DNA from: Pullulanibacillus sp. KACC 23026
Lineage (GTDB): Bacteria > Bacillota > Bacilli > Bacillales > Sporolactobacillaceae
Assembly: GCF_029094525.1 (NCBI RefSeq)
Contig: NZ_CP119107.1
Coordinates: forward strand, 4,030,001 to 4,094,000
DNA: 64,000 bases
Direction of reading: 5' to 3'
The number at the start of each line of letters is the position of its first letter. Within the stretch, counting starts at the first letter, position 1. Under the pieces are notes generated by a model. That model made no database searches. It was given only the letters and a program-made list of their open reading frames with translations, and was not told the DNA's origin. The position numbers and the translations under genes were made by a program. This document shows positions 1 to 64,000 of the stretch, in pieces.

Positions 1-54
1 TGCAAGGACTAGATCCCCATCTCTTTAGTTTCAGTAACATTCAAGCAACCGGGT

Positions 55-1263
55 TTAAATAATACGGGTTCTTATGATTCCTTGAATTTGGTTAATTTCC
101 CCTTCCAATTCTTGAACAGTTGCTCCATTTAATTCATTATCAATGTCAATAAGCGTATAAGCGATCGTTCCACGGTTTTTATTGACCATATCTGTAATAT
201 TAAATTGATAAGCCGCTAAGATAGCCGTGATATGGCTGACCATATTCGGAATGTTATCATGAAAAACCGTTATTCGGCGCTTTCCCGTATAAGGAAGTGT
301 AACGTTTGGAAAATTGACGGAGTTTTTAATGTTACCTGTCTCTAAGAATTCCTTCAATTGGCGGCTCGCCATTACCGCACAGTTTTCCTCAGATTCGATG
401 GTCGAAGCCCCCAAATGAGGCGTTGCAAAAGCATGCTTCATGTTGAGTACATGTTCATTCGGGAAATCTGTCACATACTTGTTGACTTTTCCACTTTCTA
501 GAACCACGGCCAGATCCGTTTCGTTAACAAGCTCACCGCGAGAAAAGTTTAAAATCGTGACACCAGGCTTCATCTTGTTAAAGGCCTCTTCATTGAACAT
601 ATCTCTTGTCTGATCATTTAATGGCACATGAACGGTTATATAATCCGCCTCTTCAAAGAGTTGGTCAATGCTCATCGCCCGCCCGACATCCCGAGATAAA
701 TTCCAAGCAAGATCTACAGAGATGAACGGATCAAAGCCAACGACATCCATCCCTAAGTTCAGGGCATTGTTAGCGACAAGCGCCCCGATAGCCCCTAAAC
801 CAATAACACCAAGAGTTTTACCTTCCAGTTCAGTTCCAACAAACTGTTTCTTTCCTTCTTCAACCTGCTTTGCCAATTCATGACCATCACCTGTTAAGTT
901 CTGAGTCCAAGTTACGGCCTCATAAAGATTTCGAGAGGCATTTATTAATGAGGCCAAAACAAGCTCTTTGACAGCATTGGCATTCGCTCCTGGGGTGTTA
1001 AAGACCACAATGCCTTTATCAGTACAGAGTTGGACAGGGATATTATTGACCCCTGCTCCAGCTCTGGCTATAGCTTTTAGATGCGTTCCAAATTCCATGG
1101 TATGCATCTCATGACTGCGAACAAGGATTCCATCCGGATTTTGGCTCACATTGGAGACCTCATACTGCTCCTTAAATACTTTTAAGCCCTTTTCGGAGAT
1201 CTTATTTAACACTTTAATTTGCCCTAACGTTTTCTTTTCTAAAGTTGAAGTAGACATGGCCAT
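55..1263 (-). CDS. serA: D-3-phosphoglycerate dehydrogenase
   Basis: Catalyses the first committed step of serine synthesis, oxidising 3-phosphoglycerate to 3-phosphohydroxypyruvate with NAD in the cytosol. The 402-residue protein has the 2-hydroxyacid dehydrogenase fold: a Rossmann motif GLGAIG near residues 155-160, the substrate arginine in SRGEL (about 242), a glutamate near 270 and the catalytic histidine in PHLGAS (about 283). A C-terminal ACT domain (about 330-402) is expected to bind serine. It is the short ACT-only form, lacking the extra domain of the roughly 525-residue B. subtilis enzyme. AAGGAGG lies 5 bases before the first ATG; a second ATG two codons later (1257) is also possible. 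A ZTP riboswitch and terminator lie upstream, linking serine supply to one-carbon and purine demand. Confidence 0.95.
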   Translation of the reverse strand: MAMSTSTLEKKTLGQIKVLNKISEKGLKVFKEQYEVSNVSQNPDGILVRSHEMHTMEFGTHLKAIARAGAGVNNIPVQLCTDKGIVVFNTPGANANAVKELVLASLINASRNLYEAVTWTQNLTGDGHELAKQVEEGKKQFVGTELEGKTLGVIGLGAIGALVANNALNLGMDVVGFDPFISVDLAWNLSRDVGRAMSIDQLFEEADYITVHVPLNDQTRDMFNEEAFNKMKPGVTILNFSRGELVNETDLAVVLESGKVNKYVTDFPNEHVLNMKHAFATPHLGASTIESEENCAVMASRQLKEFLETGNIKNSVNFPNVTLPYTGKRRITVFHDNIPNMVSHITAILAAYQFNITDMVNKNRGTIAYTLIDIDNELNGATVQELEGEINQIQGIIRTRII

Positions 1264-1310
1264 TCATTCCTCCTTATTGGTTTTTCACAATCTCAAGCTC
1301 AAATTCCCCT

Positions 1311-1350
1311 TAAAAACACAAAGAGGCAAGGGATAGAATCCCTTACCTCT
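1311..1350 (-). terminator. Intrinsic terminator of the serA leader
   Basis: Read on the minus strand, AGAGGTAAGGGAT pairs with ATCCCTTGCCTCT around a short loop (1322-1350) and is followed by a T-rich run. It starts directly after the conserved 3' end of the ZTP aptamer and sits before the serA ribosome binding site, so it is the expression platform expected for transcriptional control by the riboswitch. Confidence 0.88.
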
Positions 1351-1420
1351 GCCCAGGCGAACGGCCTCGATACAATGCGCTCCCTCACGGTGATCCGTGT
1401 TCGCCAGTAACACATTGCCT
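1351..1420 (-). promoter_or_regulatory. ZTP (pfl) riboswitch upstream of serA
   Basis: On the minus strand the segment contains ACTGGCGAACA, a small CGG/CCG hairpin, GGGAGCG and, after a spacer, the 3' block CGCCTGGGCA. These are the hallmark conserved blocks of the ZTP riboswitch, which senses the purine intermediate ZMP/ZTP that accumulates when 10-formyl-tetrahydrofolate is scarce. The family normally activates one-carbon and purine genes. Control of serA fits, because serine is the main one-carbon donor. The identification rests on reading the motif by eye; a covariance-model search would settle it. Confidence 0.87.
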
Positions 1421-1634
1421 TTTAATTTCTTTTAGTCTAACAAACTCGCAAGCAATCTTCAACCCTTATTTTGAAATAATAAGAAAATGATAGACCGTTC
1501 ACTTTCAACTTCAGTGAATCACTGCAAATAAACCCGTTAACCCTCACATTTCAATTAAATGAAATAGAAATAACTGTCAAAATCTGAAATTAGCCGCCAT
1601 TTATTAATCTTTCAAATAGACCACCTAACACTAC

Positions 1635-2411
1635 TCACAATATACTGCTCCATACCTTTATTGCGGTCATGACAATTAAAAACGCAAGTATCCCCTTTAA
1701 CACCTTCGCATTTAGACGTTGCCCAAGCATCGCTCCTAGTGGTGACGCAATAATACTCGCAAGTACCACTATAAGTGCTGGGATAAACAGCACTTGATGC
1801 GAGACTAATTTTCCAAAAGTGGACCCAATGGAGGAAATAAAGGTAACAGCAAGCGATGTGGCAATTGTAACTCGCAGCGGAATTTTAAGAACCGTTAGCA
1901 TTATCGGAACTAAGAGAAAGGCTCCTCCAGCCCCAACTATTCCTGCACTGACGCCTACCAAGAAGGATAGGATGATGGCCCAAAAGCGATTGAAATTATG
2001 TGGCTCATCTAGATTCCTCTCTTCTTTTCGTGGAATAAAGATTAAGATAACGGCAAGCAGGGCTAGAATCCCATAAACAAGGTCTTCAACTGCATTAGAA
2101 ACCCATCTTGACCCTACTCCACCAAGCAAACTTCCAATTAAAATACTTATTCCCATATACATGATAAGACCTTTATTTAAATAACGGCTTTTCCGATAGG
2201 CAAAAACTCCTGTGAGGGTTGCAAAAAAGACTTGAACAGCTACGATCCCTGAGACACTATGGGCAGTTAAGGCAGCAAACCCCAAAAGTGGTGGAATATA
2301 AAGCAGCATCGGATAATTAATGATGGCACCCCCGACGCCAAGCATTCCTGAAAGAAATGACCCAATAAATCCTAAAACAAACAATATAACCAGATAAGAA
2401 AATGATAGCAA
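1635..2411 (-). CDS. TauE/SafE-family sulfite or organosulfur exporter (YrkJ-like)
   Basis: A 258-residue integral membrane protein of the TauE/SafE (DUF81) family with about eight hydrophobic segments arranged as two repeats. Each repeat begins with the family's Gly/Ala-rich turn (GMLGVGGAIINYPML near residue 22; VGAGGAFLLVPIML near residue 160). Family members export sulfite, sulfoacetate or related sulfur anions. It is the last gene of the persulfide operon, downstream of tusA, so export of the sulfite or thiosulfate made by the rhodanese-dioxygenase is the likely role. The start is TTG with GAGGAGG eight bases upstream. Substrate is inferred from context only. Position and type match yrkJ of the B. 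subtilis yrk sulfur cluster. Confidence 0.88.
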   Translation of the reverse strand: MLSFSYLVILFVLGFIGSFLSGMLGVGGAIINYPMLLYIPPLLGFAALTAHSVSGIVAVQVFFATLTGVFAYRKSRYLNKGLIMYMGISILIGSLLGGVGSRWVSNAVEDLVYGILALLAVILIFIPRKEERNLDEPHNFNRFWAIILSFLVGVSAGIVGAGGAFLLVPIMLTVLKIPLRVTIATSLAVTFISSIGSTFGKLVSHQVLFIPALIVVLASIIASPLGAMLGQRLNAKVLKGILAFLIVMTAIKVWSSIL

Positions 2412-2436
2412 GGGTTGCCCTCCTCTCGAAGAATGT

Positions 2437-2466
2437 GAGAACCCCTAGACTTCTCTAGAGGTTCTC
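2437..2466 (-). other. Intercistronic stem-loop between tusA and tauE
   Basis: GAGAACCTCTAGA pairs with TCTAGGGGTTCTC on the minus strand, separated by a few bases, and is not followed by a T run. It is therefore unlikely to be an efficient terminator. It may stabilise the upstream mRNA or lower expression of the exporter relative to the rest of the operon. Confidence 0.55.
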
Positions 2467-2495
2467 AAAATCTCTATGCTTTTTTAATCCAAAAC

Positions 2496-2708
2496 TTAAG
2501 AACGTTTCCTTCTTCTATCTGTTTCAAGCAGATCATGTCCACCAAAACGGGCCCAAGCTACCAGATCACTCTTTGCACCTTTATCAGTTGCATGAACTTC
2601 AATTAATTGTCCTGCGGCAAGCTCATCCATTGCTTTTCTGGTTCGGATAATGGGCATAGGGCAAGCTAGCTCTTTTACATCTAACACCTTATCCGCTAAT
2701 AAGTTCAA
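2496..2708 (-). CDS. TusA-family sulfur carrier protein (YrkI-like)
   Basis: A 70-residue single-domain TusA/SirA-like sulfur carrier. The signature CPMP with the sulfur-accepting cysteine (Cys16, in ELACPMPIIRTRKA) is intact, as are the following helix and the ATDKGAKSD strand typical of the fold. Such proteins accept a persulfide from a rhodanese or DsrE partner and pass it on. It lies 36 bases downstream of the rhodanese-dioxygenase gene in the same operon. The start is TTG, with AAAGGGG nine bases upstream. The operon has a second TusA domain fused to a rhodanese (4327-4896), so two carriers are encoded. Confidence 0.9.
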   Translation of the reverse strand: MNLLADKVLDVKELACPMPIIRTRKAMDELAAGQLIEVHATDKGAKSDLVAWARFGGHDLLETDRRRKRS

Positions 2709-2744
2709 TAGGATTTACCCCTTTCATGAAGTGGATCTCCCTGT

Positions 2745-3872
2745 TTAATGCACAGCACAACGGTTGGGTCCAATTTCCATTTCACGTTGTTCCTCTTCAG
2801 AAGCTTCTAATCTACCCATATTCATTTGTCGGATTTCCTGATAGCTGTTTGGTTGAGGGGGCAAATTTTCTGTTACCATTCTACGGAAATCCTCTTGATC
2901 CTGGACTTGAAGGCCCGCATTTTCTTTATATAAGTCCCCAAGCTTGGCTGTAACTGACCCATTTTCACCCATTTCATGACTAGTTGAAAAGTGTGCTGGG
3001 AGTACGATTAAATCCTCAGAAAGATCTTTATAGCGCTTATAGAGGGTTTCCCTAAGGTCGCTCACCCAATCTTCAGCTTTACCGGCTAAATCTGGACGTC
3101 CAATCGATTCAACAAAAAGAATATCTCCGGTTAATAGATGGGTGTTCTCTACAATAAAGGACGTACTTCCTATTGTGTGACCTGGAGAGTATAAGGCTTG
3201 AACCTTAATCGCCGTCTTACCAACTGTGAGGGTAGTTCCATCAATAAGCGGTTCATATTTAAAGGTAACATCCTCGGCATCCTTTGGCGGGAGATAATAC
3301 GCTGCGTTTTCTTCTTTAGCTAGCGCACGGCCACCTGAGATATGATCGGCATGCAAGTGAGTATCTAAAGTGTACTTAATGGTTAAACCTCGCTCTTTTG
3401 CAAAGGTTTGATAAGTATCTATTGTACGAGCGGTATCAATAACCGCGGCCTCACCGTCAGACTCTATTAAATAGGATAAACACCCTTTTCCAAGACGCAC
3501 AAATTGATAAAGAGCTCCATTTTCTAGATCCGCTATTTTTACCGGCTGTAAATACTCACTCCAAGCCTTCATGCCGCCTTCAAGGTTATAGACTTGATCA
3601 AAACCTGCTTCAACAAGCTGTTCCCCTATAAACTCAGAGGAGCCCCCCTTTGCACACACGACGAGTATTGGCTCCGTTTTCGGTAATCGGCTCTCAACTG
3701 AATCAACCCCATCTAGCAGGTTGAAATACGGTTCATTGATAATCTCAATGTTTTTTCCTTCAATCTTCCAATCATCAAACTCATCTGTATTTCGAACGTC
3801 AAAGATGAATAAACGTTCTTTGTTCATCACGATTTTTGACAATTCTTCAGCTGTCATATGTTTTACAGTCAC
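2745..3872 (-). CDS. Rhodanese-metallo-beta-lactamase fusion, persulfide dioxygenase-like (YrkH-like)
   Basis: A 375-residue two-domain protein. Residues 1-108 form a rhodanese domain with a catalytic loop CAKGGSS (Cys73). Residues 118-375 form an ETHE1/glyoxalase-II-type metallo-beta-lactamase domain with THLHADH (171-177), GHTIGS and TGD metal-binding motifs. The family oxidises glutathione, bacillithiol or coenzyme A persulfides to sulfite or, with a rhodanese domain, converts the product to thiosulfate. Staphylococcal CstB is a functional analogue but has the MBL domain first and an extra rhodanese; here the order is rhodanese then MBL. The start is GTG behind GGGGAGGAG. It sits in the CstR-controlled operon, so it is probably the main persulfide-oxidising enzyme. 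Confidence 0.9.
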
Positions 3873-3895
3873 GTTATCTCCTCCCCTTTTTATTT

Positions 3896-4288
3896 TTAGA
3901 AGGATAGTGTAATATTGGCATCCTTCGCAAATTCAATAAATGTTGCCGCACCGCCTACTTCAATACCTTCAATAAATTGATCTTGATCAAGCTTCATGAC
4001 ATCCATTGTCATTTGACACCCAATTAATTTGACACCCAGGTCCTTCGCCATCTCTAATAATTCTTCAATAGAGGGGACGTTCGATTGTTTAAATCCTTCA
4101 ATAAAATGCTCTCTGCCTGCTGGTACTGGGAGATTTTTATGCGCTTCTTTATGAATAAGGTTAAGTCCTTCAAATGTAAAGAAAATCCCTACTTCTGCAT
4201 CTGATGCTGCGGCAGCTGTTGCGATATTAAATACCTTATAAGCATCAAATAATCCACCGTTTGCTGCAATAATCGCTACTTTTGTCAT
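3896..4288 (-). CDS. DsrE/DsrF-like sulfur relay protein (YrkE-like)
   Basis: A 130-residue DsrE/DrsF-family protein. The N-terminus [12 protein letters not shown] is the usual first strand and nucleotide-like loop, and a single conserved cysteine lies in GCQMTMD (Cys91), the residue expected to carry a persulfide. Relatives (peroxiredoxin-like DsrE2/DsrE3, B. subtilis YrkE) exchange sulfur with TusA and rhodanese partners, all of which are its operon neighbours. The reading frame is open further upstream, but the ATG at 4288 has GGAGG eight bases before it, whereas the longer TTG start would lie inside that site, so the shorter form is chosen. Confidence 0.88.
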
Positions 4289-4326
4289 GTTCAATTCCTC
4301 CAAATTTATTCTTTATGTTTTTATTG

Positions 4327-4896
4327 TTATTTTTCAATTGGACCTTCCCAGCTTGACATGCCAGGGATAACGTTTACTACTTTAGAAAAGCCTTTTTTGG
4401 TTAAGGCTTGTGACGCCCTATCACTTCTGTGGCCCGAACGGCACACCACATAAATTTCAGCATCTTTTTCCAATTCGTCAAAGCGTTCTTCAAGTTCGCC
4501 TAACGGGATATGTTTGGCTCCAGGGATGTGCCCAAATGCATACTCGGCTGATTCACGAACATCTAAAATCGTTATGTTTTCTTTCCCTTCGATTTTCTTA
4601 CGTAAGGTGTCTAGATCCATGACATTTGAATGATGGGTCTCCGTTGTTTCTTCCTCAGGAAGTGCTTTCCGAAGATAGTGCTTTAAAACAGTCCCATCCT
4701 CTAGTGTTCCAATGTAGTGATGACCTGTACTTCTGGCCCAAGCTTGGATATCCGCCGTTGACCCTTTGTCAGTCGCTTGAACTTCCATGACTTGACCGGG
4801 TTTCAATTGATCAATCGCTTTCTTAGTTCGTATAATGGGCATTGGACAGGCCAGTCCTTTTGCATCTAATACCTTATTCGTCTGAATGACTTTCAT
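4327..4896 (-). CDS. TusA-rhodanese fusion sulfurtransferase (YrkF-like)
   Basis: A 189-residue fusion. Residues 1-75 are a TusA domain with Cys17 in GLACPMPIIRT; residues 92-189 are a rhodanese domain with active-site loop CRSGHRS (Cys152). The fusion lets sulfur move from the rhodanese cysteine to the carrier cysteine within one chain, and matches B. subtilis YrkF and part of staphylococcal CstA. The frame is open to 4935, but the ATG at 4896 is preceded by AAAAGGAGG at the proper distance, so that start is used. It lies 19 bases after the single rhodanese gene and 38 bases before the DsrE gene, all in one operon under CstR-type control. Confidence 0.92.
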   Translation of the reverse strand: MKVIQTNKVLDAKGLACPMPIIRTKKAIDQLKPGQVMEVQATDKGSTADIQAWARSTGHHYIGTLEDGTVLKHYLRKALPEEETTETHHSNVMDLDTLRKKIEGKENITILDVRESAEYAFGHIPGAKHIPLGELEERFDELEKDAEIYVVCRSGHRSDRASQALTKKGFSKVVNVIPGMSSWEGPIEK

Positions 4897-4915
4897 AATA
4901 GTCCTCCTTTTAAAG

Positions 4916-5218
4916 TTATTGACTATACTTGGCATTCCAGGCTGTCATGCCGCCCACCAAGTTTATAGCTTGAAGTCCCTCTCTTTGTAGGATTTCACAA
5001 GCTTTTGCGCTTCGTCCTCCTGAGCGGCACACCATGATATGTTTGGCCGTCTTATCCAACTCCTTCAGCCGATTTTCGAGATCTCCTAAACGAATAGGTT
5101 TGGCACCCGGGATCATACCTTGGGCTACTTCATCATCTTCACGAACATCCACAATACTTAAATTCTCCCCATGTTTAATAGCTTCATATAGATCGTCTGG
5201 CAAGATTATTTGAACCAT
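4916..5218 (-). CDS. Single-domain rhodanese sulfurtransferase
   Basis: A 100-residue cytosolic rhodanese with the catalytic loop CRSGGRS (Cys64) and the CH2A/CH2B-like segments VDVREDDEVAQGMIPGA and GGMTAWN. It should transfer sulfane sulfur from thiosulfate or persulfides to acceptors such as TusA. It is the first gene after the CstR operator at 5250-5265, so it leads the operon that runs to the TauE exporter. GAGGGAG precedes the ATG by eight to nine bases. Three more rhodanese domains occur nearby (the MBL fusion, the TusA fusion and a membrane-anchored one), plus one interrupted copy. Confidence 0.92.
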   Translation of the reverse strand: MVQIILPDDLYEAIKHGENLSIVDVREDDEVAQGMIPGAKPIRLGDLENRLKELDKTAKHIMVCRSGGRSAKACEILQREGLQAINLVGGMTAWNAKYSQ

Positions 5219-5249
5219 CCATAATGCTCCCTCTCAAAATATTTTACCA

Positions 5250-5265
5250 ATACCCGTATAGGTAT
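5250..5265. promoter_or_regulatory. CstR-type operator before the rhodanese-TusA-DsrE operon
   Basis: The sequence ATACCCGTATAGGTAT is an interrupted palindrome (ATACC/GGTAT), the G/C-tract inverted repeat bound by CsoR/CstR repressors. It lies between the end of cstR and the next gene. A TAAAAT -10-like box follows on the minus strand. The same 16 bases recur exactly at 6589-6604. Confidence 0.82.
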
Positions 5266-5312
5266 ATAACTAATTAAAAAAAATAGGGGGGACTGACCTT
5301 CCCCAAAATTTT

Positions 5313-5573
5313 TTAACGGCTTTTAACTAGAAGATTAACAGCCTCTTTAATGAGTTCATCAGTCGATTCGCCCTTTTCAACTTGCTCACGTACACAGGCT
5401 TCAAGGTTAGAACTGACAATCACTCCAATCGCTCGATCTAAAGCAGATCGCACGGCTGCCATTTGAGTAACCAGGTCTTTGCAGTCTTTTTCTTCTTCCA
5501 TCATTCTAATAATTCCTTTGACCTGCCCCTCGATACGACGCATTCTGTTTTTTACTTTTTCATCGTAATTCAT
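5313..5573 (-). CDS. cstR: CsoR-like sulfurtransferase repressor CstR
   Basis: An 86-residue, all-helical DUF156-family repressor. Cys31 (KDCKDLV) and Cys60 (LEACVRE) correspond to the two CstR/CsoR cysteines. The position four residues before the second cysteine, histidine in copper-sensing CsoR, is asparagine (Asn56) here, so the Cu(I) site is incomplete and persulfide sensing by the cysteine pair is more likely. Surrounding sulfurtransferase genes agree. The ATG at 5573 follows AGGGGGGAGAG closely; the longer frame to 5588 has no better signal. The second family member in the window (15735-16061) does keep the histidine and sits by copA, so the two paralogues divide into sulfur and copper sensing. 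Confidence 0.92.
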   Translation of the reverse strand: MNYDEKVKNRMRRIEGQVKGIIRMMEEEKDCKDLVTQMAAVRSALDRAIGVIVSSNLEACVREQVEKGESTDELIKEAVNLLVKSR

Positions 5574-5603
5574 TCTCTCCCCCCTCACCCTTTATGTTGT
5601 TAT

Positions 5604-5631
5604 TTTATACCCCACAGGGTATGTGTGTCAA
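5604..5631 (-). promoter_or_regulatory. Promoter with CstR operator upstream of cstR
   Basis: On the minus strand TTGACA (5626-5631) and TATAAA (5604-5609) are separated by 16 bases. The palindrome ATACCCCACAGGGTAT (5607-5622) overlaps the spacer and -10 box. Repressor bound here would block RNA polymerase, giving autoregulation of cstR. Confidence 0.83.
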
Positions 5632-5632
5632 C

Positions 5633-5794
5633 CTAAAAAAGTGAACTCCTGCCCGCTCCCAAATCACAAACGTTACCTTCTTTAATAGCGAGTTGTTCAA
5701 GAATTGGCTTAGGAGTAGGTATTTCTTATCTGTGATCACTTAAAAGTTTAGCCTCGTGTCCTGGATTAAGACGTTGGCCATGAGTTGATATCAT
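5633..5794 (-). pseudogene. N-terminal remnant of a class I SAM-dependent methyltransferase
   Basis: An ATG at 5794 with GAAAGGAG upstream opens a frame reading HGQRLNPGHEAKLLSDHR, stopped by TAA at 5726-5728. It continues in the same frame with a helix and then CDLGAG, the SAM-binding motif I, before a TAG at 5633-5635. The pattern (Asn-Pro-x-His...Leu then D-L-G-A-G) matches the start of small type-11 methyltransferases often found with rhodanese genes. Only about 50 codons remain and the cstR promoter begins immediately after, so the rest appears to have been deleted. The assignment is inference from motif order. Confidence 0.6.
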
Positions 5795-5829
5795 CGATCA
5801 CGTCTCCTTTCTATCCTAGTTTATCCAAT

Positions 5830-6195
5830 TTATAGCCAAGCACTCATGCCACCTCTTACATTGGTTACTTTTTCAAATCCCATTTTTTTGAGCAGTTTAC
5901 TGGCTTGGCTGCTCCGCATACCACTTTGGCAAATGACGATGACTTCTTTGTCTTTAGATAAAACCTGCTGCGCCTGTTGTCCAAGTGTGTTCAATGGCAT
6001 ATTTTGAAATTCCCGAATATGCTTAGCCTTGAATTCTCCAGGCGTTCTAACATCAATAAATTGCTTATTTACGTCTTTCAATAGACCTTTTAAATCGGTC
6101 GTCGATATCGACTTTACTCCCTTTACTGGCATTATCCGTTTTACTAGGAACAAGACAATCAGCGCTATAATCACAATGTTTAGCCATGTCGGCAT
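5830..6195 (-). CDS. Membrane-anchored rhodanese-like sulfurtransferase
   Basis: A 121-residue protein with one N-terminal transmembrane helix (about residues 5-20, WLNIVIIALIVLFLV) followed by a rhodanese domain with catalytic loop CQSGMRS (Cys89) and the C-terminal GGMSAW motif. The Lys/Arg after the helix places the rhodanese in the cytosol at the membrane. Such proteins could take sulfane sulfur from membrane sulfide-oxidising enzymes. It lies in the promoter-proximal part of the sulfur cluster, behind the interrupted rhodanese at 6203-6550, whose readthrough stop overlaps its ribosome binding site (AAGGAGG). The operator at 6589-6604 should control both. Confidence 0.88.
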   Translation of the reverse strand: MPTWLNIVIIALIVLFLVKRIMPVKGVKSISTTDLKGLLKDVNKQFIDVRTPGEFKAKHIREFQNMPLNTLGQQAQQVLSKDKEVIVICQSGMRSSQASKLLKKMGFEKVTNVRGGMSAWL

Positions 6196-6202
6196 AATAA
6201 GT

Positions 6203-6550
6203 TCACCTCCTTAACCTTCGCATTGTCAGGGATTCAATCGTTTTCTCACTCCTAATAACTCCGCCCCTATTTAATCCCTTTCTTTGTAAAATTCGTTGCT
6301 CTACTGCATTAACAAGATCTTGATTCGGAACCTCTGAATACTCCCTTTTTATATAGGGAGAGGGGATATTACTGGCCCCCTTTTAAAGGTGACTTATAAA
6401 AACATTGTAATCCCTAAGATCCAATAGCAACATTTTGTTATTTTTGTGGATCTTTTCAATCGTCCATGCGGGTAGAGATCGCTTTGGAATAAGTAGACAA
6501 AATAGGGATCCTCCAATGATTGCAAGTATTATAAAGACTGCAATCATCAT
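6203..6550 (-). pseudogene. Rhodanese-like gene with an in-frame stop codon
   Basis: The ATG at 6550, behind GGAGG, opens 55 codons: a transmembrane helix (MMIAVFIILAIIGGSLFCLL) and the first half of a rhodanese-like domain (LLLDLRDYNVFISHL). A TAA at 6383-6385 follows. The same frame then stays open for 59 further codons, reading KGASNIPSPYIKREYS, a good match to the IKGAxNIP continuation of that family, and ends at TGA 6203-6205 inside the next gene's ribosome binding site. One nonsense codon therefore splits an otherwise intact frame of about 115 codons. The second half has no catalytic cysteine, so even the intact ancestor may have been structural or regulatory. The stop could be a real mutation or an assembly error. 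Confidence 0.75.
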
Positions 6551-6583
6551 TGGCGACCTCCATCCTGTGCTTGACACTTTGGT

Positions 6584-6612
6584 ATTATATACCCGTATAG
6601 GTATATTGTAAA
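6584..6612 (-). promoter_or_regulatory. Promoter with third CstR operator
   Basis: On the minus strand TTTACA (6607-6612) and TATAAT (6584-6589) are 17 bases apart. The palindrome ATACCCGTATAGGTAT (6589-6604), identical to the one at 5250-5265, fills the spacer. It should drive the interrupted rhodanese and the membrane rhodanese under CstR control. Confidence 0.85.
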
Positions 6613-6905
6613 TTGGAAAGCTCACTCTAGCTTTTCATAAAAATCCAACTTAAATGTTACTTATAAATGTGCTGTCTTCCAAACACCTTATTCACTCCCA
6701 TTTCTATTCCTGGGATATCACTCTCTTTTCTTAAATTTATTTAATCCAACAGCTTCACGCATTCTCCTCCAACGAGAAACTGATTTCTACCAATCTTCAT
6801 AAGGGCCAAAAATAACTCTGTTTTACACAAAATGTCTTTAAAATTTTATTTCTAATTCAATGTCCATTCTCCTCAAGGCCATCTCTTTTAATAGACTTCT
6901 GTTGG
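6613..6905. other. Intergenic stretch without recognisable gene
   Basis: About 290 bases of AT-rich DNA between the sulfur cluster promoter and corA. Short open frames are present on the minus strand but none has both a ribosome binding site and recognisable residues. No terminator with a clear T run was seen for corA. Confidence 0.6.
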
Positions 6906-7859
6906 TTATTTCTGTTTTTTGGATCTCCCCCACCAGCCTTTTAAATAAAAATAAAAGGCCAATAAAGCGCCTACTCCAAACATGAGAATTAGAGCATAAA
7001 AATACCCAAAGGACCAATTTAATTCCGGCATATACTTAAAGTTCATCCCGTAAAGTCCCGCTATAAACGTCATTGGGATAAAGATAACACTGAATAAAGT
7101 TAAAGTTTTAACAATGGTGTTTGTATGGTCTGCTTTAAGTGACATTTGCAGATTAAAAATCCCATCAAAACTTCCCGAAAATTGATCAAGCGCTTGTACA
7201 ATTCGATTGTAACTATTTCTTAGATCCTGTGAATAGAAACTGATATCTTCATCTTTATAGGGGAAGTCGGGATCCTCCATTTTTGTTATAAGGGCATCAA
7301 GAGGTTCAATTATTTGCCGAAAACGGTGCAGATGTTGTTTCATTCGATAGACTTGCCTAGCTATGTCATTTTCAAATGGCCACTTAAACACCTGTCCTTC
7401 AAGGTCTTGGAACTTATCTGCAATGGTATCCACTTGTTGTAAATACAACATGAAAAAGGCATTCAGAATATGATAAAGGATTTTAAAAGGATTGGTCATG
7501 CTCTCAGGAGTTTCTATAAAGCTTTCTTTGATTTTAGAAAACAAATTAAACAGATTACTTTTTAGGATTGTCACAACATAGTTTTCGATTACTAAAATTG
7601 TACAATTGATTGGAGTCAAATCCTTTCCAATGGCAGTCAATGAAAAAAACAGTTGATTCTTTAATTGGGCCAACGTCGGAATAGATTCAAGGTCGAAAAG
7701 TTTCTTTTTTATATGCGGATGAATGGTTTGTTCCAGAAAACTCGGGAGTCGGTCATGCTCTTCTAAGTTTAAACAGATCCAAACTGCCCCATCTTTAATT
7801 GGGACTCCCGCTTCTTGTCTCTCTTCAATTTCACCAGTCGATTCATTATATACAAGCAT
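6906..7859 (-). CDS. corA: CorA-family magnesium/divalent cation channel
   Basis: A 317-residue CorA-type protein. A long cytosolic alpha/beta and helical domain is followed by two C-terminal transmembrane helices; the first ends with the invariant GMN selectivity motif (YGMNFKYMPELNW), and a basic tail (KGWWGRSKKQK) closes the protein. CorA channels form pentamers that admit Mg2+ and sometimes Co2+ or Ni2+. AAGGAGG precedes the ATG at about 11 bases, slightly long. It stands alone, divergent from the germination operon, and has no visible regulatory tie to the sulfur genes. Confidence 0.92.
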   Translation of the reverse strand: MLVYNESTGEIEERQEAGVPIKDGAVWICLNLEEHDRLPSFLEQTIHPHIKKKLFDLESIPTLAQLKNQLFFSLTAIGKDLTPINCTILVIENYVVTILKSNLFNLFSKIKESFIETPESMTNPFKILYHILNAFFMLYLQQVDTIADKFQDLEGQVFKWPFENDIARQVYRMKQHLHRFRQIIEPLDALITKMEDPDFPYKDEDISFYSQDLRNSYNRIVQALDQFSGSFDGIFNLQMSLKADHTNTIVKTLTLFSVIFIPMTFIAGLYGMNFKYMPELNWSFGYFYALILMFGVGALLAFYFYLKGWWGRSKKQK

Positions 7860-8145
7860 TGCCGACTGTTCCTCCTTGATTCCTTTTTATAAACTTAGGA
7901 TTCACAAGAATTTCAAGTCTAAACCTCTGTATGCTCCTGTAGTTTGGTTTTATGAGGCAGTTATGTCTTTCCCAAAGATTTATATAGAAGTTAAATGGCT
8001 TCTCGATTAAGGAATAAAGTGAATGGTTATCCCTCTATTAGCTATTGTCCCTCTTCACTCCTTTCTCAAAGTGCTCTCTTAAGAATAGTCCGTTTCTATA
8101 AAGGAAAAGTTAAGAACAAGTCTATCTAAATGCGAGGGAAAGAAT

Positions 8146-9231
8146 TTGAATAAGACCGAACGTACTATTGGTTTATATAACGCCCTGTTTATGATGTTGC
8201 TTAGTTCCGGCCTTTATAACCATGTCATTTTAACTCCTCTTCTATTAAAAGCCGGAGGGAGAGATGCATGGATTGGCGTTCTAATGGCTTCACTGCTTAT
8301 ACCGCTTTTAATTCTTATATTTTGGTTTATCTCTAAATCTACAAATGGGATGTCGATCTCTTCATGGCTTATCCAAAAGTTTGGGAAGGGAATTCATTAT
8401 CTTTTAATAATTCCTATTGCCGCTTGTATTTTTATCATGAACTGCGTGACTTTCAAGGATACAATTTCCTGGTCCATTGCAAGTTATTTACCCTATACGC
8501 CCCCTTTAGCTTTAGCCTTATTCTTAGCTTTACTCTGTTATTCGACCTGCCTATTAGGTATTCGGAATATCGCCTACACGGCCGGGATACTTGGACCATT
8601 AGTCATCATTTTGGGCTTTGGTATTATGCTCACTAACATCCCCAATAAAAATTACACATACGTATGGCCCTCTTTTGAAAACGGAATGATTCCCGTTTGG
8701 CACAGTGCCTTTTTAACACTTGGGGGATTAATGGAGCTGTTTCTTGTCTTATTATTTCAACAACATCTCTTAAAAAGGATTAGATTAATTCATTTAGCTA
8801 TTTTAAGTGTATTTCTAATCGGAATAACCATTGGTCCTCTGTTAGGAGCGATCTCTGTATTTGGCCCTGAAGAGGCATCCAAGCAGATATATCCTGCCTT
8901 CGAATTATGGCGTATTGCCACAATTGGTAAATATATTTCACATATTGATTTCTTTGCTATATTTCAATGGTTATCAGGAGCATTCGTTAGAATTTCCCTA
9001 TTAGGTTTTTTAGCAATGGATTTATTTAACATTCAATCCAAAAAAGTTAAAGCTTATTTTCTAGCTGTTGTGTATTTAATTTTTATAGCCTTTGCCATGT
9101 TACCAATAAATCAAGAAATTATTTTATCTCTCATAACGAACTACTATACCATTTTGATAGTAATTGTTTTTGGGGGAGCAACTGTTCTTTTAACCGCCTT
9201 AACCATCTTTAAAAGAAAGTCAGAGGGATAG
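8146..9231 (+). CDS. GerAB/GerKB-type spore germination permease
   Basis: A 361-residue protein with about ten hydrophobic helices, the B subunit of a GerA-family germinant receptor and a member of the amino acid-polyamine-organocation permease superfamily. It binds the small-molecule germinant in the inner membrane of the spore. The N-terminal KTERTIGLYNALFMMLLSSGL and the tandem helices are typical. The start is TTG with GAGGGAAAG upstream. It is first in a B-A-C gene order, with three bases separating its stop from the next gene. The usual order in Bacillus is A-B-C or A-C-B, so the arrangement is less common. The specific germinant cannot be read from sequence. Confidence 0.9.
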   Translation: MNKTERTIGLYNALFMMLLSSGLYNHVILTPLLLKAGGRDAWIGVLMASLLIPLLILIFWFISKSTNGMSISSWLIQKFGKGIHYLLIIPIAACIFIMNCVTFKDTISWSIASYLPYTPPLALALFLALLCYSTCLLGIRNIAYTAGILGPLVIILGFGIMLTNIPNKNYTYVWPSFENGMIPVWHSAFLTLGGLMELFLVLLFQQHLLKRIRLIHLAILSVFLIGITIGPLLGAISVFGPEEASKQIYPAFELWRIATIGKYISHIDFFAIFQWLSGAFVRISLLGFLAMDLFNIQSKKVKAYFLAVVYLIFIAFAMLPINQEIILSLITNYYTILIVIVFGGATVLLTALTIFKRKSEG

Positions 9232-9234
9232 TCC

Positions 9235-10695
9235 ATGAAGCCGATAGAAACTCCCAATTTCAGTAAATTATTTAAGGGGTGCCATGATGTCAAAGTTAAT
9301 ACCCATTCTTTTGGTGACTCCATTGCTGAGAATAAAATTATTATGATTTACTGCGAGACATTGGTAGATGGAAAGGACATCAACCAAATTGTCTTGCCAG
9401 CTTTAGAAAAAATGGCAATCAAAAAAAAAGCTTCTGTATCCATTCAGCTTAATGAAAGCAATTTACTAAATATCAGGCAATTGGAATCTAGTGACTGTTC
9501 AAAATTGGTTGATGAGGTATTTGACGGTAAAATAGTATTTTATATTGAAAGGGACAGGAATCTTTTTAGTTTAGATATGGCCGCTTTTCCAAATCGTACT
9601 CCGGAAGAGTCCAATGAGGAAGTCACAATTGTAGGAGCAAAGGATTCATTTACTGAAGATCTTCGGACAAATTTGGCGCTCATCCGGAAACGCCTACGAA
9701 CGAATACTTTATACTACGAAGAATTTGTAATCGGTAGTCGATCACGGACGAAGGTCGGACTTCTTTATTTAGAAGATCTTATTAACCCAGAAATTCTAAA
9801 AGAAGTGCGCAAAAGATTGAAAGGCATTAATAGAGAGGCCCTAACACATGCAATGCTCAAAGAGGCGATATCAGATCGTACTTTTAGCATATTTCCAGTG
9901 ACGGATACCACTCAACGTCCCGAATTGGCAATGGGCTGTTTGATAAATAGTCGTTTTGTTATTTTGATGGACGGTGTTCCAAGCGCAACTGTTGGACCAA
10001 CTGGTTTTATGGAGTTAATAAAATCAGCCGAAGATTCTTATTTCCCCTTTTTCATCGTTTCGTTGCAAAGATTTCTACGGACTATTGCTTTTATAGTTGC
10101 CCTGTTAATTCCGGGTGCTTGGATTGCCCTTACTTCTTTTCATCCTGAACAATTGCCTGTTCCACTGTTAGCAACGATCTCAATGGGGCGATATGGGATT
10201 CCCTACTCATCCGCTTTTGAAACTTTTCTTATGCAGATTATGTTTGAATTATTCCGCGAAGCAGGACTTCGATTACCCAAAGCTGTTGGCCAAACAGTCG
10301 CGGTTGTAGGAGGAATTATGATAGGTGATGCTGCAATTAGTGCTGGTCTCACTTCGCCAGGCATTCTTGTCGTAACAGCTGTTTCAGCCGTTGCCAGCTT
10401 TACTCTGATTAATCCAACTTTAACCTACTCAGTAACTTTATTGAAATTTATCATCATGATTTTTTCATCTTTTTTTGGTTTCTTCGGTTTCTTTCTTTCA
10501 ATTTTTGGAATTTGTATTTATGTAACAAATATGAAGTCATTTGGTGTCCCTTATTTATCACCCGTTTCACCATTAAACCCTCGTGAACTTATATCGGCCA
10601 TGTTTTCGAAACCCTCTATTTATGATGATGAAAAACCGAGCCGCATCACAAAATCCAACTCAATTAACAGAAAGAGGGGAAAGAATGACAACTAA
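9235..10695 (+). CDS. GerAA/GerKA-type spore germination protein
   Basis: A 486-residue A subunit of the germinant receptor. It has a soluble N-terminal domain of about 270 residues followed by four to five membrane segments (about 285-430). The signatures DRTFSIFPVTDTTQRPE and PTLTYSVTLLKF are seen, and a basic cytoplasmic tail follows. Family members form the multimeric ion-release channel of the receptor. It starts with ATG just after the permease stop and its 3' end overlaps the GerC start by 11 bases, so the three subunits are translationally coupled. Expression in the forespore under sigma-G is known for the family; I could not define a sigma-G promoter here. Confidence 0.93.
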   Translation: MKPIETPNFSKLFKGCHDVKVNTHSFGDSIAENKIIMIYCETLVDGKDINQIVLPALEKMAIKKKASVSIQLNESNLLNIRQLESSDCSKLVDEVFDGKIVFYIERDRNLFSLDMAAFPNRTPEESNEEVTIVGAKDSFTEDLRTNLALIRKRLRTNTLYYEEFVIGSRSRTKVGLLYLEDLINPEILKEVRKRLKGINREALTHAMLKEAISDRTFSIFPVTDTTQRPELAMGCLINSRFVILMDGVPSATVGPTGFMELIKSAEDSYFPFFIVSLQRFLRTIAFIVALLIPGAWIALTSFHPEQLPVPLLATISMGRYGIPYSSAFETFLMQIMFELFREAGLRLPKAVGQTVAVVGGIMIGDAAISAGLTSPGILVVTAVSAVASFTLINPTLTYSVTLLKFIIMIFSSFFGFFGFFLSIFGICIYVTNMKSFGVPYLSPVSPLNPRELISAMFSKPSIYDDEKPSRITKSNSINRKRGKNDN

Positions 10696-11809
10696 AAAAA
10701 CCCTTTTTTTATTGTTATGTTCAAGTATCTTTCTTACAGGGTGCTGGGATCAAAAGGTGATACAAGATATATACTATGTTGCATCGGTCGGAATCGATTA
10801 TCAAGATAATAAATATATAACTTATCTAAAATTGTTAGATTTTTCAACTATCGCAAAAACCGAACAAGGAAAACCAACAGAAGCTGTTCCTATCTGGATT
10901 TTAACTGGATCTGGTCAGACTCTTTTTGATGCCATTAGAGATGCAAAAAGGATGTCTCAACAGAATATTGTCTTTAGTCATGTTAATACTTTTATTCTTT
11001 CTGAATCCGCCATTAAGCATCATTTAGATGATACATTAGATTTATTGCGCAGATATCCAGATTTTAGACTAAGCGGATGGATTTTTGGGACCAAAGACGA
11101 TATCATGTCTATTTTAAATTCAAATCCTGTCCTCAATAATTCTCCTTTAACCCTTATAGAAAATACACCTAAAGCGATTTCCAAGCAATACAACCGTATC
11201 ACCCCTTTAGAAACATTAGAATTCAACAGAGAATATTGTGATACCAATCGGACAGTATTTCTTCCCAATTTGTCGCTTACGGACTCCTGGTATAGTGGGG
11301 GAAAACCAAACCCTTTACCCCGTATAGACGGTGCCTTTTTGTTTCATGATAAGAAATATTACACTTGGTTCTCAGATGATTCACTTATTGGATACAGATG
11401 GTTAACCCCCCATACAGAACGGACACTCCTAAACGTTCATGATTCCAAACATCATACGGCATTTGAAGTCGCTGTCTGGAAAGTCAAACCTAAAATTAAA
11501 ACCTATGACCAGAACGGCACGCCTAAATTCGATGTTCATATTAAAGGAAAAGCAACCATATTAAATAAACTTGAAAATCAGCAAAATCCTAAACGACTTA
11601 TTCAAGAGGAAATCAAGAAAGAAATTCAATTCACCTATAATAAGGGGCTAACAAAGAACTTAGATCTATTAGAATTAGAAAACACTTTATATCGGCAGAA
11701 TAATCCGCTCTGGAAAAAAACAAAAGGAAATATAGGCTTTTCCCAAAATATGCTGAGACATATTACGGTCAATATTACGATCATCAATTCAGGTAAGATA
11801 GATTTATAA
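10685..11809 (+). CDS. GerAC/GerKC-type germination lipoprotein
   Basis: A 374-residue Ger(x)C-family lipoprotein, third subunit of the receptor. A basic N-terminus and hydrophobic stretch end in the lipobox LTGCW, giving a lipid-modified cysteine at about residue 20. The rest is the three-domain GerC fold with the early GIDYQDNKY strand. The ATG at 10685 is chosen because AGAGGGGAAAG stands directly before it and it starts the signal peptide; the frame is open upstream to 10583 but only inside the preceding gene. GerC lipoproteins depend on prolipoprotein diacylglyceryl transferase; a divergent Lgt homologue is encoded at 16413-17201, but it is unlikely to be the housekeeping enzyme. Confidence 0.9.
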   Translation: MTTKKTLFLLLCSSIFLTGCWDQKVIQDIYYVASVGIDYQDNKYITYLKLLDFSTIAKTEQGKPTEAVPIWILTGSGQTLFDAIRDAKRMSQQNIVFSHVNTFILSESAIKHHLDDTLDLLRRYPDFRLSGWIFGTKDDIMSILNSNPVLNNSPLTLIENTPKAISKQYNRITPLETLEFNREYCDTNRTVFLPNLSLTDSWYSGGKPNPLPRIDGAFLFHDKKYYTWFSDDSLIGYRWLTPHTERTLLNVHDSKHHTAFEVAVWKVKPKIKTYDQNGTPKFDVHIKGKATILNKLENQQNPKRLIQEEIKKEIQFTYNKGLTKNLDLLELENTLYRQNNPLWKKTKGNIGFSQNMLRHITVNITIINSGKIDL

Positions 11810-11976
11810 GATTTGAAAGGGCAGAAAGACCCATTATCCTAATCCTTTAAAAGGATGGGATCGAACATTTGAAGAGAATTCAATTACATGAAAAGCATCT
11901 ATTTGGCGAAGAAATCATTAAAACGTCTTTGCTTAACGTAATCAAATTAAATAAACGATTCATAATAATATACTAG

Positions 11977-12014
11977 GTAAAAAACGAACTCATCTTCTTG
12001 AGTTCGCTTTTTAC
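11977..12014 (+). terminator. Terminator between gerC and murB
   Basis: GGTAAAAAACGAACTCA pairs with TGAGTTCGCTTTTTACC around a six-base loop. The T run inside the long stem makes it a good rho-independent terminator for the germination operon, probably active in both directions. Confidence 0.88.
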
Positions 12015-12071
12015 CTTTATAATAAATATGAGATAATACGACTATAGACTGTTAGAAAATGAGGGAAAAAG

Positions 12072-12977
12072 ATGAATGACTTTTATTTGGAATTAAAAGA
12101 CAGGATCGATGCCAATCGAGTGAAAATAAATGAACCGCTTAAGAACTACACGTTTACTAAAACAGGCGGAAATGCCGACTGTTTAGTGTTACCTATAACT
12201 TACGAAGAAGTCCAACAAGTCATTCGTTTCGCTCAACACACTAGTATACCTGTGACCATTTTAGGAAACGGCTCTAATGTCATCATTCGTGACGGAGGCA
12301 TTCGTGGGCTCGTCATCAATTTAACAGCCATGAACGATGTTTCCAGGAGAGGGAACCATCTCATTGCTCAAAGTGGAGCCAAAATTATCGATGTCTCACG
12401 CATAGCTTACGAAGAATCCTTAACTGGCTTAGAATTTGCGTGCGGCATTCCTGGAACTGTAGGCGGTGCCGTCTATATGAACGCAGGGGCTTACGGCGGA
12501 GAAGTGAAAGATGTTTTGGATGATGCATTAGTTGTGACAAAAGAGGGCGACCTTTTACGACTAACCAATGAGGAATTAAAATTTTCTTATCGCCATAGCA
12601 TCATCCCAGAAAAAGAATATCTCGTTTTGGAAGCAAGCTTTCGTTTGAATTTGGGTAATCCGGCAGCAATTAAAGAAAAGATGGATGAATTAACGTTTCT
12701 GCGTGAAAGCAAACAACCGCTTGAATATCCGTCTTGCGGAAGTGTGTTTAAGCGTCCTCCCGGTTTTTTTGCAGGTAAATTGATTCAAGACAGTGGCTTA
12801 CAAGGGGTGCAAATTGGCGGTGTTCAAGTCTCGACCAAACACGCAGGTTTTATGGTTAATGTTGGTAATGGGACAGCCACTGATTATGTCCAATTGATTC
12901 ACCACGTTCAACACGTCGTAAAAGAAAAATTTAATGTGAATTTAGAAACCGAAGTGAAGATTATTGGAGAAGAATAA
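12072..12977 (+). CDS. murB: UDP-N-acetylenolpyruvoylglucosamine reductase
   Basis: A 301-residue FAD enzyme that reduces UDP-GlcNAc-enolpyruvate with NADPH to UDP-MurNAc, the second step of peptidoglycan precursor synthesis. FAD-binding motifs are clear: TKTGGNAD (about 29), [10 protein letters not shown] (about 76), [20 protein letters not shown] (about 125) and the C-terminal [11 protein letters not shown] with the proton-donating serine, then AGFMVN and the final glutamate near ETEVKI. The length fits Firmicute MurB. GAGGGAAAA lies before the ATG. It is a monocistronic gene between two terminators, not in a division cluster. Confidence 0.95.
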
Positions 12978-13028
12978 AAAAAGACCATCAACTCCCCTGT
13001 TTTAGGGTATTGTCGATAGTCTCTGAAA

Positions 13029-13064
13029 GAGGAAGCCTATAGAAAATAGGCTTCCTCTCTTTTT
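13029..13064 (+). terminator. Bidirectional terminator between murB and copZ
   Basis: GAGGAAGCCTAT pairs with ATAGGCTTCCTC (13029-13057) and is followed by TCTTTTT on the plus strand. It lies between the convergent murB and copper operons, so it can end transcription from both sides. Confidence 0.88.
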
Positions 13065-13069
13065 ATATG

Positions 13070-13276
13070 TTAAGCAACATCGTAACCTTGATCTTCAACA
13101 GCCTCTTTCATTTGTTCCAAGCTCACTTTGCTTGAATCAAACTCGACACTAACCTTACCTGTTTCGAGATTAACGTCCACCTTTTGAACGCCATCCAAAT
13201 CCGTAAGTGCACCGTTTACCGCCATTTTGCAATGACCGCAAGTCATCCCTTTGACATCTAGTGTAATAGTTTGCAT
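13070..13276 (-). CDS. copZ: Copper chaperone CopZ
   Basis: A 68-residue ferredoxin-like heavy-metal-associated domain with the Cu(I)-binding motif MTCGHC near residues 11-16 and the conserved YDV at the C-terminus. CopZ carries Cu(I) in the cytosol to the exporter CopA and can load or quench CsoR. It lies 22 bases after copA on the same strand and is the last gene of the csoR-copA-copZ operon. Confidence 0.94.
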   Translation of the reverse strand: MQTITLDVKGMTCGHCKMAVNGALTDLDGVQKVDVNLETGKVSVEFDSSKVSLEQMKEAVEDQGYDVA

Positions 13277-13298
13277 AAAATGAATCCCCTCACTTTAA

Positions 13299-15701
13299 TT
13301 AAATTTTAACGCGTTTTAAGCGCAACGCATTGGTGACAACCGATACGGAGCTAAACGCCATTGCTGCTCCTGCTACCCATGGTGCCAGCAGTCCAAGCGC
13401 AGCAATTGGCACCCCAATCGAATTGTAAAACAATGCCCAAAACAAGTTTTGGCGAATGTTTTTCATCGTCTTACCGCTTAAGTCAATAGCTTTGACAACA
13501 TGTTCTAAGCCGCCGCCGATTAATGTGACATCCGCTGTTTCAATAGCGACATCTGTACCAGACCCGACAGCCATCCCGATATCAGCTGCGGCAAGGGCTG
13601 GCGCATCATTAATGCCGTCACCGACCATGCCCACTTTCATCCCTTGAGCTTGAAGTTCTTTCACTTTAGATGCCTTTTCTTCAGGAAGAACCTCCGCAAA
13701 TACATGATCAATCCCGACAAGTCGCGCGATCGCTTCCGCTGTTCGCTTGTTGTCACCCGTGATCATATAGACATCTAGGCCTAATGCCTTTAAATCACTG
13801 ATTGCCTGTTTCGAAGTCTCTTTTACCGTGTCAGCAACAGCAATAATCCCTTGCAATTGCCCATTATATGCCACGAGCATCGCTGTCTTACCATCTTGTT
13901 CAAGTTTAGACATCGTTTGCTCATGATCATCCATCGAAATGTTTTCACGGCTCATCAGTTTGCGTGTTCCGATATAGAGTGGCACGTCATCAACTTTTGC
14001 AAAAATACCATGTCCAGGTATCGCTTCAAATTCAGAGACACTAACCGATAGAACCCCTTTTTCTTTTCCATACTCCACGATGGCTTGGGCTAATGGGTGT
14101 TCCGAAGATTCTTCCGCTGCCACAATTTTGGCAAGCAGTGCTTCGTCGGAATCCTCACCAAGGTTGATGAAATCGGTCACTTCAGGTTTTCCTTTTGTAA
14201 TCGTCCCGGTTTTATCAAGTAGAATAGCATTGAGATAATGAGTGGTTTCGAGATATTCCCCGCCTTTATATAGAATACCCGACTCAGCGCCTTTACCTGT
14301 CCCCACCATGATGGAGGTCGGTGTCGCAAGCCCTAATGAACATGGACAAGCAATCACTAGAACCGCAATAGCCGCATCAAGAGCATGAGGTAAATTTCCT
14401 GGTGTGACAAAGGCAATCCAAACAATAAAGGTCAAAATCGCAATCCCAACTACAATTGGAACGAAAATGCCCGAAATCACATCCGCTAATCGCTGAATAG
14501 GGGCTTTAGACCCCTGGGCTTCTTTCACAATCTTAACAATACCTGCTAAAGCAGTATCCTTGCCGACTTTCTCAGCCTTCATGGTCAATGTCCCATTTTT
14601 ATTAAGAGTAGCTCCAATGACTTCATCGCCGACTTGCTTGGAAACCGGGAGTGATTCACCTGTAATCATAGATTCATCGACAGTTGACTTACCTTCTATA
14701 ATTGAACCGTCCACAGGGATTTTCTCACCTGGACGCACAAGAAGAACATCCCCGACTTGTACATTTTCAACAGGAATTTTGACCTGCTCGCCATCTTTGA
14801 TCAGAGTAGCCTCTTTCGCTTGAAGATTGAGTAAGGATTTGATCGCAACCGTTGTTCGGCCCTTAGCTCTTGCTTCAAACAATTTACCTAGAAGGATCAG
14901 GGTAATGATCAACACGCTTGTTTCGAAATAGAACTCCGGCTTATATCCTGGCTGTACCAGTGACCGAATGACTCCATATAGACTGTAAAAATAGGCGGAT
15001 GCCGTCCCCAAAGCAACCAGCACATCCATATTGGCACTCTTATTGGCTAGGGCACGGTAAGCCCCTACAAAGAATGGACCGCCAATATAAAATTCAACGA
15101 AGGTTGCGAGGATCAGTTGAAACCACTTATTTTCAACGAATCCTGGAACAGGCAGGATGCCCGCATGACCAATCATCATATAAATAAAAGGCAAGGCTAT
15201 AACCGCAGAAACAATAAATTTCGTCCGTTTTTGTTTATATTCCTTTTCCTTATAATCTTCTTGTGATTGGTTCTCATTTTTCGGAATCGCTTCGTAGCCC
15301 AATTTCTTGACACGCTCAACGATGTCCTGAGCGGTTACTACCCCTGATAAAAACTCGACTGTCCCTGATTCGGTAGCTAAGTTAATCGTAGCTTTATCCA
15401 CACCAGGCATTTTATTTAACATTTTTTCTATTCGCGTGCTGCAAGCGGCACATGTCATACCACGTATATCAAATTCCTGTTTCTCTTCTTGAACATCATA
15501 GCCTAGCTTCCTTATACGAGTCACAATCTCTTCTGTCGTCACTTGATCATCATGAATATGGACTTTCGCATTTTCTAACGCCAAATTAACATTGGCATCG
15601 ACTCCATCTATTTTGTTTAATACTTTTTCAATACGGGTTGAACAGGCCGCACAGGTCATGCCTGTTATCGCTAATGATAATTCTCTTTCTTTCACCGTCA
15701 T
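13299..15701 (-). CDS. copA: Copper-exporting P1B-type ATPase CopA
   Basis: An 800-residue Cu(I) exporter of the inner membrane. Two N-terminal metal-binding domains carry CAAC (Cys17/Cys20 and Cys84/Cys87). Eight membrane helices follow, with the translocation motif ACPCS, the actuator motif TGES, the phosphorylation site [16 protein letters not shown] and [11 protein letters not shown]. These assign it to P1B-1 ATPases. GGAGGTGA stands five bases before the ATG. It lies 33 bases downstream of csoR and upstream of copZ, the standard Bacillus arrangement, and should be induced by copper through the CsoR operator at 16090-16106. Confidence 0.97.
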
Positions 15702-15734
15702 TGCTCTCTCACCTCCAAACCAGACGCAAACCCA

Positions 15735-16061
15735 CTATTTTGAGAATTGTTGAATCACTTTCATCAATTCGTCAATGTGATGATCCCCATGCCCTTCTTG
15801 TATAGCTTTAGTAACACATGACTTAGTATGACGCTCCATGAGATTAAACCCTACTTTTTTAAGAGCAGCTTGTATGGCAGAAATTTGGACAAGAACATCA
15901 ATACAATAACGGTCCTCTTCAATCATTTTTTGAAGACCTCTCACTTGTCCTTCCACGCGCTTTAACCGATTTATTAATTTATCCTTTTCCATATCTGTCC
16001 GTGGAACGGCAGGCTTTCTCCCAGTATCTATTGGTAATATCTCATTAGGTTCATTTACCAT
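15735..16061 (-). CDS. csoR: Copper-sensing transcriptional repressor CsoR
   Basis: A 108-residue DUF156-family repressor. The Cu(I) ligand set is complete: Cys53 (RYCIDVL), His78 and Cys82 (ERHTKSC). Binding of Cu(I) releases it from DNA. It has an N-terminal tail of about 25 residues rich in Pro and Glu, and an acidic/His-rich loop (GHGDHH) after the third helix. It begins the operon with copA and copZ, and its promoter contains the matching operator. The contrast with CstR (5313-5573), which lacks the histidine, supports separate sensing roles. The ATG follows GAGGTGA closely. Confidence 0.95.
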   Translation of the reverse strand: MVNEPNEILPIDTGRKPAVPRTDMEKDKLINRLKRVEGQVRGLQKMIEEDRYCIDVLVQISAIQAALKKVGFNLMERHTKSCVTKAIQEGHGDHHIDELMKVIQQFSK

Positions 16062-16086
16062 TTGCTCACCTCTTATCTAATTTTAT

Positions 16087-16113
16087 ATTATACCCCTATA
16101 TGGTATATGTCAA
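16087..16113 (-). promoter_or_regulatory. csoR-copA-copZ promoter with CsoR operator
   Basis: On the minus strand TTGACA (16108-16113) and TATAAT (16087-16092) flank the inverted repeat ATACC-N7-GGTAT (16090-16106), which lies almost wholly in the promoter spacer. This is where CsoR binds in other Firmicutes to exclude polymerase. Confidence 0.87.
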
Positions 16114-16344
16114 ATAATTGAACCTGTTACTGAAAAACGATCGAATTTCATTAAGATAAAATAGGGGGTAGGGGTAAAAACTCCCGAGGGGTATCACGCA
16201 GCAAGTCCTAGATTTCACCTTTATATTACGCTCTTCTTAAGCCTCCTAAAAGACTTAACAATTAAAGTTTACGCAAAAAGGGACATAAAACACGGCGTTT
16301 ATTCAGTGGATACGTATCAGGGGTATTTTTTCTACTCATGTACT
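16114..16344. other. Intergenic stretch between csoR promoter and lgt terminator
   Basis: About 230 bases without a supported gene. It includes a G-rich run near 16163-16175 (GGGGGTAGGGG) close to CTCCCGAGGGG. No palindrome like the CsoR box is repeated here. Nothing further was recognised. Confidence 0.5.
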
Positions 16345-16385
16345 GCAAAAAAATGACTAAGCCTGCAGGGGAGGCCTAATCATTT
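16345..16385 (-). terminator. Terminator downstream of the lgt homologue
   Basis: On the minus strand AAATGATTAGGCCT pairs with AGGCTTAGTCATTT around a seven-base loop, followed by a run of T. It closes the dsbA-lgt operon and separates it from the csoR promoter. Confidence 0.87.
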
Positions 16386-16412
16386 CCTATTTATCAACTT
16401 AAGCAGGACGTT

Positions 16413-17201
16413 TTATTTGAAGTTTACTTTAAGGCGTCTATCGCGAACGATTAAATAGATCATAAAGATTAAATCTAGTGCAACAATTCCAATGGCTGAC
16501 CACTGGCCACCTGTAAACTTGCCGTATCGCGGAGAATCCCCACGAAAGAACTCGAGGATAAAACGCTCGACGAAGTAGGCGGCGACATAAATGGAAAAGA
16601 GCCAGCCTTTTCCCAAACGGTTGCCATAAAATTTCGAGATCATAAAAAGAACACAAAAGAGAATCATATCCCCTTGAGATTCCCAAACCTCAGCTGGCCA
16701 AAGAGGCTGACTTCCGTAATAGTCATAGGCAATGGTGCCCTTTGGATAAACAAGACCAAAATTCCCACCAGTCGGTTTACCAAAAGCATCGCCATTCATA
16801 AAGCAAGCTATTCTTCCAATCCCTTGGGCCAGGATCATAGCCGGTGAAAGATAGTCTGCAAATTGTAAAAAGCTTATTCTGTGATACTTAGAATAAATAA
16901 TTAGTGAGACAATCCCGCCGGCAACCGCCCCCTCAATAGAAATACCACCATTCCAAACTTCAAAAATCTGAATCGGATGCCGAGAGTATGTAGGCCATTG
17001 AAAGATGAAAACATGCCAAATTCGTGCTCCTATAATGGCACCAATAACTCCATAAAGAATAAATGCCTTTAAATGATTATAAAAAATCGTATTTTTAGTT
17101 AAGGCTAAGGCTACACCATACCCTAATATAATAGCGAGAAGGGAAATCACGGCATGCGTTTGAACCACATAGCCGAATAAATTAAACAAATCCTTATGCA
17201 T
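16413..17201 (-). CDS. lgt: Divergent prolipoprotein diacylglyceryl transferase homologue
   Basis: A 262-residue polytopic protein with about seven membrane helices of the Lgt family. Canonical Lgt moves diacylglycerol from phosphatidylglycerol to the lipobox cysteine of prelipoproteins. The signature region GRIACFMNGDAFG, the arginines in GARIWHV and the C-terminal VERFILEFFRGD are present. Two usual positions differ: the histidine of the GGxxxHG loop is glutamate (GGISIEG), and the Asn of GRxGNF is cysteine. The gene lies 79 bases behind a dsbA-like gene and shares its BlaI-type operator. A housekeeping lgt normally sits by hprK, so this is probably an accessory paralogue. Whether it still modifies lipoproteins, or only a particular one, cannot be told. 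Confidence 0.82.
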   Translation of the reverse strand: MHKDLFNLFGYVVQTHAVISLLAIILGYGVALALTKNTIFYNHLKAFILYGVIGAIIGARIWHVFIFQWPTYSRHPIQIFEVWNGGISIEGAVAGGIVSLIIYSKYHRISFLQFADYLSPAMILAQGIGRIACFMNGDAFGKPTGGNFGLVYPKGTIAYDYYGSQPLWPAEVWESQGDMILFCVLFMISKFYGNRLGKGWLFSIYVAAYFVERFILEFFRGDSPRYGKFTGGQWSAIGIVALDLIFMIYLIVRDRRLKVNFK

Positions 17202-17280
17202 ACTTATAACAACTCCTTTATGATTAACTGTTTTTGGATCCTAAAAAATATAGGTGATAGTCCCTTCATCAAGAATTGAC

Positions 17281-17973
17281 TTATTTAGCTAATTGATCGA
17301 CCTGATCGACAAGCTCCTGATAAGAATTGCCTGTGAATTCTTTCCCATTTACAAAGAAGGTTGGCGTCCCTTGAATCGATAATTGGTTGACATAAGCGGT
17401 GTCCTTATCAAGGGCACTCTTAAACTTATTTGTTTTAAATGCCTGAACGACTTTATTTACATTGGTTGGACTCGTTATCTCACTTAACGTCTTTTCTAAA
17501 AATGACTCCGAATAAAGATCAATTTGTTCATACTTAGAATCAGCGGGCTGTTTCGAATACAATAAATCATGGAATTTCCAGAATAATTTATTTCCCAACT
17601 CGTTATAGACCGTTTCTGCAAACAGAGCAGCCCGAGTGGAATCTTTATTTATAAATGGATCATTCATAAAATAAAAAGTCGCTTTTCCTGTTTGTATAAG
17701 ATCCTGATCGATCGCTGGAAAGGTTGCGTCATTGAAGTTCTTACAGATTGGGCATTTATAATCCCCGAATTCAACAATCTTGACAGGTGCCCCTTTCTTC
17801 CCTAAATAGGGCTCATCGTTATAATTGAACGTAACGGCACCCGCTACCTTACTAGATTGCGAATGACCAATAATAATTAACACAACCGTACAAATGGCAA
17901 TGATTCCGATTGTCCCATAGAAAATCCAAATCGAGAAACCGCTTTTCTTTTTTACCTTTTTCTTTAAAGCCAT
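17281..17973 (-). CDS. Membrane-anchored DsbA/BdbD-like thiol-disulfide oxidoreductase
   Basis: A 230-residue protein. A basic N-terminus (MALKKKVKKK) and one transmembrane helix (about 14-36) anchor an extracellular thioredoxin-fold domain with active site CPIC (Cys74, Cys77) in FGDYKCPICKNF, an inserted helical region and the cis-proline loop GTPTFFVNG. Homologues such as BdbD form or isomerise disulfides in exported proteins. No BdbC/DsbB partner is encoded beside it. It forms an operon with the lgt homologue, and a CACTACA-N3-TGTAGTG operator lies just upstream of the start, so the neighbouring BlaI-like repressor should control it. Confidence 0.88.
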   Translation of the reverse strand: MALKKKVKKKSGFSIWIFYGTIGIIAICTVVLIIIGHSQSSKVAGAVTFNYNDEPYLGKKGAPVKIVEFGDYKCPICKNFNDATFPAIDQDLIQTGKATFYFMNDPFINKDSTRAALFAETVYNELGNKLFWKFHDLLYSKQPADSKYEQIDLYSESFLEKTLSEITSPTNVNKVVQAFKTNKFKSALDKDTAYVNQLSIQGTPTFFVNGKEFTGNSYQELVDQVDQLAK

Positions 17974-18051
17974 TTTTTCACCTCTTTTAAGAAAATAGTT
18001 TAAAGCTATATTTAAGCTTGTCCTTCCTCAACTAGAAAGTTAAAATTACTA

Positions 18052-18068
18052 CACTACATATTGTAGTG
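18052..18068. promoter_or_regulatory. BlaI-type operator before dsbA-lgt
   Basis: CACTACA-TAT-TGTAGTG is a perfect 7-bp inverted repeat with a three-base centre, containing the TACA/TGTA core bound by BlaI/MecI/CopY repressors. It recurs at 19379-19395 before the blaI-like gene with only the centre changed. Confidence 0.85.
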
Positions 18069-18096
18069 CAGTTGCTAAAAAAATTTTAGCGACTAG

Positions 18097-18948
18097 CTAA
18101 GCAATTGTCACTAAAACCATACCGAAGAGAATCACTAAAACTGAAACAAAAACAGTTTCGCGATCCATTCTTATCTGAAGGCTTTGATCGGGGTTAATCA
18201 AATGTTGCAGCCTATAATTAACCGCTTCGTTTGAGAAGTGCACAAAAATGAGGGATCGATTCCTCTTTTTAAAATTATTAATCATTTTAAGTAATGCTGT
18301 GCTTAACCCTAATTCGGATCCTGTTGTTTTAATAGCATATTCATCTGCTGAGAGTTCACATAAAATCTTAAAATTGGTATACAGCAATTTGGTCATGGGG
18401 ACAAACCACAATGTCCGTGCAATCAGGCGTAAAATGAATATTTTTAAAGAATCATGATTGATTTTATGAGACATTTCATGCAGGATGACAGCCTCAACCT
18501 CTTGAGTTTCAAGCAAATTGAGTAAACCCGTACTCAATACGATTAACGGAGTTCGGAGTCCAATCGTAAAGGCCACCATTTTATCATCGTTAATCACGGC
18601 AATAGATTGACCTACAACTTTATATTTCTCACTAACCGCTTTGGTCCATTTTATAGTCTTTAAGGAATCGATTTTAGCATGCATTCTAGTTGATTGAATA
18701 GCATATTCAATCATTCCCACTATTAAAACGAGAATACTGTAGGCCATAATCGAATTTAACAAGAAAACAACAATTAAATAGCAAGGTGAATCCCTTTCAA
18801 ATAGCCCAATACAGAAGTCAAAAAAATCCGCTTGAAATTTCAAGCCAAAAATAAGATGAATCCCATAAACAGCTATTTGGCACCATACAATTAATGCGAT
18901 GAAAACGCCCGTTCCAAACATCATCTTTGACTTTTTCTTCCACATCAT
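18097..18948 (-). CDS. M56 (BlaR1-type) membrane metallopeptidase without sensor domain
   Basis: A 283-residue membrane protein. Zinc-protease motifs HEMSH (in ILHEMSHKINHD) and ELSADEYA define a BlaR1/MecR1-type M56 peptidase. Hydrophobic segments lie near residues 8-34, 58-82, 165-185 and 262-282. BlaR1 proteins are about 600 residues and carry an extracellular penicillin-binding domain; here the chain ends after the last helix, so the signal detected is not a beta-lactam through that domain. It probably cleaves the adjacent BlaI-like repressor. Its start overlaps the blaI stop by four bases, giving translational coupling. What triggers it is unknown; the neighbouring copper and disulfide genes suggest envelope or metal stress. 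Confidence 0.87.
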   Translation of the reverse strand: MMWKKKSKMMFGTGVFIALIVWCQIAVYGIHLIFGLKFQADFFDFCIGLFERDSPCYLIVVFLLNSIMAYSILVLIVGMIEYAIQSTRMHAKIDSLKTIKWTKAVSEKYKVVGQSIAVINDDKMVAFTIGLRTPLIVLSTGLLNLLETQEVEAVILHEMSHKINHDSLKIFILRLIARTLWFVPMTKLLYTNFKILCELSADEYAIKTTGSELGLSTALLKMINNFKKRNRSLIFVHFSNEAVNYRLQHLINPDQSLQIRMDRETVFVSVLVILFGMVLVTIA

Positions 18949-19364
18949 GACTTGTCCTTTTTTAATTGTTTGATTTTTTGTTCCAGTTGATTTAATAAGT
19001 TTTGATCAACATCCGTTATAACATCTAACATATGGTTGATTACAACACCACCAAATTCGTCCAGCAAATTCTCTGTTAACCGCTTCGATTGTTCCTCAAT
19101 AAACGCTTCCTTTGTCTGAACGGGCTTGAATAAAGAAACCCTTCCATCAGTCCGTTTTGTAAGAATGCCCTTGTCGACTAACCGTTTCATAACGGTCATA
19201 ACCGTATTAAAACTAATCGGCTTATCCTTCTCTAAGTAATGCTGAACCTGCTTGATTGACTGTTCTTGACCAGATTCCCATAGATAATCGATTATTTTAG
19301 CTTCGAGCGGGCCGAAAAAGCGGTCTAATCCAACCTTATCATATTTAAAATTTTTGATAGTCAT
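18945..19364 (-). CDS. BlaI/MecI/CopY-family repressor
   Basis: A 139-residue repressor with an N-terminal winged helix (about residues 12-85, with FNTVMTVMKRLVDKG as recognition helix region) and a C-terminal helical dimerisation and cleavage region. BlaI proteins bind TACA/TGTA palindromes as dimers and are inactivated by proteolysis by the cognate M56 protease, which is encoded immediately downstream with a four-base overlap. The two identical-arm palindromes at 18052-18068 and 19379-19395 are its likely sites, so it should repress itself, the peptidase, dsbA and lgt. The second palindrome overlaps the -10 box of its own promoter. Confidence 0.9.
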   Translation of the reverse strand: MTIKNFKYDKVGLDRFFGPLEAKIIDYLWESGQEQSIKQVQHYLEKDKPISFNTVMTVMKRLVDKGILTKRTDGRVSLFKPVQTKEAFIEEQSKRLTENLLDEFGGVVINHMLDVITDVDQNLLNQLEQKIKQLKKDKS

Positions 19365-19378
19365 TTCGTTTAGTCCTC

Positions 19379-19415
19379 CACTACAAATTGTAGTGTATTA
19401 CTATTTAAATTTCAA
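19379..19415 (-). promoter_or_regulatory. Promoter and BlaI-type operator of the blaI-M56 operon
   Basis: On the minus strand TTGAAA (19410-19415) and TACAAT (19387-19392) are 17 bases apart. CACTACA-AAT-TGTAGTG (19379-19395) covers the -10 box and start region. Binding by the BlaI-like protein would give autorepression. Confidence 0.85.
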
Positions 19416-19613
19416 GTTAAAATCAAAATCTTAATACAATTAAAAAGCCTGCCGTTTTGAATAGCTTAATTGAACGCTATCAAAGTACGCTATCAAAGTA
19501 CGGTAGAACATCCCTCTTACTTTGTTCGGCTTTTAAATTCGAATAGATAGTAATGAATTCATTACTAAAAATGGTTTTTAAAAAGAGGCCGGGACAGAAG
19601 CCGTTTACGAATA
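19416..19613. other. Intergenic stretch with a Firmicute-type GGCCGGGACAGAAG element
   Basis: No gene is supported. Near 19495 an 11-base direct repeat (CTATCAAAGTACG twice) occurs. At 19581-19601 the sequence AAAGAGGCCGGGACAGAAG resembles a short intergenic element common in Firmicutes near terminators. Function unknown. Confidence 0.45.
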
Positions 19614-19662
19614 GAAAAAACCGAACTTATTCACATCTTTTAACGTGATGGGTTCGGTTTTT
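19614..19662 (-). terminator. Terminator downstream of thiC
   Basis: AACCGAAC pairs with GTTCGGTT across a 25-base loop with partial internal pairing, followed on the minus strand by a T run. A symmetric A/T flank may allow activity in both directions. It lies about 170 bases beyond the thiC stop. Confidence 0.75.
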
Positions 19663-19834
19663 CATTTAAAAGTTAAGTCATTTATGAAACGCTTCGTCAA
19701 AAATACGTTGCTCTCCGCGGGCACGGCCATAGCCTCTAAAAATGGTTGAACGGTAAGTGAGATTTGGAGTAATGATAGGCAAACCTTGAGGGCATATGTT
19801 ATATGTGATTTTCAAAAAGGAACATCAAACTGAT

Positions 19835-21855
<2,021 letters not shown>

Positions 21856-22044
21856 CGCTATTTAATTGTAGTTACAGTATACCTTAATTTCAGAAAATGA
21901 AAAGAGGGTTTCGAAAATATCTACTCTTAAACACTCAAATGGATTGTTCAACTTTTCAGTCGGACACCCTCAAAATCATAGCAGCATAAAAAAAGAAATC
22001 GGTCCTGGATTATAACTGCAAAAGTGAGGAAATGATGACCACAT

Positions 22045-22078
22045 AAGAAAAGCAAGAATCATTGTTGATCCTTGCTTA
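22045..22078 (-). terminator. Terminator downstream of spoVR
   Basis: AAGCAAG pairs with CTTGCTT on the minus strand with partial inner pairing, followed by TTCTTATG. It lies 12 bases beyond the spoVR stop. Confidence 0.7.
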
Positions 22079-22090
22079 ATCATAATATTT

Positions 22091-23503
22091 TTAATCCAGC
22101 CGCTTCCGGTGCACCTTGGCCCCGTCACACGAGAAGAGCGTCTTTTTATCATCGATAATCGTTTCAATATGAACCGTTCGGCCCCAAAGCTTGTGAACAT
22201 GGATGAGTACCTTTTCCAAGTAATTGATATCAAGCTCCTGACCTTCATAGCGATGGGCTAAATAAAGCTCTCCATTTTTTAAATAATCCCCGTCTTCTAC
22301 CTCAATGTATGGGAAACCGGCGTTAACACGGCTCGCGACCAGTTCATCCCGAACCTGTTCCCAATCTTTGCTCGAAACAACTACTTCATTCCCTTTTCTT
22401 TCAAATAAAAAGAGATCCTCACGCTGGACAAGTTCCTTCGTTAAATAATTTCGGATAAAGGATTGGTCAGATTCAATTTCGCGTACTTCAAAGATTTTCT
22501 CTCGGCCAGATCCAGGTTTTACTCCGCGTTTTAACATCTCTTCCGTCGGGTTATCATAACGCTCTTCGATATCTTCAAAGATTTTAATTCCTAAATAATA
22601 AGGATTAATCTGCCGGCGTGACGGCTGAACGACGCTGGCATTTAATTTGGCATATTCAATGGCTTCCTCCGTTGTAAGATCCATCTCCCGCATGATCCTC
22701 GCATGCCAGTAGGACGCCCAACCTTCGTTCATGATTTTGGTTTCCATTTGCGGCCAGAAATAGAGCATTTCTTCACGAAGCATAGTGAGAATATCACGCT
22801 GCCAGTCGGTCAACTCACGGCTATGCTCTTCTATAAATAAGAGCAAGTCCTTTTCCGGTTTTTCAGGGAATTTCTTTTTGGTTTCAGGATTTTTCAATAC
22901 TTTCTTAGCGTCGAGTCTCAGAAGATCATCATAATCAGAAAGAGGCTTTGCGGGCTTCCAACGCAAGGAATCCGTCTCCTTCGCTTCTTCCCGTCTGACT
23001 CTTGTCAGGGTAGGATCCACATGTTCTTCAATCGATAAGACGGCATCAATAAAGGCTTCGACATCGTCTCGCCCATACCGTTCCTCGTAGGCTTTAATGC
23101 GTTCTGCCGTTGCCGCCATGCTTTCCACCATATCTCGGCGCGTTTTCGAGAAACGAACATTATTCTTAAAGAAATCACAGTGAGCAAGTACGTGAGCAAC
23201 GATCATTTTATTTTGGATGAGACTATTGGAATCCAGTAGAAAGGCATAACAAGGATTGGAATTAATGACAAGCTCATAGATTTTACTCATGCCGAGGTCA
23301 TATTGGAGCTTCATTTTATGATAGGTTTTACCAAAGCTCCAGTGTGAATAACGGGTCGGCATGCCATAGGCCCCAAATGTATAAATAACTTCAGCTGGGC
23401 AAATCTCATACCTCATTGGATAAAAATCAAGGCCCAATCCCTCAGCAATCTCCGTGATTTCCTCAATCGCGACATCCAGCTTTTTCAACTCATCGGACTT
23501 CAA
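22091..23503 (-). CDS. spoVR: Stage V sporulation protein R
   Basis: A 470-residue SpoVR/YcgB-family protein required in B. subtilis for proper spore cortex formation. The sequence is soluble, rich in charged residues, and carries family segments [29 protein letters not shown] and [14 protein letters not shown] (split here for length). Its biochemical activity is unknown. The start is TTG with AAGGAG nine bases upstream. Its usual partners by co-occurrence, PrkA (YeaG) and YhbH (YeaH), are encoded about 18 kb away at 39-43 kb rather than adjacent. Confidence 0.95.
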
Positions 23504-23610
23504 GCGGCCTCACTCCTTATATCCTTTTATCTAATATATGTTGCCACTAGTGTATGAATGAGCGAACAAGCATGTGACAGATGTTAGAATATTTAGTTAT
23601 TTTTTATACT

Positions 23611-24210
23611 TTAGAATGATGGACATAGCTTACCATTCCGCGATGCTGCCATCCTTATGACGCCAATGCCAATTCCGACATAGTTTCCAACCGCTTCGCG
23701 AATCGCTGCTACTCTTTCTAGAACTTGATCTACTTTCTCATGGGTATCAATATACTGCAATTCTTCGGTAGCATTCATTTTGATTGCTGTAAATCCTTGC
23801 TCGACAACTTCTTTGGCCGAATTGCCTACATCACTCGGACGGTCACCGCCAATCCATGAATAAACACGGATCGAGTCACGACAGGCGCCACCCATTAGTT
23901 CATAGACCGGTGCATGATAATATTTGCCTTTAATATCCCTTAAAGCTTGGTCAATACCAGCGATCGCACTCATGAGAATCGGACCACCGCGATAAAAGCC
24001 GCTTCGATACATGACATTCCATAGATCCTCAGTACGAAGGGGATCCTGATCAATTAAATATGTACTTAGCTCGCGTACAGCAGCTTCAACGGTTGCGACT
24101 CTACCCTCTATTACAGGTTCTCCCCATCCTGTCATCCCTTCATCTGTTTCTATCTTTAAAAAGAGCCAGCGGGGTGGTACAACATAGGTCTCGAGTTTAG
24201 TTATTTTCAT
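23611..24210 (-). pseudogene. Truncated galactonate dehydratase-like enolase-superfamily gene
   Basis: The 199-codon frame begins with [20 protein letters not shown] and follows the mandelate racemase/enolase N-terminal domain of DgoD-type galactonate dehydratases through [14 protein letters not shown]. Family members are about 380 residues, and the next expected element, the DFHGR catalytic strand with the metal ligands, is absent; it is replaced by about 16 unrelated residues and a stop. The barrel domain that performs catalysis is thus missing and the product should be inactive. No dgoK, dgoA or sugar-acid transporter is nearby. It appears to be a decaying remnant with a 3' deletion. Confidence 0.82.
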
Positions 24211-24506
24211 TTGCCAAATCTCCTCACTTCCTGCTCGTCTAATTTCTTGAGAAATACAAGTTCACTTCTAATCTAGAAATGAGTCACAATCGATGAATTC
24301 GCTAAATTTGTTAGCTTAGGCTATACTGTCTTTTTGTCTTTTCACGAACCTTGAGCAATAACTGATCTCTTTTTCCTTAGAGAAAACAGGAAAGCGTGTT
24401 CATTTTTTTCGTGAAATAGACTTTAGTTTTAATCCATATCCCATTATAATTAGTATCGGTTAGCTTTTTTGGTTACAAATAGAGAGACTATCGACAAAGG
24501 GGGAGG

Positions 24507-25268
24507 ATGACCATTACGGCAGTTAGATGGTTACTCAGGATCATGATCATCGGCTTCTTTCTTTTTTCCTTCAATCATTCCATGCCCCCCTTTTCCAGGC
24601 ATCCCATCCCGATATTAGTCTATCACTTGCTGGGTACCTATCCGGGGCACGGGGAGAAAGCTCTGTATGTTTCACCTAAAAATTTTGAAGCTCAGATGAA
24701 TTATTTAAAGCAGCATGGATTTACCCCTTTGACTTTTGAGGATTGGGGCAAGGCTTCCCTAGTCAAAAAGCCTATCTTTATCACCTTTGACGATGGATAT
24801 AAAGACAATACTAAAATGTGGGCCATCTTTAATAAGGTCAAATCGAATGAGTTCGAGCCTAAAGCAACGATCTTCGTCATTTCCGGTGATATAGGAAAAC
24901 ACAACCATTTAAATCAAACCGATATCCAGTCAATGGCTAAATCGCCCTTCTTTTCGATCCAATCCCATACCGTCACACATCCTAATCTAGCAAGGTCAAA
25001 GGATTTAGATTATGAGTTAGGCAAATCCAAGCAAGTCATCCAAAATCTAACAGGCAAACCCGTTGTCGCGATTGCTTATCCCTACGGATTATTTAATGCG
25101 AAGGTCATTAGAAAAGCCTCCCATTATTATAATTACGGTTTGACAACATTACCAGGTTTCTATCATAAACTTTGGATACCTGATGAGAACTACCTATTGC
25201 CTCGAATTTATGTGAAATATACAACGACAATCAATCAGTTTGCCCATCTAGTCACACCTGGCAGCTGA
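24507..25268 (+). CDS. Polysaccharide deacetylase family protein
   Basis: A 253-residue NodB-domain protein with an N-terminal signal anchor (residues 8-24). Carbohydrate esterase 4 motifs are present: TFDDGYKDN (motif 1, metal-binding aspartate) and SHTVTHPNL (motif 2, two histidines), then a motif-3-like AYPYG. It probably removes acetyl groups from a cell-wall or surface polysaccharide outside the membrane. The ATG at 24507 directly follows AAAGGGGGAGG, which is close; an internal ATG at codon 13 would retain most of the anchor. It is monocistronic and ends at a terminator. Confidence 0.85.
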   Translation: MTITAVRWLLRIMIIGFFLFSFNHSMPPFSRHPIPILVYHLLGTYPGHGEKALYVSPKNFEAQMNYLKQHGFTPLTFEDWGKASLVKKPIFITFDDGYKDNTKMWAIFNKVKSNEFEPKATIFVISGDIGKHNHLNQTDIQSMAKSPFFSIQSHTVTHPNLARSKDLDYELGKSKQVIQNLTGKPVVAIAYPYGLFNAKVIRKASHYYNYGLTTLPGFYHKLWIPDENYLLPRIYVKYTTTINQFAHLVTPGS

Positions 25269-25276
25269 TTCTTGGA

Positions 25277-25352
25277 AGATCTGTATCTCCCTTCTTTAGT
25301 CAGACCTTTTTATAAGGACTGTCTAGGAGGGGACTAAATCAGATCTTTTTTG
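25277..25352 (+). terminator. Terminator after the polysaccharide deacetylase gene
   Basis: A long hairpin with outer arms AGATCTG/CAGATCT and inner arms TTTAGTC/GACTAAA ends in TTTTTTG. Confidence 0.78.
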
Positions 25353-25443
25353 TTAATACAGTCCCTTTCTTTAACATAAATCGTTTAGGTCTTAGAAAAA
25401 CTAAGCCTATCTTAAACAGTTTATGAATAAAGGAAGTCCCCAT

Positions 25444-26004
25444 ATGACCAACAGAGAATTCGTCCATAGAATACGCCAATATGAACAAGAAAAAAGCCAT
25501 CTTGAAATTAATCAATGGCTGCACCATGATTTGTTTTCTGCAAGATGGTGGCTTTTATTGTTATTTTTAATTGTCCCATGGGTGATTTGGATGCTGCTCC
25601 GAAAAAAAGAACTTTACCTCGAATCCGCTTTTATCGGGTGTTATGCCATTGCTTTGACACTCTTTATCGACAGCATCGGATCACAGTTTAATTTTTGGCG
25701 GTATCCAACCAAATTTTTACCTGTCATTCCAAGTGCGCTCCCTTTTGATTTATCACTTGTCCCGGTTATGTTCATGTTTATTTATCAATACTGCCAATCG
25801 TGGCGCACTTATTGGAAGACTTTGTTAGTCATAAGCTTAATGTATGCGTTTATAGGTGAGCCCGTTTGTATTTACTTACAATTAGTCATTTATATCAATT
25901 GGTCCATTTACTATTCCTTTGGCTATTACCTTATTGTTGGCTTTTCTGCTCGCGCCTTGGTCTTACTCCTTAAACGTAAGCGCAAGGAAAAGGAGACTGT
26001 CTGA
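25444..26004 (+). CDS. CBO0543-type multi-pass membrane protein
   Basis: A 186-residue membrane protein with about five hydrophobic helices after a charged N-terminus (MTNREFVHRIRQYEQEK). The pattern WRYPTKFLPVIP-x-PFDLSLVPVMFM resembles the CBO0543 family of uncharacterised Firmicute membrane proteins. No catalytic motif is visible. The ATG at 25444 has AAAGGA nine bases upstream; the longer start at 25423 has none. A basic tail (KRKRKEKE) should lie in the cytosol. Function unknown. Confidence 0.72.
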   Translation: MTNREFVHRIRQYEQEKSHLEINQWLHHDLFSARWWLLLLFLIVPWVIWMLLRKKELYLESAFIGCYAIALTLFIDSIGSQFNFWRYPTKFLPVIPSALPFDLSLVPVMFMFIYQYCQSWRTYWKTLLVISLMYAFIGEPVCIYLQLVIYINWSIYYSFGYYLIVGFSARALVLLLKRKRKEKETV

Positions 26005-26158
26005 CGAAAAACCGCCTGCTCCATCTATTGCTTAATCCCTTTAGCAGAAGGGCCCAACAAGCTTTCCCTTCAAAAAAGTCGAAAAAATGCAGCGTTAGGA
26101 ATGAGTGTCTCCCTTCAAAGTGTATTACCCGGGAAATTTCGACACTCTCCATCCTGAT

Positions 26159-26614
26159 TCAATCTAATATCCACTCAAAAATCGATATTTCTCGCTCTCC
26201 GCGTTGATACATATCGTTATAAGGCGGTAAATCAACGGTCTCTATAAACTTACCACCCACCCGCTCAATTGTTTTTCTTGATGCCAAATTAGTCGGATTA
26301 CAAGTAATGTAGAGGCGGTTCTTCCCATGCTTAAGTGCTATTGGTTTTAACAGTCTGCATGCTTTTCCTGCATAACGATGTCCCCGATACTCTTCGTCAA
26401 CACTATAGCCAATATGCCCCCCATAATAGAGGCTCTCTTGCTCACCAATTCTTAGATCAATTTTCCCAATGATTTGATTCGTTCCTGCTATGACAATGTG
26501 ATAGCGGTAAGCAGGGACCCACCCCTTTTCCAAATCGCCTGGCATATAGTTATCAATCAATAAATCAATCTCTTCCCCTTTAATGCGATCCGCCTCTAGA
26601 AATTCAAAACTCAT
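26159..26614 (-). CDS. GNAT-family N-acetyltransferase
   Basis: A 151-residue acetyltransferase. The acetyl-CoA-binding motif appears as DEEYRGHRYAGKACRLL, followed by ITCNPTNLASRKTIERVGG, typical of RimJ/RimL-like GNAT enzymes that modify small amines or protein N-termini. GGGGGAG lies five bases before the ATG at 26614, which is preferred over the upstream frame opening at 26656. Substrate cannot be assigned. It is a single gene. Confidence 0.85.
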   Translation of the reverse strand: MSFEFLEADRIKGEEIDLLIDNYMPGDLEKGWVPAYRYHIVIAGTNQIIGKIDLRIGEQESLYYGGHIGYSVDEEYRGHRYAGKACRLLKPIALKHGKNRLYITCNPTNLASRKTIERVGGKFIETVDLPPYNDMYQRGEREISIFEWILD

Positions 26615-26743
26615 GTCTACTCCCCCACACTTGAATGTCATTGAAAGGATCAACATCCTAACGACTCCACTTTATATCTTAAAATAGGCATAAACCCGTC
26701 CTGTAAGCTTCCCAGCCGCATCAAATCTCAGGGCGCTTAATGA

Positions 26744-26784
26744 AGAAAACACACGCAATCCTTGAAAATGTTGGCGTGTGTTCT
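26744..26784 (-). terminator. Terminator after the kinase-like gene
   Basis: AACACACGC pairs with GCGTGTGTT across a 17-base loop; on the minus strand it is followed by TTCTTCATT. It lies just beyond the stop of the kinase-like gene. Confidence 0.72.
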
Positions 26785-26798
26785 CTCTAATGTCAGTT

Positions 26799-27671
26799 CT
26801 ATTCAGTACTTGCTTCAACCCAAACTGCTGTTAGTTCATCAACGGATGGATATCTCATGCCAGGGTCCTCTTCAACCGCTTTGCGTGCTATATCAAACAG
26901 CCGTGGTCCTGCCTCCCATTTCGAATAAGAGCGGTCCAACCCTCCACCAAGCAGAACAAATGCTAAAGCTCCCATGTTAAACACATTGGTTCTAGAATCA
27001 ATAGAGGCTCCTAACGTAAATTCTTCAGGCGACATAAACCGTGTCGAGCCCCATAACCTGCCCATGTCATTGATAAAAGGCTTCTTTCGGTACTCGTCGA
27101 TATCACAAATTCTGAGTTGATCTGCTTGAAAGTTATAAAGAAGGCTTCCATCATAGAAATCAACTGCAACGAATCCTCGCTTCTCCACCTCTACGTGAAA
27201 CGCCAAGACTTGCTGAAAGGCGGAAAGCCGTTTGTGAATGGGCCGTTCACGAAATCGACGAAAGGGGGAATCAGGATCGGTCTCCTTTAAAGGCGGCGGG
27301 TATCTCCAATGATTATGCAGACCTTCCCCCTCAAACCAATCAAACACCATGGCATAACCATTTGGGAGCTCTAAGCCATATTCAAATTGGATTAACGCAG
27401 GATGTTCTAATGCGTGATATAAATGCCTTGACGCCTTTAACTTATCGATCGCATCCTGGGGATCTCCCGAATAATGTATCGTGCTGGCCCCCGCATACTT
27501 CACAAACTTTTTTTGCCCTTTTATCATGACTCCAAAAGAGAGATTCCCCGAATCCTGCTGATCAAAGACCGTAAAGACCTTTCCTAAGTCCATTAACCAG
27601 TCGAAGGAATGTGGTTCTTTTAGAGAAAAGGACACATCATTCACCTTCATCTTATTCACGGCTTCGGCCAT
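26799..27671 (-). CDS. Protein kinase-like family protein
   Basis: A 290-residue protein with an eukaryotic-type kinase fold. An N-lobe lysine is seen in GQKKFVKYAGAS, a hinge-like AMVFDWFEGEGL, a catalytic-loop equivalent VDFYDGSLLYN and a metal-binding ICDIDEYRK in place of DFG. GSTRFMSPEEF matches the activation-segment APE region. The HRD motif is altered, so activity may be weak or the substrate unusual. Similar stand-alone Bacillus proteins are annotated as serine/threonine kinases without known targets. AAAGGAGGG precedes the ATG. No PASTA domain or membrane segment is present. Confidence 0.75.
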   Translation of the reverse strand: MAEAVNKMKVNDVSFSLKEPHSFDWLMDLGKVFTVFDQQDSGNLSFGVMIKGQKKFVKYAGASTIHYSGDPQDAIDKLKASRHLYHALEHPALIQFEYGLELPNGYAMVFDWFEGEGLHNHWRYPPPLKETDPDSPFRRFRERPIHKRLSAFQQVLAFHVEVEKRGFVAVDFYDGSLLYNFQADQLRICDIDEYRKKPFINDMGRLWGSTRFMSPEEFTLGASIDSRTNVFNMGALAFVLLGGGLDRSYSKWEAGPRLFDIARKAVEEDPGMRYPSVDELTAVWVEASTE

Positions 27672-27759
27672 AATGCCCTCCTTTGAAAAATCGACATTTT
27701 TGGTAAGGCAGCGTCCTTCAAGAAGTCAAACTCTCAGGCCTGGACCGAAAGAATTGGCT

Positions 27760-29049
27760 TTATTTAAGATCTTGTATCCCTTTAGCAATCAACTCAAATA
27801 ACTCTTCTAAATCCTCTTCTTCCACGCATGAGAAGGCAATTCTTAGATCTGTTGAGTTAATTGAAACGGTTCCCACTCCATATTCGTTTAATAAATGAAC
27901 ACGAACTGCTTCACCATCGACCCCGTCAAGCTTAAGACACATGAAATAACCTGAATTGAATGGATAGTAAGTCCACACCTCTTTATACTTTGGCTGGGTA
28001 ATAATTTCCTTCGTTTTTAAAGCTCGGCGCTTCATAATTTCGAACTTTTCCTGCTTTTCAATCTGAAATTCATCGGATTGCAAGGACTGCAAAATGATCG
28101 TCTGCGAAGGATGCGAACCGCTTGAAATCGTTCCTCGAATCAACCCTTTTGTCTTAGCCTCCAATGCATTGAGAACCTCTTCGCTTTCAGAAGCGTACGT
28201 GATAAAGCCCACTCGGAAGCCCCAGACATAATTCTCCTTAGTAGCCCCGTCCACCTTAATCGGCAGAATACGGGGATGAGCATTAGCGAGCATACCAAAT
28301 AGCGATTCCTTAATTGAATCCTCGTAAAATAAACCAAAATACGCATCATCAATAATCGCCACAATGTCCAATCCTGCTTCAGCCATTTCAACGATTGTGC
28401 TTACAATCGCTTTGGCTTCATCTGGGTGCGGCGTATAACCTGTTGGGTTATTAGGGAAATTTAGAAGAAGGACAACCTTTCCTTTTTCTTTAACCGATAA
28501 AATGGTATTTCTAAAGGCTTCTGCATCAAACCGACCTTCTTCATTGAACAATCGGAAGGTCTTAAGTTCTGCCTGTCTTCTGATTCCAAAAATAAGATTG
28601 TAATTCCCCCAATTTTTATCTGGAAGAATAACCGTATCCCCTTTTTCAACAAAGAGGTCAGCAGCAAGACTTAGTCCGTGGGTAAGGGCATTCGTCACAA
28701 TGGGAAGCCCTATTTTCTTATTGGATAGGGATGGATTGTCTCTTAAGAGCTTCTCCTTCCATACTTGTCTGAGCGCAGGTTTCCCTTGAGGCGGTGCATA
28801 AGGGAACAAATCCTTGGTCTCATAATCCGGCATGCTGTTATGTATATGTTTGAAATGCATAGGTTCATTGCCTTCTGTAGCAATGCCAATGGTGGCGTTA
28901 AATTTCGTTGCTTTTTGATTCGCTTCATTAGATTGACTGAGAATACCTTTTGGGTAATAAAGTGCTTTTCCTAATTCAGAGAGCATTTGATAGACCGATG
29001 GCTGATCCGCTTGAATGGCCTCATTTAATCCCTTTGCAATTGGGTTCAT
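27760..29049 (-). CDS. Class I/II PLP-dependent aminotransferase
   Basis: A 429-residue fold-type I aminotransferase. The sequence shows NFPNNPTGY (cofactor-binding Asn), IIDDAYFGLFYE (Asp and Tyr that contact the PLP ring), GATKENY (Schiff-base lysine) and WGFRVGF (phosphate-binding Arg). It probably transfers amino groups between an amino acid and a 2-oxoacid. The exact substrate is not evident. TTAGGAG lies 11 bases before the ATG. It is monocistronic, next to the kinase-like gene on the same strand but with about 90 bases between them. Confidence 0.86.
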   Translation of the reverse strand: MNPIAKGLNEAIQADQPSVYQMLSELGKALYYPKGILSQSNEANQKATKFNATIGIATEGNEPMHFKHIHNSMPDYETKDLFPYAPPQGKPALRQVWKEKLLRDNPSLSNKKIGLPIVTNALTHGLSLAADLFVEKGDTVILPDKNWGNYNLIFGIRRQAELKTFRLFNEEGRFDAEAFRNTILSVKEKGKVVLLLNFPNNPTGYTPHPDEAKAIVSTIVEMAEAGLDIVAIIDDAYFGLFYEDSIKESLFGMLANAHPRILPIKVDGATKENYVWGFRVGFITYASESEEVLNALEAKTKGLIRGTISSGSHPSQTIILQSLQSDEFQIEKQEKFEIMKRRALKTKEIITQPKYKEVWTYYPFNSGYFMCLKLDGVDGEAVRVHLLNEYGVGTVSINSTDLRIAFSCVEEEDLEELFELIAKGIQDLK

Positions 29050-29262
29050 GGGTGTTGCTCACTCCTAACTTAGCCCTAATTATTTATAGATTAAAGCCAT
29101 TTTACCACATTATAAGACAGAAGAAAGCTACACCTCTTATAAAGATGTAACCCTCTGCTTGAATTTAGATGCTATAACAATAGGATTTACAGCAATGAAC
29201 ATATTTCACCTGTTTAAGATCAATACTATTTTTATTAGTATTCAATTTGGAGGAGAGATTAA

Positions 29263-30264
29263 ATGCCTATTCAGAACGACCTGACATCCAGTGAGTATGG
29301 AACATTGTGGATGACTTATCAGCAACAAACGATGACTCAGAGAATTTTAGAATATCTCATACAAAACTGTGATGAACATAACTCAGGTAAGCTCCTGAAG
29401 CACACCCATAATCAAATAAGCAAGTTTATTGGTGAAATAGCGGAACTGTTCAAAAATTATGGAGCTGTTGTCCCTGTCGGTTATACGGAAGAGGATGTTA
29501 ATGTAGGAGCACCGCGCTTGTATGACCAGTATTTTGATATCTTGTTTCTCCGATTGCTCTTAGAAATTGGTATGGGTCTACATACCCTTCATCTTAACAT
29601 GAGTTTTAGAAAAGATATTCGCAACCTCTTCACTCGACTAACCACTTTTAGCCAGGATACTTACAATGCCTGTATGGATTACTTGGAAGCAAAAGATATT
29701 ATACTCAAATCTCCAGGAATGTCACCCTCTAAAACGGTTGAGTTTGCAAAGGGGAAAGGTTACATGAGCGGCCTTAATCCCCTCAATCAGAAGCGTTCAT
29801 TAAATTCAGTGGAAACTGCCCATCTCTTTTTCGCCATTGAGTCCAACATCTTTGGCATGTACATGATTACTGGGTTCGCTCAGGTTGCAAGCGAGCAAGA
29901 CATAAGAAATTTTTTTGAAGAAGGGAAGAACATTGCCAAGCAAATCATTCAAGACTTTTCAACTATTCTTAGTGAATCGGATATCCAACCCCCAACCACT
30001 TGGGCAGGACAAGTGACGGATTCGAGAGTAGCCCCTTTTTCCGATAAGCTCATGATGTATTGTACGAGCCTGTTTTGCAGCTTCGGCCTCGGAAGCAATG
30101 CACTTGGGACTGCTTTTAGCTTAAGAACCGATCTTCCCATAAAAATAATAAGCGTCGCTAAGACCGTTTACTCATACGGGCAAAAAGGTGCCAAATTACT
30201 TGCAGAAAAAGGATGGCTAGAGGAACCGCCTCAATCCCATGACCGCCACGCTCTCATTAACTAA
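29263..30264 (+). CDS. DUF3231 family protein
   Basis: A 333-residue protein made of two related helical halves (about 8-165 and 175-330), each with an NFxxYG/FCSFGLGSNALGTAF-like segment, the layout of DUF3231 proteins of spore-forming Bacilli. The helical bundle resembles ferritin-like or manganese-catalase-like halves, but no clear metal ligands can be named by eye. GGAGGAGA precedes the ATG. It is a single gene closed by a strong terminator. Function unknown. Confidence 0.8.
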   Translation: MPIQNDLTSSEYGTLWMTYQQQTMTQRILEYLIQNCDEHNSGKLLKHTHNQISKFIGEIAELFKNYGAVVPVGYTEEDVNVGAPRLYDQYFDILFLRLLLEIGMGLHTLHLNMSFRKDIRNLFTRLTTFSQDTYNACMDYLEAKDIILKSPGMSPSKTVEFAKGKGYMSGLNPLNQKRSLNSVETAHLFFAIESNIFGMYMITGFAQVASEQDIRNFFEEGKNIAKQIIQDFSTILSESDIQPPTTWAGQVTDSRVAPFSDKLMMYCTSLFCSFGLGSNALGTAFSLRTDLPIKIISVAKTVYSYGQKGAKLLAEKGWLEEPPQSHDRHALIN

Positions 30265-30285
30265 CCTCCTTTCAATTTTCGCCTT

Positions 30286-30326
30286 AAAAAACACACCTTC
30301 TTATTAAAAAAGAAGGTGTGTTTTTT
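30286..30326 (+). terminator. Bidirectional terminator after the DUF3231 gene
   Basis: AAAAAACACACCTTCTT pairs with AAGAAGGTGTGTTTTTT around a short AT loop. Confidence 0.92.
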
Positions 30327-30419
30327 GTGCAAGCCGTGGTTCCGATAACTTGGCGGATTAATAATTGGCAGACTAAAGCTTGAGGGCTTATACAAGTTCA
30401 TTAGGTAGCGCCACCACCG

Positions 30420-30622
30420 ACTTTTGATAAATAAGCGGAGAAAGTTCTCTTATTTAGGAAACAGCGCTGAAAACAGCTTAAATAGACGGAGAATTTCCGC
30501 CTATTGGCTCCGGAAAGCGTTGACCGGAGTCGTTTTGCCCTGCTTAACAGGAAAAACTCCGCTTATATTCCCGCACGCGAGCTCTATCCAGCAGTTTAAC
30601 CGGAAAAACTCCGCTTATTCTG
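30420..30622. repeat. AAGCGGAG / CTCCGCTTAT intergenic repeats
   Basis: The segment holds several related pieces: AATAAGCGGAGAAAGTTCTC near 30430, GACGGAGAATTTCCGCC near 30485, and two copies of GGAAAAACTCCGCTTAT (about 30550 and 30602). They are in both orientations and can form hairpins. No gene is present in the 510-base gap. Similar gcggaaaaactccgc elements are dispersed in some Bacillales genomes. Confidence 0.6.
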
Positions 30623-30689
30623 GTGACTCAACTACCTGCTTTAGTAAAAAAATCTTCTGGGTATCGATTTTACTGGCAATTGGTAAAAT

Positions 30690-30720
30690 AAAAGACCAAA
30701 TCGTCGGCGATTTGATCTCT
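30690..30720 (-). terminator. Terminator downstream of the CDF gene
   Basis: On the minus strand AGATCAAATCG pairs with CGATTTGGTCT around a four-base loop, followed by TTTATTTTA. Confidence 0.78.
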
Positions 30721-30774
30721 TTCTACATTCTTAGGTTTTGGGTCTTTCATCCTGCGAGCAAGACACAGGTGCTG

Positions 30775-31751
30775 CTAATGTGATTCATGATGATGATGGT
30801 CGTGGTCATGATCATGTAAGTCGGTACAGATAAGGTGATCACGGTGCGAGGTTTGACAGTCTTCCATTTGAATCGTTGAGTGATGGATGCCATTATTTTT
30901 AAGTGCCTTATTAATTTGACTGATGAACTGGGGACTTTTACTCATCGGTACCCCTTCATCTAATACAACATGACACGTTAGAAAATGGCGATCGCCTGTC
31001 AATGTCCAAATATGCAAATCATGGACTCCTTTGATTCCCGATATCCTTTTTATGTTCTCAGCAATCTCTTCAAGCTGTATGCCTTTTGGGGTGGCTTCCA
31101 TTAAAATCCGAAAGCTCTGCCTAATAATATTCCAAGCACTATAAGCGACCAGCAAGGCGATTAAAATGCTTAAAAGCGGGTCAATCCACTGAAAGTCAGT
31201 AAAATAAATAATGATTCCAGCCACAATCACCCCAGCAGAAGCTCCTAAATCCCCCATAACATGTAAAAGCGTCGCCTTCACATTGAGATTACTGCTTTCA
31301 CCGTTTAAAGCAAATATAATAATAAGATTAACAACTAAACCAATACCCGCACCGATAAACATCCCAAACCCATGAACGGACTGGGAATCATTAACCGCGT
31401 CACCGCTGAATACAAAATCCAAATCGTTATTAATACCAAAGTTAGTCCATTAACGGCGGCAGCAAGGATTCCCGCCCGCTCATAGCCAAAGGTCATATAG
31501 CGATTAGCCGGCTTCTTCGCTTGAACAAGCGCATACCATGAAAGGCCAATTGCCAACACATCAGTTGCCATATGCCAAGCGTCCGCCAACAAAGCCAAGC
31601 TGTTTGAAATGAGGCCAAAAATTAATTCGGCTACAAGAATAATCATCGCTAGGAAAAAGGCCTGTTTCATTTTGCCTGCAGGAGCATGGGTATGAAAAAG
31701 TCCGCTATGATCATGATCATGGTCATGGTCATGCGTATGGGAGTGACTCAT
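30775..31751 (-). pseudogene. Cation diffusion facilitator (CzcD-like) gene with a frameshift
   Basis: Two overlapping frames together encode one CDF transporter. The first (start 31751, AAGGAGG upstream) gives a His/Asp-rich N-terminus and the first three helices, with the zinc-site motif ADAWHMATD. The second supplies GFGMFIGAGIGLVVN, the HVMGDLGAS helix-5 metal site, the cytosolic domain and a His-rich tail. The change of frame falls at about 31391-31394, where TTAATG would read TTAAATG in an intact gene, consistent with loss of one A. The joined protein would be about 310 residues, normal for CzcD. It would export Zn2+, Cd2+ or Co2+ in exchange for protons. As given, translation stops at about residue 138, so either the gene is inactive or the base loss is a sequence error. 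Confidence 0.85.
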
Positions 31752-31910
31752 GAAATCCTCCTTACTCGGGGTTATACTGTATTCTATGCAGTTTTTTAAA
31801 ATTATGATTTAAGCATTCATATAATCATGGTAACGTTCCTCATTTAGAACCGTCAAGGGAGGGTTCTTGTCAAAAAGTCCTGGCCCAAGTGATCGCTTTC
31901 TGTGCGTACA

Positions 31911-31949
31911 GAAAAAGGGTCTGCCCCCTCAAGTGGGTAAACAGACCCT
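31911..31949 (-). terminator. Terminator after the yjzC-like gene
   Basis: On the minus strand AGGGTCTG pairs with CAGACCCT across an 18-base loop, followed by TTTTTC. Confidence 0.82.
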
Positions 31950-31973
31950 AAAGGACTAACCTCGTCCAAATGA

Positions 31974-32162
31974 TTATTTTTTCGGCTTATGCATCCACTG
32001 CCTGTTTTCGTTAGCGCAATCAGGAAATTTTTGTCCTGCTTTCATGTGGATCTGTGTAGGCGTTTCTACCATACTTCCTGTTTCGCCAACCTCCATATAA
32101 ACACCGTCATTTGGCGCACGGTCTCCTGGCTCAAAACGCTTGTTATCATAAGGAGCACCCAC
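31974..32162 (-). CDS. YjzC family small protein
   Basis: A 62-residue hydrophilic protein. FEPGDRAPNDGVYMEVGETG and the later KAGQKFPDCANENRQW match the YjzC family of Bacilli (split motif; Gly-Glu-Thr-Gly and the Asn-x-x-W ending are the diagnostic parts). The start is GTG with AGGAGG eight bases upstream. No catalytic residues are known; B. subtilis YjzC is uncharacterised. Its own terminator follows. Confidence 0.85.
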   Translation of the reverse strand: MGAPYDNKRFEPGDRAPNDGVYMEVGETGSMVETPTQIHMKAGQKFPDCANENRQWMHKPKK

Positions 32163-32269
32163 TATGAATCCCTCCTAATAATGAAGTCGTTCATTAGGAT
32201 ATCCAAAGGCGGCCGTTTTATGAAAAGGTCAGCTAACCTCTTTAAATCACGGAAATGTACAGCAAATGA

Positions 32270-32345
32270 AAATGAAACGCAAGAACCGTCCCTCTGTTCA
32301 CACGCTGCTAATGAAACGCGAGATCCGTCCCCTCGTTCACAGGGA
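32270..32345. repeat. GGGACGG-type repeat, copy 1
   Basis: On the minus strand two degenerate units occur: TGAACGAGGGGACGG followed by a GCGTTTC end, then TGAACAGAGGGACGGTTCTT followed by GCGTTTC. The first TGA is the prfC stop codon. It belongs to the dispersed family seen at six other places in this window. Confidence 0.8.
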
Positions 32346-33911
32346 GGTTTCGGATAGGTGAATGTCTGGATTTTTTTGTTGGAACCATTGGAGGCCGAAT
32401 TCGTTTTCGAATAAGATAACTGGGCGGTTGCGATGATCCCGCACAACCATATTGGACGTGCTTCTCAGTGCTTCTGTCGGAATTTCATCGTCATTCAGCC
32501 AGCGTGCAACTCGATAGGTCAGAGGCTGTATATCCAAATCCACATTATATTCGGCTTCCATTCGGTAGATAAAGACGTCAAATTGAAGTTGGCCAACTGC
32601 GCCAAGAACGGTCTCTTCAAAGCGCTCAGTTTTATACACCTGAACAGCCCCTTCTTGTGCGAGCTGCTGCATCCCCTTCTGGAAGTGCTTCGCTTTAAGT
32701 GCGGTCTTCGGGCGGACCTTTGCAAAATGCTCAGGGGAGAACTGCGGCAGTTTTCCAAAATTGAAAGTATCCTTCTTACCAACCAATGTATCACCGATTT
32801 GATAAATCCCTGGGTCATAGATCCCCACAATATCTCCTGGATACGCTTCATCTATATTTTCACGGCTGTCCGCAAAGAATTGCTGTGGTTGAGCCAGTTT
32901 AATCGGTTTCCCCGTACGATCCAGCCATGTTTCCATCCCTTTTTCATATTTACCTGAACAAATCCGTAAAAAGGCAATGCGATCCCGGTGTGCCGGATTC
33001 ATATTGGCTTGAATCTTGAAGATAAAGCCTGAAAAGACGTCATCCTTGGGCTCGATGGTTCCGATGCTTGACTCACGCGGCGCTGGAGGTGGAGCCATTG
33101 TTAAATAATGCTTAAGAAAGGTTGGAACTCCGAAGCTTGAAACAGCACTCCCGAAGAAAACGGGTGTCAGCTTCCCTTCTAACACCTTCTCCATGTCAAA
33201 AGGATTTCCGGCTTCCTCTAATAGCAAGAGCTCCTCTTCTAGCTGCACGAGCACATCCTCATCCGCCTGTGATTGCAGTGCCTCGCGAACCGCTTCCGGC
33301 CCGTCTACCTTTAGTGAAGATAACTTCTTCCCTTCACCATAAAACTCAATTTCATTATTAAACCGGTCAAAGACGCCACGGAAAGTTGGACCCATTCCAA
33401 TTGGATAATTGACTGGACAAGAGGCAATGCCAAGCACATCCTCTAACTCCTCGAATAGTTCGAGGGGTTCTTTTCCTACACGGTCTAGCTTATTGATAAA
33501 GGTGAAGATAGGGATTCCCCGATCCGAACAAACTTTAAAAAGCTTTTTCGTCTGTGGCTCGACACCTTTTGCTGCGTCCAAAATCATAACAACACTATCG
33601 ACAGCCATCAGGGTTCTGTACGTATCTTCACTAAAATCTTGGTGTCCAGGAGTGTCCAAGATATTTATTTTAAAATCATCATATTCAAATTGCATGACAC
33701 TCGAAGTAACCGAAATCCCTCTTTGTTTCTCAAGCTCCATCCAGTCAGAGGTGGCAAACTTACCTGTCTTCCGTGCTTTAACTGCCCCCGCTGAACGAAT
33801 GGCTCCTCCTAACAATAACAGCTTTTCAGTTAGCGTCGTTTTCCCCGCATCCGGGTGGGAGATAATCGCAAAGGTTCTGCGCTTTTTTGCTTCTTGTTCT
33901 AGTTGGGCCAT
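32337..33911 (-). CDS. prfC: Peptide chain release factor 3
   Basis: A 524-residue translational GTPase that recycles RF1 and RF2 from the ribosome after peptide release. G motifs are clear: SHPDAGKTT (P loop), DTPGHQDF (G3) and NKLD (G4), followed by the domain II/III of the RF3 subfamily. B. subtilis lacks prfC, so its presence helps place the organism elsewhere in Bacillales. AAAGGA lies nine bases before the ATG. The stop codon TGA is formed by the first bases of a GGGACGG-type repeat, so the last few residues may be repeat-derived or the repeat inserted exactly at the stop. Confidence 0.95.
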   Translation of the reverse strand: MAQLEQEAKKRRTFAIISHPDAGKTTLTEKLLLLGGAIRSAGAVKARKTGKFATSDWMELEKQRGISVTSSVMQFEYDDFKINILDTPGHQDFSEDTYRTLMAVDSVVMILDAAKGVEPQTKKLFKVCSDRGIPIFTFINKLDRVGKEPLELFEELEDVLGIASCPVNYPIGMGPTFRGVFDRFNNEIEFYGEGKKLSSLKVDGPEAVREALQSQADEDVLVQLEEELLLLEEAGNPFDMEKVLEGKLTPVFFGSAVSSFGVPTFLKHYLTMAPPPAPRESSIGTIEPKDDVFSGFIFKIQANMNPAHRDRIAFLRICSGKYEKGMETWLDRTGKPIKLAQPQQFFADSRENIDEAYPGDIVGIYDPGIYQIGDTLVGKKDTFNFGKLPQFSPEHFAKVRPKTALKAKHFQKGMQQLAQEGAVQVYKTERFEETVLGAVGQLQFDVFIYRMEAEYNVDLDIQPLTYRVARWLNDDEIPTEALRSTSNMVVRDHRNRPVILFENEFGLQWFQQKNPDIHLSETSL

Positions 33912-34079
33912 ACAAAAGAGTCCTTTCTTTCCTCTGGTCAGGCTGCCAAGAGCTGGGCCAGCCTACGTTTTATTAAAAAATTACTTAATTCACCTTATTC
34001 ATGCCTATTAAAAGGTTTCCATTTAAAAAAGATAGCACATATATGGCCTTTTAGACAAGGTCAACAGAAAAGGGGGATA

Positions 34080-34235
34080 GATGTAATTGTTAAAGTACGA
34101 AAATGACTCTGTAACGGACAAGGAGTCCATTAAACGGTAAATAGGACGGGTTCGCCATTTCTAACGGACATAGAATCCGTTACAACCCAAAATCCAATCC
34201 CATTTGTACCAAAAAGTCTCCGTTACAATCAGCAA
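34080..34235. repeat. TAACGGA / TCCGTTA intergenic repeats
   Basis: Related pieces include TAACGGACAAGGAGTCC (about 34111), CTAACGGACATAGAATCCGTTAC (two halves, about 34160-34182) and GTCTCCGTTAC (about 34217). They are short inverted repeats in a gap of 440 bases that has no supported gene. They are distinct from the GGGACGG family. Confidence 0.6.
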
Positions 34236-34315
34236 AATAGCCCAAATGCCCCTGGTATTCTGAAGTCCCTCCCGCTTGAGTCAGAATCGATTAAACGTCT
34301 CACACCTCATAATAG

Positions 34316-34344
34316 AAAAGGAAAGAGGAGCCCCTCTTTCCTTC
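34316..34344 (-). terminator. Terminator downstream of pgcA
   Basis: GGAAAGAGG pairs with CCTCTTTCC around a four-base loop; the minus strand continues with TTTTCTATT. It lies just after the pgcA stop. Confidence 0.87.
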
Positions 34345-34351
34345 TTAAGAA

Positions 34352-36091
34352 TTAAGCAATTTGATTAACGAGTCCCATAACTACTTCTTTTAAAGTCTCT
34401 AATTTGGTGACTGCATCGTCTAAACTGGTTCCCGTTACGCCGTAATAGAACTTAATTTTAGGCTCAGTCCCAGATGGGCGGAGGCAGAACCATGAATTGT
34501 CCTCTAGGATAAACTTTAGAACATTTGATTTTGGCAGATCAATTAATTCTTCTTTTGCTGCGGAAAAATCCGAACGAACAGAGGTCTTATAATCCTCCAT
34601 AACACGAACTTGTTTACCTACGACCGCGGTTGGCGGGTTATCTCGGAACGACTGAAGGATGCGGGAAATTTGGGCGTTTCCTTCGATCCCTTTTAAGGTC
34701 ATTGAAGTCAGTCCCTCTTGGTAATACCCGTACAGGTCAAACACCTCAAGAAGAGCATCGTACAGCGATTTTCCTTGGAGCTTATAGTAAGCCGCCGCCT
34801 CAGCAGCAAGGAGACAAGCCTGAACAGCATCCTTATCTCTTACAAAATCTCCAATTAGGTAGCCGTAGCTTTCTTCATAACCGAACAAAAACTGATGAGC
34901 ACCGGTCTCATTATATTCTTGAATTTTTTCTCCAATAAACTTAAATCCCGTTAAAGTGTCAACAGTAGGAATACCGAAGCGTGAAGCGACTGTGCGCCCT
35001 AGCTCACTTGTCACAATGGTCTTTAAGACAATCCCATTTTCAGGAAGTGTGCCTTTTTCCTTCTTTTGACTCAAGATATAGTGAAGCAAAAGACCACCCG
35101 TTTGGTTCCCTGTCAATACAATATATTCACCTTCGTGATTCTTTACCGCCAATCCGACACGGTCGGCATCAGGGTCTGTTGCCAGCAGAAGATCGGCATC
35201 GTGCTTTTTACCCTCCTTAATGGCAAGGGTGAATGCCTCATGCTCCTCTGGGTTAGGCGATTTCACTGTAGAAAAATTCGCATCGGGTACAGCTTGTTCT
35301 TTTACGACCGTGACGTTTTTGAATCCCCAGTTTTTCAAACCTTCTGTTACAGGCTTATAACCCGTCCCATGTAATGGGGTGTAAACAATTTTAAGTTCAT
35401 CTCCCACTTCATCAATCACACTTGGGTTTTGCTGAATCGATTTTAATTGTTCTTGGTAGGCTTGATCAATTTCTTCTCCAACGACTTTAAGCAAGCCCTT
35501 TTCTTTTAAAGCCTCTAGATTACCTACTTCAACAGCGAGTTCATCTTCAACCTGATTAACAAAGTAAATCACTCGGTCAGCCTCTGCTGGAGGAAGCTGG
35601 CCACCTGTTTCATTGTAAACTTTGTAGCCATTATACTGTGGTGGATTATGACTTGCTGTAACGACAATCCCTGAAAAAGCATTGAGGTAACGAACCGCAA
35701 ATGAAAGCTCTGGTGTTGGGCGCAAGGATTCAAAGACATACGTTTGAATGCCATGGTTGGAAATCGTTTGAGCTGCCTCATAAGCAAATTCAGGTGAGAA
35801 ATGGCGAGAATCATAGGCAATCACCACACCGCGCTTGATCGCTTCTTCTCCAGATTCCACAATGTAACGAGCAAGCCCTTCAGAAGCCTTTCGAACCGTA
35901 TAGATATTGATACGATTAGTACCCGGGCCAATTTCACCACGCATTCCGCCTGTACCAAATTCTAATGCCTTATAGAAGCTATCCTCCAAAAGGCTTTCGT
36001 TTCCAGCTAAGGCCTCAAGCTGCTCTTTAAGCGCTGGGTCGAGATGCTCGGCAGATACCCATTTTTGATAAGCGTTTGTCCATTCTGTCAT
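34352..36091 (-). CDS. pgcA: Phospho-sugar mutase, alpha-phosphoglucomutase PgcA
   Basis: A 579-residue alpha-D-phosphohexomutase converting glucose 6-phosphate to glucose 1-phosphate for UDP-glucose, wall teichoic acid and glycolipid synthesis. The active-site serine lies in [13 protein letters not shown], the metal-binding loop in DPDADR, the sugar-binding loop in GYEESYG and the phosphate-binding loop in [11 protein letters not shown] at 36091 is chosen, with GAGGGG eight bases upstream; the GTG six codons earlier lacks a site. It sits near yhcX-yhcW-yhcV homologues, roughly as in B. subtilis. Confidence 0.95.
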
Positions 36092-36242
36092 TCCCTGTTC
36101 CCCTCTCACACTTTTTCATTGTATGTAATTATAGACTAAATAAAATATTACGCACTTCAGCTTTATTATAAGTGGTTCTTTCCTGTAAAAAAAGTCTCTC
36201 CTTTATTTTACCAAGAGAGACTTAAATTATCGCCCATTATTT

Positions 36243-37787
36243 TTATTTCATTTTTTCATCGATTCTAAGAGTGAACAAATCACTCCTGCGGTCTTTAAGC
36301 TGTGTGACGGTTCCCATATTTCGGCCGCGGCGCAGAATCTCAAGATCTACATCTCCTACCACAACAGTTTCAATATTGGGAGAGGCTTCCCCTACAATGC
36401 CATCTCTAGGGAAGCTATAGTCAGATGGTGAAAAAATACCGGATTGGCCATATTGAATATCCATATTTTCTACGGATGGAAGATTCCCTACTGTCCCAGC
36501 AATCACCGTAAAGATTTGATTCTCTACCGCACGTGCCTGCGAGCAATATCGGACTCGCAGATAGCCTTGCCTGTCGTCCGTACAAAACGGTGAAAAAATA
36601 ATATTGGCTCCTTGATCAACCGCATATCGAGCAAGTTCGGGAAATTGAATATCGTAACAGATCAGGATGGCGACCTTTCCGCGATCTGTATCAAAAATGC
36701 GGACTTGATTTCCTGGTGAAATTCCCCACCACTTACGTTCATTTGGTGTTATATGGATTTTATACTGCTTATCAATCGTCCCATCTCTTCGAAACAGATA
36801 AGCTACATTATAAATATGGCCTTCCTCTTCCACGAAATGAGACCCGCCAACTATGTTCACATTATATTTAACCGATAAGTTGTTAAACAGTTCAATATAA
36901 TCTTCGGTGAATGTTGCAAGATGCCGAACAGCAGCACTCGGACTTTTGTCCTCAATAAAAGACATCAACTGAGTGGTAAGGAGCTCAGGAAAGACGGCAA
37001 AATCAGCTCGATAATCAGCGGCTACGTCGGTAAAAAACTCCACTTGGTGAGCAAAATCAGCAAAGCTTGAAATTTTTCTCATTTCATATTGGATAGCGCA
37101 TATCCGAACCGGCAGAGAAGTTTGATAGATCCGCCCTGGTGTTCTTTTATAATCAACATTGTTCCACTCCATAAGGGTGGCATAAGCAGCAGAATCCTTA
37201 TCATCGGGGAGATAGGCAGCATTGATCCGTTTCACCGTGAACCCATTCATTAATTGAAAGGTCAGAACAGGATCGTATATATTTCTTTCCACTACTTCTT
37301 CCATATATTGATACGGTGTAAGCTTGTCTTTGTAATTGGAGTAGCCTGGGATTCGCCCTCCAATCACAATGCTCTTAAGATTTAAACGACGAACCAAATT
37401 CTTTCGTGCTTCATATAATCGACGACCAATTTTCATCCTGCGAAAATCAGGATGCACCATCACCTCAATCCCATAAAGATTGCCTCCCTCTGGGTCATGG
37501 TTTGTAATGTAGCCATTATCTGTGATTTCCTCCCATGTATGCTCATTATCATACTCATCAAAGTTAATAATCAGACTTGAACAGGAGCCGATAATTTGCC
37601 CTTCATACGTCACGCAGAATTGCCCTTCTGGAAAGATAGCAAGATGACTTTCCAACTGTTCCCGCTTCCAAGGGTCCATCCCCGGAAAACAAACTTCTTG
37701 GAGCTCCAAGATAGCATCAATATCTGAGAGTTGAATATTTCTTATCTCCATCTTTTTTTCAAAATGATGCAGATCTAATTTTGGCAT
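36243..37787 (-). CDS. yhcX: GNAT acetyltransferase-nitrilase fusion (YhcX-like)
   Basis: A 514-residue bifunctional protein. Residues 12-190 are a GNAT domain with the acetyl-CoA loop HPDFRRMKIGRRLYEAR. Residues about 228-505 are a carbon-nitrogen hydrolase with the catalytic triad glutamate (FPELL), lysine (NERKWWG) and cysteine (ILICYDIQFPE). The hydrolase half should cleave an amide or nitrile; the substrate is unknown. The architecture and length match B. subtilis YhcX. The HAD gene ends three bases before its start, and its ribosome binding site AAAGGAG overlaps that gene's end, so the two are coupled. Confidence 0.92.
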   Translation of the reverse strand: MPKLDLHHFEKKMEIRNIQLSDIDAILELQEVCFPGMDPWKREQLESHLAIFPEGQFCVTYEGQIIGSCSSLIINFDEYDNEHTWEEITDNGYITNHDPEGGNLYGIEVMVHPDFRRMKIGRRLYEARKNLVRRLNLKSIVIGGRIPGYSNYKDKLTPYQYMEEVVERNIYDPVLTFQLMNGFTVKRINAAYLPDDKDSAAYATLMEWNNVDYKRTPGRIYQTSLPVRICAIQYEMRKISSFADFAHQVEFFTDVAADYRADFAVFPELLTTQLMSFIEDKSPSAAVRHLATFTEDYIELFNNLSVKYNVNIVGGSHFVEEEGHIYNVAYLFRRDGTIDKQYKIHITPNERKWWGISPGNQVRIFDTDRGKVAILICYDIQFPELARYAVDQGANIIFSPFCTDDRQGYLRVRYCSQARAVENQIFTVIAGTVGNLPSVENMDIQYGQSGIFSPSDYSFPRDGIVGEASPNIETVVVGDVDLEILRRGRNMGTVTQLKDRRSDLFTLRIDEKMK

Positions 37788-37790
37788 CTG

Positions 37791-38480
37791 TCAATCTCCT
37801 TTTGATTCATCATTTAAACTGATCTGAAGTGTATCCAAAAGTAATTTGAAATTAGTGTCAGCAAGAGAAAGCAATTTGAGATCAACATCGTCTTCAAAGG
37901 TTAACTCGCGCGTTACCTCGTTAGGAATGACGACACAGTAAAGACCTGCCCGTTTGGCAGCAACCGCTCCGTGATAGGAATCTTCAAACGCAATGGCTTC
38001 GCTTGGTTTGACGCCAACTCCCTCACAAGCCTTTAAGAAAAGCTCAGGGTTTGGCTTAACCTCCGTTACATCATTAGCCTCTACAATGCAGTCAAAGTAA
38101 GCTAGCAGCCCAAGACGTTCAAGGTGTTTTTTCGCCCACTGATCACCCGAGCTTGTTGCGAGAGCAATCTTAAGCCCCGCTTCTTTCCCAGCCTCAAGCA
38201 ACTCGCGAACCCCTGGCAGCACCTCTTCATCCTTAATCATTTCATTAAACAAAGCATCTCGCTTCTCATAAAATTCCTCTTTCGTAAGGGATGCCCCTGT
38301 CTGTTCAATAAAATGCACATAAAGATCAAACTCATCCTCATGGGTTCCGGCAAGCCGCCCCCAAATACTGATCGGAAACGAACTCTTATATTCCTTATAA
38401 ACCTCATTAGTCGCCTTAAACATAAGCGTCTCCGTATCCAAAATCAACCCATCAAAATCAAACACAAAAGCCCTAATCAT
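37791..38480 (-). CDS. yhcW: HAD-superfamily phosphatase (YhcW-like)
   Basis: A 229-residue HAD hydrolase with motif I FDFDGLILDTE, a helical cap, motif II ATSSGD, the motif III lysine in VKPNPELF and motif IV FEDSYHGAVAAKRAG. It belongs to the beta-phosphoglucomutase/phosphatase branch and likely dephosphorylates a sugar or nucleotide phosphate. It is directly upstream of the yhcX homologue, as in B. subtilis. GGGGGTG precedes the ATG. A GGGACGG-type repeat stands upstream at about 38549-38595. Confidence 0.9.
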   Translation of the reverse strand: MIRAFVFDFDGLILDTETLMFKATNEVYKEYKSSFPISIWGRLAGTHEDEFDLYVHFIEQTGASLTKEEFYEKRDALFNEMIKDEEVLPGVRELLEAGKEAGLKIALATSSGDQWAKKHLERLGLLAYFDCIVEANDVTEVKPNPELFLKACEGVGVKPSEAIAFEDSYHGAVAAKRAGLYCVVIPNEVTRELTFEDDVDLKLLSLADTNFKLLLDTLQISLNDESKGD

Positions 38481-38548
38481 CTCACCGCACCCCCACTTAC
38501 ATTATGTACTACCCACACACCTATTTTACCACTGAACCGCAGAGATCG

Positions 38549-38595
38549 TGAAACGCGGGGGAACGCAGGGAACGCAGGGACGGTTCTCGCGTTCC
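38549..38595. repeat. GGGACGG-type repeat, copy 2
   Basis: TGAAACGCGGGGGAACGCAGG, a second AACGCAGGGACGGTTCTC and GCGTTCC lie on the plus strand (longer run split here). It stands upstream of the yhcW homologue in a gap of about 300 bases with no gene. Confidence 0.82.
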
Positions 38596-38743
38596 ATTAA
38601 CTGAAAATTCCCGTTATCTCTGGGAAGCGCTCTATATCAACCAACTGACTCACACAAGCTTCTCGGAAGGTTCCTTAGTTTATGGCTCAATAACTTTCTC
38701 ACCAAAAGAAGACAGTTCCCATTTAAAAGCAGTGAGCCTAAAC

Positions 38744-38773
38744 AAAGAAAAAGACCCCCGAATGGAGGTCTTT
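38744..38773 (-). terminator. Terminator after the CBS-domain gene
   Basis: On the minus strand AAAGACC pairs with GGTCTTT, with a ten-base loop, followed by TTCTTTGTTT. Confidence 0.83.
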
Positions 38774-38779
38774 CCACCG

Positions 38780-39211
38780 TCATTGAGGTTCAGACGGTGT
38801 GGAAATAGACTGAAGGGCTTCTCCTGCTTCACTCTGAGATTCGTAAGTCGTCGCCAAGTCACCGAGAGCAACCATCCCCACGAGTTGGTTTTGGTCCACA
38901 ATTGGCAAGCGGCGTATTTGATGTTGGGCCATAACCTGTGTCGCTTCGTCAGCCGACATATCCGGAGTACCCGATACAAGGCTATGACTGGACATGCAAT
39001 CGGAAACGGTTTCGTTCCCGGTTCCACCTTTCGCGGTAGAGCGCAAGGTAATGTCACGGTCTGTAATAATCCCTTTGAGCTGATTATTCTCCACAACGGG
39101 AAGTGCCCCAACATTATATTGACTCATAAGCTTGGCTGCTTCTTGAATACTTTGCCCCGGTGAAACAGAAATGACGTCTTTTGTCATCAATTCTTTGATT
39201 GTTTTTGTCAT
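38780..39211 (-). CDS. yhcV: CBS-domain pair protein (YhcV-like)
   Basis: A 143-residue protein made of two CBS motifs (about 8-62 and 72-127), with GIITDRDITLRS and GMVALGDLAT as the adenosyl-binding ends of each. Such stand-alone Bateman modules bind AMP, ATP or SAM and modulate unknown partners. A short acidic/Ser-rich tail follows. It is the neighbour of the yhcW and yhcX homologues, as in B. subtilis, where YhcV is reported as stress-induced. AAGGGGG is 12 bases before the ATG, which is long. It has its own terminator. Confidence 0.9.
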   Translation of the reverse strand: MTKTIKELMTKDVISVSPGQSIQEAAKLMSQYNVGALPVVENNQLKGIITDRDITLRSTAKGGTGNETVSDCMSSHSLVSGTPDMSADEATQVMAQHQIRRLPIVDQNQLVGMVALGDLATTYESQSEAGEALQSISTPSEPQ

Positions 39212-39284
39212 CTGAAAAGTTCGCCCCCTTCAGATGATAGTGTGACCGATTATCAGGTTTTCATGTCCTATTTTTAATTTAAAA

Positions 39285-39437
39285 AATGGAACCGGAAAAA
39301 CGGTTCTCCTAATTTATTTTGAAACGGGAGAACCGTCCCCGCGTTTCCGAAATGGAAAAACGGTTCTCCTGCTTATTTTGAAACGGGAGAACCGTCCCCG
39401 CGTTTCGGAGAACCGTCCCTGCGTTTCCCCGCGTTTC
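39285..39437. repeat. GGGACGG-type repeat, tandem copies 3
   Basis: On the minus strand the tract opens at the yhbH stop codon with TGAAACGCGGGG and contains three units. Two form complete hairpins: ACGGTTCTCC pairs with GGAGAACCGT across a CGTTTCAAAATAA-type loop, each followed by TTTTCC, so they can end yhbH transcription. Confidence 0.87.
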
Positions 39438-40581
39438 ACTCTTCCTGCTTTGAGAAGAAGTGCTTTAGGGCGTGGTAGACGTCTTTTTTTTGTTTGAGGA
39501 TAAAGTGGCGAAAGCCTTCTGCTTGGATTCTGTCGTAGGCACTCATTAAAGTGCTGCGGCGATTGTATGGGTTGATTTCGCCGTATGCAAAGAAGCCAGC
39601 GAGGGTTGTCAGCTGTTCCACAAGGTCTTGACATTTTTTATTATCGGATGTGAGGTTATCACCGTCTGTAAAATGAACGGGATAAATATTATAACGAGAC
39701 GGTGTATATTTCTCATTAATAAGCTCTAATGCTTTTACATAGGCCGAGGAACAGATGGTGCCACCGCTCTCTCCTTTATTAAAAAAGTCATCTTCTGATA
39801 CCACTTTCGCCTCAGTATGGTGTGCTATAAATGCAATTTCGACCTTCTCGTATTGAGTTCTTAAGAAACGGACCATCCAGAAAAAGAAGCTTCGTGCCAT
39901 GAACTTTTCCCAGTTGCCCATCGAACCGCTCGTATCCATAATCGCAATAACCACGGCCCGACTTTCTTCTTTCGGTTCCTCATCCCAAGTTTTAAAGCGC
40001 AAGTCATCTTCCTGGATGGGTGCGACCGTTGCCTTTCCCTTCATGGCGTTCCGTTTGATCGCCTCAAGGATCGTCCGCCGTTTGTCTACATTACCCATTA
40101 AACCTTTTTTCCGAATATCGTTAAATTCTATATGCTCAGAAACAATTTCAACTTCTTCTTTTGGCTTCAAGTTCGGAAGCTCCAACTCTTTAAAGAGGGC
40201 TTCTTCAATATCCATCATGGAAACATCCGCTTCATAATAATCAACACCCGGTTTTTCACCAGGTTTCCCTGGTCCTTTGCCAGGCTGATTGGACGGTTGG
40301 CCGGGAAGCTTAGCTAACACATCGCCTTCCTTCGTGGTGCCATCTCCCTGACCAACGCGCTTTTGTTTATCTGCATTGTAACGAATTTTGTACTCATCAA
40401 GTGACCGAATGGGAATACGTGTAATACCTTTTCCATCTGACATAATAATGCTTTCTTCACTAACCAAATCAGGTAAATTATCCTTTATAGCTTTCTTAAC
40501 CTTCTCCAAATGCCGTTGTTGGTCCTGATGGCCCTTACGGTGGAGATCCCAATGCTCTTCCGAAACCGCGTAGCGCTTCAT
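39436..40581 (-). CDS. yhbH: YhbH/YeaH sporulation protein (DUF444)
   Basis: A 381-residue DUF444 protein. A charged N-terminal segment (about 1-110, with GDVLAKLPG and a Pro/Gly linker) precedes a von Willebrand factor A-like domain with the MIDAS-type DTSGSMG (about 217). YhbH in B. subtilis contributes to sporulation, and E. coli YeaH is co-expressed with the kinase YeaG. Here it is downstream of prkA with a signal peptidase gene in between. GGAGGGGG precedes the ATG. The TGA stop is the first codon of a GGGACGG-type repeat, so its extreme C-terminus lies directly against the repeat. Confidence 0.93.
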
Positions 40582-40729
40582 ATTCCCCCTCCAATCGGCT
40601 GTTATTGTAACAGGTTTTTATTTCCCGTCTTATTTTTTGAAAGTTTCGAGATTAATTTAGTCTATGCAGGATCTGACGCCAAATTGCTCATTATTTAACA
40701 GAAAAATCATCTTTTACGGCCTATTCTAA

Positions 40730-40782
40730 TAAAAAACCGCCCCTAGTCACTCTCTTGGTCACAAGGGGTGCACAGGACGGTT
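40730..40782 (-). terminator. Terminator after the signal peptidase gene
   Basis: On the minus strand AAACCG pairs with CGGTTT, enclosing a second hairpin (CCCCTTGTGACC...CTAGGGG), followed by TTTTATTAG. Confidence 0.77.
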
Positions 40783-40845
40783 TGCTTTATTTCATTTCTT
40801 ATTTAAGTTTCGTGCTAATAGTTCAGAATCCAATTAAATCGGAAC

Positions 40846-41421
40846 TTATTTCTTTATAGTGCCAAATTCATTCAGCGGCCAATAACGCAAATCAACCTTA
40901 CCAACTACTTTACTTTCATCGACAAAACCAAACACCCGACTGTCTACACTGTTCTGACGATTATCTCCCATTACAAATAACTTCCCTTTAGGAACGACTG
41001 TTTTACCCGTTACTTTTTTCAGGTTAAAATCCCATGTCAGATTGCCGCTCGTTTTCTTCTTATACGCATCTAAATAAGGCTCCGCTATTGCCTTCCCATT
41101 GATATAAAGCGTATCGTTTTTATATTCCACCGTATCTCCTGGGAGACCTATAACACGTTTTACATAATCCTCTGTTGGAGTGGCATGAAAAATAATCACG
41201 TCAAACCGTTTTGGCTGTGTGACATGGTAATCCACCTTGTTAACGATCAGGCGGTTGCCGTTCTGAAGGTTTGGCATCATGGATTCGCCTTCCACCACAT
41301 AATTGGTGAATATAAAACTGCGTATAACAATCGCAATAATAACGGCAACGGCTAGTGCTTTAATCCATTCAAAGACTTCATTTTTTTCTTTTTTCGCTGG
41401 TTTTCTTTGTTCATTTTCCAT
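40846..41421 (-). CDS. Type I signal peptidase
   Basis: A 191-residue membrane-anchored leader peptidase of the Sip type. One N-terminal transmembrane helix (about 20-38) is followed by the catalytic serine in GESMMPNL (Ser47), the general-base lysine in YVKRVIGLPGD (Lys88), and the box D/E GDNRQNSVDSR. It cleaves signal peptides of secreted proteins outside the membrane. GGAGGG lies five bases before the ATG. It separates prkA from yhbH, which are normally adjacent. Whether it is a spore-stage paralogue (like SipW or SipT roles) cannot be told. Confidence 0.94.
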   Translation of the reverse strand: MENEQRKPAKKEKNEVFEWIKALAVAVIIAIVIRSFIFTNYVVEGESMMPNLQNGNRLIVNKVDYHVTQPKRFDVIIFHATPTEDYVKRVIGLPGDTVEYKNDTLYINGKAIAEPYLDAYKKKTSGNLTWDFNLKKVTGKTVVPKGKLFVMGDNRQNSVDSRVFGFVDESKVVGKVDLRYWPLNEFGTIKK

Positions 41422-41559
41422 TTGGGCCCTCCAAAAAGTACATCTAAAATTAACTTTACCATTTCTAAGTCCATCATCACAAGCTACGTCTAGTATTCAA
41501 ACTCTCTGCTAAAAGTATAAGTTTTATGGAGAGGCCAATGTCTATTTATTGTAAAACCA

Positions 41560-43455
41560 CTACCGGTTCAAAAGACTGCCTACGTAACGCAAAAGTTCAT
41601 TTGCTGAAGTAGAATTGTAACCATGTTCATCAATAAGCCGGGCAATGACCTCATTCATCCGTTTAAGCTGCGTTTCATCCGGCGTCTTTGTCGAGGTTGT
41701 AATTTTCACCACGTCCTTAAGGTCAGCAAACAACTTCTTCTGTATAGCTTCGCGAAGGCGATCGTGGGATTGATAATCAAAACGTTTTCCTTTCCGAGCG
41801 TAGGCCGAAATACGAATGAGAATTTCTTCCCTAAAGGTCTTCTTGGCATTTTCAGAAATGCCAATTTGTTCTTCAATAGAGCGCATGAGCTTCTCATCAG
41901 GATCCATCTCTTCACCTGTGATTGGATCATGTATTTTATTTTTATTACAGAAAGCTTCGACATTATCGAGATAATTATTCATTAAGGTCTTAGCGGACTC
42001 CTCATACGAATAAACAAACGCTTTTTGCACCTCTTGCTTAGCCAGCTCGTCATATTCCCGTCTTGCCATCGCAATATAGTTCAAATAGCTTTCCCTCTCC
42101 TCTTTCGTCAAGGAAGGAAGTTGATCGAGACCGTCCTTTAAAGATCGGAGCACATCGAGTGCATTAATGGACGGAACCTCTTTCTTTATTATCGCTGAGG
42201 AAATACGATTGATAACATACCTTGGGTCAATCCCCGACATGCCTTCTTCTGGATGTTCAGCTTTTAATTCGGCTACATCCACTTCATTAAATCCTTCGAC
42301 ATGCTCACCATCATAAAGCTTGAGCTTCTTCATAGGATCAATGCCGCGAATGGAGGACGGCTTTAGTCTCGTTAGAATCGAGAAAATGGCAGCAGCCTTA
42401 AGCGCATGCGGAGCAATATGCACATCCACAAGATCACTTTGATCAATCATTTTTTGATAAATCCGCTCTTCTTGACTCACTTTAAGATTATAAGGAATCG
42501 GCATAACCATGATCCGTGAATGCAAGGCCTCATTCTTTTTATTACTCATAAAAGACCGGAACTCCGCTTCATTCGTATGAGCCACAATTAACTCATCAGC
42601 AGAGATAAGGGCAAATCGTCCCGCCTTAAAATTTCCTTCTTGAGTGAGTGAAAGCAAATGCCAAAGAAATTTTTCATCACACTTAAGCATTTCTTGGAAC
42701 TCCATCATCCCGCGATTAGCCTTGTTGAGCTCCCCATCGAAACGATAAGCACGCGGATCTGACTCAGAACCATACTCCGCAATGGTCGAGAAATCAATGC
42801 TCCCTGTAAGATCAGCAATATCTTGAGATTTAGGATCTGACGGACTGAACGTCCCTATACCTACCCGATTTTCCTCAGAAAATAAGATCCTCTCAACCGG
42901 CACTTCTTCAATCCGGCCACCATATTCCTGTTCAACGCGCAAGGCATTCAGCGGAGTTAGACTGCCCTCTATGCGGATTCCATATTCCTTGTAAAAATCA
43001 TCCCTTAACGCAGGGGGTATTAAATGCAGCGGATCTTCATGCATCGGACAATCTTTAATGGCATATACTGCCCCTTCATCCGTTCGTGAAAATGCCTCTA
43101 ACCCCCTTTTTAAAAGAGTCACAATGGTCGATTTCCCGCCGCTAACTGGTCCCATCAATAATAATATACGTTTTTTAACATCCAATCGTTTTGCTGCAGG
43201 ATGAAAATACTCCTCCACCAATCGCTCAAGCGACTCTTCAAGCCCAAAAATTTGGTTATCAAAGAAATGATAAATTTTTCTGCCATCCTCTTCAGTAATT
43301 CCAGAATCTTTAAGCATATTGTAGACTCTTGTATGAGCGGATTGCGCAATCCAAGGCTTTTCTTTGATTAATTCCAAATACTCGGCAAAGGTCCCTTCCC
43401 ACTTTAACTGATCTTCTTGGTCACGATAATCTTTTACTCTCTTAAGAAAATCCAT
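41560..43455 (-). CDS. prkA: PrkA serine protein kinase / AAA-like protease
   Basis: A 631-residue protein with an N-terminal AAA domain, Walker A GPVSGGKST (about 103), and a C-terminal kinase-like region, the PrkA/YeaG layout. In B. subtilis PrkA is expressed during sporulation under sigma-E and affects it through sigma-K; both kinase and ATP-dependent protease activities have been reported. AGGGGG stands six bases before the ATG. The gene is followed by a signal peptidase gene and yhbH on the same strand. Its GGGACGG-type repeat upstream (43543-43586) is outside the coding region. Confidence 0.95.
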   Translation of the reverse strand: MDFLKRVKDYRDQEDQLKWEGTFAEYLELIKEKPWIAQSAHTRVYNMLKDSGITEEDGRKIYHFFDNQIFGLEESLERLVEEYFHPAAKRLDVKKRILLLMGPVSGGKSTIVTLLKRGLEAFSRTDEGAVYAIKDCPMHEDPLHLIPPALRDDFYKEYGIRIEGSLTPLNALRVEQEYGGRIEEVPVERILFSEENRVGIGTFSPSDPKSQDIADLTGSIDFSTIAEYGSESDPRAYRFDGELNKANRGMMEFQEMLKCDEKFLWHLLSLTQEGNFKAGRFALISADELIVAHTNEAEFRSFMSNKKNEALHSRIMVMPIPYNLKVSQEERIYQKMIDQSDLVDVHIAPHALKAAAIFSILTRLKPSSIRGIDPMKKLKLYDGEHVEGFNEVDVAELKAEHPEEGMSGIDPRYVINRISSAIIKKEVPSINALDVLRSLKDGLDQLPSLTKEERESYLNYIAMARREYDELAKQEVQKAFVYSYEESAKTLMNNYLDNVEAFCNKNKIHDPITGEEMDPDEKLMRSIEEQIGISENAKKTFREEILIRISAYARKGKRFDYQSHDRLREAIQKKLFADLKDVVKITTSTKTPDETQLKRMNEVIARLIDEHGYNSTSANELLRYVGSLLNR

Positions 43456-43542
43456 GATGGTCCCCCTGTCTCACCTAGTGTACTATTAATCCTATGCTCG
43501 AACAGTCCATTCTTTTCATGACAATTCAAAAAAAACATCGAT

Positions 43543-43586
43543 CGCGGGTGGAACGCGGGGACGGTTCTCCCGTCTCAAATGGAACC
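43543..43586. repeat. GGGACGG-type repeat, copy 4
   Basis: CGCGGGTGGAACGCGGGGACGG followed by TTCTCCCGTCTC (run split here) on the plus strand, upstream of prkA. Only half of the hairpin is present. Confidence 0.78.
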
Positions 43587-43692
43587 GCCCCCTCCAATCC
43601 CCCTACAACCCCTTAAACTCCTCTGTACTTATTAAAACGCTTTCGTTATAATAAAAGAAAATTGAAACATAGTCTAAAGGGGGAGCTGCCCG

Positions 43693-43788
43693 ATGCATAT
43701 GTTTCTTATTTTGGTTGTCATTATTGCTTTTGTAACCGCTATGTTCACAGCTGGCTACAATGATAAACCTGAAAATCAAAAATATTGA
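43693..43788 (+). CDS. Small single-pass membrane peptide (31 aa)
   Basis: ATG at 43693, seven bases after GGGGGAG, opens a 31-codon frame: MHMFLILVVIIAFVTAMF as one membrane helix, then a polar tail TAGYNDKPENQKY. An upstream CTTTCGTTATAATAAAAG tract gives a plausible -10 (TATAAT, about 43640-43645). A strong terminator follows within 25 bases. The organisation (promoter, ribosome site, short hydrophobic peptide, terminator) supports a real small gene. No family is recognised; it resembles short YtzI-like membrane peptides only in general form. Confidence 0.62.
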   Translation: MHMFLILVVIIAFVTAMFTAGYNDKPENQKY

Positions 43789-43810
43789 TTTTCTAAAAGA
43801 CAACCTACAT

Positions 43811-43850
43811 AACAAAACCGACTCTCAGGAAGGGAGTCGGTTTTGTTGTT
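43811..43850 (+). terminator. Bidirectional terminator between the small peptide and trmL
   Basis: AACAAAACCGACTC pairs with GAGTCGGTTTTGTT around an eight-base loop, flanked by A and T runs on either side. Confidence 0.92.
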
Positions 43851-43857
43851 TGGATGA

Positions 43858-44331
43858 TTAGCTTAGCCCAGGGTATCCCTGTTGTCGTAAAGCCTCGTAG
43901 ACCATGATGGCTGCTGTATTTGACAAATTGAGTGATCGCATAACCGGTGACATGGGAAGTCGCAAGCATCTGGACTGATTGGCTTCTAATAATTCACTCG
44001 GCAATCCCGTTGTTTCACGTCCAAACACGAAAAAATAATCCTTACTTTGATCACTATAATCAAACGCGGAATGCGGCTTCTCACCATTCGTCTCAATGTA
44101 ATAAAATTCACCATTAGGGTTTTGATTAAAGAAAATATCTAATGAATCATAGTAATGAACGTCTACGTGCGGCCAATAATCAAGACCTGCACGCTTTAAG
44201 TATTTGTCGTCAGTTGAAAAACCTAATGGACGAATCAAGTGTAGGGACGTATTCGTTCCGGCACACGTTCGTGCAATATTTCCCGTGTTAGATGGTATTT
44301 CAGGTTGATACAAGACAATATTCAAGCCCAC
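43858..44331 (-). CDS. trmL: tRNA (cytidine(34)-2'-O)-methyltransferase TrmL
   Basis: A 157-residue SPOUT methyltransferase that 2'-O-methylates the wobble nucleotide of tRNA-Leu isoacceptors using SAM. Family motifs IPSNTGNIARTCAGT, FGRETTGLP and LPMSPVMRSLNLSNTAAI form the knotted SAM site. It corresponds to B. subtilis CspR. The start is GTG behind AAAGAGGTG. It is a single gene with a strong terminator. Confidence 0.94.
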   Translation of the reverse strand: MGLNIVLYQPEIPSNTGNIARTCAGTNTSLHLIRPLGFSTDDKYLKRAGLDYWPHVDVHYYDSLDIFFNQNPNGEFYYIETNGEKPHSAFDYSDQSKDYFFVFGRETTGLPSELLEANQSRCLRLPMSPVMRSLNLSNTAAIMVYEALRQQGYPGLS

Positions 44332-44493
44332 AGTTAAGGCACCTCTTTCTGAACAACTTCTAAAAATAGTTCCAGACTTCCTCGAATTAATTAAGGACAG
44401 CCTATGACCAACTTTAAATATACTACCATTTTAGAAGGAATTGAAAAAGAGGACCATCTATTAACTATTCCGCAGAAGGGCTATCCATTCACA

Positions 44494-45393
44494 CTAATCT
44501 GCGTTAATGTGGAAAAATTTATATTGCGTATTCTCTGTATAAGCCGGTGAATCCTCATAAGCCCAATAGCGGTTACGGCTATTATACGTATGAGCATTAA
44601 CAAGCGGCATCCCGTCTCGGTCCTGTCCAGTTACAATCGTATTATGGTTCCACTTGCCATCTCCCTCCCAGTCATAACAAATAACATCCCCCGGAACAAG
44701 TTCTTCTGGCTCTTCCACCGTCACAGCCCCTACTGAATTGCCATCACTTGCAAGAAACCACCTTAAGGCATTAGCAACTGACCAACTGTAACTGCAGTCC
44801 TTTCCTCTGCACCACCACCCCTTACCCTTTTCCCCTATATGTGACATCGGTGCCCCACCTGCTTTCAAGCATTGCGAAACGTAATTCGTACAATCCACTT
44901 CAAATTTGGGATAGGCCGGATTATAGCTATTCCACCACTTTTCCGCATACTTAACAGCCGCTTGTCGATCATAGGTATAACGAGCAGTCCCGCTTGATTG
45001 CACACGCGGCTCTGGAAAGGTGATCTTCATTCTTGTATCCAGATTTTTTTCTTGGTTCAAAGTGCGGTCTGTAATCAACACGTCCCCATCAAAAATTCCT
45101 TCTTTTTCAATCTCCTGCTCTTCAATGTAAAATAGGTCACCTTGCTTAATAAGAAAAGTCAGATGAAGAACATACCGAACTTGATCCTGATTATCTACCT
45201 TTTGATGCCCAACCACTCGAGCATCCACCGTCGATTTTACAATTTGAGCCGAACGATCACGCATCGAACGTTTCTTACGCATGGTTTGGCTTCGCTCTTT
45301 TTCATCGATCACTTCATATCGGTCATGTGTCCGATCCACCCAAAAGTCGCCTGTTTTTTTAACATGCTCGCGCCAAGCCTCTCTCCAACTCAA
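44494..45393 (-). CDS. Amidase_6 domain protein
   Basis: A 299-residue protein. The C-terminal half (about 145-299) is a putative amidase domain of the Amidase_6 type, related to NlpC/CHAP peptidases, with a cysteine in DCTNYVSQCL (about 166) and a histidine in KWNHNTIV (about 254). The N-terminal half is charged and beta-rich and lacks a signal peptide. The enzyme may cut peptide side chains of the cell wall or a spore component from inside, but no substrate is known. TTG start, with AAAGGTGG upstream. The active-site assignment is inferred from motif spacing. Confidence 0.8.
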   Translation of the reverse strand: MSWREAWREHVKKTGDFWVDRTHDRYEVIDEKERSQTMRKKRSMRDRSAQIVKSTVDARVVGHQKVDNQDQVRYVLHLTFLIKQGDLFYIEEQEIEKEGIFDGDVLITDRTLNQEKNLDTRMKITFPEPRVQSSGTARYTYDRQAAVKYAEKWWNSYNPAYPKFEVDCTNYVSQCLKAGGAPMSHIGEKGKGWWCRGKDCSYSWSVANALRWFLASDGNSVGAVTVEEPEELVPGDVICYDWEGDGKWNHNTIVTGQDRDGMPLVNAHTYNSRNRYWAYEDSPAYTENTQYKFFHINAD

Positions 45394-45531
45394 GGCTTTA
45401 CACCACCTTTATATAAAAGTAATAGACTGCCTGCGGGAAAGCTCAGGTTAACCCCTTTTTCGAAAAACAACCACGTTTTGTTTTTATGTGGAGAATTGTT
45501 CATTCATGCCAAATTGCCTAAATGAATCCAT

Positions 45532-45574
45532 GAAAAAAAGGTTGTCCTATTAGGGGAATCCCTTAGAACAACCT
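45532..45574 (-). terminator. Terminator downstream of ogt
   Basis: On the minus strand AGGTTGT pairs with ACAACCT and encloses a second stem (AAGGG/CCCCT), followed by TTTTTTTC. It lies 20 bases after the ogt stop. Confidence 0.85.
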
Positions 45575-45595
45575 CTGTACCATTCGTTTATTTTT

Positions 45596-46120
45596 TTATG
45601 ATGATTGATTGTTTTCAATGGCTAGCAGATATTCTTTTTTATCTAGCCCACCGCCATATCCAACCAAAGCACCATTTGAGCCGATAACCCGATGACAAGG
45701 AATGATGATTGGAATGGGATTCTTGTTGTTTGCTCCGCCAACGGCCCTTACTGATTTCGGATTTCCTATTATTGCCGCAATGTCCTTATAAGTCCTTGTC
45801 TCCCCATAAGGAATCATTTGAAGCGCTTTCCATACCTTGATCTGAAAAGGTGATCCTTTTAATACGATCGGGAGGTCAAAAGCGGTCAGTTGTCCTTGGA
45901 AATAAGCCTCAAGCTGTCTACGAATCTCTGATGTATGATCCTCATCAAACACCAGCTCGTTATGGAGCATGTGCTTCTTAGCCCATGCTTTGATTAGGCC
46001 TTCTTCATCTACTAAATGCCCAAAGGAGACATAACAAAGCCCTGCCTCCACAGAGCCTAAAGTAAGCGGTCCAATCGGACTTTCCATTTCATTAACATAG
46101 ATTAATGGTTTCTTCTCCAT
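45596..46120 (-). CDS. ogt: Methylated-DNA-protein-cysteine methyltransferase
   Basis: A 174-residue suicide repair enzyme that removes O6-alkyl groups from guanine by transfer to an active-site cysteine. The motif IPCHRVIG is intact (Cys142), with the RAVGGANNKNP helix and a GYGGGLDKKEYLL C-terminus. Length fits Ogt rather than the longer Ada proteins; no Ada regulatory domain is present. AAGGGGAACG lies just before the ATG. Confidence 0.94.
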   Translation of the reverse strand: MEKKPLIYVNEMESPIGPLTLGSVEAGLCYVSFGHLVDEEGLIKAWAKKHMLHNELVFDEDHTSEIRRQLEAYFQGQLTAFDLPIVLKGSPFQIKVWKALQMIPYGETRTYKDIAAIIGNPKSVRAVGGANNKNPIPIIIPCHRVIGSNGALVGYGGGLDKKEYLLAIENNQSS

Positions 46121-46321
46121 ACGTTCCCCTTCTTTAATACATAATTATAATAAGGAAGGGCTGGCTTTTCCCAATAAAGCCTTGAAAGAGCCAATCCTCC
46201 AAAACATAAATGCCCATTTTATAATTAAACGGTTGATCAAAAGGAGTGAAGGCAATTTCTTCTCCATTCATCCTTCAATCCGATTGTAGCTTTCAATTCT
46301 GAAATAATAGTTAACCTTCTT

Positions 46322-47503
46322 TTAGTCAGTCAAATGACTCGATTTGCGTTCCTTTTGATGCAGTTGCTGAAGCGTTTTATCTATTTCTATGCACACACTC
46401 TCATGTGTTTCAACGTTTTTTTGTTTGATAAGCAGGTCGGTTATAGTCGGAAGCGTATCGGCATGGGCTTTCCCAATCTCTCTTAGCGCCCAAACGATCG
46501 TTTCCCGAATGTCCGGTCGAGGATCAGTCTTAAGTCCTGCCTGCAAAACATCGATAGCCGTTTTATCCTTGTAATTTCCTAATGCGAGAATGGCATTACG
46601 CTGTATAGGTTTCTTTCCCCTCCAAGAGCCCGCCATCTTTCCAAATGCCGTATAGAAATCACGGTTCGATAAAGACAAGAGCGGTTTTAGCTCTGGTTTT
46701 ACTTTTTCGGGATCCGGCTCCATCTCACTATGAAAATGAAAGTCTTTGCCGCGATTATAAGGACAAACCTGCTGACAAGTATCACAGCCATAGACCCGAT
46801 TCCCAATAGCCTTTCGATACGGTTCAGGCACTTTTTTCTTAGTTTGAGTTAGGAAAGCAATGCATTTCTGTGCATTGAGCTGTCCTCCCTGAACGAGAGC
46901 GCCGGTTGGACAAGTATCAAGACAAAGCGTGCAATCCCCGCATAGATTCTCAACAGGTTGATCCGGTTCAAATGGGATATTGGTCAGCATCTCTCCTAAA
47001 TAGACATAAGACCCATATTCCTTAGTTATAAGGTTTGTATTTTTGCTGACAAATCCAATGCCAGCGCGTTCCGCCACAGCTCGATCCGAAAGCTCACCGG
47101 TGTCGACCATTGACTTAAGCAACGCCTCCGGATACCTCTCAAGGATAAAGGCTTCCAGTTTTTCTAAACGGTCCTTTAAAATTTGATGATAATCCAATCC
47201 CCATGAGGCTCGACTAAAGCTTCCACGGCGGCTCTCTTTCGTTACAGGTGGCTTTTCTTTTAACTTAGACGGGTATGCCAGCGCGATAGATATAATAGAG
47301 GCAGCTCCGTCCATCAGTTGAGTGGGATTCACGCGCCTCTCTATATCCTTTGCTTCAAATCCAGACTGGTACCCCAGCATCTGCTGCTGATAAAGACGAT
47401 TTCTAAGAGAATGAAAAGGATCAGCCGTTGTAAAGCCAATTTTGTCTATCCCAATGGTTTGACTGTAGGCAATAATGGATTGTTTAAGTTCTTGGATGTT
47501 CAT
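46322..47503 (-). CDS. queG: Epoxyqueuosine reductase QueG
   Basis: A 393-residue B12- and iron-sulfur-dependent enzyme that makes the final step of queuosine synthesis in tRNA anticodons. Two 4Fe-4S motifs are visible (CGDCTLCLDTCP, and QKC plus CDTCQQVCP), with a C-terminal HEAT-like extension (about 310-390) as in Bacillus QueG. The ATG at 47503 has AGGGGG five bases upstream, better than the first open codon at 47560. It diverges from the B3/4 gene. Other queuosine genes are not in the window. Confidence 0.94.
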   Translation of the reverse strand: MNIQELKQSIIAYSQTIGIDKIGFTTADPFHSLRNRLYQQQMLGYQSGFEAKDIERRVNPTQLMDGAASIISIALAYPSKLKEKPPVTKESRRGSFSRASWGLDYHQILKDRLEKLEAFILERYPEALLKSMVDTGELSDRAVAERAGIGFVSKNTNLITKEYGSYVYLGEMLTNIPFEPDQPVENLCGDCTLCLDTCPTGALVQGGQLNAQKCIAFLTQTKKKVPEPYRKAIGNRVYGCDTCQQVCPYNRGKDFHFHSEMEPDPEKVKPELKPLLSLSNRDFYTAFGKMAGSWRGKKPIQRNAILALGNYKDKTAIDVLQAGLKTDPRPDIRETIVWALREIGKAHADTLPTITDLLIKQKNVETHESVCIEIDKTLQQLHQKERKSSHLTD

Positions 47504-47618
47504 TTGATCCCCCTCTAGTCGTCTTAATAGGTGTGAACATGGTATGATAAAAGCAGGCAAAGCCTATTACATAAAAAATAGCTATGATAGCATGCATTTA
47601 ATAGATAGGAGGGCCAAC

Positions 47619-48311
47619 ATGGTTCAGCTTTCAATCGACCCTGCGATTTTTGCTAGCATTCCTGACTTTAAAATAGGTATGATTACTTATCATGATATAA
47701 CGGTTAGGGAAACACCGCAAATGCTGAAAGGCCGTATCCAGCTCTTCTATGAAGAGAGAAAATTAGCCTTTGCTGACAAAACGGTTACAGACATCGAAGG
47801 GATAAAAGAATGGCGGAGCATTTTTAAGAAAATAGGGACAGACCCTTCACGCTACCGTCCTTCTCATGAAGCGCTTATTCGTCGACTAATAAAGGACCAA
47901 CCAATGCCTGAAGTCCAATCCGCTGTTGACCTGATGAACTTTTTCTCAATTCGCCATGAAATCCCTATGGGCCTCTATGATCTAGGCGCCATAGTTGGTG
48001 AGCAACTGGAGATTAGAAAAGGCCGATTAAATGATCATTACGAAGGGATCAATGGGCGTGACATGGGAATGGAGGGAAAGCTTTTATCCGCGGATGCAGC
48101 AGGCGCCTTTGGCAGCCCTATAGTAGACTCCAAGCGCACTATGGTGACGAAAAAAACGACAGATGCTCTGCATTTAGTGTACATCCGCCCGTCTATGGAC
48201 CGCCAATCAGCCCGCGACCTCATGGCTCAATTGCAAACCCAATTTATACAAATTCATGGCGGAAAGTCATCGGCCCGCCTCATTACCGGAACAGAAGAGG
48301 AGATCATCTAA
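47619..48311 (+). CDS. B3/4 domain-containing protein
   Basis: A 230-residue protein containing a B3/4 domain, the fold found in the beta subunit of phenylalanyl-tRNA synthetase (EWRSIFKKIGTDPSRYRPSHEALIRR, split here, and later VDLMNFFSIRHEIPMG). Stand-alone B3/4 proteins are common in Bacilli and are suspected of editing or tRNA binding, with no proven role. The ATG at 47619 follows AGGAGGG. Its stop overlaps the next gene's start as TAATG, so the two are translationally coupled. The longer frame from 47544 lacks a ribosome site. Confidence 0.86.
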   Translation: MVQLSIDPAIFASIPDFKIGMITYHDITVRETPQMLKGRIQLFYEERKLAFADKTVTDIEGIKEWRSIFKKIGTDPSRYRPSHEALIRRLIKDQPMPEVQSAVDLMNFFSIRHEIPMGLYDLGAIVGEQLEIRKGRLNDHYEGINGRDMGMEGKLLSADAAGAFGSPIVDSKRTMVTKKTTDALHLVYIRPSMDRQSARDLMAQLQTQFIQIHGGKSSARLITGTEEEII

Positions 48312-48559
48312 TGAATACAGATAAATTCAGTGTAGACTACTTTAAAGAAGCTCTAACTTTACATGTTGAAAAGAACAAGGACTATGTGACGTTTACCCAT
48401 GCTATGAACAGCTTCTACCGTTCAATGGTATCCACGATCATCGCTGATAACCTTAATAAGAATTTCGAACTTATTCGCCGATTAAAGAATCTAGATCAAG
48501 CGTACAATGACGTTAAAGAAGAGCTTTCCGAGAAAAATTCAGAACGCCCAAAAGCTTAA
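48311..48559 (+). CDS. Small conserved-looking hypothetical protein coupled to B3/4 gene
   Basis: An 82-residue charged, helical protein (two long helices, about 5-55 and 60-75) with no membrane segment. It begins with ATG overlapping the preceding stop by one base. I do not recognise the family. Its coupling suggests it works with the B3/4 protein. Confidence 0.6.
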   Translation: MNTDKFSVDYFKEALTLHVEKNKDYVTFTHAMNSFYRSMVSTIIADNLNKNFELIRRLKNLDQAYNDVKEELSEKNSERPKA

Positions 48560-48818
48560 ACGAAATAAGAAATTAACGGGTAAAATTGGGCTTTAGATGA
48601 AGCCCTCTCTTCTTTTTTTATTGGATTCAAAAATTGCAACTCATTGAATTTTAATTTTTTTAAAGGCTTAAGGTGTTCTTAAAGAGGGGCTAATTGATTA
48701 TGTAGTTTTTTTTAAAAGATGAGGTTCTTAGAAGAAGATGACTCAAAATGAGGAAATGACGAAAAGAGATTCAATAGAAGTAAAAAGAGACTTACGCGGT
48801 TGGTTTAAAACGATGTTG

Positions 48819-48944
48819 TTACTTACACGTTCCGATAGTCTCAACTAGATCTGCTATCCATTTAATGAACGCAGTTTCTTTTTCAGTTAAATGGCGCCCT
48901 AAATTTTGTTCAAAATGCACTCTCAAAGTTTGTTCGGATCCCAT
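48819..48944 (-). CDS. Short ORF, 41 aa, convergent with the B3/4 operon
   Basis: ATG at 48944 opens 41 codons reading SEQTLRVHFEQNLGRHLTEK and then a helix to WIADLVETIGTCK. Its composition is that of a soluble helical peptide. AAAGGAG is 13 bases upstream, longer than usual. No family recognised. It may be a small regulatory protein of the sort found in Bacilli, or chance. Confidence 0.45.
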   Translation of the reverse strand: MGSEQTLRVHFEQNLGRHLTEKETAFIKWIADLVETIGTCK

Positions 48945-49153
48945 CTATTACCGTTCACTCCTTTGATATTTCAACTCTGACTTCTATTATAACGCAGTCT
49001 CGCATTAAAGAGAACCTTATCTGATATGATTTTTCAGAGTAAATAGAAAATGCAGTCTAACCATTCCTATTATACCTCGTTTTGGAATCGGTTTCAATAG
49101 TGATTTTTGCTAGGTCGAAATGACTTATTAGTTAATCAAAGCGCCCGGGTCAT

Positions 49154-49182
49154 TTGACTTTTTGGCATGAATCCCCTATGAT
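49154..49182 (+). promoter_or_regulatory. Promoter of the cold-shock gene
   Basis: TTGACT (49154-49159) and TATGAT (49177-49182) are 17 bases apart. Transcription would start near 49189, giving a 5' leader of about 160 bases before the cold-shock gene, as is usual for csp mRNAs whose leader folds change with temperature. Confidence 0.8.
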
Positions 49183-49349
49183 AAAGTTACACTAACTATT
49201 TGAAATATGAACGAGAATGAACGAAGACATAACTTCAGCATCTTGTGCTAGATTCACAGAACGCTTGAGTTTTACTGTCCTTTTGATTAATCTTCGTTAC
49301 ATACATCATGGGTAGTGTACAATTTCGGATCTATTTTGGAGGTTTTTTA

Positions 49350-49550
49350 ATGCACACAGGTACAGTAAAATGGTTTAATGCTGAAAAAGGTTTTGGTTTT
49401 ATCGAAGTTGAAGGTCAAGACGATGTATTCGTTCACTTCTCCGCAATTCAAGGCGATGGCTTTAAAACTCTAGAAGAAGGCCAAACTGTTACTTTTGACA
49501 TCGAGCAAGGTAACCGTGGACCACAAGCTTCTAACGTTGTTAAAGGTTAA
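49350..49550 (+). CDS. Cold-shock protein (CspB/CspD type)
   Basis: A 66-residue OB-fold RNA chaperone. RNP1 (KGFGFIEV) and RNP2 (VFVHFS) are intact and the length is typical of Bacillus CspB/CspC/CspD. It binds single-stranded RNA and prevents secondary structure in the cold. The ATG at 49350 follows GGAGG by eight bases. A long leader precedes it and a clean terminator follows. Confidence 0.95.
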
Positions 49551-49563
49551 TTCTGCCTATAAT

Positions 49564-49596
49564 GAGGAGGGCCTTCATAATGAAGGTCCTCTTTTG
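49564..49596 (+). terminator. Terminator of the cold-shock gene
   Basis: GAGGAGGGCCTTCA pairs with TGAAGGTCCTC with one bulge, followed by TTTTG. Confidence 0.88.
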
Positions 49597-50101
49597 TTCG
49601 CCCCCCCTTTTTCACTACATCAAGAAAATGAGTCGAGTGGTTTACACCGCTCCTACCCCACAGTACTGTCCTTCCCAAACACCATTCAAAGCTCGCGATT
49701 CAAGTTTTAATCTTCATACCTGAATCCCATTGGCTCGGTCGAGGAACCGTAAAGATGAAAGAGAGGTAGGGCTTTCGTCGTTTTAGGTAGTAAAAAGAGG
49801 AGTAGCAGCCTCTGATTATTGTTATTTTTGAACGTGTTGTTAACTTGGAAGATGGATGAATTTGATTAGCAGTAAAAAGGAACCTTCATAATAGAAAAAG
49901 AGAATGCAGGAGTTCTACATTCGAGTGTTCAAAACAGTTTGTTTTCTGTTGCTTGACTTCTCAAGGTCCTGCTGTTTACCCTTTAAGCGGCCTGCTCTTC
50001 TAGAGAAAGGCAAACGAATCAGGGTAACACTTTGTAAAACAAGAAAACTTGGATCCACAGCTTGAGTTATATTACAAGCAGGAGACAAGTTTTTTTGTTT
50101 A
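49597..50101. other. Intergenic stretch without supported gene
   Basis: About 500 bases between the cold-shock terminator and gtrA. Open frames exist on the minus strand (for example 49915-50154) but overlap gtrA out of frame, lack a ribosome site and show no recognisable residues. Confidence 0.5.
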
Positions 50102-50491
50102 TCACTGAGGATCCACTTGTGCGGTATTCTTAAATACGAGATATTTGCTTCCAATAAAATTGATTCCTAAACCAACTAAAGTTGCGAGAAGCTTACTTGC
50201 CATCAACGAATGAAACAACGAGTGATGGAAGAAGACAAGCATTCCCTCAGTAACACCAAGGCTGAGCAAATTTATGCCTGCAAATAACACCATCTCTCGA
50301 CTTGTCGGACGAGACACTGCCTCAAATGTCCAGTTTCGATTAACGATATAGCTGTTCAGCATGCCACAAATATAAGATAGACATTGAGCTATTGTATAAG
50401 GAATATGAAAATGCACAAAAAGGGCGAACATAAGGAGGTCAATCCCCGTGTTTACCCCACCAACAAGTCCGAATCTGATTAATTTGCCCAT
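50102..50491 (-). CDS. GtrA-family membrane protein
   Basis: A 129-residue four-helix membrane protein. GLVGGVNTGIDLLMFALF, YICGMLNSYIVNRNWTF and NFIGSKYLVF are GtrA signatures. GtrA-type proteins act with glycosyltransferases in moving or modifying lipid-linked sugars for wall or surface polysaccharides. No glycosyltransferase is adjacent. The upstream ribosome site is weak (AAGGAA, over 15 bases away). The 82-bp tandem array stands immediately upstream. Confidence 0.88.
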   Translation of the reverse strand: MGKLIRFGLVGGVNTGIDLLMFALFVHFHIPYTIAQCLSYICGMLNSYIVNRNWTFEAVSRPTSREMVLFAGINLLSLGVTEGMLVFFHHSLFHSLMASKLLATLVGLGINFIGSKYLVFKNTAQVDPQ

Positions 50492-50628
50492 CTATTTATT
50501 ACATTCGATTCCTTGGACCTCAAAACGAATGCCTCCTTTTCTGAATAAGAGCGTTCAAAATCAACAAGCCAATCTACTTACACTTTAACGGCATTACCTT
50601 AATAATTGTTTAAGATTATTTTACGGGT

Positions 50629-51873
50629 ACGCCTAACTTGTCAAATGGCCCATTTAGCATTGGGAGGGGAATAGCGAATCATGGTTACGGCTAACTTGTC
50701 AAACGGACCATTTGGAGGCGAATAGCGAATCCTGGTTACACCTCATTCATTTTCGTATAACGACGATTCCCTATTTGCTCTAATCGAGAGCCTTTTTGGA
50801 GTCATAGCGTATTCTCGTTACGCCTAACTTTTTTAAGTGTAACGGCGATTCCCTATTTGCTCTAATCGGCGACCTTTTTGGGGCCATAGCGTATTCTCGT
50901 TACACCTAACTTTTTTAAGTGTTACGACGATTCCCTATTTGCTCTAATCGAGGGCTTTTTTGGAGCCATAGCGTATTCTCGTTACGCCTAACTTTTTTAA
51001 GTGTTACGGCGATTCCCTATTTGCTCTAATCGGTGACCTTTTTGGGGCCATAGCGTATTCTCGTTACGCCTCATTCATTTTCGTGTTACGACGATTCCCT
51101 ATTCGCTCTAATCGGCGACCTTTTTGGAGTCATAGCGTATTCTCGTTACGCCTAACTTTTTTAAGTGTAACGGCGATTCCCTATTTGCTCTAATCGAGGG
51201 CCTTTTTGGAGTCATAGCGTATTCTCGTTACGCCTCATTCATTTTCGTGTTACGGCGATTCCCTATTTGCTCAAATCGGCGACCTTTTTTGGAGCCATAG
51301 CGTATTCTCGTTACGCCTCATTCATTTTCGTGTTACGACGATTCCCTATTCGCTCTAATCGAGAGCCTTTTTGGAGTCATAGCGTATTCTCGTTACGCCT
51401 CATTCATTTTCGTGTTACGACGATTCCCTATTCGCTCTAATCGAGAGCCTTTTTGGAGTCATAGCGTATTCTCGTTACGCCTAACTTTTTTAAGTGTAAC
51501 GACGATTCCCTATTCGCTCTAATCGAGAGCCTTTTTGGAGTCATAGCGTATTCTCGTTACGCCTAACTTTTTTAAGTGTTACGGCGATTCCCTATTCGCT
51601 CTAATCGGCGACCTTTTTGGGGCCATAGCGTATTCTCGTTACGCCTCATTCATTTTCGTGTAACGACGATTCCCTATTCGCTCTAATCGAGAGCCTTTTT
51701 GGTGTCATAGCGTATTCTCGTTACGCCTAACTTTTTTAAGTGTAACGGCGATTCCCTATTTGCTCAAATCGGCGACCTTTTTGGGGCCATAGCGTATTCT
51801 CTTTACGCCTAATTTGTCAAACGGACCATTGAGAAGCGAATAGCGAATCCTGGTTACGCCTAGGTTCTCAAAC
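50629..51873. repeat. 82-bp tandem repeat array with shorter flanking units
   Basis: Thirteen copies of an 82-bp unit run from 50764 to about 51830, counted at the core CGATTCCCTATT: starts at 50764, 50846, 50928, 51010, 51092, 51174, 51256, 51339, 51421, 51503, 51585, 51667 and 51749; one copy is 83 bp. Each unit contains an inverted repeat: GTAACGA at one end and TCGTTAC at the other, with an inner ATTYGCT/AGCGTAT pair. Units are a mosaic of two linker types (TAACTTTTTTAAGTGT and TCATTCATTTTCGTGT) and two inner types. Related shorter units with ACTTGTCAAACGGACCATT and GAATAGCGAATCCTGG flank both sides. No coding potential is seen. It is not CRISPR: no unique spacers. Confidence 0.93.
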
Positions 51874-51888
51874 TAGTTGCCCTTCTAA

Positions 51889-51960
51889 GATGAAACGGGA
51901 GAACCGTCCCCGCGTTCCGTCGTCCCCGCGTTCCCCCCCCGCGTTTCACCCCGCGTTTCA
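51889..51960. repeat. GGGACGG-type repeat, copy 5
   Basis: On the minus strand, beginning at the fructokinase stop codon: TGAAACGCGGGGTGAAACGC, a G run, AACGCGGGGACG, then AACGCGGGGACGGTTCTC and CCGTTTC. It joins the tandem array to the fructokinase gene. Confidence 0.85.
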
Positions 51961-52914
51961 CCATTGTTCAACTTCTTCAAGTGATGGTAAGGAAACGATT
52001 GCGCCGATTTTTGTACACACAATGGCTCCTACTTTGTTGGAAAAAACGATCACCTTTTGCAGTTCTTCAAAATCAGTTAAAATCGTTCGCGGGTCTTCAG
52101 ATTGAGCGAGTTTGAACAAAGCGGCTCCAACAAAAGCATCCCCTGCACCTGTCGAGTCGACTGATTGAATTGGGATACTTGGAACCGTGGTAGATTGACT
52201 CCCCAAAGAAACAAAGGTCCCTTCTTTCCCTAATGTTACGGCTACTGCCTTAGCCCCTAGCTTATGAAGGGCCCTCACCCCTTCTTCGACCCGCTCGATC
52301 CCAGTAATAAGAGCAAGCTCTTCATCGCTGACTTTGACAAAATCGCTTAAGGCTATTGCTCTTTTAGAAAGCTTTATAAATGTTTCGGCATTCTCCTTCC
52401 ACAAGTCTGCTCGATAATTGGGATCAAAGGAAAGGAACTGCCCCCTCTTATGAGCATCCTCCATCATTTGAAAATACGTAGTGCAAAACGGGTCGCTCAG
52501 CATCGCAGTGGCTGAACCAAAGTGCAAGATAAAGGATGCCTCCACTTTCTTTGTATCAATCTCATCCAATTTCAAATGAGCATCCGCTCCCCGATTAAAA
52601 ACAAAATCACGGTCACCGTTTGACTTAAGTGAAACAAAGGCGAGAGTCGTCGGAACCGCTTTATCCATTACTAAGAGAGACGTATCAACACCAACATCAT
52701 CAAGCGTTTGTTTTAAAAAGAAGCCAAAAGGGTCGCTCCCAACCTTACCGCTAAACAAAGCTGTCCCACCTAACCGGGAAATGGCTGCCGTGACATTGGC
52801 AGGTGCCCCGCCCGCACTTTTGAAAAAATGATGTCCATCTATTAAATCCGACTCAATATCCGTACAAAAGAAATCAATGAGCAGTTCTCCAACACATAAA
52901 ACTGACTTAGCCAT
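51958..52914 (-). CDS. PfkB-family sugar kinase, fructokinase-like
   Basis: A 318-residue ribokinase-family enzyme. GELLIDF at the start, the substrate loop [16 protein letters not shown], and the C-terminal ATP/anion-hole signature [12 protein letters not shown] with the catalytic aspartate are present. Sequence style is that of fructokinases that phosphorylate fructose at the 6-OH, but other sugars are possible. The ATG at 52914 follows GGGAGG by seven bases; the frame is open to 52941. The TGA stop is the first codon of a GGGACGG-type repeat. No PTS or sucrose gene is adjacent. Confidence 0.9.
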
Positions 52915-53048
52915 TAATAATCCTCCCATCTTTCTTGTCATATTCTCTCAATAATTCTAACCTTAACAGATGCAATGCCTTAAAGCATTAATATTTCAAT
53001 TAAGGTTAAACTAAACCTAACTATTTAATGGAAGGCAAGGTGCTCAGC

Positions 53049-53162
53049 ATGTTTTCCAACTTAACTTATTTAATCAGCATGATCATCCTTTTAATTATTG
53101 CTTCTGCTGGTTCCTTTGTTTGGTATAAAATGTGGAAGGATAAAAAATGGGGGAAAGAATGA
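53049..53162 (+). CDS. Small single-pass membrane peptide (37 aa)
   Basis: ATG at 53049, six bases after AAGGTG, opens 37 codons: FSNLTYLISMIILLIIASAG as one membrane helix, then FVWYKMWKDKKWGKE, a basic aromatic cytosolic tail. Its gene is followed by a hairpin (GGGAAAGAAT/ATTCTTTCCC, 53151-53180). No family is recognised. The layout resembles many small membrane proteins of Bacilli. Confidence 0.6.
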   Translation: MFSNLTYLISMIILLIIASAGSFVWYKMWKDKKWGKE

Positions 53163-53702
53163 ATCCCCTTATTCTTTCCCTTTCCCCTTATAAATAGGGA
53201 AAATGTTAAATAGAACACTTTCCCTTAAATCACAATTTAGCAAAGGCTGCCGATGTTCTAAAGCAACAAAACCATCTAGAAAGCTGCCAAGTACGTGAAC
53301 AGCGTGAATGGAAAAAGTTCCGGATGATGGTAGATTTAAAAGCAAGCTTTGAATTAAAAGTTCTCCCTCTTCCGCTAACCCCTCCATCCCAATTACAGCC
53401 ATCCATACGGTTTATGAGGCTAATCTACACTTGATTGATTCCATCCCCCTCATAATGGCATTGTGGAACACGGCGGGGACAGGCCTCTACCGAAAGTTTT
53501 ACTTTGCTTTCAGCAGGGGACTGGCCTCTACTGAAAGGATAACTGGATGTTGAGGTCTGTCCCCCTTGATAATGGTATTCCTACCTTTACACTCGGAAAA
53601 ACATTTAAAATGTTTTATAATAAATTGGCAAGGACATTAATGAAATATTAAGGACATTGTATTATCGTATTTAAGCGACCTAATTTAAGGAGGTTTTTTA
53701 CT
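53163..53702. other. Intergenic stretch before sat
   Basis: About 540 bases. A minus-strand frame at 53169-53402 has no ribosome site. From 53480 two similar pieces GGGACAGGCCTCTACCGAAAG (split: GGGACAGGCC and TCTACCGAAAG) and GGGACTGGCCTCTACTGAAAG occur as a direct repeat about 50 bases apart. No riboswitch (such as SAM) was recognised before sat. Confidence 0.5.
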
Positions 53703-54866
53703 TTGGCAATTTCGGCACATGGCGGTGAGTTAATTAACCGCGAATTAACTGGCAAGGAGCGTGAAGACGCTCTTAAGCAAGCTCAAAGCTTACAATCACT
53801 ACAAGTATCAGCATGGACGGTCTCTGACCTTGAGCTGATTGGTATAGGAGGATTCAGCCCTCTGACTGGTTTTATGGGACAGGCTGATTATGAAAATGTA
53901 ATCAATCAAACCCGTCTTGATAGTGGACTTGTGTGGAGTATCCCTATTACTCTCGGCGTCTCCACTGAGGAAGCGGACCGTTTCAATGTCGGTGAGAGCA
54001 TTGCATTAAAAGGCGAAGATGGCGTTATCTATGCCACACTTAAGCTCGAAGAAAAATACCGTTATAACAAAGAACTAGAAGCACAGAATGTCTATGGTAC
54101 GACAGACAAGGCTCATCCAGGTGTAAAAAAATTGTATGAGAGAGGCGACGTTCATTTAGCAGGCCCGATTTCGCTGTTAAATCGTCCTAACCATGATCAG
54201 TTTGCTGAATTTTATAAAGATCCAAGTGAAACACGTCAGCTTTTTGAAGAGCTAGGATGGAAAACAATCGTTGGCTTCCAAACTCGCAACCCGGTTCACC
54301 GTGCCCATGAATATATTCAAAAATGTGCACTTGAAACAGTTGACGGGCTGCTTTTAAACCCACTCGTCGGCGAGACAAAATCCGATGATATTTCAGCTGA
54401 AATTCGGATGGAAAGCTATCAGGTCATCCTTAAACACTATTACCCTAAGGATCGCACCCGTCTTGTCATCTATCCTGCTGCTATGCGCTATGCAGGTCCA
54501 AAGGAAGCCGTTCTGCATGCCATTGTACGAAAAAATTATGGCTGTACCCACTTCATTGTCGGTCGTGACCATGCCGGTGTCGGTGACTACTATGGCACTT
54601 ATGAAGCCCAAGAATTTATTTCACAATTTGAACCAGAACTCGGGATTGCTATCATGAAGTTTGAACATGCTTTTTACTGCACGGAATGCGGGAACATGGG
54701 AACACCTAAAACCTGCCCACATGATGCATCTGCACATATCCACTTAAGCGGAACGAAAGTGCGTGAACTCTTGAGAAGCGGACAAAAGCCGCCAAAAGAA
54801 TTTTCAAGACCAGAAGTAGCAGAGGTTTTAATTAAAGGTATGGCTCAAACAGAAGCTCATAACTAA
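53703..54866 (+). CDS. sat: Sulfate adenylyltransferase
   Basis: A 387-residue ATP sulfurylase making adenosine 5'-phosphosulfate from ATP and sulfate. The active-site motif [11 protein letters not shown], the [12 protein letters not shown] loop and the zinc site ([15 protein letters not shown]) are clear. It belongs to the single-chain homo-oligomeric type used by Firmicutes. The start is TTG with GGAGG nine bases upstream. Unlike B. subtilis, no cysC, cysH or sulfate permease gene flanks it, though a PAPS-using sulfotransferase gene is 700 bases downstream on the opposite strand. Confidence 0.95.
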
Positions 54867-54947
54867 GGTTATTTAACCTTTAAGTCCATTTGATGATTAG
54901 AAAAAATAGGTTTAAGTCCAATTTTATGAGAAAAATGAGAAAATAGG

Positions 54948-54976
54948 TTTACAAATCAAAAACAATCATGTAGTAT
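54948..54976 (+). promoter_or_regulatory. Promoter before the small-peptide cluster
   Basis: TTTACA (54948-54953) and TAGTAT (54971-54976) are 17 bases apart, 35 bases before the 26-residue peptide start. Confidence 0.65.
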
Positions 54977-55010
54977 GTTAATTGCTAATACAAAAGGAGG
55001 CGTGAGTATC

Positions 55011-55091
55011 ATGAAAAAGACCATTATTGTTTATTCAACACAATTTCATACGGTTTTACATGACTCGGCCTCATACGGTTCTTTATTTTGA
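55011..55091 (+). CDS. Short peptide ORF, 26 aa
   Basis: ATG at 55011, ten bases after AAAGGAGG, gives MKKTIIVYSTQFHTVLHDSA and ends SYGSLF. It has its own promoter and is followed by two tandem terminators. No family recognised. The strong ribosome site argues that it is translated, possibly as a leader or small regulatory peptide. Confidence 0.5.
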   Translation: MKKTIIVYSTQFHTVLHDSASYGSLF

Positions 55092-55123
55092 CTACTGATT
55101 GTTTATTCAATATCGTCATTACG

Positions 55124-55162
55124 CCCACGAGCCCTTGTCAATAAGGTCCCGTGGGTTTTCTA
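55124..55162 (+). terminator. First of two tandem terminators
   Basis: CCCACG pairs with CGTGGG across a 20-base loop, followed by TTTTCTATTTT. Confidence 0.78.
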
Positions 55163-55180
55163 TTTTAATCCTTTGTGATG

Positions 55181-55213
55181 AAAAAACCATGGTATCATGC
55201 CATGGTTTTTTTA
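55181..55213 (+). terminator. Second of two tandem terminators, bidirectional
   Basis: AAAAAACCATGG pairs with CCATGGTTTTTTT around a seven-base loop, symmetric in A and T runs. Confidence 0.88.
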
Positions 55214-55250
55214 TATATATTTTTATTACCATTAAAAGGAGGAATTGTAA

Positions 55251-55310
55251 ATGATTGCAATTAAAACCGCTACGTACGCTTGGCTTGAGGAGAAGATTGG
55301 CTTTAAATGA
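55251..55310 (+). CDS. Short peptide ORF, 19 aa
   Basis: ATG at 55251, seven bases after AAAAGGAGG, gives MIAIKTATYAWLEEKIGFK. It precedes the YrzI-like gene by 31 bases. B. subtilis yrzI is likewise preceded by tiny ORFs, one of which is the target of the ribosome-associated nuclease Rae1. Homology to those peptides cannot be judged by eye. Confidence 0.5.
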   Translation: MIAIKTATYAWLEEKIGFK

Positions 55311-55341
55311 AACGACTATACAACGAAGGGAGGGTGTTAAT

Positions 55342-55491
55342 ATGCTGAAATTGAATCTTTTAGCTTTCACTCTCATGATTTCTGTGCGGAAACGGGAATT
55401 GAGCACAGAAGAGCTTGAGCACTTTCTGCGCGTAAGAGAAATTCATGAGCAAATTCTCGATCGCCGTGCCAACTTCCGTCACTTTAATTAA
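55342..55491 (+). CDS. YrzI-like small protein
   Basis: A 49-residue protein. The N-terminus MLKLNLLAFTLMISVRKREL, followed by STEELEHFLRVREIHEQI and DRRANFR, matches the shape of the YrzI family (hydrophobic start, K/R-R, S/T-E-E helix, short polar tail). GGGAGGG lies seven bases before the ATG. The role of YrzI is unknown. A terminator follows. Confidence 0.68.
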   Translation: MLKLNLLAFTLMISVRKRELSTEELEHFLRVREIHEQILDRRANFRHFN

Positions 55492-55526
55492 TACTTGATC
55501 AATCGGTCTGGTCTATTAAGTGAATA

Positions 55527-55561
55527 AAAAAATGGGGTTCTCGGATGAGTTCCCCATTTTT
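55527..55561 (+). terminator. Bidirectional terminator between yrzI-like gene and sulfotransferase gene
   Basis: AAAAATGGGG pairs with CCCCATTTTT across a 14-base loop, between convergent genes. Confidence 0.88.
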
Positions 55562-55564
55562 GTC

Positions 55565-56512
55565 TTATACTGGTTTTGGTTTCTTTTCTTTTGTAGGCGG
55601 ATTTCTTTCAAGTGTTCCATAATCTTTTAAGTATCTCTGATAGAGTGCTTCAACACGGTCATGATAGGCTTGAGAGTCAAAATACTCTTGTGAGCGGACA
55701 CCCTCTAATGCTAATAAATAGAGTTCTTTAACATCGTCCGTTAGATCATCTCTTTCTTTAAAGGCATCCAGATCAATATCTGACCGGCTTCTTTGGAGAT
55801 TAGGATCGATGAATTCATCCAATTGCTCTTGGAGATGCGCCTCGTCTTTTGGCCATGGTAAATCCAATGTATTTGAAATCCGTCTGAGACATTCAAGCGG
55901 TGTATCGAAGAGCTCTTCATACGAAACAATAACCCTTTTTCCGCCAAAAGTGTCTCGAAGCGATAATAAGGTTCTTAATTGCCACTGTCTTAGAGCCCAC
56001 ATCTCATCGCGATCCCACGCCCTGATATTTGAGGACACAACATCGATCGGGTTACGAATGATGATGACATAATGGGGTTCGGCGTTAACATCCTTCAAAA
56101 TGGCTTTCCAAAGAGCCAAATAATCGTTAGTCCGCGGATCTTTCCATCCCCATACAGGTTTATCAGAAAACGTTTCACGAACGTAGTCTTCTAACTCTTT
56201 TCTATACTGTTTTATATTTCGCTGATTCTCATACCCTTCTGGAGAAGGACGGAATTTTAGCTTTGATCCTATTTTTTTGTGCAGATTTAAAATATGTTCA
56301 TTTTCAAAATAGCCTTTTGGGTTAACCTTTGTTGGTTTAATAAATTTGTCATTTCCTAGGTCAACTCCCATAAAATGAAGTCCTTTAGTCAAGACAGATG
56401 TCCCAGAACGTCCGCTCCCAAGTACGAGTACCGCTTTGGTAGCAGGCTGCTTATTAAGCTTCAACAGCTTCAAAAGGCCTGAGATCTTTTGTTCCTTCAA
56501 TGTTTTATCCAC
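55565..56512 (-). CDS. Sulfotransferase family protein
   Basis: A 315-residue cytosolic sulfotransferase-fold protein. The 5'-phosphosulfate loop GSGRSGTSVL and the 3'-phosphate motif RNPIDVVSSNIRAW are both present, so it should move sulfate from PAPS to an acceptor hydroxyl. The acceptor is unknown. Start is uncertain: GTG at 56512 has little upstream signal, while TTG four codons later (56500) has AAGGGTGG eight bases before it. The only link to PAPS supply is the sat gene nearby; an APS kinase gene is not in the window. Confidence 0.85.
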   Translation of the reverse strand: MDKTLKEQKISGLLKLLKLNKQPATKAVLVLGSGRSGTSVLTKGLHFMGVDLGNDKFIKPTKVNPKGYFENEHILNLHKKIGSKLKFRPSPEGYENQRNIKQYRKELEDYVRETFSDKPVWGWKDPRTNDYLALWKAILKDVNAEPHYVIIIRNPIDVVSSNIRAWDRDEMWALRQWQLRTLLSLRDTFGGKRVIVSYEELFDTPLECLRRISNTLDLPWPKDEAHLQEQLDEFIDPNLQRSRSDIDLDAFKERDDLTDDVKELYLLALEGVRSQEYFDSQAYHDRVEALYQRYLKDYGTLERNPPTKEKKPKPV

Positions 56513-56757
56513 CCTTCTTGAAATATCCCCTGCAACTCTATTTTAGTCTATTTTTATTAAGATAATCTTAATAAATTTAAGAGAACAGCACATTAGGAAA
56601 GGAATTCCACACTATCTTATCATAAAAACTTGAGAATACACCTACTTATTGATTGGAATAAGAGAAAAGCACATCCATTGACTTTTGTACCAGATAGCTT
56701 AAAAATGTAAGAGTAATTTTATTCATTAATCACAAATTATAGAAAGAAGGAGAGCGT

Positions 56758-57948
56758 TTGAACGAAACAGATTTAAAACAGTCCGACTGGGCGCTTTCAA
56801 GAGGATTAATGCTTCTCATGGCGGTTACTGCCGGAATAGGGGTAGCTAACCTCTATTATAACCAGCCTCTCCTTGCTGACATTGGTCACATATTTCACAC
56901 CAATGCCCATCAAACCGGAAATATCTCAATGTTTACCCAAATAGGCTATGCGATCGGTCTTTTCTTTTTCGTCCCGCTCGCTGATATCAAAGAACGGCGT
57001 CGATTTATCGTTATCTTACTTCTCTGTGTCACCCTTTCTCTAATTGGTGTAGCAACCGCTCAAACGATGACTTGGATGTACATAGCCAGTCTTGCGGTCG
57101 GAATCACAACGATCGTCCCTCAAATCATGCTGCCGCTTGCCGCTTCACTGGCACCTCCTAAGGAACAAGGAAAAGCAATTGGGACTGTCTCAAGCGGTCT
57201 GTTATTTGGTATTTTGCTTGCTCGTACTGTTTCAGGCTTGGTCGGTGGCACTTTTGGATGGCGAATTATGTTTTGGCTCGCTGCCGTCCTTATGCTCCTT
57301 CTGGCTGTGACCTTGCGCCTTTTCTTGCCAAAGAATGAACCGGATACAACCATTACATATAAGCAGCTCTTTCAATCCATCTTCACCCTTGTGAAGCAGC
57401 ATGGAACGCTCCGTGAAGCTGCCATTATAGGTGCGATGATGTTCGGCAGTTTTAGCGCTTTCTGGACCTCACTCACTTATTTTGTAGAAGGCCCTCATTA
57501 CAACTTTAATAGCCAAATTGCGGGACTATTTGGTCTGGTAGGAGTAGTCGGTGCGTCCATGGCCCCTATCGTTGGGCGGGCAGCTGACCGAGTGAAGCCC
57601 AAAATAATTGCCGGATCGCTAATGGCCCTTACCTTCTTTTCTTTTATATTATTCGGGACAATTGGCTCATTTCTGTGGGGGTTAATCATTGGTATTATTC
57701 TGTTAGATCTAGGAATTCAGGGTACACAAGTTGCCAATCAATCGCGAATTTACCCGCTCGCCCCCCATGCGAGAAGCCGGCTCAATACCGTTTTCATGGT
57801 CAGTACTTTTTTAGGTGGCGCACTCGGTTCCTCTCTTGGAAGCTTTGCTTGGAAAGAGTGGGGATGGACAGGCGTCTGCACCACTTGCTGTCTAATGGTA
57901 GCCTGTGGACTCCTTGTTTGGCTATTAGGTTTTCGGCGCCGGTCCTAA
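56758..57948 (+). CDS. MFS-family transporter
   Basis: A 396-residue major facilitator with about twelve hydrophobic helices in two halves. MTAGIGVANLYYNQPLL at the start and the A-motif-like loop PLADIKERRRF after helix 2 are typical of the drug:H+ antiporter branch. Substrate cannot be assigned. TTG start with AGAAGGAGA upstream. It is a single gene closed by a terminator. Confidence 0.88.
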   Translation: MNETDLKQSDWALSRGLMLLMAVTAGIGVANLYYNQPLLADIGHIFHTNAHQTGNISMFTQIGYAIGLFFFVPLADIKERRRFIVILLLCVTLSLIGVATAQTMTWMYIASLAVGITTIVPQIMLPLAASLAPPKEQGKAIGTVSSGLLFGILLARTVSGLVGGTFGWRIMFWLAAVLMLLLAVTLRLFLPKNEPDTTITYKQLFQSIFTLVKQHGTLREAAIIGAMMFGSFSAFWTSLTYFVEGPHYNFNSQIAGLFGLVGVVGASMAPIVGRAADRVKPKIIAGSLMALTFFSFILFGTIGSFLWGLIIGIILLDLGIQGTQVANQSRIYPLAPHARSRLNTVFMVSTFLGGALGSSLGSFAWKEWGWTGVCTTCCLMVACGLLVWLLGFRRRS

Positions 57949-57996
57949 TAAGAAAAGCTCTAGAAAAAGACAGTCGCTATTTTTCCAATTCTTATA

Positions 57997-58030
57997 GGCA
58001 AAGCAGTCCATTCTGCTTTGCCTCATCTTT
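57997..58030 (+). terminator. Terminator after the MFS gene
   Basis: GGCAAAGCAG pairs with CTGCTTTGCC around a six-base loop, followed by TCATCTTTTTG. Confidence 0.86.
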
Positions 58031-58037
58031 TTGTTGT

Positions 58038-58151
58038 CTATTGATTTCCCTTACCCCGTCTTCTACCTGTAAGAATGATTAAAGCAACGATAAATAAAAC
58101 CGGTATGGCTATGTATAATATCGACATGGCATTATGCAAAAATGGACTCAT
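58038..58151 (-). CDS. Small single-pass membrane peptide (37 aa)
   Basis: ATG at 58151, 11 bases after AAGGAGG, opens 37 codons: SPFLHNAMSILYIAIPVLFI and VALIILTGRRRGKGNQ. One long helix ends in a run of basic residues, which should face the cytosol. It is convergent with the MFS gene. No family recognised. The strong ribosome site and the clear membrane topology favour a real gene. Confidence 0.62.
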   Translation of the reverse strand: MSPFLHNAMSILYIAIPVLFIVALIILTGRRRGKGNQ

Positions 58152-58223
58152 GACGTATGTATCCTCCTTGATTCTGTAGAGTATATACATAGTCTTCCAC
58201 ACTTATCCCCTAACTTATCCCAC

Positions 58224-58742
58224 TCATTCGTTACTTTCAGGAATAACGTAGCGAAATGCTTTAACGATAATGCCATCGCCAGCAGGTTCAAAATCATATT
58301 CAGCCAACCGTTCAAAACCCATTTTTGTATAGAGAGCCATAGCCTGCTCCATAAAATCACCAGTATGTAGACCTATTGCTTTGTGTTCGCACTCGCGAGT
58401 TAAATCGATACACGTCTGAATAAGCTTGCGAGCCACTCCTTTTCCCCGGGCCCGAGGAGCCACTGCAAGCATTCGGATCTCAGGAAATTCAGACATCCCA
58501 GTTAGACCTTTGTACGCATCTGTGTTCTCAGGACACAGAACGACGCTCCCGACAATATCCCCGTCTACTTCAGCTACAAATAGCTCTGCTCCCTCGTCCA
58601 CATCTGCTGCCGAAGAAATAGCTTGTTTTAAAGCCTCCCAGTGAGCGGATGGAAGTCGAGAAGCGTGCTCCTCATAGGCCTTGACTCTTTGAGTTCGAAT
58701 GTGTTCTAATTCATGATCTCTATATTCTCTGATCATCACCAT
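58224..58742 (-). CDS. GNAT-family N-acetyltransferase
   Basis: A 172-residue acetyltransferase with the acetyl-CoA loop APRARGKGVARKLIQ (about residue 97) and a C-terminal FMEQAMALYTKMGFERLAEYDF stretch, the RimI/PhnO-like pattern. Substrate unknown. AAGGAG stands nine bases before the ATG. It is a single gene. Confidence 0.9.
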   Translation of the reverse strand: MVMIREYRDHELEHIRTQRVKAYEEHASRLPSAHWEALKQAISSAADVDEGAELFVAEVDGDIVGSVVLCPENTDAYKGLTGMSEFPEIRMLAVAPRARGKGVARKLIQTCIDLTRECEHKAIGLHTGDFMEQAMALYTKMGFERLAEYDFEPAGDGIIVKAFRYVIPESNE

Positions 58743-59081
58743 TATAAAAAACTCCTTCTATTTAAATTTAAAAGGGTAAACCAATTTCTTTCAATAGTAA
58801 CCAGTTTGTCATTAATAAAACATGCCTTTGTCGATCAATAGGGGCAACATGATTCGAATTTTTTGTTCTATAAAGTTTCAAAAAGTGAATACATTGGTTA
58901 TATTTTAAGGGTATATCTTGTCACTTCCTTTAATTAGGGATATAGTTTACATGCGATAACTTCATCAAACCTAATATTAAGGGGGTACATTTTTAGCTTG
59001 AAAGCCCTCTAACTCTATATTAAAATTTTAAAACTTCTTTCTCTATAAAGTTTTACACTACCATGTTTGTGAGGAAAAAAC
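58743..59081. other. Intergenic stretch without supported gene
   Basis: About 340 AT-rich bases between the GNAT gene and the three-helix protein gene. No ORF with ribosome site, repeat or hairpin terminator was recognised. Confidence 0.5.
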
Positions 59082-59423
59082 ATGAAAAGCCTTTCAACAT
59101 TTCATCGTGTTCTGTTTTTGAGTTCAATCCTCTTAAGTCTCATTACTTTTCTATCTCCTGTACTTATGTCCATTCATGAGTTAAATCATGGTGGTTATTT
59201 TATAATATCTTATTATGAGCTAAGGTCAGATGTTAGTGATGCTTTAATTATCAGTTATGAAGTGCTCATGTGTATAAGCTTTGTGATGTCCTTTATTACA
59301 TTTATACTATTTTTAGAGAAAAAGCGAATCTTTCTGAGATTATCAATTTTGTCAATGATCTTGAGTGTTTTTTATCCCATTGGTAGTGTTATTTTATTTA
59401 TTTTGGTTATCGCACTCAGTTAA
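59082..59423 (+). CDS. Hypothetical three-helix membrane protein
   Basis: A 113-residue protein with three hydrophobic segments (about 9-30, 60-80 and 86-110) and little else. The first may be a signal anchor. GAGG lies eight bases before the ATG. I do not recognise the family. It is followed by a terminator, and its AT-rich composition differs slightly from the flanking genes. Confidence 0.65.
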   Translation: MKSLSTFHRVLFLSSILLSLITFLSPVLMSIHELNHGGYFIISYYELRSDVSDALIISYEVLMCISFVMSFITFILFLEKKRIFLRLSILSMILSVFYPIGSVILFILVIALS

Positions 59424-59469
59424 CAAAAACCTCAAATACAAAAAACTAAAATTATTCAACAAGTAGAAA

Positions 59470-59510
59470 AAGAACCTTGGTCTAAAAATAGCCCAAGGTT
59501 CTTGTTTAAT
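59470..59510 (+). terminator. Terminator after the three-helix protein gene
   Basis: AAGAACCTTGG pairs with CCAAGGTTCTT around a 12-base loop, followed by GTTTAAT. Confidence 0.83.
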
Positions 59511-59638
59511 TTTCATGCTTCACTGTTTACTTTTCCTTTTAAAATATCTATATATGCGGCGATGATGTCATCTCTCGCATCATCAAAAGGGTAATTATGT
59601 TAATAATTTTTTTAAAAGAGGGCCAATGCCCCCTTTTG

Positions 59639-61456
59639 TTAGTTGGATATGTCTAACTCCTGTTCAAGCCGTGCAATTTGTTGTCTTATTTCCTTAATCC
59701 TTTCTAAGAGTCCCCGCTGCTCTTCCTCTTGTTCGACTTCTTCAGATACCAACTGGGTGTATTGGAGCTGAAGGGTGCTTAGTTGTCTCCTCTTTTCCTG
59801 ATCATAACCGCGCTCCTCTTTAACCGATTGCCACTCTGCATAGGTACCAGGAAAATAGTGAAAACCATCATAAAGGGAGATCACCCTTGTAATCACCTTC
59901 TGTAATAAATAATGATCGTGGGACACTAATACCACAGCTCCAGGATAGAGTGTCAATGCCTCTTCTATTTTTTCCCTTGTCGCAATATCCAAATAATTAG
60001 TCGGTTCATCCAGGACGAGCAAATTCGCCTCTGATAAATAAAGGCGAACAAAGGCAACACGGCACTTTTCTCCCATACTTAAGCTCTTAATCGGTTTAAA
60101 GACATCTTCTTTTGGAAAAAGAAAACATGCGAGAATCGTTCTTGCTTCAGATTGGGTAAGCCCAGGAAGCGTTAAAATATAATCTAAAATCGTGCTTTCT
60201 TCAGGTAATTGATCCAGCTCTTGTTTAAAGTAACCGATCTTAAGTTCAGGATGCCTATAGATCACACCTTGATCGGGCTCAATGTCACCGATTATTAAAT
60301 TTAAAAGCGTCGTTTTCCCGGCACCATTTTGACCTAATACCCCTAATCGATCTCCTTTTTCAATGAAAAAAGAAATGTCCTTGAACACTCGTCTTCCTCC
60401 GTACCCAAAATCAACATGATCAAAATGAAGCATGGAAGGACTTGAAAACGCCTGTGCATCAAAAGAGACGTTAATCCCCTCTTCTTCCTGAGGCTTCTTC
60501 ACACGATGCTTCTCTAAGCGTTCAAGAGCCGCTTCTTTTGCTTTAAAACGCGTCATATTTTTATTCGCTCGTTTTTTGGCATGGGGATCCCGTTCACTTG
60601 CTGCGTTATGCGCTTTATTAAACCATGTCTTATAGGTTGAGATCGCTTCAACCAGGCTCTTGCGCTCTTGCTCCTGCTTTTTATAAGCGGCTTCAAGACT
60701 TTCACGCTCAAGCTCTTTTTGAGCGAGATAGTCCTTATAGCCGCCCTTATATTTTCTTATTCCTGAATCCGTGAGCTCATAAGTCGTGTGGGCTACCTTA
60801 TCAATAAACGCCCGGTCATGAGAAACAAGCAAAACGGTTCCTTTATAATGATTGATCCATTCAGCTAGCCAGTGAATCGTTTCCACATCCAAATGATTGG
60901 TTGGTTCATCAAAGATAAGGAAAGAGGCCTCTTTCAGCTGCATGCGGGCAAGCTGCACTTTTGTTTTTTGCCCTCCGCTAAGCTCAGAAAAAGGTTGATC
61001 CCACTTATCCTCAGCGATCCCCATCTGCATGAGTGACCGCTCCACTTGCGTCTCCCATTCATAACCGTCCAAATCCATAAACTCCTGAAGCACCTTCATG
61101 TAAGCTTCAGTAAAAGCTGGATCGTGCTCGGCTTCTTTTGAAAGGCAATTCATTTGTTGCTTTAATCTATTCAGCACTGGTCGCTCTCTCTCGACAAACT
61201 CTCGGACGGTTTCTGAATCCGCTGCTTCAGGAGACTGCGCCATCCATGCCCAATCTGATTCCGCAAATTTTGACATGAGTTTCCCGCCTGAAATAGGTAT
61301 TTGGCCAAGTATGGCTTTAAGAAAAGTGGTCTTCCCCTTTCCATTTTGCCCAATGAGAGCCACATGCTCCCCTTTCTCCAGTTCAATTGAACCATTTTTC
61401 AAAATGTCTCTTCCATTTATTTCAACATGAATCATTTCGGCTTTTAAGACTGGCAT
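59639..61456 (-). CDS. ABC-F family ATPase, possible ribosome protection protein
   Basis: A 605-residue protein with two ABC domains and no membrane segment. Walker A motifs GQNGKGKTT (about 36) and GQNGAGKTT (about 375), signatures LSGGQKTKVQLA and LSMGEKCRVAF, and Walker B motifs with DEPTNHLD and DEPTNYLD are intact. A charged inter-domain linker (about 235-330) and a C-terminal coiled coil (about 560-605) are present. ABC-F proteins act on the ribosome, either as housekeeping translation factors or as antibiotic-resistance proteins of the Vga/Msr/VmlR kind. The terminator in its leader (61532-61558) favours an inducible resistance-type gene. The exact subfamily cannot be fixed by eye. Confidence 0.9.
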   Translation of the reverse strand: MPVLKAEMIHVEINGRDILKNGSIELEKGEHVALIGQNGKGKTTFLKAILGQIPISGGKLMSKFAESDWAWMAQSPEAADSETVREFVERERPVLNRLKQQMNCLSKEAEHDPAFTEAYMKVLQEFMDLDGYEWETQVERSLMQMGIAEDKWDQPFSELSGGQKTKVQLARMQLKEASFLIFDEPTNHLDVETIHWLAEWINHYKGTVLLVSHDRAFIDKVAHTTYELTDSGIRKYKGGYKDYLAQKELERESLEAAYKKQEQERKSLVEAISTYKTWFNKAHNAASERDPHAKKRANKNMTRFKAKEAALERLEKHRVKKPQEEEGINVSFDAQAFSSPSMLHFDHVDFGYGGRRVFKDISFFIEKGDRLGVLGQNGAGKTTLLNLIIGDIEPDQGVIYRHPELKIGYFKQELDQLPEESTILDYILTLPGLTQSEARTILACFLFPKEDVFKPIKSLSMGEKCRVAFVRLYLSEANLLVLDEPTNYLDIATREKIEEALTLYPGAVVLVSHDHYLLQKVITRVISLYDGFHYFPGTYAEWQSVKEERGYDQEKRRQLSTLQLQYTQLVSEEVEQEEEQRGLLERIKEIRQQIARLEQELDISN

Positions 61457-61531
61457 CCAGACATCATCTCCTCACTCACTAATTGGCTAACTTTTTCGGG
61501 AGAGAACCTCTTATAATGCCTTTTTTGCACC

Positions 61532-61558
61532 AAAAAAGCACAAGCGTCTGCTTGTGCT
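61532..61558 (-). terminator. Leader terminator upstream of the ABC-F gene
   Basis: On the minus strand AGCACAAGC pairs with GCTTGTGCT around a four-base loop (61537-61558), followed by TTTTTT. It lies about 75 bases before the ABC-F start, a layout used by vmlR-type attenuators where ribosome stalling in a leader lets transcription pass. I could not define a definite leader peptide or antiterminator. Confidence 0.78.
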
Positions 61559-61989
61559 CCGTGAGAATTCAGATCTAGTCATCGTTTTAAAATAGAACAG
61601 CAAACCATTGTTAACCTAGGAGACCGTTCCTTCGTTCAACATACACACCTTCAAACGACTCTTCGCTCTCCTATAAAAATATGGCTGCTTATCCGATATC
61701 TATTTTTAGACAGACTAATCCTCTCTTCTCTGCACAAAACAGAGGTTCCCTTATCACTATAAAACTTGTGTGGGAAATGGATTAGTTCTTCATGACGTCT
61801 AAAATAGATACCTCCTTCGCAACATTCTCCCTTAGTTTATCAACAAACTATTTTGAAATCAATGGGCCTGTGAGGAATCATTTTAATTCATCTGACCTTT
61901 ACACCTGCTAATGAATCAAAAGTGCATCACTCATGGACTAAGTGCAGAAGATAGGGGGTAGATCGAGCTAAGATTTTGAAAGACGACAT
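61559..61989. other. Long leader/intergenic region between ABC-F and guaC
   Basis: About 430 bases between the divergent genes. On the minus strand it should hold the ABC-F leader. AAGGAGG near 61819 is followed, 17 bases on, by ATGAAGAACTAA, and AGGAGAG near 61667 by a 12-codon TTG frame; both are possible leader peptides but neither is convincing. No other gene is seen. Confidence 0.4.
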
Positions 61990-62018
61990 TTGACATTGAA
62001 CAAAAATTAAGGTAAATT
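61990..62018 (+). promoter_or_regulatory. Promoter of guaC
   Basis: TTGACA (61990-61995) and TAAATT (62013-62018) are 17 bases apart. Transcription should begin near 62025, at the first PurBox. Confidence 0.75.
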
Positions 62019-62024
62019 ACCAAA

Positions 62025-62067
62025 TGTACGAACAATTTATCACAGATTAAATATAAACGTTCGGATT
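62025..62067 (+). promoter_or_regulatory. Paired PurR boxes before guaC
   Basis: TGTACGAACAATT (62025-62037) and, inverted, AAACGTTCGGATT (62055-62067) share the CGAAC core of the Firmicute PurBox and are 17 bases apart, the spacing needed by a PurR dimer pair. They lie just downstream of the promoter, so PurR would block polymerase when PRPP is low. Confidence 0.83.
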
Positions 62068-62083
62068 AGGAGTGTAAAACTAA

Positions 62084-63067
62084 ATGGAAAACGTATTCGA
62101 TTATGAAGATATTCAGCTAATTCCTAATAAATGTATTGTTAACAGCCGTTCAGAATGTGATACACGCGTACAGTTTGGCGGCAGAACTTTCAAGCTTCCT
62201 GTTGTACCAGCTAATATGCAAACCATTATCGATGAAAAAATTGCTGTGTTTTTAGCCGAAAACGATTACTTTTATATCATGCATCGCTTTAATCCTGAGA
62301 AACGTATTCATTTTATTAAAGATATGATGAACCGCGGCCTTTATTCCTCGATTAGTGTAGGAGTAAAAGAAGAAGAATATGCGTTTATTGAAGAACTTAA
62401 AAAGGAACAACTATCTCCCGAATACATCACCATTGATATTGCTCATGGCCATTCCAATGCCGTGATCAACATGATTCAGCATATTAAAAAGCATTTGCCA
62501 AACAGCTTCGTTATCGCTGGAAACGTTGGTACCCCTGAAGCCGTTCGGGAGCTCGAAAATGCTGGAGCAGACGCAACAAAAGTGGGAATCGGACCTGGTA
62601 AGGTTTGTATTACGAAAATTAAGACAGGATTTGGTACAGGAGGCTGGCAGCTTGCCGCTCTCCGCTGGTGCGCAAAAGCCGCTACTAAGCCGATTATTGC
62701 GGATGGCGGCATTCGGACTCATGGTGACATCGCCAAATCCGTTCGTTTCGGGGCATCGATGGTCATGATTGGCTCTCTATTTGCAGGACACGAAGAATCC
62801 CCCGGACAAACCATTGAGCGCGATGGCAAATTGTATAAAGAATACTTTGGTTCAGCATCTGAGTATCAAAAAGGGGAAAGAAAGAATGTCGAGGGAAAAC
62901 GGATGTATGTCGAGCACAAAGGGGCCCTTCTTGACACCTTGATTGAAATGGAACAAGACCTTCAATCTTCTATCTCTTACGCTGGCGGCAACAAGCTGGA
63001 CGCGATTCGCACCGTTGATTACGTCATCGTCAAAAACTCCATCTTTAACGGAGATCGAGTCTATTAA
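62084..63067 (+). CDS. guaC: GMP reductase
   Basis: A 327-residue TIM-barrel enzyme that deaminates GMP to IMP with NADPH. The catalytic cysteine lies in [20 protein letters not shown] (Cys175), followed by the [15 protein letters not shown] phosphate site and [12 protein letters not shown]. Length and motifs match GuaC rather than IMP dehydrogenase, since the CBS domains are absent. TAGGAGTG precedes the ATG. Paired PurR boxes control it, and a GGGACGG-type hairpin serves as its terminator. Confidence 0.95.
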
Positions 63068-63069
63068 TT

Positions 63070-63134
63070 AGAAACGCAGGAAACGCAGGGACGGTTCTCC
63101 TGTTTCATACTAGGGAGAACCGTCCTCTCTTTTT
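63070..63134 (+). terminator. GGGACGG-type repeat, copy 6, acting as guaC terminator
   Basis: AGAAACGCAGGAAACGCAGG leads into GGACGGTTCTCC, which pairs perfectly with GGAGAACCGTCC (63089-63125) and is followed by TCTCTTTTTCC. The repeat starts three bases after the guaC stop. It is a clear case of a family member serving as a rho-independent terminator. Confidence 0.9.
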
Positions 63135-63139
63135 CCTTC

Positions 63140-63700
63140 TTACAAGTCGAAAGTTTCTTGAATCATTCTCGCCGCTTCCACGGCAGATAGGTCTGTATTA
63201 TCTAGTCTAAGATAATGCTCTCTTTGTATTTCCCCCTCCAAAGAATTCAGCCTGTACGCTTCCATGGAACTCTTTAAATTGTTCTCAGACCATTCAAGGT
63301 TTCGCTTAGTCGGCTTTTGTTCAAGCCGAAGCGGAGTCTTATTGCGTTCCAGTCGAACATTCAGGTCAGCCTCTAACTCTACTAAGTACACGGTCCCGCC
63401 TCTTGATTCAAACAACTCACAAACTCCATTGATATAATCCCAGTCTGATTGTTGATCAAATGCCCAAACATACGTAAAAATTAATCCATAGAGATTGCTC
63501 TTGGATACCTCTTCAAAGATTTCCTGACGAAATAGATTAACTAAACGTTTTCCCTCTTTAGTGCCGTAATCAAAAAAAGGAGACACCAAATCTATCGTCA
63601 TGTGGTTATGAAAAAGCTTCAACCCTGTTCTTTTAGCTAACTCTAGACCAACTGCCATCTTTCCCACAGCCTGCGGTCCCACAATTAATACTAGTTTCAA
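63140..63700 (-). CDS. P-loop kinase/ATPase, AAA-type
   Basis: A 186-residue P-loop protein with Walker A GPQAVGKM, a lid-like arginine-rich segment (RLERNKTPLRLEQKPTKRN) and overall resemblance to small-molecule kinases such as shikimate, chloramphenicol or nucleoside kinases. A VKLFHNHMTIDLVSPFF-type segment (here LKLFHNHMTIDLVSPFF) follows the P loop. TTG start close to AGGGGGGAG. Substrate unknown. It lies between two GGGACGG-type repeats. Confidence 0.75.
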   Translation of the reverse strand: MKLVLIVGPQAVGKMAVGLELAKRTGLKLFHNHMTIDLVSPFFDYGTKEGKRLVNLFRQEIFEEVSKSNLYGLIFTYVWAFDQQSDWDYINGVCELFESRGGTVYLVELEADLNVRLERNKTPLRLEQKPTKRNLEWSENNLKSSMEAYRLNSLEGEIQREHYLRLDNTDLSAVEAARMIQETFDL

Positions 63701-63711
63701 ATGACTCCCCC

Positions 63712-63773
63712 CTGAAACGCGGGTGAAACGCGGGGACGGTTCTCTTGTTTCATATTAATGGAGAACCGTCTCC
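63712..63773. repeat. GGGACGG-type repeat, copy 7
   Basis: CTGAAACGCGGGTGAAACGC, then GGGGACGGTTCTC pairing with GAGAACCGTCTCC across a TTGTTTCATATTAATG loop. It stands upstream of the P-loop kinase gene and downstream of the last gene in the window. Confidence 0.87.
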
Positions 63774-63791
63774 TCCTTTTCCCCGCTTAGC

Positions 63792-64000
63792 CTATTTGGT
63801 TTTCACTAAGCTTTTATGTCTCACTCTAAATGCTGACCAGGTGTCATCAATGGAGATAAGTGAAACTCCCAGGTAACCCGCCTCTTCAATCCTTTCCCAG
63901 CCATGATCGCGATTGATGTCTGTTTTTATCTTTGAGCTCTTCTTTGGAAAGGCCACCCACAAATAGGTGTTCCTATCCAATTTAGGGATGAGTAAGGGGA
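63792..64000 (-). CDS. DUF3052-like protein, 5' end cut by window
   Basis: The frame runs open to the edge of the window, with no supported start inside it, so only the C-terminal 68 residues or so are visible. YLWVAFPKKSSKIKTDINRD, followed by GWERIEEAGYLGVSLISI and DDTWSAFRVR, matches the end of DUF3052-like proteins of about 130-150 residues. The TTG at 63980 seems too late to be the real start. Function unknown. Confidence 0.7.
   Translation of the reverse strand, partial: PLLIPKLDRNTYLWVAFPKKSSKIKTDINRDHGWERIEEAGYLGVSLISIDDTWSAFRVRHKSLVKTK

Follow-up and report, generated by a model that had tools for sequence, protein, structure and literature searches.

A BlaI-type repressor and a short M56 protease that appear to control membrane thiol-chemistry proteins in Pullulanibacillus and many relatives

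The stretch of 64,000 nucleotides from Pullulanibacillus sp. KACC 23026 analysed here (NZ_CP119107.1, positions 4,030,001 to 4,094,000; hereafter the window, numbered from its first letter) carries four genes, all on the minus strand, which match the blaI, M56, dsbA and lgt genes of the initial annotation. The first encodes a BlaI-like repressor of 139 aa (18945..19364; Pfam Penicillinase_R, 83.1 bits) and overlaps by four bases, as had been described, with the gene for a short M56 membrane metalloprotease of 283 aa (18097..18948; Peptidase_M56, 45.8 bits). These are followed by genes for a membrane-anchored DsbA/BdbD-like protein of 230 aa with a CPIC active site (17281..17973; Thioredoxin_4, 92.0 bits) and for an Lgt homologue of 262 aa (16413..17201; LGT, 179.8 bits), placed by alignment and tree in a clade with Cys at the Asn146 position. 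All four proteins score above the curated Pfam cut-offs (22.6, 31 and 24.9 bits for Penicillinase_R, Peptidase_M56 and LGT, respectively). The DsbA-like protein begins with a hydrophobic anchor and has BdbD as its best solved relative (PDB 3eu3, E 5.5e-29); its thioredoxin fold and CxxC motif are predicted to lie outside the membrane. The description of Lgt as divergent holds for its diverged sequence but not for its orientation, since lgt is codirectional with dsbA. After lgt, a terminator-like hairpin with a T run (16347..16387, minus strand; -18.7 kcal/mol when folded, absent from the list of a consensus terminator scan) would close the dsbA-lgt unit.

Both exact CACTACA-N3-TGTAGTG palindromes reported before blaI-M56 and before dsbA-lgt are present, neither being assigned a strand. 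Operator 1, CACTACAAATTGTAGTG, precedes blaI (19379..19395), and operator 2, CACTACATATTGTAGTG, lies between M56 and dsbA (18052..18068), where it extends to an 11-pair inverted repeat. Nothing else in the window carries this site, as had been claimed: these are the sole matches within 3 mismatches, a count that is not unusual by itself (shuffle mean 1.35), and both are exact. The proposed genome scan located the exact 17-mer only at these two places in 4.8 Mb, with 0.02 matches expected by composition (an estimate from the window G+C) and none genome-wide for the reversed control. When one mismatch was allowed in the 15-base core, five places were found in the genome versus 16 for the reversed control; the three additional ones, one within an ORF and two intergenic, are not convincing as operators, though the intergenic L005, roughly 130 bases ahead of an unrelated gene, may be one. 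The blaI promoter (19387..19415, minus strand) consists of TTGAAA and TACAAT separated by 17 bases, and its -10 box does fall inside operator 1. Operator 2 is located 79-95 bases before the dsbA start, with a promoter-like GTGACA-17-TAAAAT just upstream of it.

Two sets of short-M56 loci from relatives were compared. The first comprises 80 distinct loci (86 minus 6 duplicates, with 31 weak loci, L168-L198, left out), and the second 115 unique loci, obtained from 126 by removing duplicates and M56 proteins outside 250-330 aa; the loci read for the latter included L168 as well as 36 additional regions, drawn from a longer match list as a part of it. In 76 of the 80 loci blaI stands directly upstream of M56, which supports the proposed pairing of repressor and protease. 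All 134 near-perfect sites in the 1.12 Mb searched flank M56 closely: 65 are within 700 bases before the gene, toward blaI, and 69 within 450 bases after it. In 5 of the 80 loci the search gave no site. The promoter overlap is likewise shared: in 70 of the 73 blaI sites, a -35 box (at least four of six consensus positions matching) stands 16-18 bases from a -10 embedded in the site, whereas controls at shifted positions gave 1-22.

The association of site and module extends to the order, where 18 of 397 genomes contain the perfect site, 15 of these having the BlaI-M56 module. Expressed otherwise, it is found in 15/40 module genomes versus 3/357 others when the genome studied here is counted, and the Fisher value, computed with 39 module genomes by omitting it, is 3e-14. 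The perfect sites of the three non-module genomes were rejected as operators (two look like terminator hairpins and the third like coding sequence), as were extra ones between NlpC/P60-type and amidase-type genes (our own labels) in four genomes, which form long hairpins followed by T-rich sequence. In all five genomes of one genus that have perfect sites, an unlinked pair bears the same sites, doxX standing divergent from a DJ-1/PfpI-type gene. At the level of sequence, the genes, the shared sites, the promoter overlap, their conservation across relatives and the unlinked copies thus support the earlier view of a single regulon with a common operator.

As for the output of this regulon, DoxX, DsbA or BdbC follows M56 in 69 of the 80 loci, in agreement with the disulfide chemistry originally proposed, and a thiol-labelled payload is present in 84 of the 115. 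The payload types in relatives are DoxX, DsbA, BdbC, DsbD-like and TlpA; in L295 and L296, TlpA lies on the opposite side of blaI and was filed under “other”. These labels rest on phmmer searches that used between one and a few query sequences per label, and P-type ATPases for other metals are also picked up by the CopA query. The exact four-gene block fared less well, since among the 115 loci the window is the sole one in which Lgt follows DsbA. DoxX has been ascribed a role in thiol oxidant defence in Mycobacterium tuberculosis (PMC7662651, PMC7907618).

The absence of a penicillin sensor, pointed out in the initial annotation, holds: no penicillin-binding domain was matched in the 283-aa M56, which ends after its last helix, and the protein reaches 31.7 bits against blaR1_generic, for which the cut-off is 400. 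By analogy with BlaR1, its topology is predicted to comprise TM1, an outer loop with Cys46 (codon at 18811..18813, minus strand), TM2, a domain with HExxH (157-161) and a C-terminal helix. The AlphaFold model has a mean pLDDT of 84.1, with values below 50 in the loop that holds Cys46, and its top PDB match is Staphylococcus aureus BlaR1 (8exp), a weak fold match with a TM-score of only 0.43 by query. His157, Glu158 and His161 are kept in 80/80 M56 proteins. It would be conceivable that the short M56 answers envelope stress through a cell-wall or beta-lactam type signal, perhaps via a separate partner, with the thiol enzymes serving general envelope repair. This idea draws on the BlaI and M56 homology together with the BlaR1-like match, on L298, where a protein with a penicillin-binding transpeptidase domain (146.9 bits) comes after a divergent BlaI-M56 pair, and on L288, where BlaI-M56 precedes an M23 peptidase. 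Given the missing penicillin-binding domain and the thiol labels on the payload of most loci, however, we regard it as quite improbable; it is nevertheless important to stress that a loop cysteine is compatible with a beta-lactam tie, since in L298, with its PBP-type neighbour, the M56 loop has two cysteines.

The conservation of the loop cysteine may point to a different kind of signal. Cys46 is conserved in 77/80 loci, and an outer-loop cysteine is present in every one of the 84 M56 proteins with a thiol payload (L160 and L165, without Cys46, enter the 80-locus count and were removed in the filtering to 115). It is missing in 7 of the 115, among them two metal-linked ones, L237 (CopC-CopD) and L289 (P-type ATPases), as well as L300 and the Lgt-linked L292; this contrast may reflect few events, since L237, L288, L289 and L291 look alike by eye. 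A pairing of Cys46 with Cys56 in the window M56 was dropped, Cys56 not being conserved. On these grounds we propose Cys46 as a candidate sensor residue, while a single loop cysteine could alternatively be structural.

On the repressor side, the window BlaI contains no cysteine, hence no CxC metal motif, and CxC was found in 2 of the 80 ORFs that precede M56, some of which are not BlaI. Against NCBIfam CopY_TcrY it scores 42.4 bits (cut-off 121.95). Its F104, within a conserved DEFG stretch and present in 75 of 77 aligned sequences, lies near the position matching the cut site of S. aureus BlaI, which is reported to be cleaved at Asn101-Phe102 (PMC9834060); by analogy with BlaR1, M56 may cleave BlaI there. 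Like F104, residue F238 of M56, in a low-confidence loop of the AlphaFold model, bears on such cleavage only indirectly.

The neighbourhood raises a further question, because csoR-copA-copZ lies directly downstream of the block and the initial annotation had taken it to suggest copper or thiol stress. The system would then read copper together with these genes, Lgt and DsbA remodelling copper-exposed lipoproteins and thiols. Elsewhere, a mobile copper-resistance element is described as holding a second lgt with lit2 and copper genes (PMC8689077, citing Armbruster 2019), and DoxX as part of copper-linked bufferin clusters (PMC12452194). On a Paenibacillus lautus plasmid, CopC-CopD comes next after a related BlaI-M56 pair (L237, filed as “other” in the 115-locus count because the ORF choice missed the CopC of the record annotation), and some thiol-type loci have copper matches (CopC-CopD in L149 and L156, CopZ and a CopA match in L301). 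The copper tie of the wider BlaI-M56 family is therefore real. For this operon, however, it is not supported: a separate promoter-like sequence precedes csoR and includes a CsoR-type inverted repeat (16085..16113, minus strand), which we take to resemble a CsoR site, the terminator-like hairpin separates the units, and the window scan found no palindrome before csoR. Moreover, in the two cases where M56 directly precedes metal genes (L237, L289) the loop cysteine is absent, whereas the window M56 has it. Among the other 125 loci read, none has csoR, copA and copZ together, and 11 have a copper or metal query match somewhere in the stretch; a gene after M56 in L120, labelled “FixH” by eye, is unsupported as such by Pfam and is now regarded as a His/Met-rich lipoprotein, so that L120 is not counted as metal-linked. 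Altogether, we consider copper control of this block unlikely.

With respect to lipidation, the second half of the output once proposed, the case is less certain than for disulfide chemistry. E. coli Lgt is stated to require His103, Arg143, Asn146, Tyr235 and Arg239 (PMC8689077). Four of the 115 M56 loci have Lgt, two of these loci being carried by Paenibacillus plasmids, and all four proteins belong to one divergent clade, which retains the residues aligned with Arg143, Tyr235 and Arg239 but has E, L, M or Q at His103 and Cys at Asn146; the window Lgt departs with Glu and Cys. The His103 position is also Tyr in two of six ordinary Lgt proteins compared. Lipidation activity of the clade is best called uncertain. 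The gene might even be a passenger, having arrived behind dsbA by duplication without a special role in the response, given that the nearest relative of the window Lgt is a second copy encoded by the same genome (73%; the two are sisters, with support of 100/97 and 99/97) and that no other genome examined shows this exact gene order. We find this doubtful, because three further BlaI-M56 loci (L235, L236 and L292) have Lgt of the same clade together with near-consensus sites (11-12 of 14), which chance would not readily give.

Taken together, small relatives of the penicillin switch, one a repressor and the other a membrane protease, appear to control membrane thiol-chemistry proteins here and in many relatives, and here also a duplicated Lgt. 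The best explanation, and in our view a probable one, is that BlaI sits on shared operators, that M56 senses thiol state through Cys46 and cuts BlaI, and that the thiol payload is thereby induced; the sensing by Cys46, the signal read and the role of Lgt are what we infer. A BlaI-family dimer would occupy CACTACA-N3-TGTAGTG, blocking RNA polymerase at the blaI promoter, where the -10 box lies inside the site, while the second site would silence the payload operon. The short M56 would both sense the signal and release the repressor; two helices in its N-terminal part would hold Cys46 in a flexible extracytoplasmic loop. Oxidation, disulfide linkage or electrophile modification (e.g., by a quinone) of this thiol would free the cytoplasmic HExxH domain from inhibition to cut BlaI, whereupon both blaI-M56, through autoregulation, and the payload would rise. 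The payload would handle thiols on the external side of the membrane; here it consists of DsbA and the duplicated Lgt-clade enzyme, of which the second would act on the lipobox cysteine of exported lipoproteins. More tentatively, short M56 and BlaI might form a family of transmembrane switches with which Bacilli follow envelope chemistry. All sensing would then reside in the small outer loop, the signal depending on the residues there (thiol or electrophile stress with Cys, metals without), and some members would have added to the output a distinct Lgt clade with Cys in the lipid-binding site; this generalization is possible, yet we would not lean on it.

BlaI-M56 pairs are known for beta-lactams, and the present one lacks the drug sensor while having a conserved operator and a coherent thiol output in many Bacillales and Paenibacillus-type genomes. 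It offers a site, a repressor and a candidate sensor residue for the Gram-positive reading of thiol redox outside the membrane, and gives the divergent Lgt clade a regulated context. In open-licence PMC papers, no title or abstract opening among the matches listed describes such a regulon.

Several known systems share parts of this design. BlaI-BlaR1 and MecI-MecR1 of staphylococci and Bacillus licheniformis likewise combine a BlaI-family repressor, an M56 HExxH protease and a site over the promoter, whereas the window protease has a Cys-containing outer loop instead of a penicillin sensor and its targets are thiol enzymes; in addition, the half-sites are spaced by 3 bases here and by 2 in BlaI/MecI operators. 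CopY and TcrY belong to the same repressor superfamily as the window BlaI, and their operators have the TACA/TGTA core also seen here; CopY copper repressors carry a C-terminal CxC metal motif, in contrast to the window BlaI, which lacks it and is paired with a protease. BdbD of the Bacillus subtilis BdbD-BdbC pair is the nearest PDB relative of the window DsbA, and many relatives of the module carry DsbA-BdbC, but in the window Lgt occupies the place of BdbC, a separate bdbD-bdbC pair being present elsewhere in the genome. The copper-resistance element of Listeria and Enterococcus, with lit2 and a second lgt, resembles the block in its extra lgt near copper genes, as far as described in PMC8689077, and differs in its control. 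Finally, the naphthocyclinone (quinone antibiotic) cluster of Streptomyces arenae is listed with a BlaI/MecI/CopY regulator, an M56 peptidase and a DoxX protein (PMC10697411) and, by the gene content given in that table, can be likened to the BlaI-M56-DoxX module.

On the minus strand of the window, blaI (18945-19364) overlaps by four bases the gene of a short M56 protease (18097-18948), which is followed by dsbA (17281-17973), by lgt (16413-17201) and, beyond lgt, by csoR and copA-copZ. The palindrome CACTACA-N3-TGTAGTG is found in exact form at 19379-19395 and 18052-18068. The initial annotation had described it as confined to these two places in the window, and the same holds for the whole 4.8-Mb genome, which carries no other exact copy and none of the reversed control, against a chance expectation of 0.02 estimated from the base composition of the window. 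Its overlap with the -10 box is equally plain from the blaI promoter, TTGAAA-17-TACAAT, the -10 box of which falls within the palindrome. The initial observation holds up, and more strongly than it was first put.

Comparative loci were selected by the M56 protein, independently of the site. From a search of 397 genomes of the order, 39 regions with short M56 genes were taken; scanning named genomes yielded another set of 77 loci, 46 of them good matches from Bacillales- and Paenibacillus-type bacteria (L122-L167) and 31 weak. In all, 86 loci were read (the window plus L083-L167), 80 of them distinct, and blaI lies immediately 5' of the M56 gene in 76 of these 80. Their 1,117,920 bases contain 134 sites with at least 13 of the 14 positions matching, 65 less than 700 bases before M56 on the blaI side, 69 less than 450 bases after it and none elsewhere; at least one such site is present in 75 of the 80 loci and both in 51, while five (L119, L120, L121, L159 and L164) have none. 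Promoter geometry was assessed at the 73 blaI sites scoring at least 12 of 14, a -35 box being accepted at four or more of six positions. Such a box stands 16-18 bases from the embedded box in 70 of 73 (exactly 17 in 62), the embedded box reading TACAAT in 55, TACACT in eight and TATAAT in seven, whereas only 1 to 22 of 73 pass when the box is shifted; this contrast indicates that the repressor site is built on the blaI promoter. The idea of one regulon with a shared operator thus gains from the comparison, as sites flank M56 in 134/134 cases and the geometry is kept in 70/73. Among the 397 genomes, 18 have a perfect site, 15 of them with the module; in the three module-less genomes the sites look like terminator hairpins (two) and a coding stretch (one). 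In a search of 38 genomes, 23 have no perfect site, and their sites, where present, are mismatched.

The genes after M56, counted as up to three codirectional genes in the 80 distinct loci, encode DoxX (32 loci), DsbA-BdbC (16), DoxX-DsbA (15), DoxX-DsbA-BdbC (2) and, once each, DsbA alone, BdbC alone, DoxX-DoxX and DsbA-Lgt. The last is the window itself, so the exact dsbA-lgt order does not recur among these loci. Eleven loci have no recognised gene, and in six of these (L122, L123, L124, L131, L138 and L143) the gene after M56 encodes a membrane protein that matches the DUF3105 protein of L122 and, in all except L131, is preceded by a site scoring 13 or 14 of 14; the context suggests a redox role for this protein. 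The regulon is conserved, and most of its predicted output concerns membrane thiol chemistry; the disulfide chemistry proposed as output is matched by a thiol payload (DoxX, DsbA, BdbC, TlpA or CcdA) at 84 of 115 M56 loci. The window's genome has four DoxX-family matches elsewhere and a separate bdbD-bdbC pair, whose BdbC may serve to recharge the DsbA of the window. Where the blaI-M56 payload is DsbA-BdbC in five genomes of a single genus, perfect sites lie far from blaI-M56, between divergent doxX and DJ-1/PfpI-type genes (L223:5112-6364, where the labels rest on Pfam, and L225, L229, L230 and L231). DoxX being the commonest payload elsewhere, this placement, as read from sequence, is what a trans-acting repressor would predict. 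Other perfect sites in four of the five genomes are terminator-like and were not counted.

Lgt relatives read in the window's family showed no BlaI linkage. Plasmid records, searched at the protein level, revealed Lgt beside BlaI-M56 in Paenibacillus. On P. lautus plasmid pAZOPL1 the genes run blaI, M56, DsbD-like membrane protein gene, lgt, with 12-of-14 sites ahead of blaI and of the DsbD-like gene and, further on, ccdA-tlpA with two 12-of-14 sites. At L236:11126-12747, near the Lgt operon, ccdA-tlpA, with two 12-of-14 sites ahead of ccdA, is followed by a membrane protein with an N-terminal start that looks Lgt-like by eye. The order blaI, M56, lgt occurs on a 2.7-Mb plasmid record of P. 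cellulosilyticus (sites 12 and 11 of 14) and at L292 (11 and 12 of 14), a locus from a class-wide search of 398 genomes (54 with a match, 36 regions taken). Lgt as module output therefore stands in part: the linkage recurs, at 4 of 115 distinct M56 loci, and is real but rare and limited to one clade (n = 12, support 98/97) that holds all four linked proteins. At the position of E. coli Asn146 this clade has Cys in 12 of 12 rows, against Asn in six of six ordinary Lgt and Asp in two more distant rows; at that of His103 it has E, L, M or Q, against His or Tyr. Both residues are reported as required in E. coli Lgt (PMC8689077). Both Lgt genes of the window's genome belong to the Cys146 clade, and no lgt occupies the customary place between hprK and ppaX there (L207, G000:C1 near 1008443-1009360), and the related genome G006 has Lgt of the Cys146 type only. 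Such genomes hint that the clade can do the Lgt job; they are no proof, since Lgt is dispensable in some Bacillota. The second copy (L040:5324-6109, 73% identical to the window Lgt) has no BlaI in the region read; by labels assigned from sequence, it stands alone with an ABC exporter pair on one side and an aldo/keto-reductase-like gene on the other. By similar labels, a more distant Lgt (39%) of a relative lies near a MerR-type and a mercuric-reductase-like gene (L048:3098-7815).

A copper tie had been proposed from the neighbouring csoR-copA-copZ genes and is not supported for this operon. The trio occurs together in none of 125 other loci read, csoR has a promoter-like sequence of its own, and a terminator-like hairpin, with a run of T, lies beyond lgt. 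Copper or metal queries match somewhere in 11 of the 125 stretches (L149, L156, L168, L237, L288, L289, L290, L296, L298, L299 and L301). One of them, on pAZOPL1, holds a further blaI-M56 pair, here with CopC-CopD after it and a quinol oxidase operon alongside (L237:4565-7720); in its M56 loop, Met-Met replaces Cys. A further CsoR-like ORF lies in the window at 5313-5588, separate from the csoR adjoining copA.

The best reading is that BlaI would repress both promoters through the sites, that the protease would release this repression and that thiol handling would be the output. As sensor we propose Cys46, the one strikingly conserved outer-loop residue of M56 (77 of 80). A loop cysteine is present in 84 of 84 M56 proteins with a thiol payload and absent from seven of 115, four of them alike by eye: L120 (then a His/Met-rich lipoprotein), L289 (P-type ATPases), L237 (CopC-CopD), L288 (M23 peptidase), L291, L300 and the Lgt-linked L292. 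L292 counts against a simple cysteine rule, as does L298, with two loop cysteines and a penicillin-binding transpeptidase-domain protein.

Among the matches listed, from mainly open-access literature, titles and abstract openings gave no description of DoxX, DsbA/BdbC or Lgt under the control of a BlaI-M56 pair. In M. tuberculosis, DoxX has been linked to defence against thiol oxidants (PMC7662651, PMC7907618); it is also reported in copper-linked bufferin clusters (PMC12452194). The Streptomyces cluster for naphthocyclinone, a quinone antibiotic, is described with a DoxX protein, an M56 peptidase and a regulator of the BlaI/MecI/CopY type (PMC10697411), a combination consistent with an electrophile signal. 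At L298:5214-7603 a divergent BlaI-M56 pair lacking a fused sensor precedes the separate transpeptidase-domain protein; this may be the beta-lactam switch in a split form, or a target of that switch. For the M56 model (mean pLDDT 84.1), the top structural match is S. aureus BlaR1 (8exp; E 4.5e-4, TM-score 0.43 by query), followed by Ste24-type proteases. BlaR1 is described as cutting BlaI directly, with both termini outside and an extracellular loop proposed as signalling route (PMC9834060). The part of BlaR1 that begins around its second helix would be the equivalent of the short M56, and the M56 loop 232-239, with near-invariant F238 and, like the Cys46 loop, pLDDT below 50, may lie near the BlaR1 autocleavage loop.
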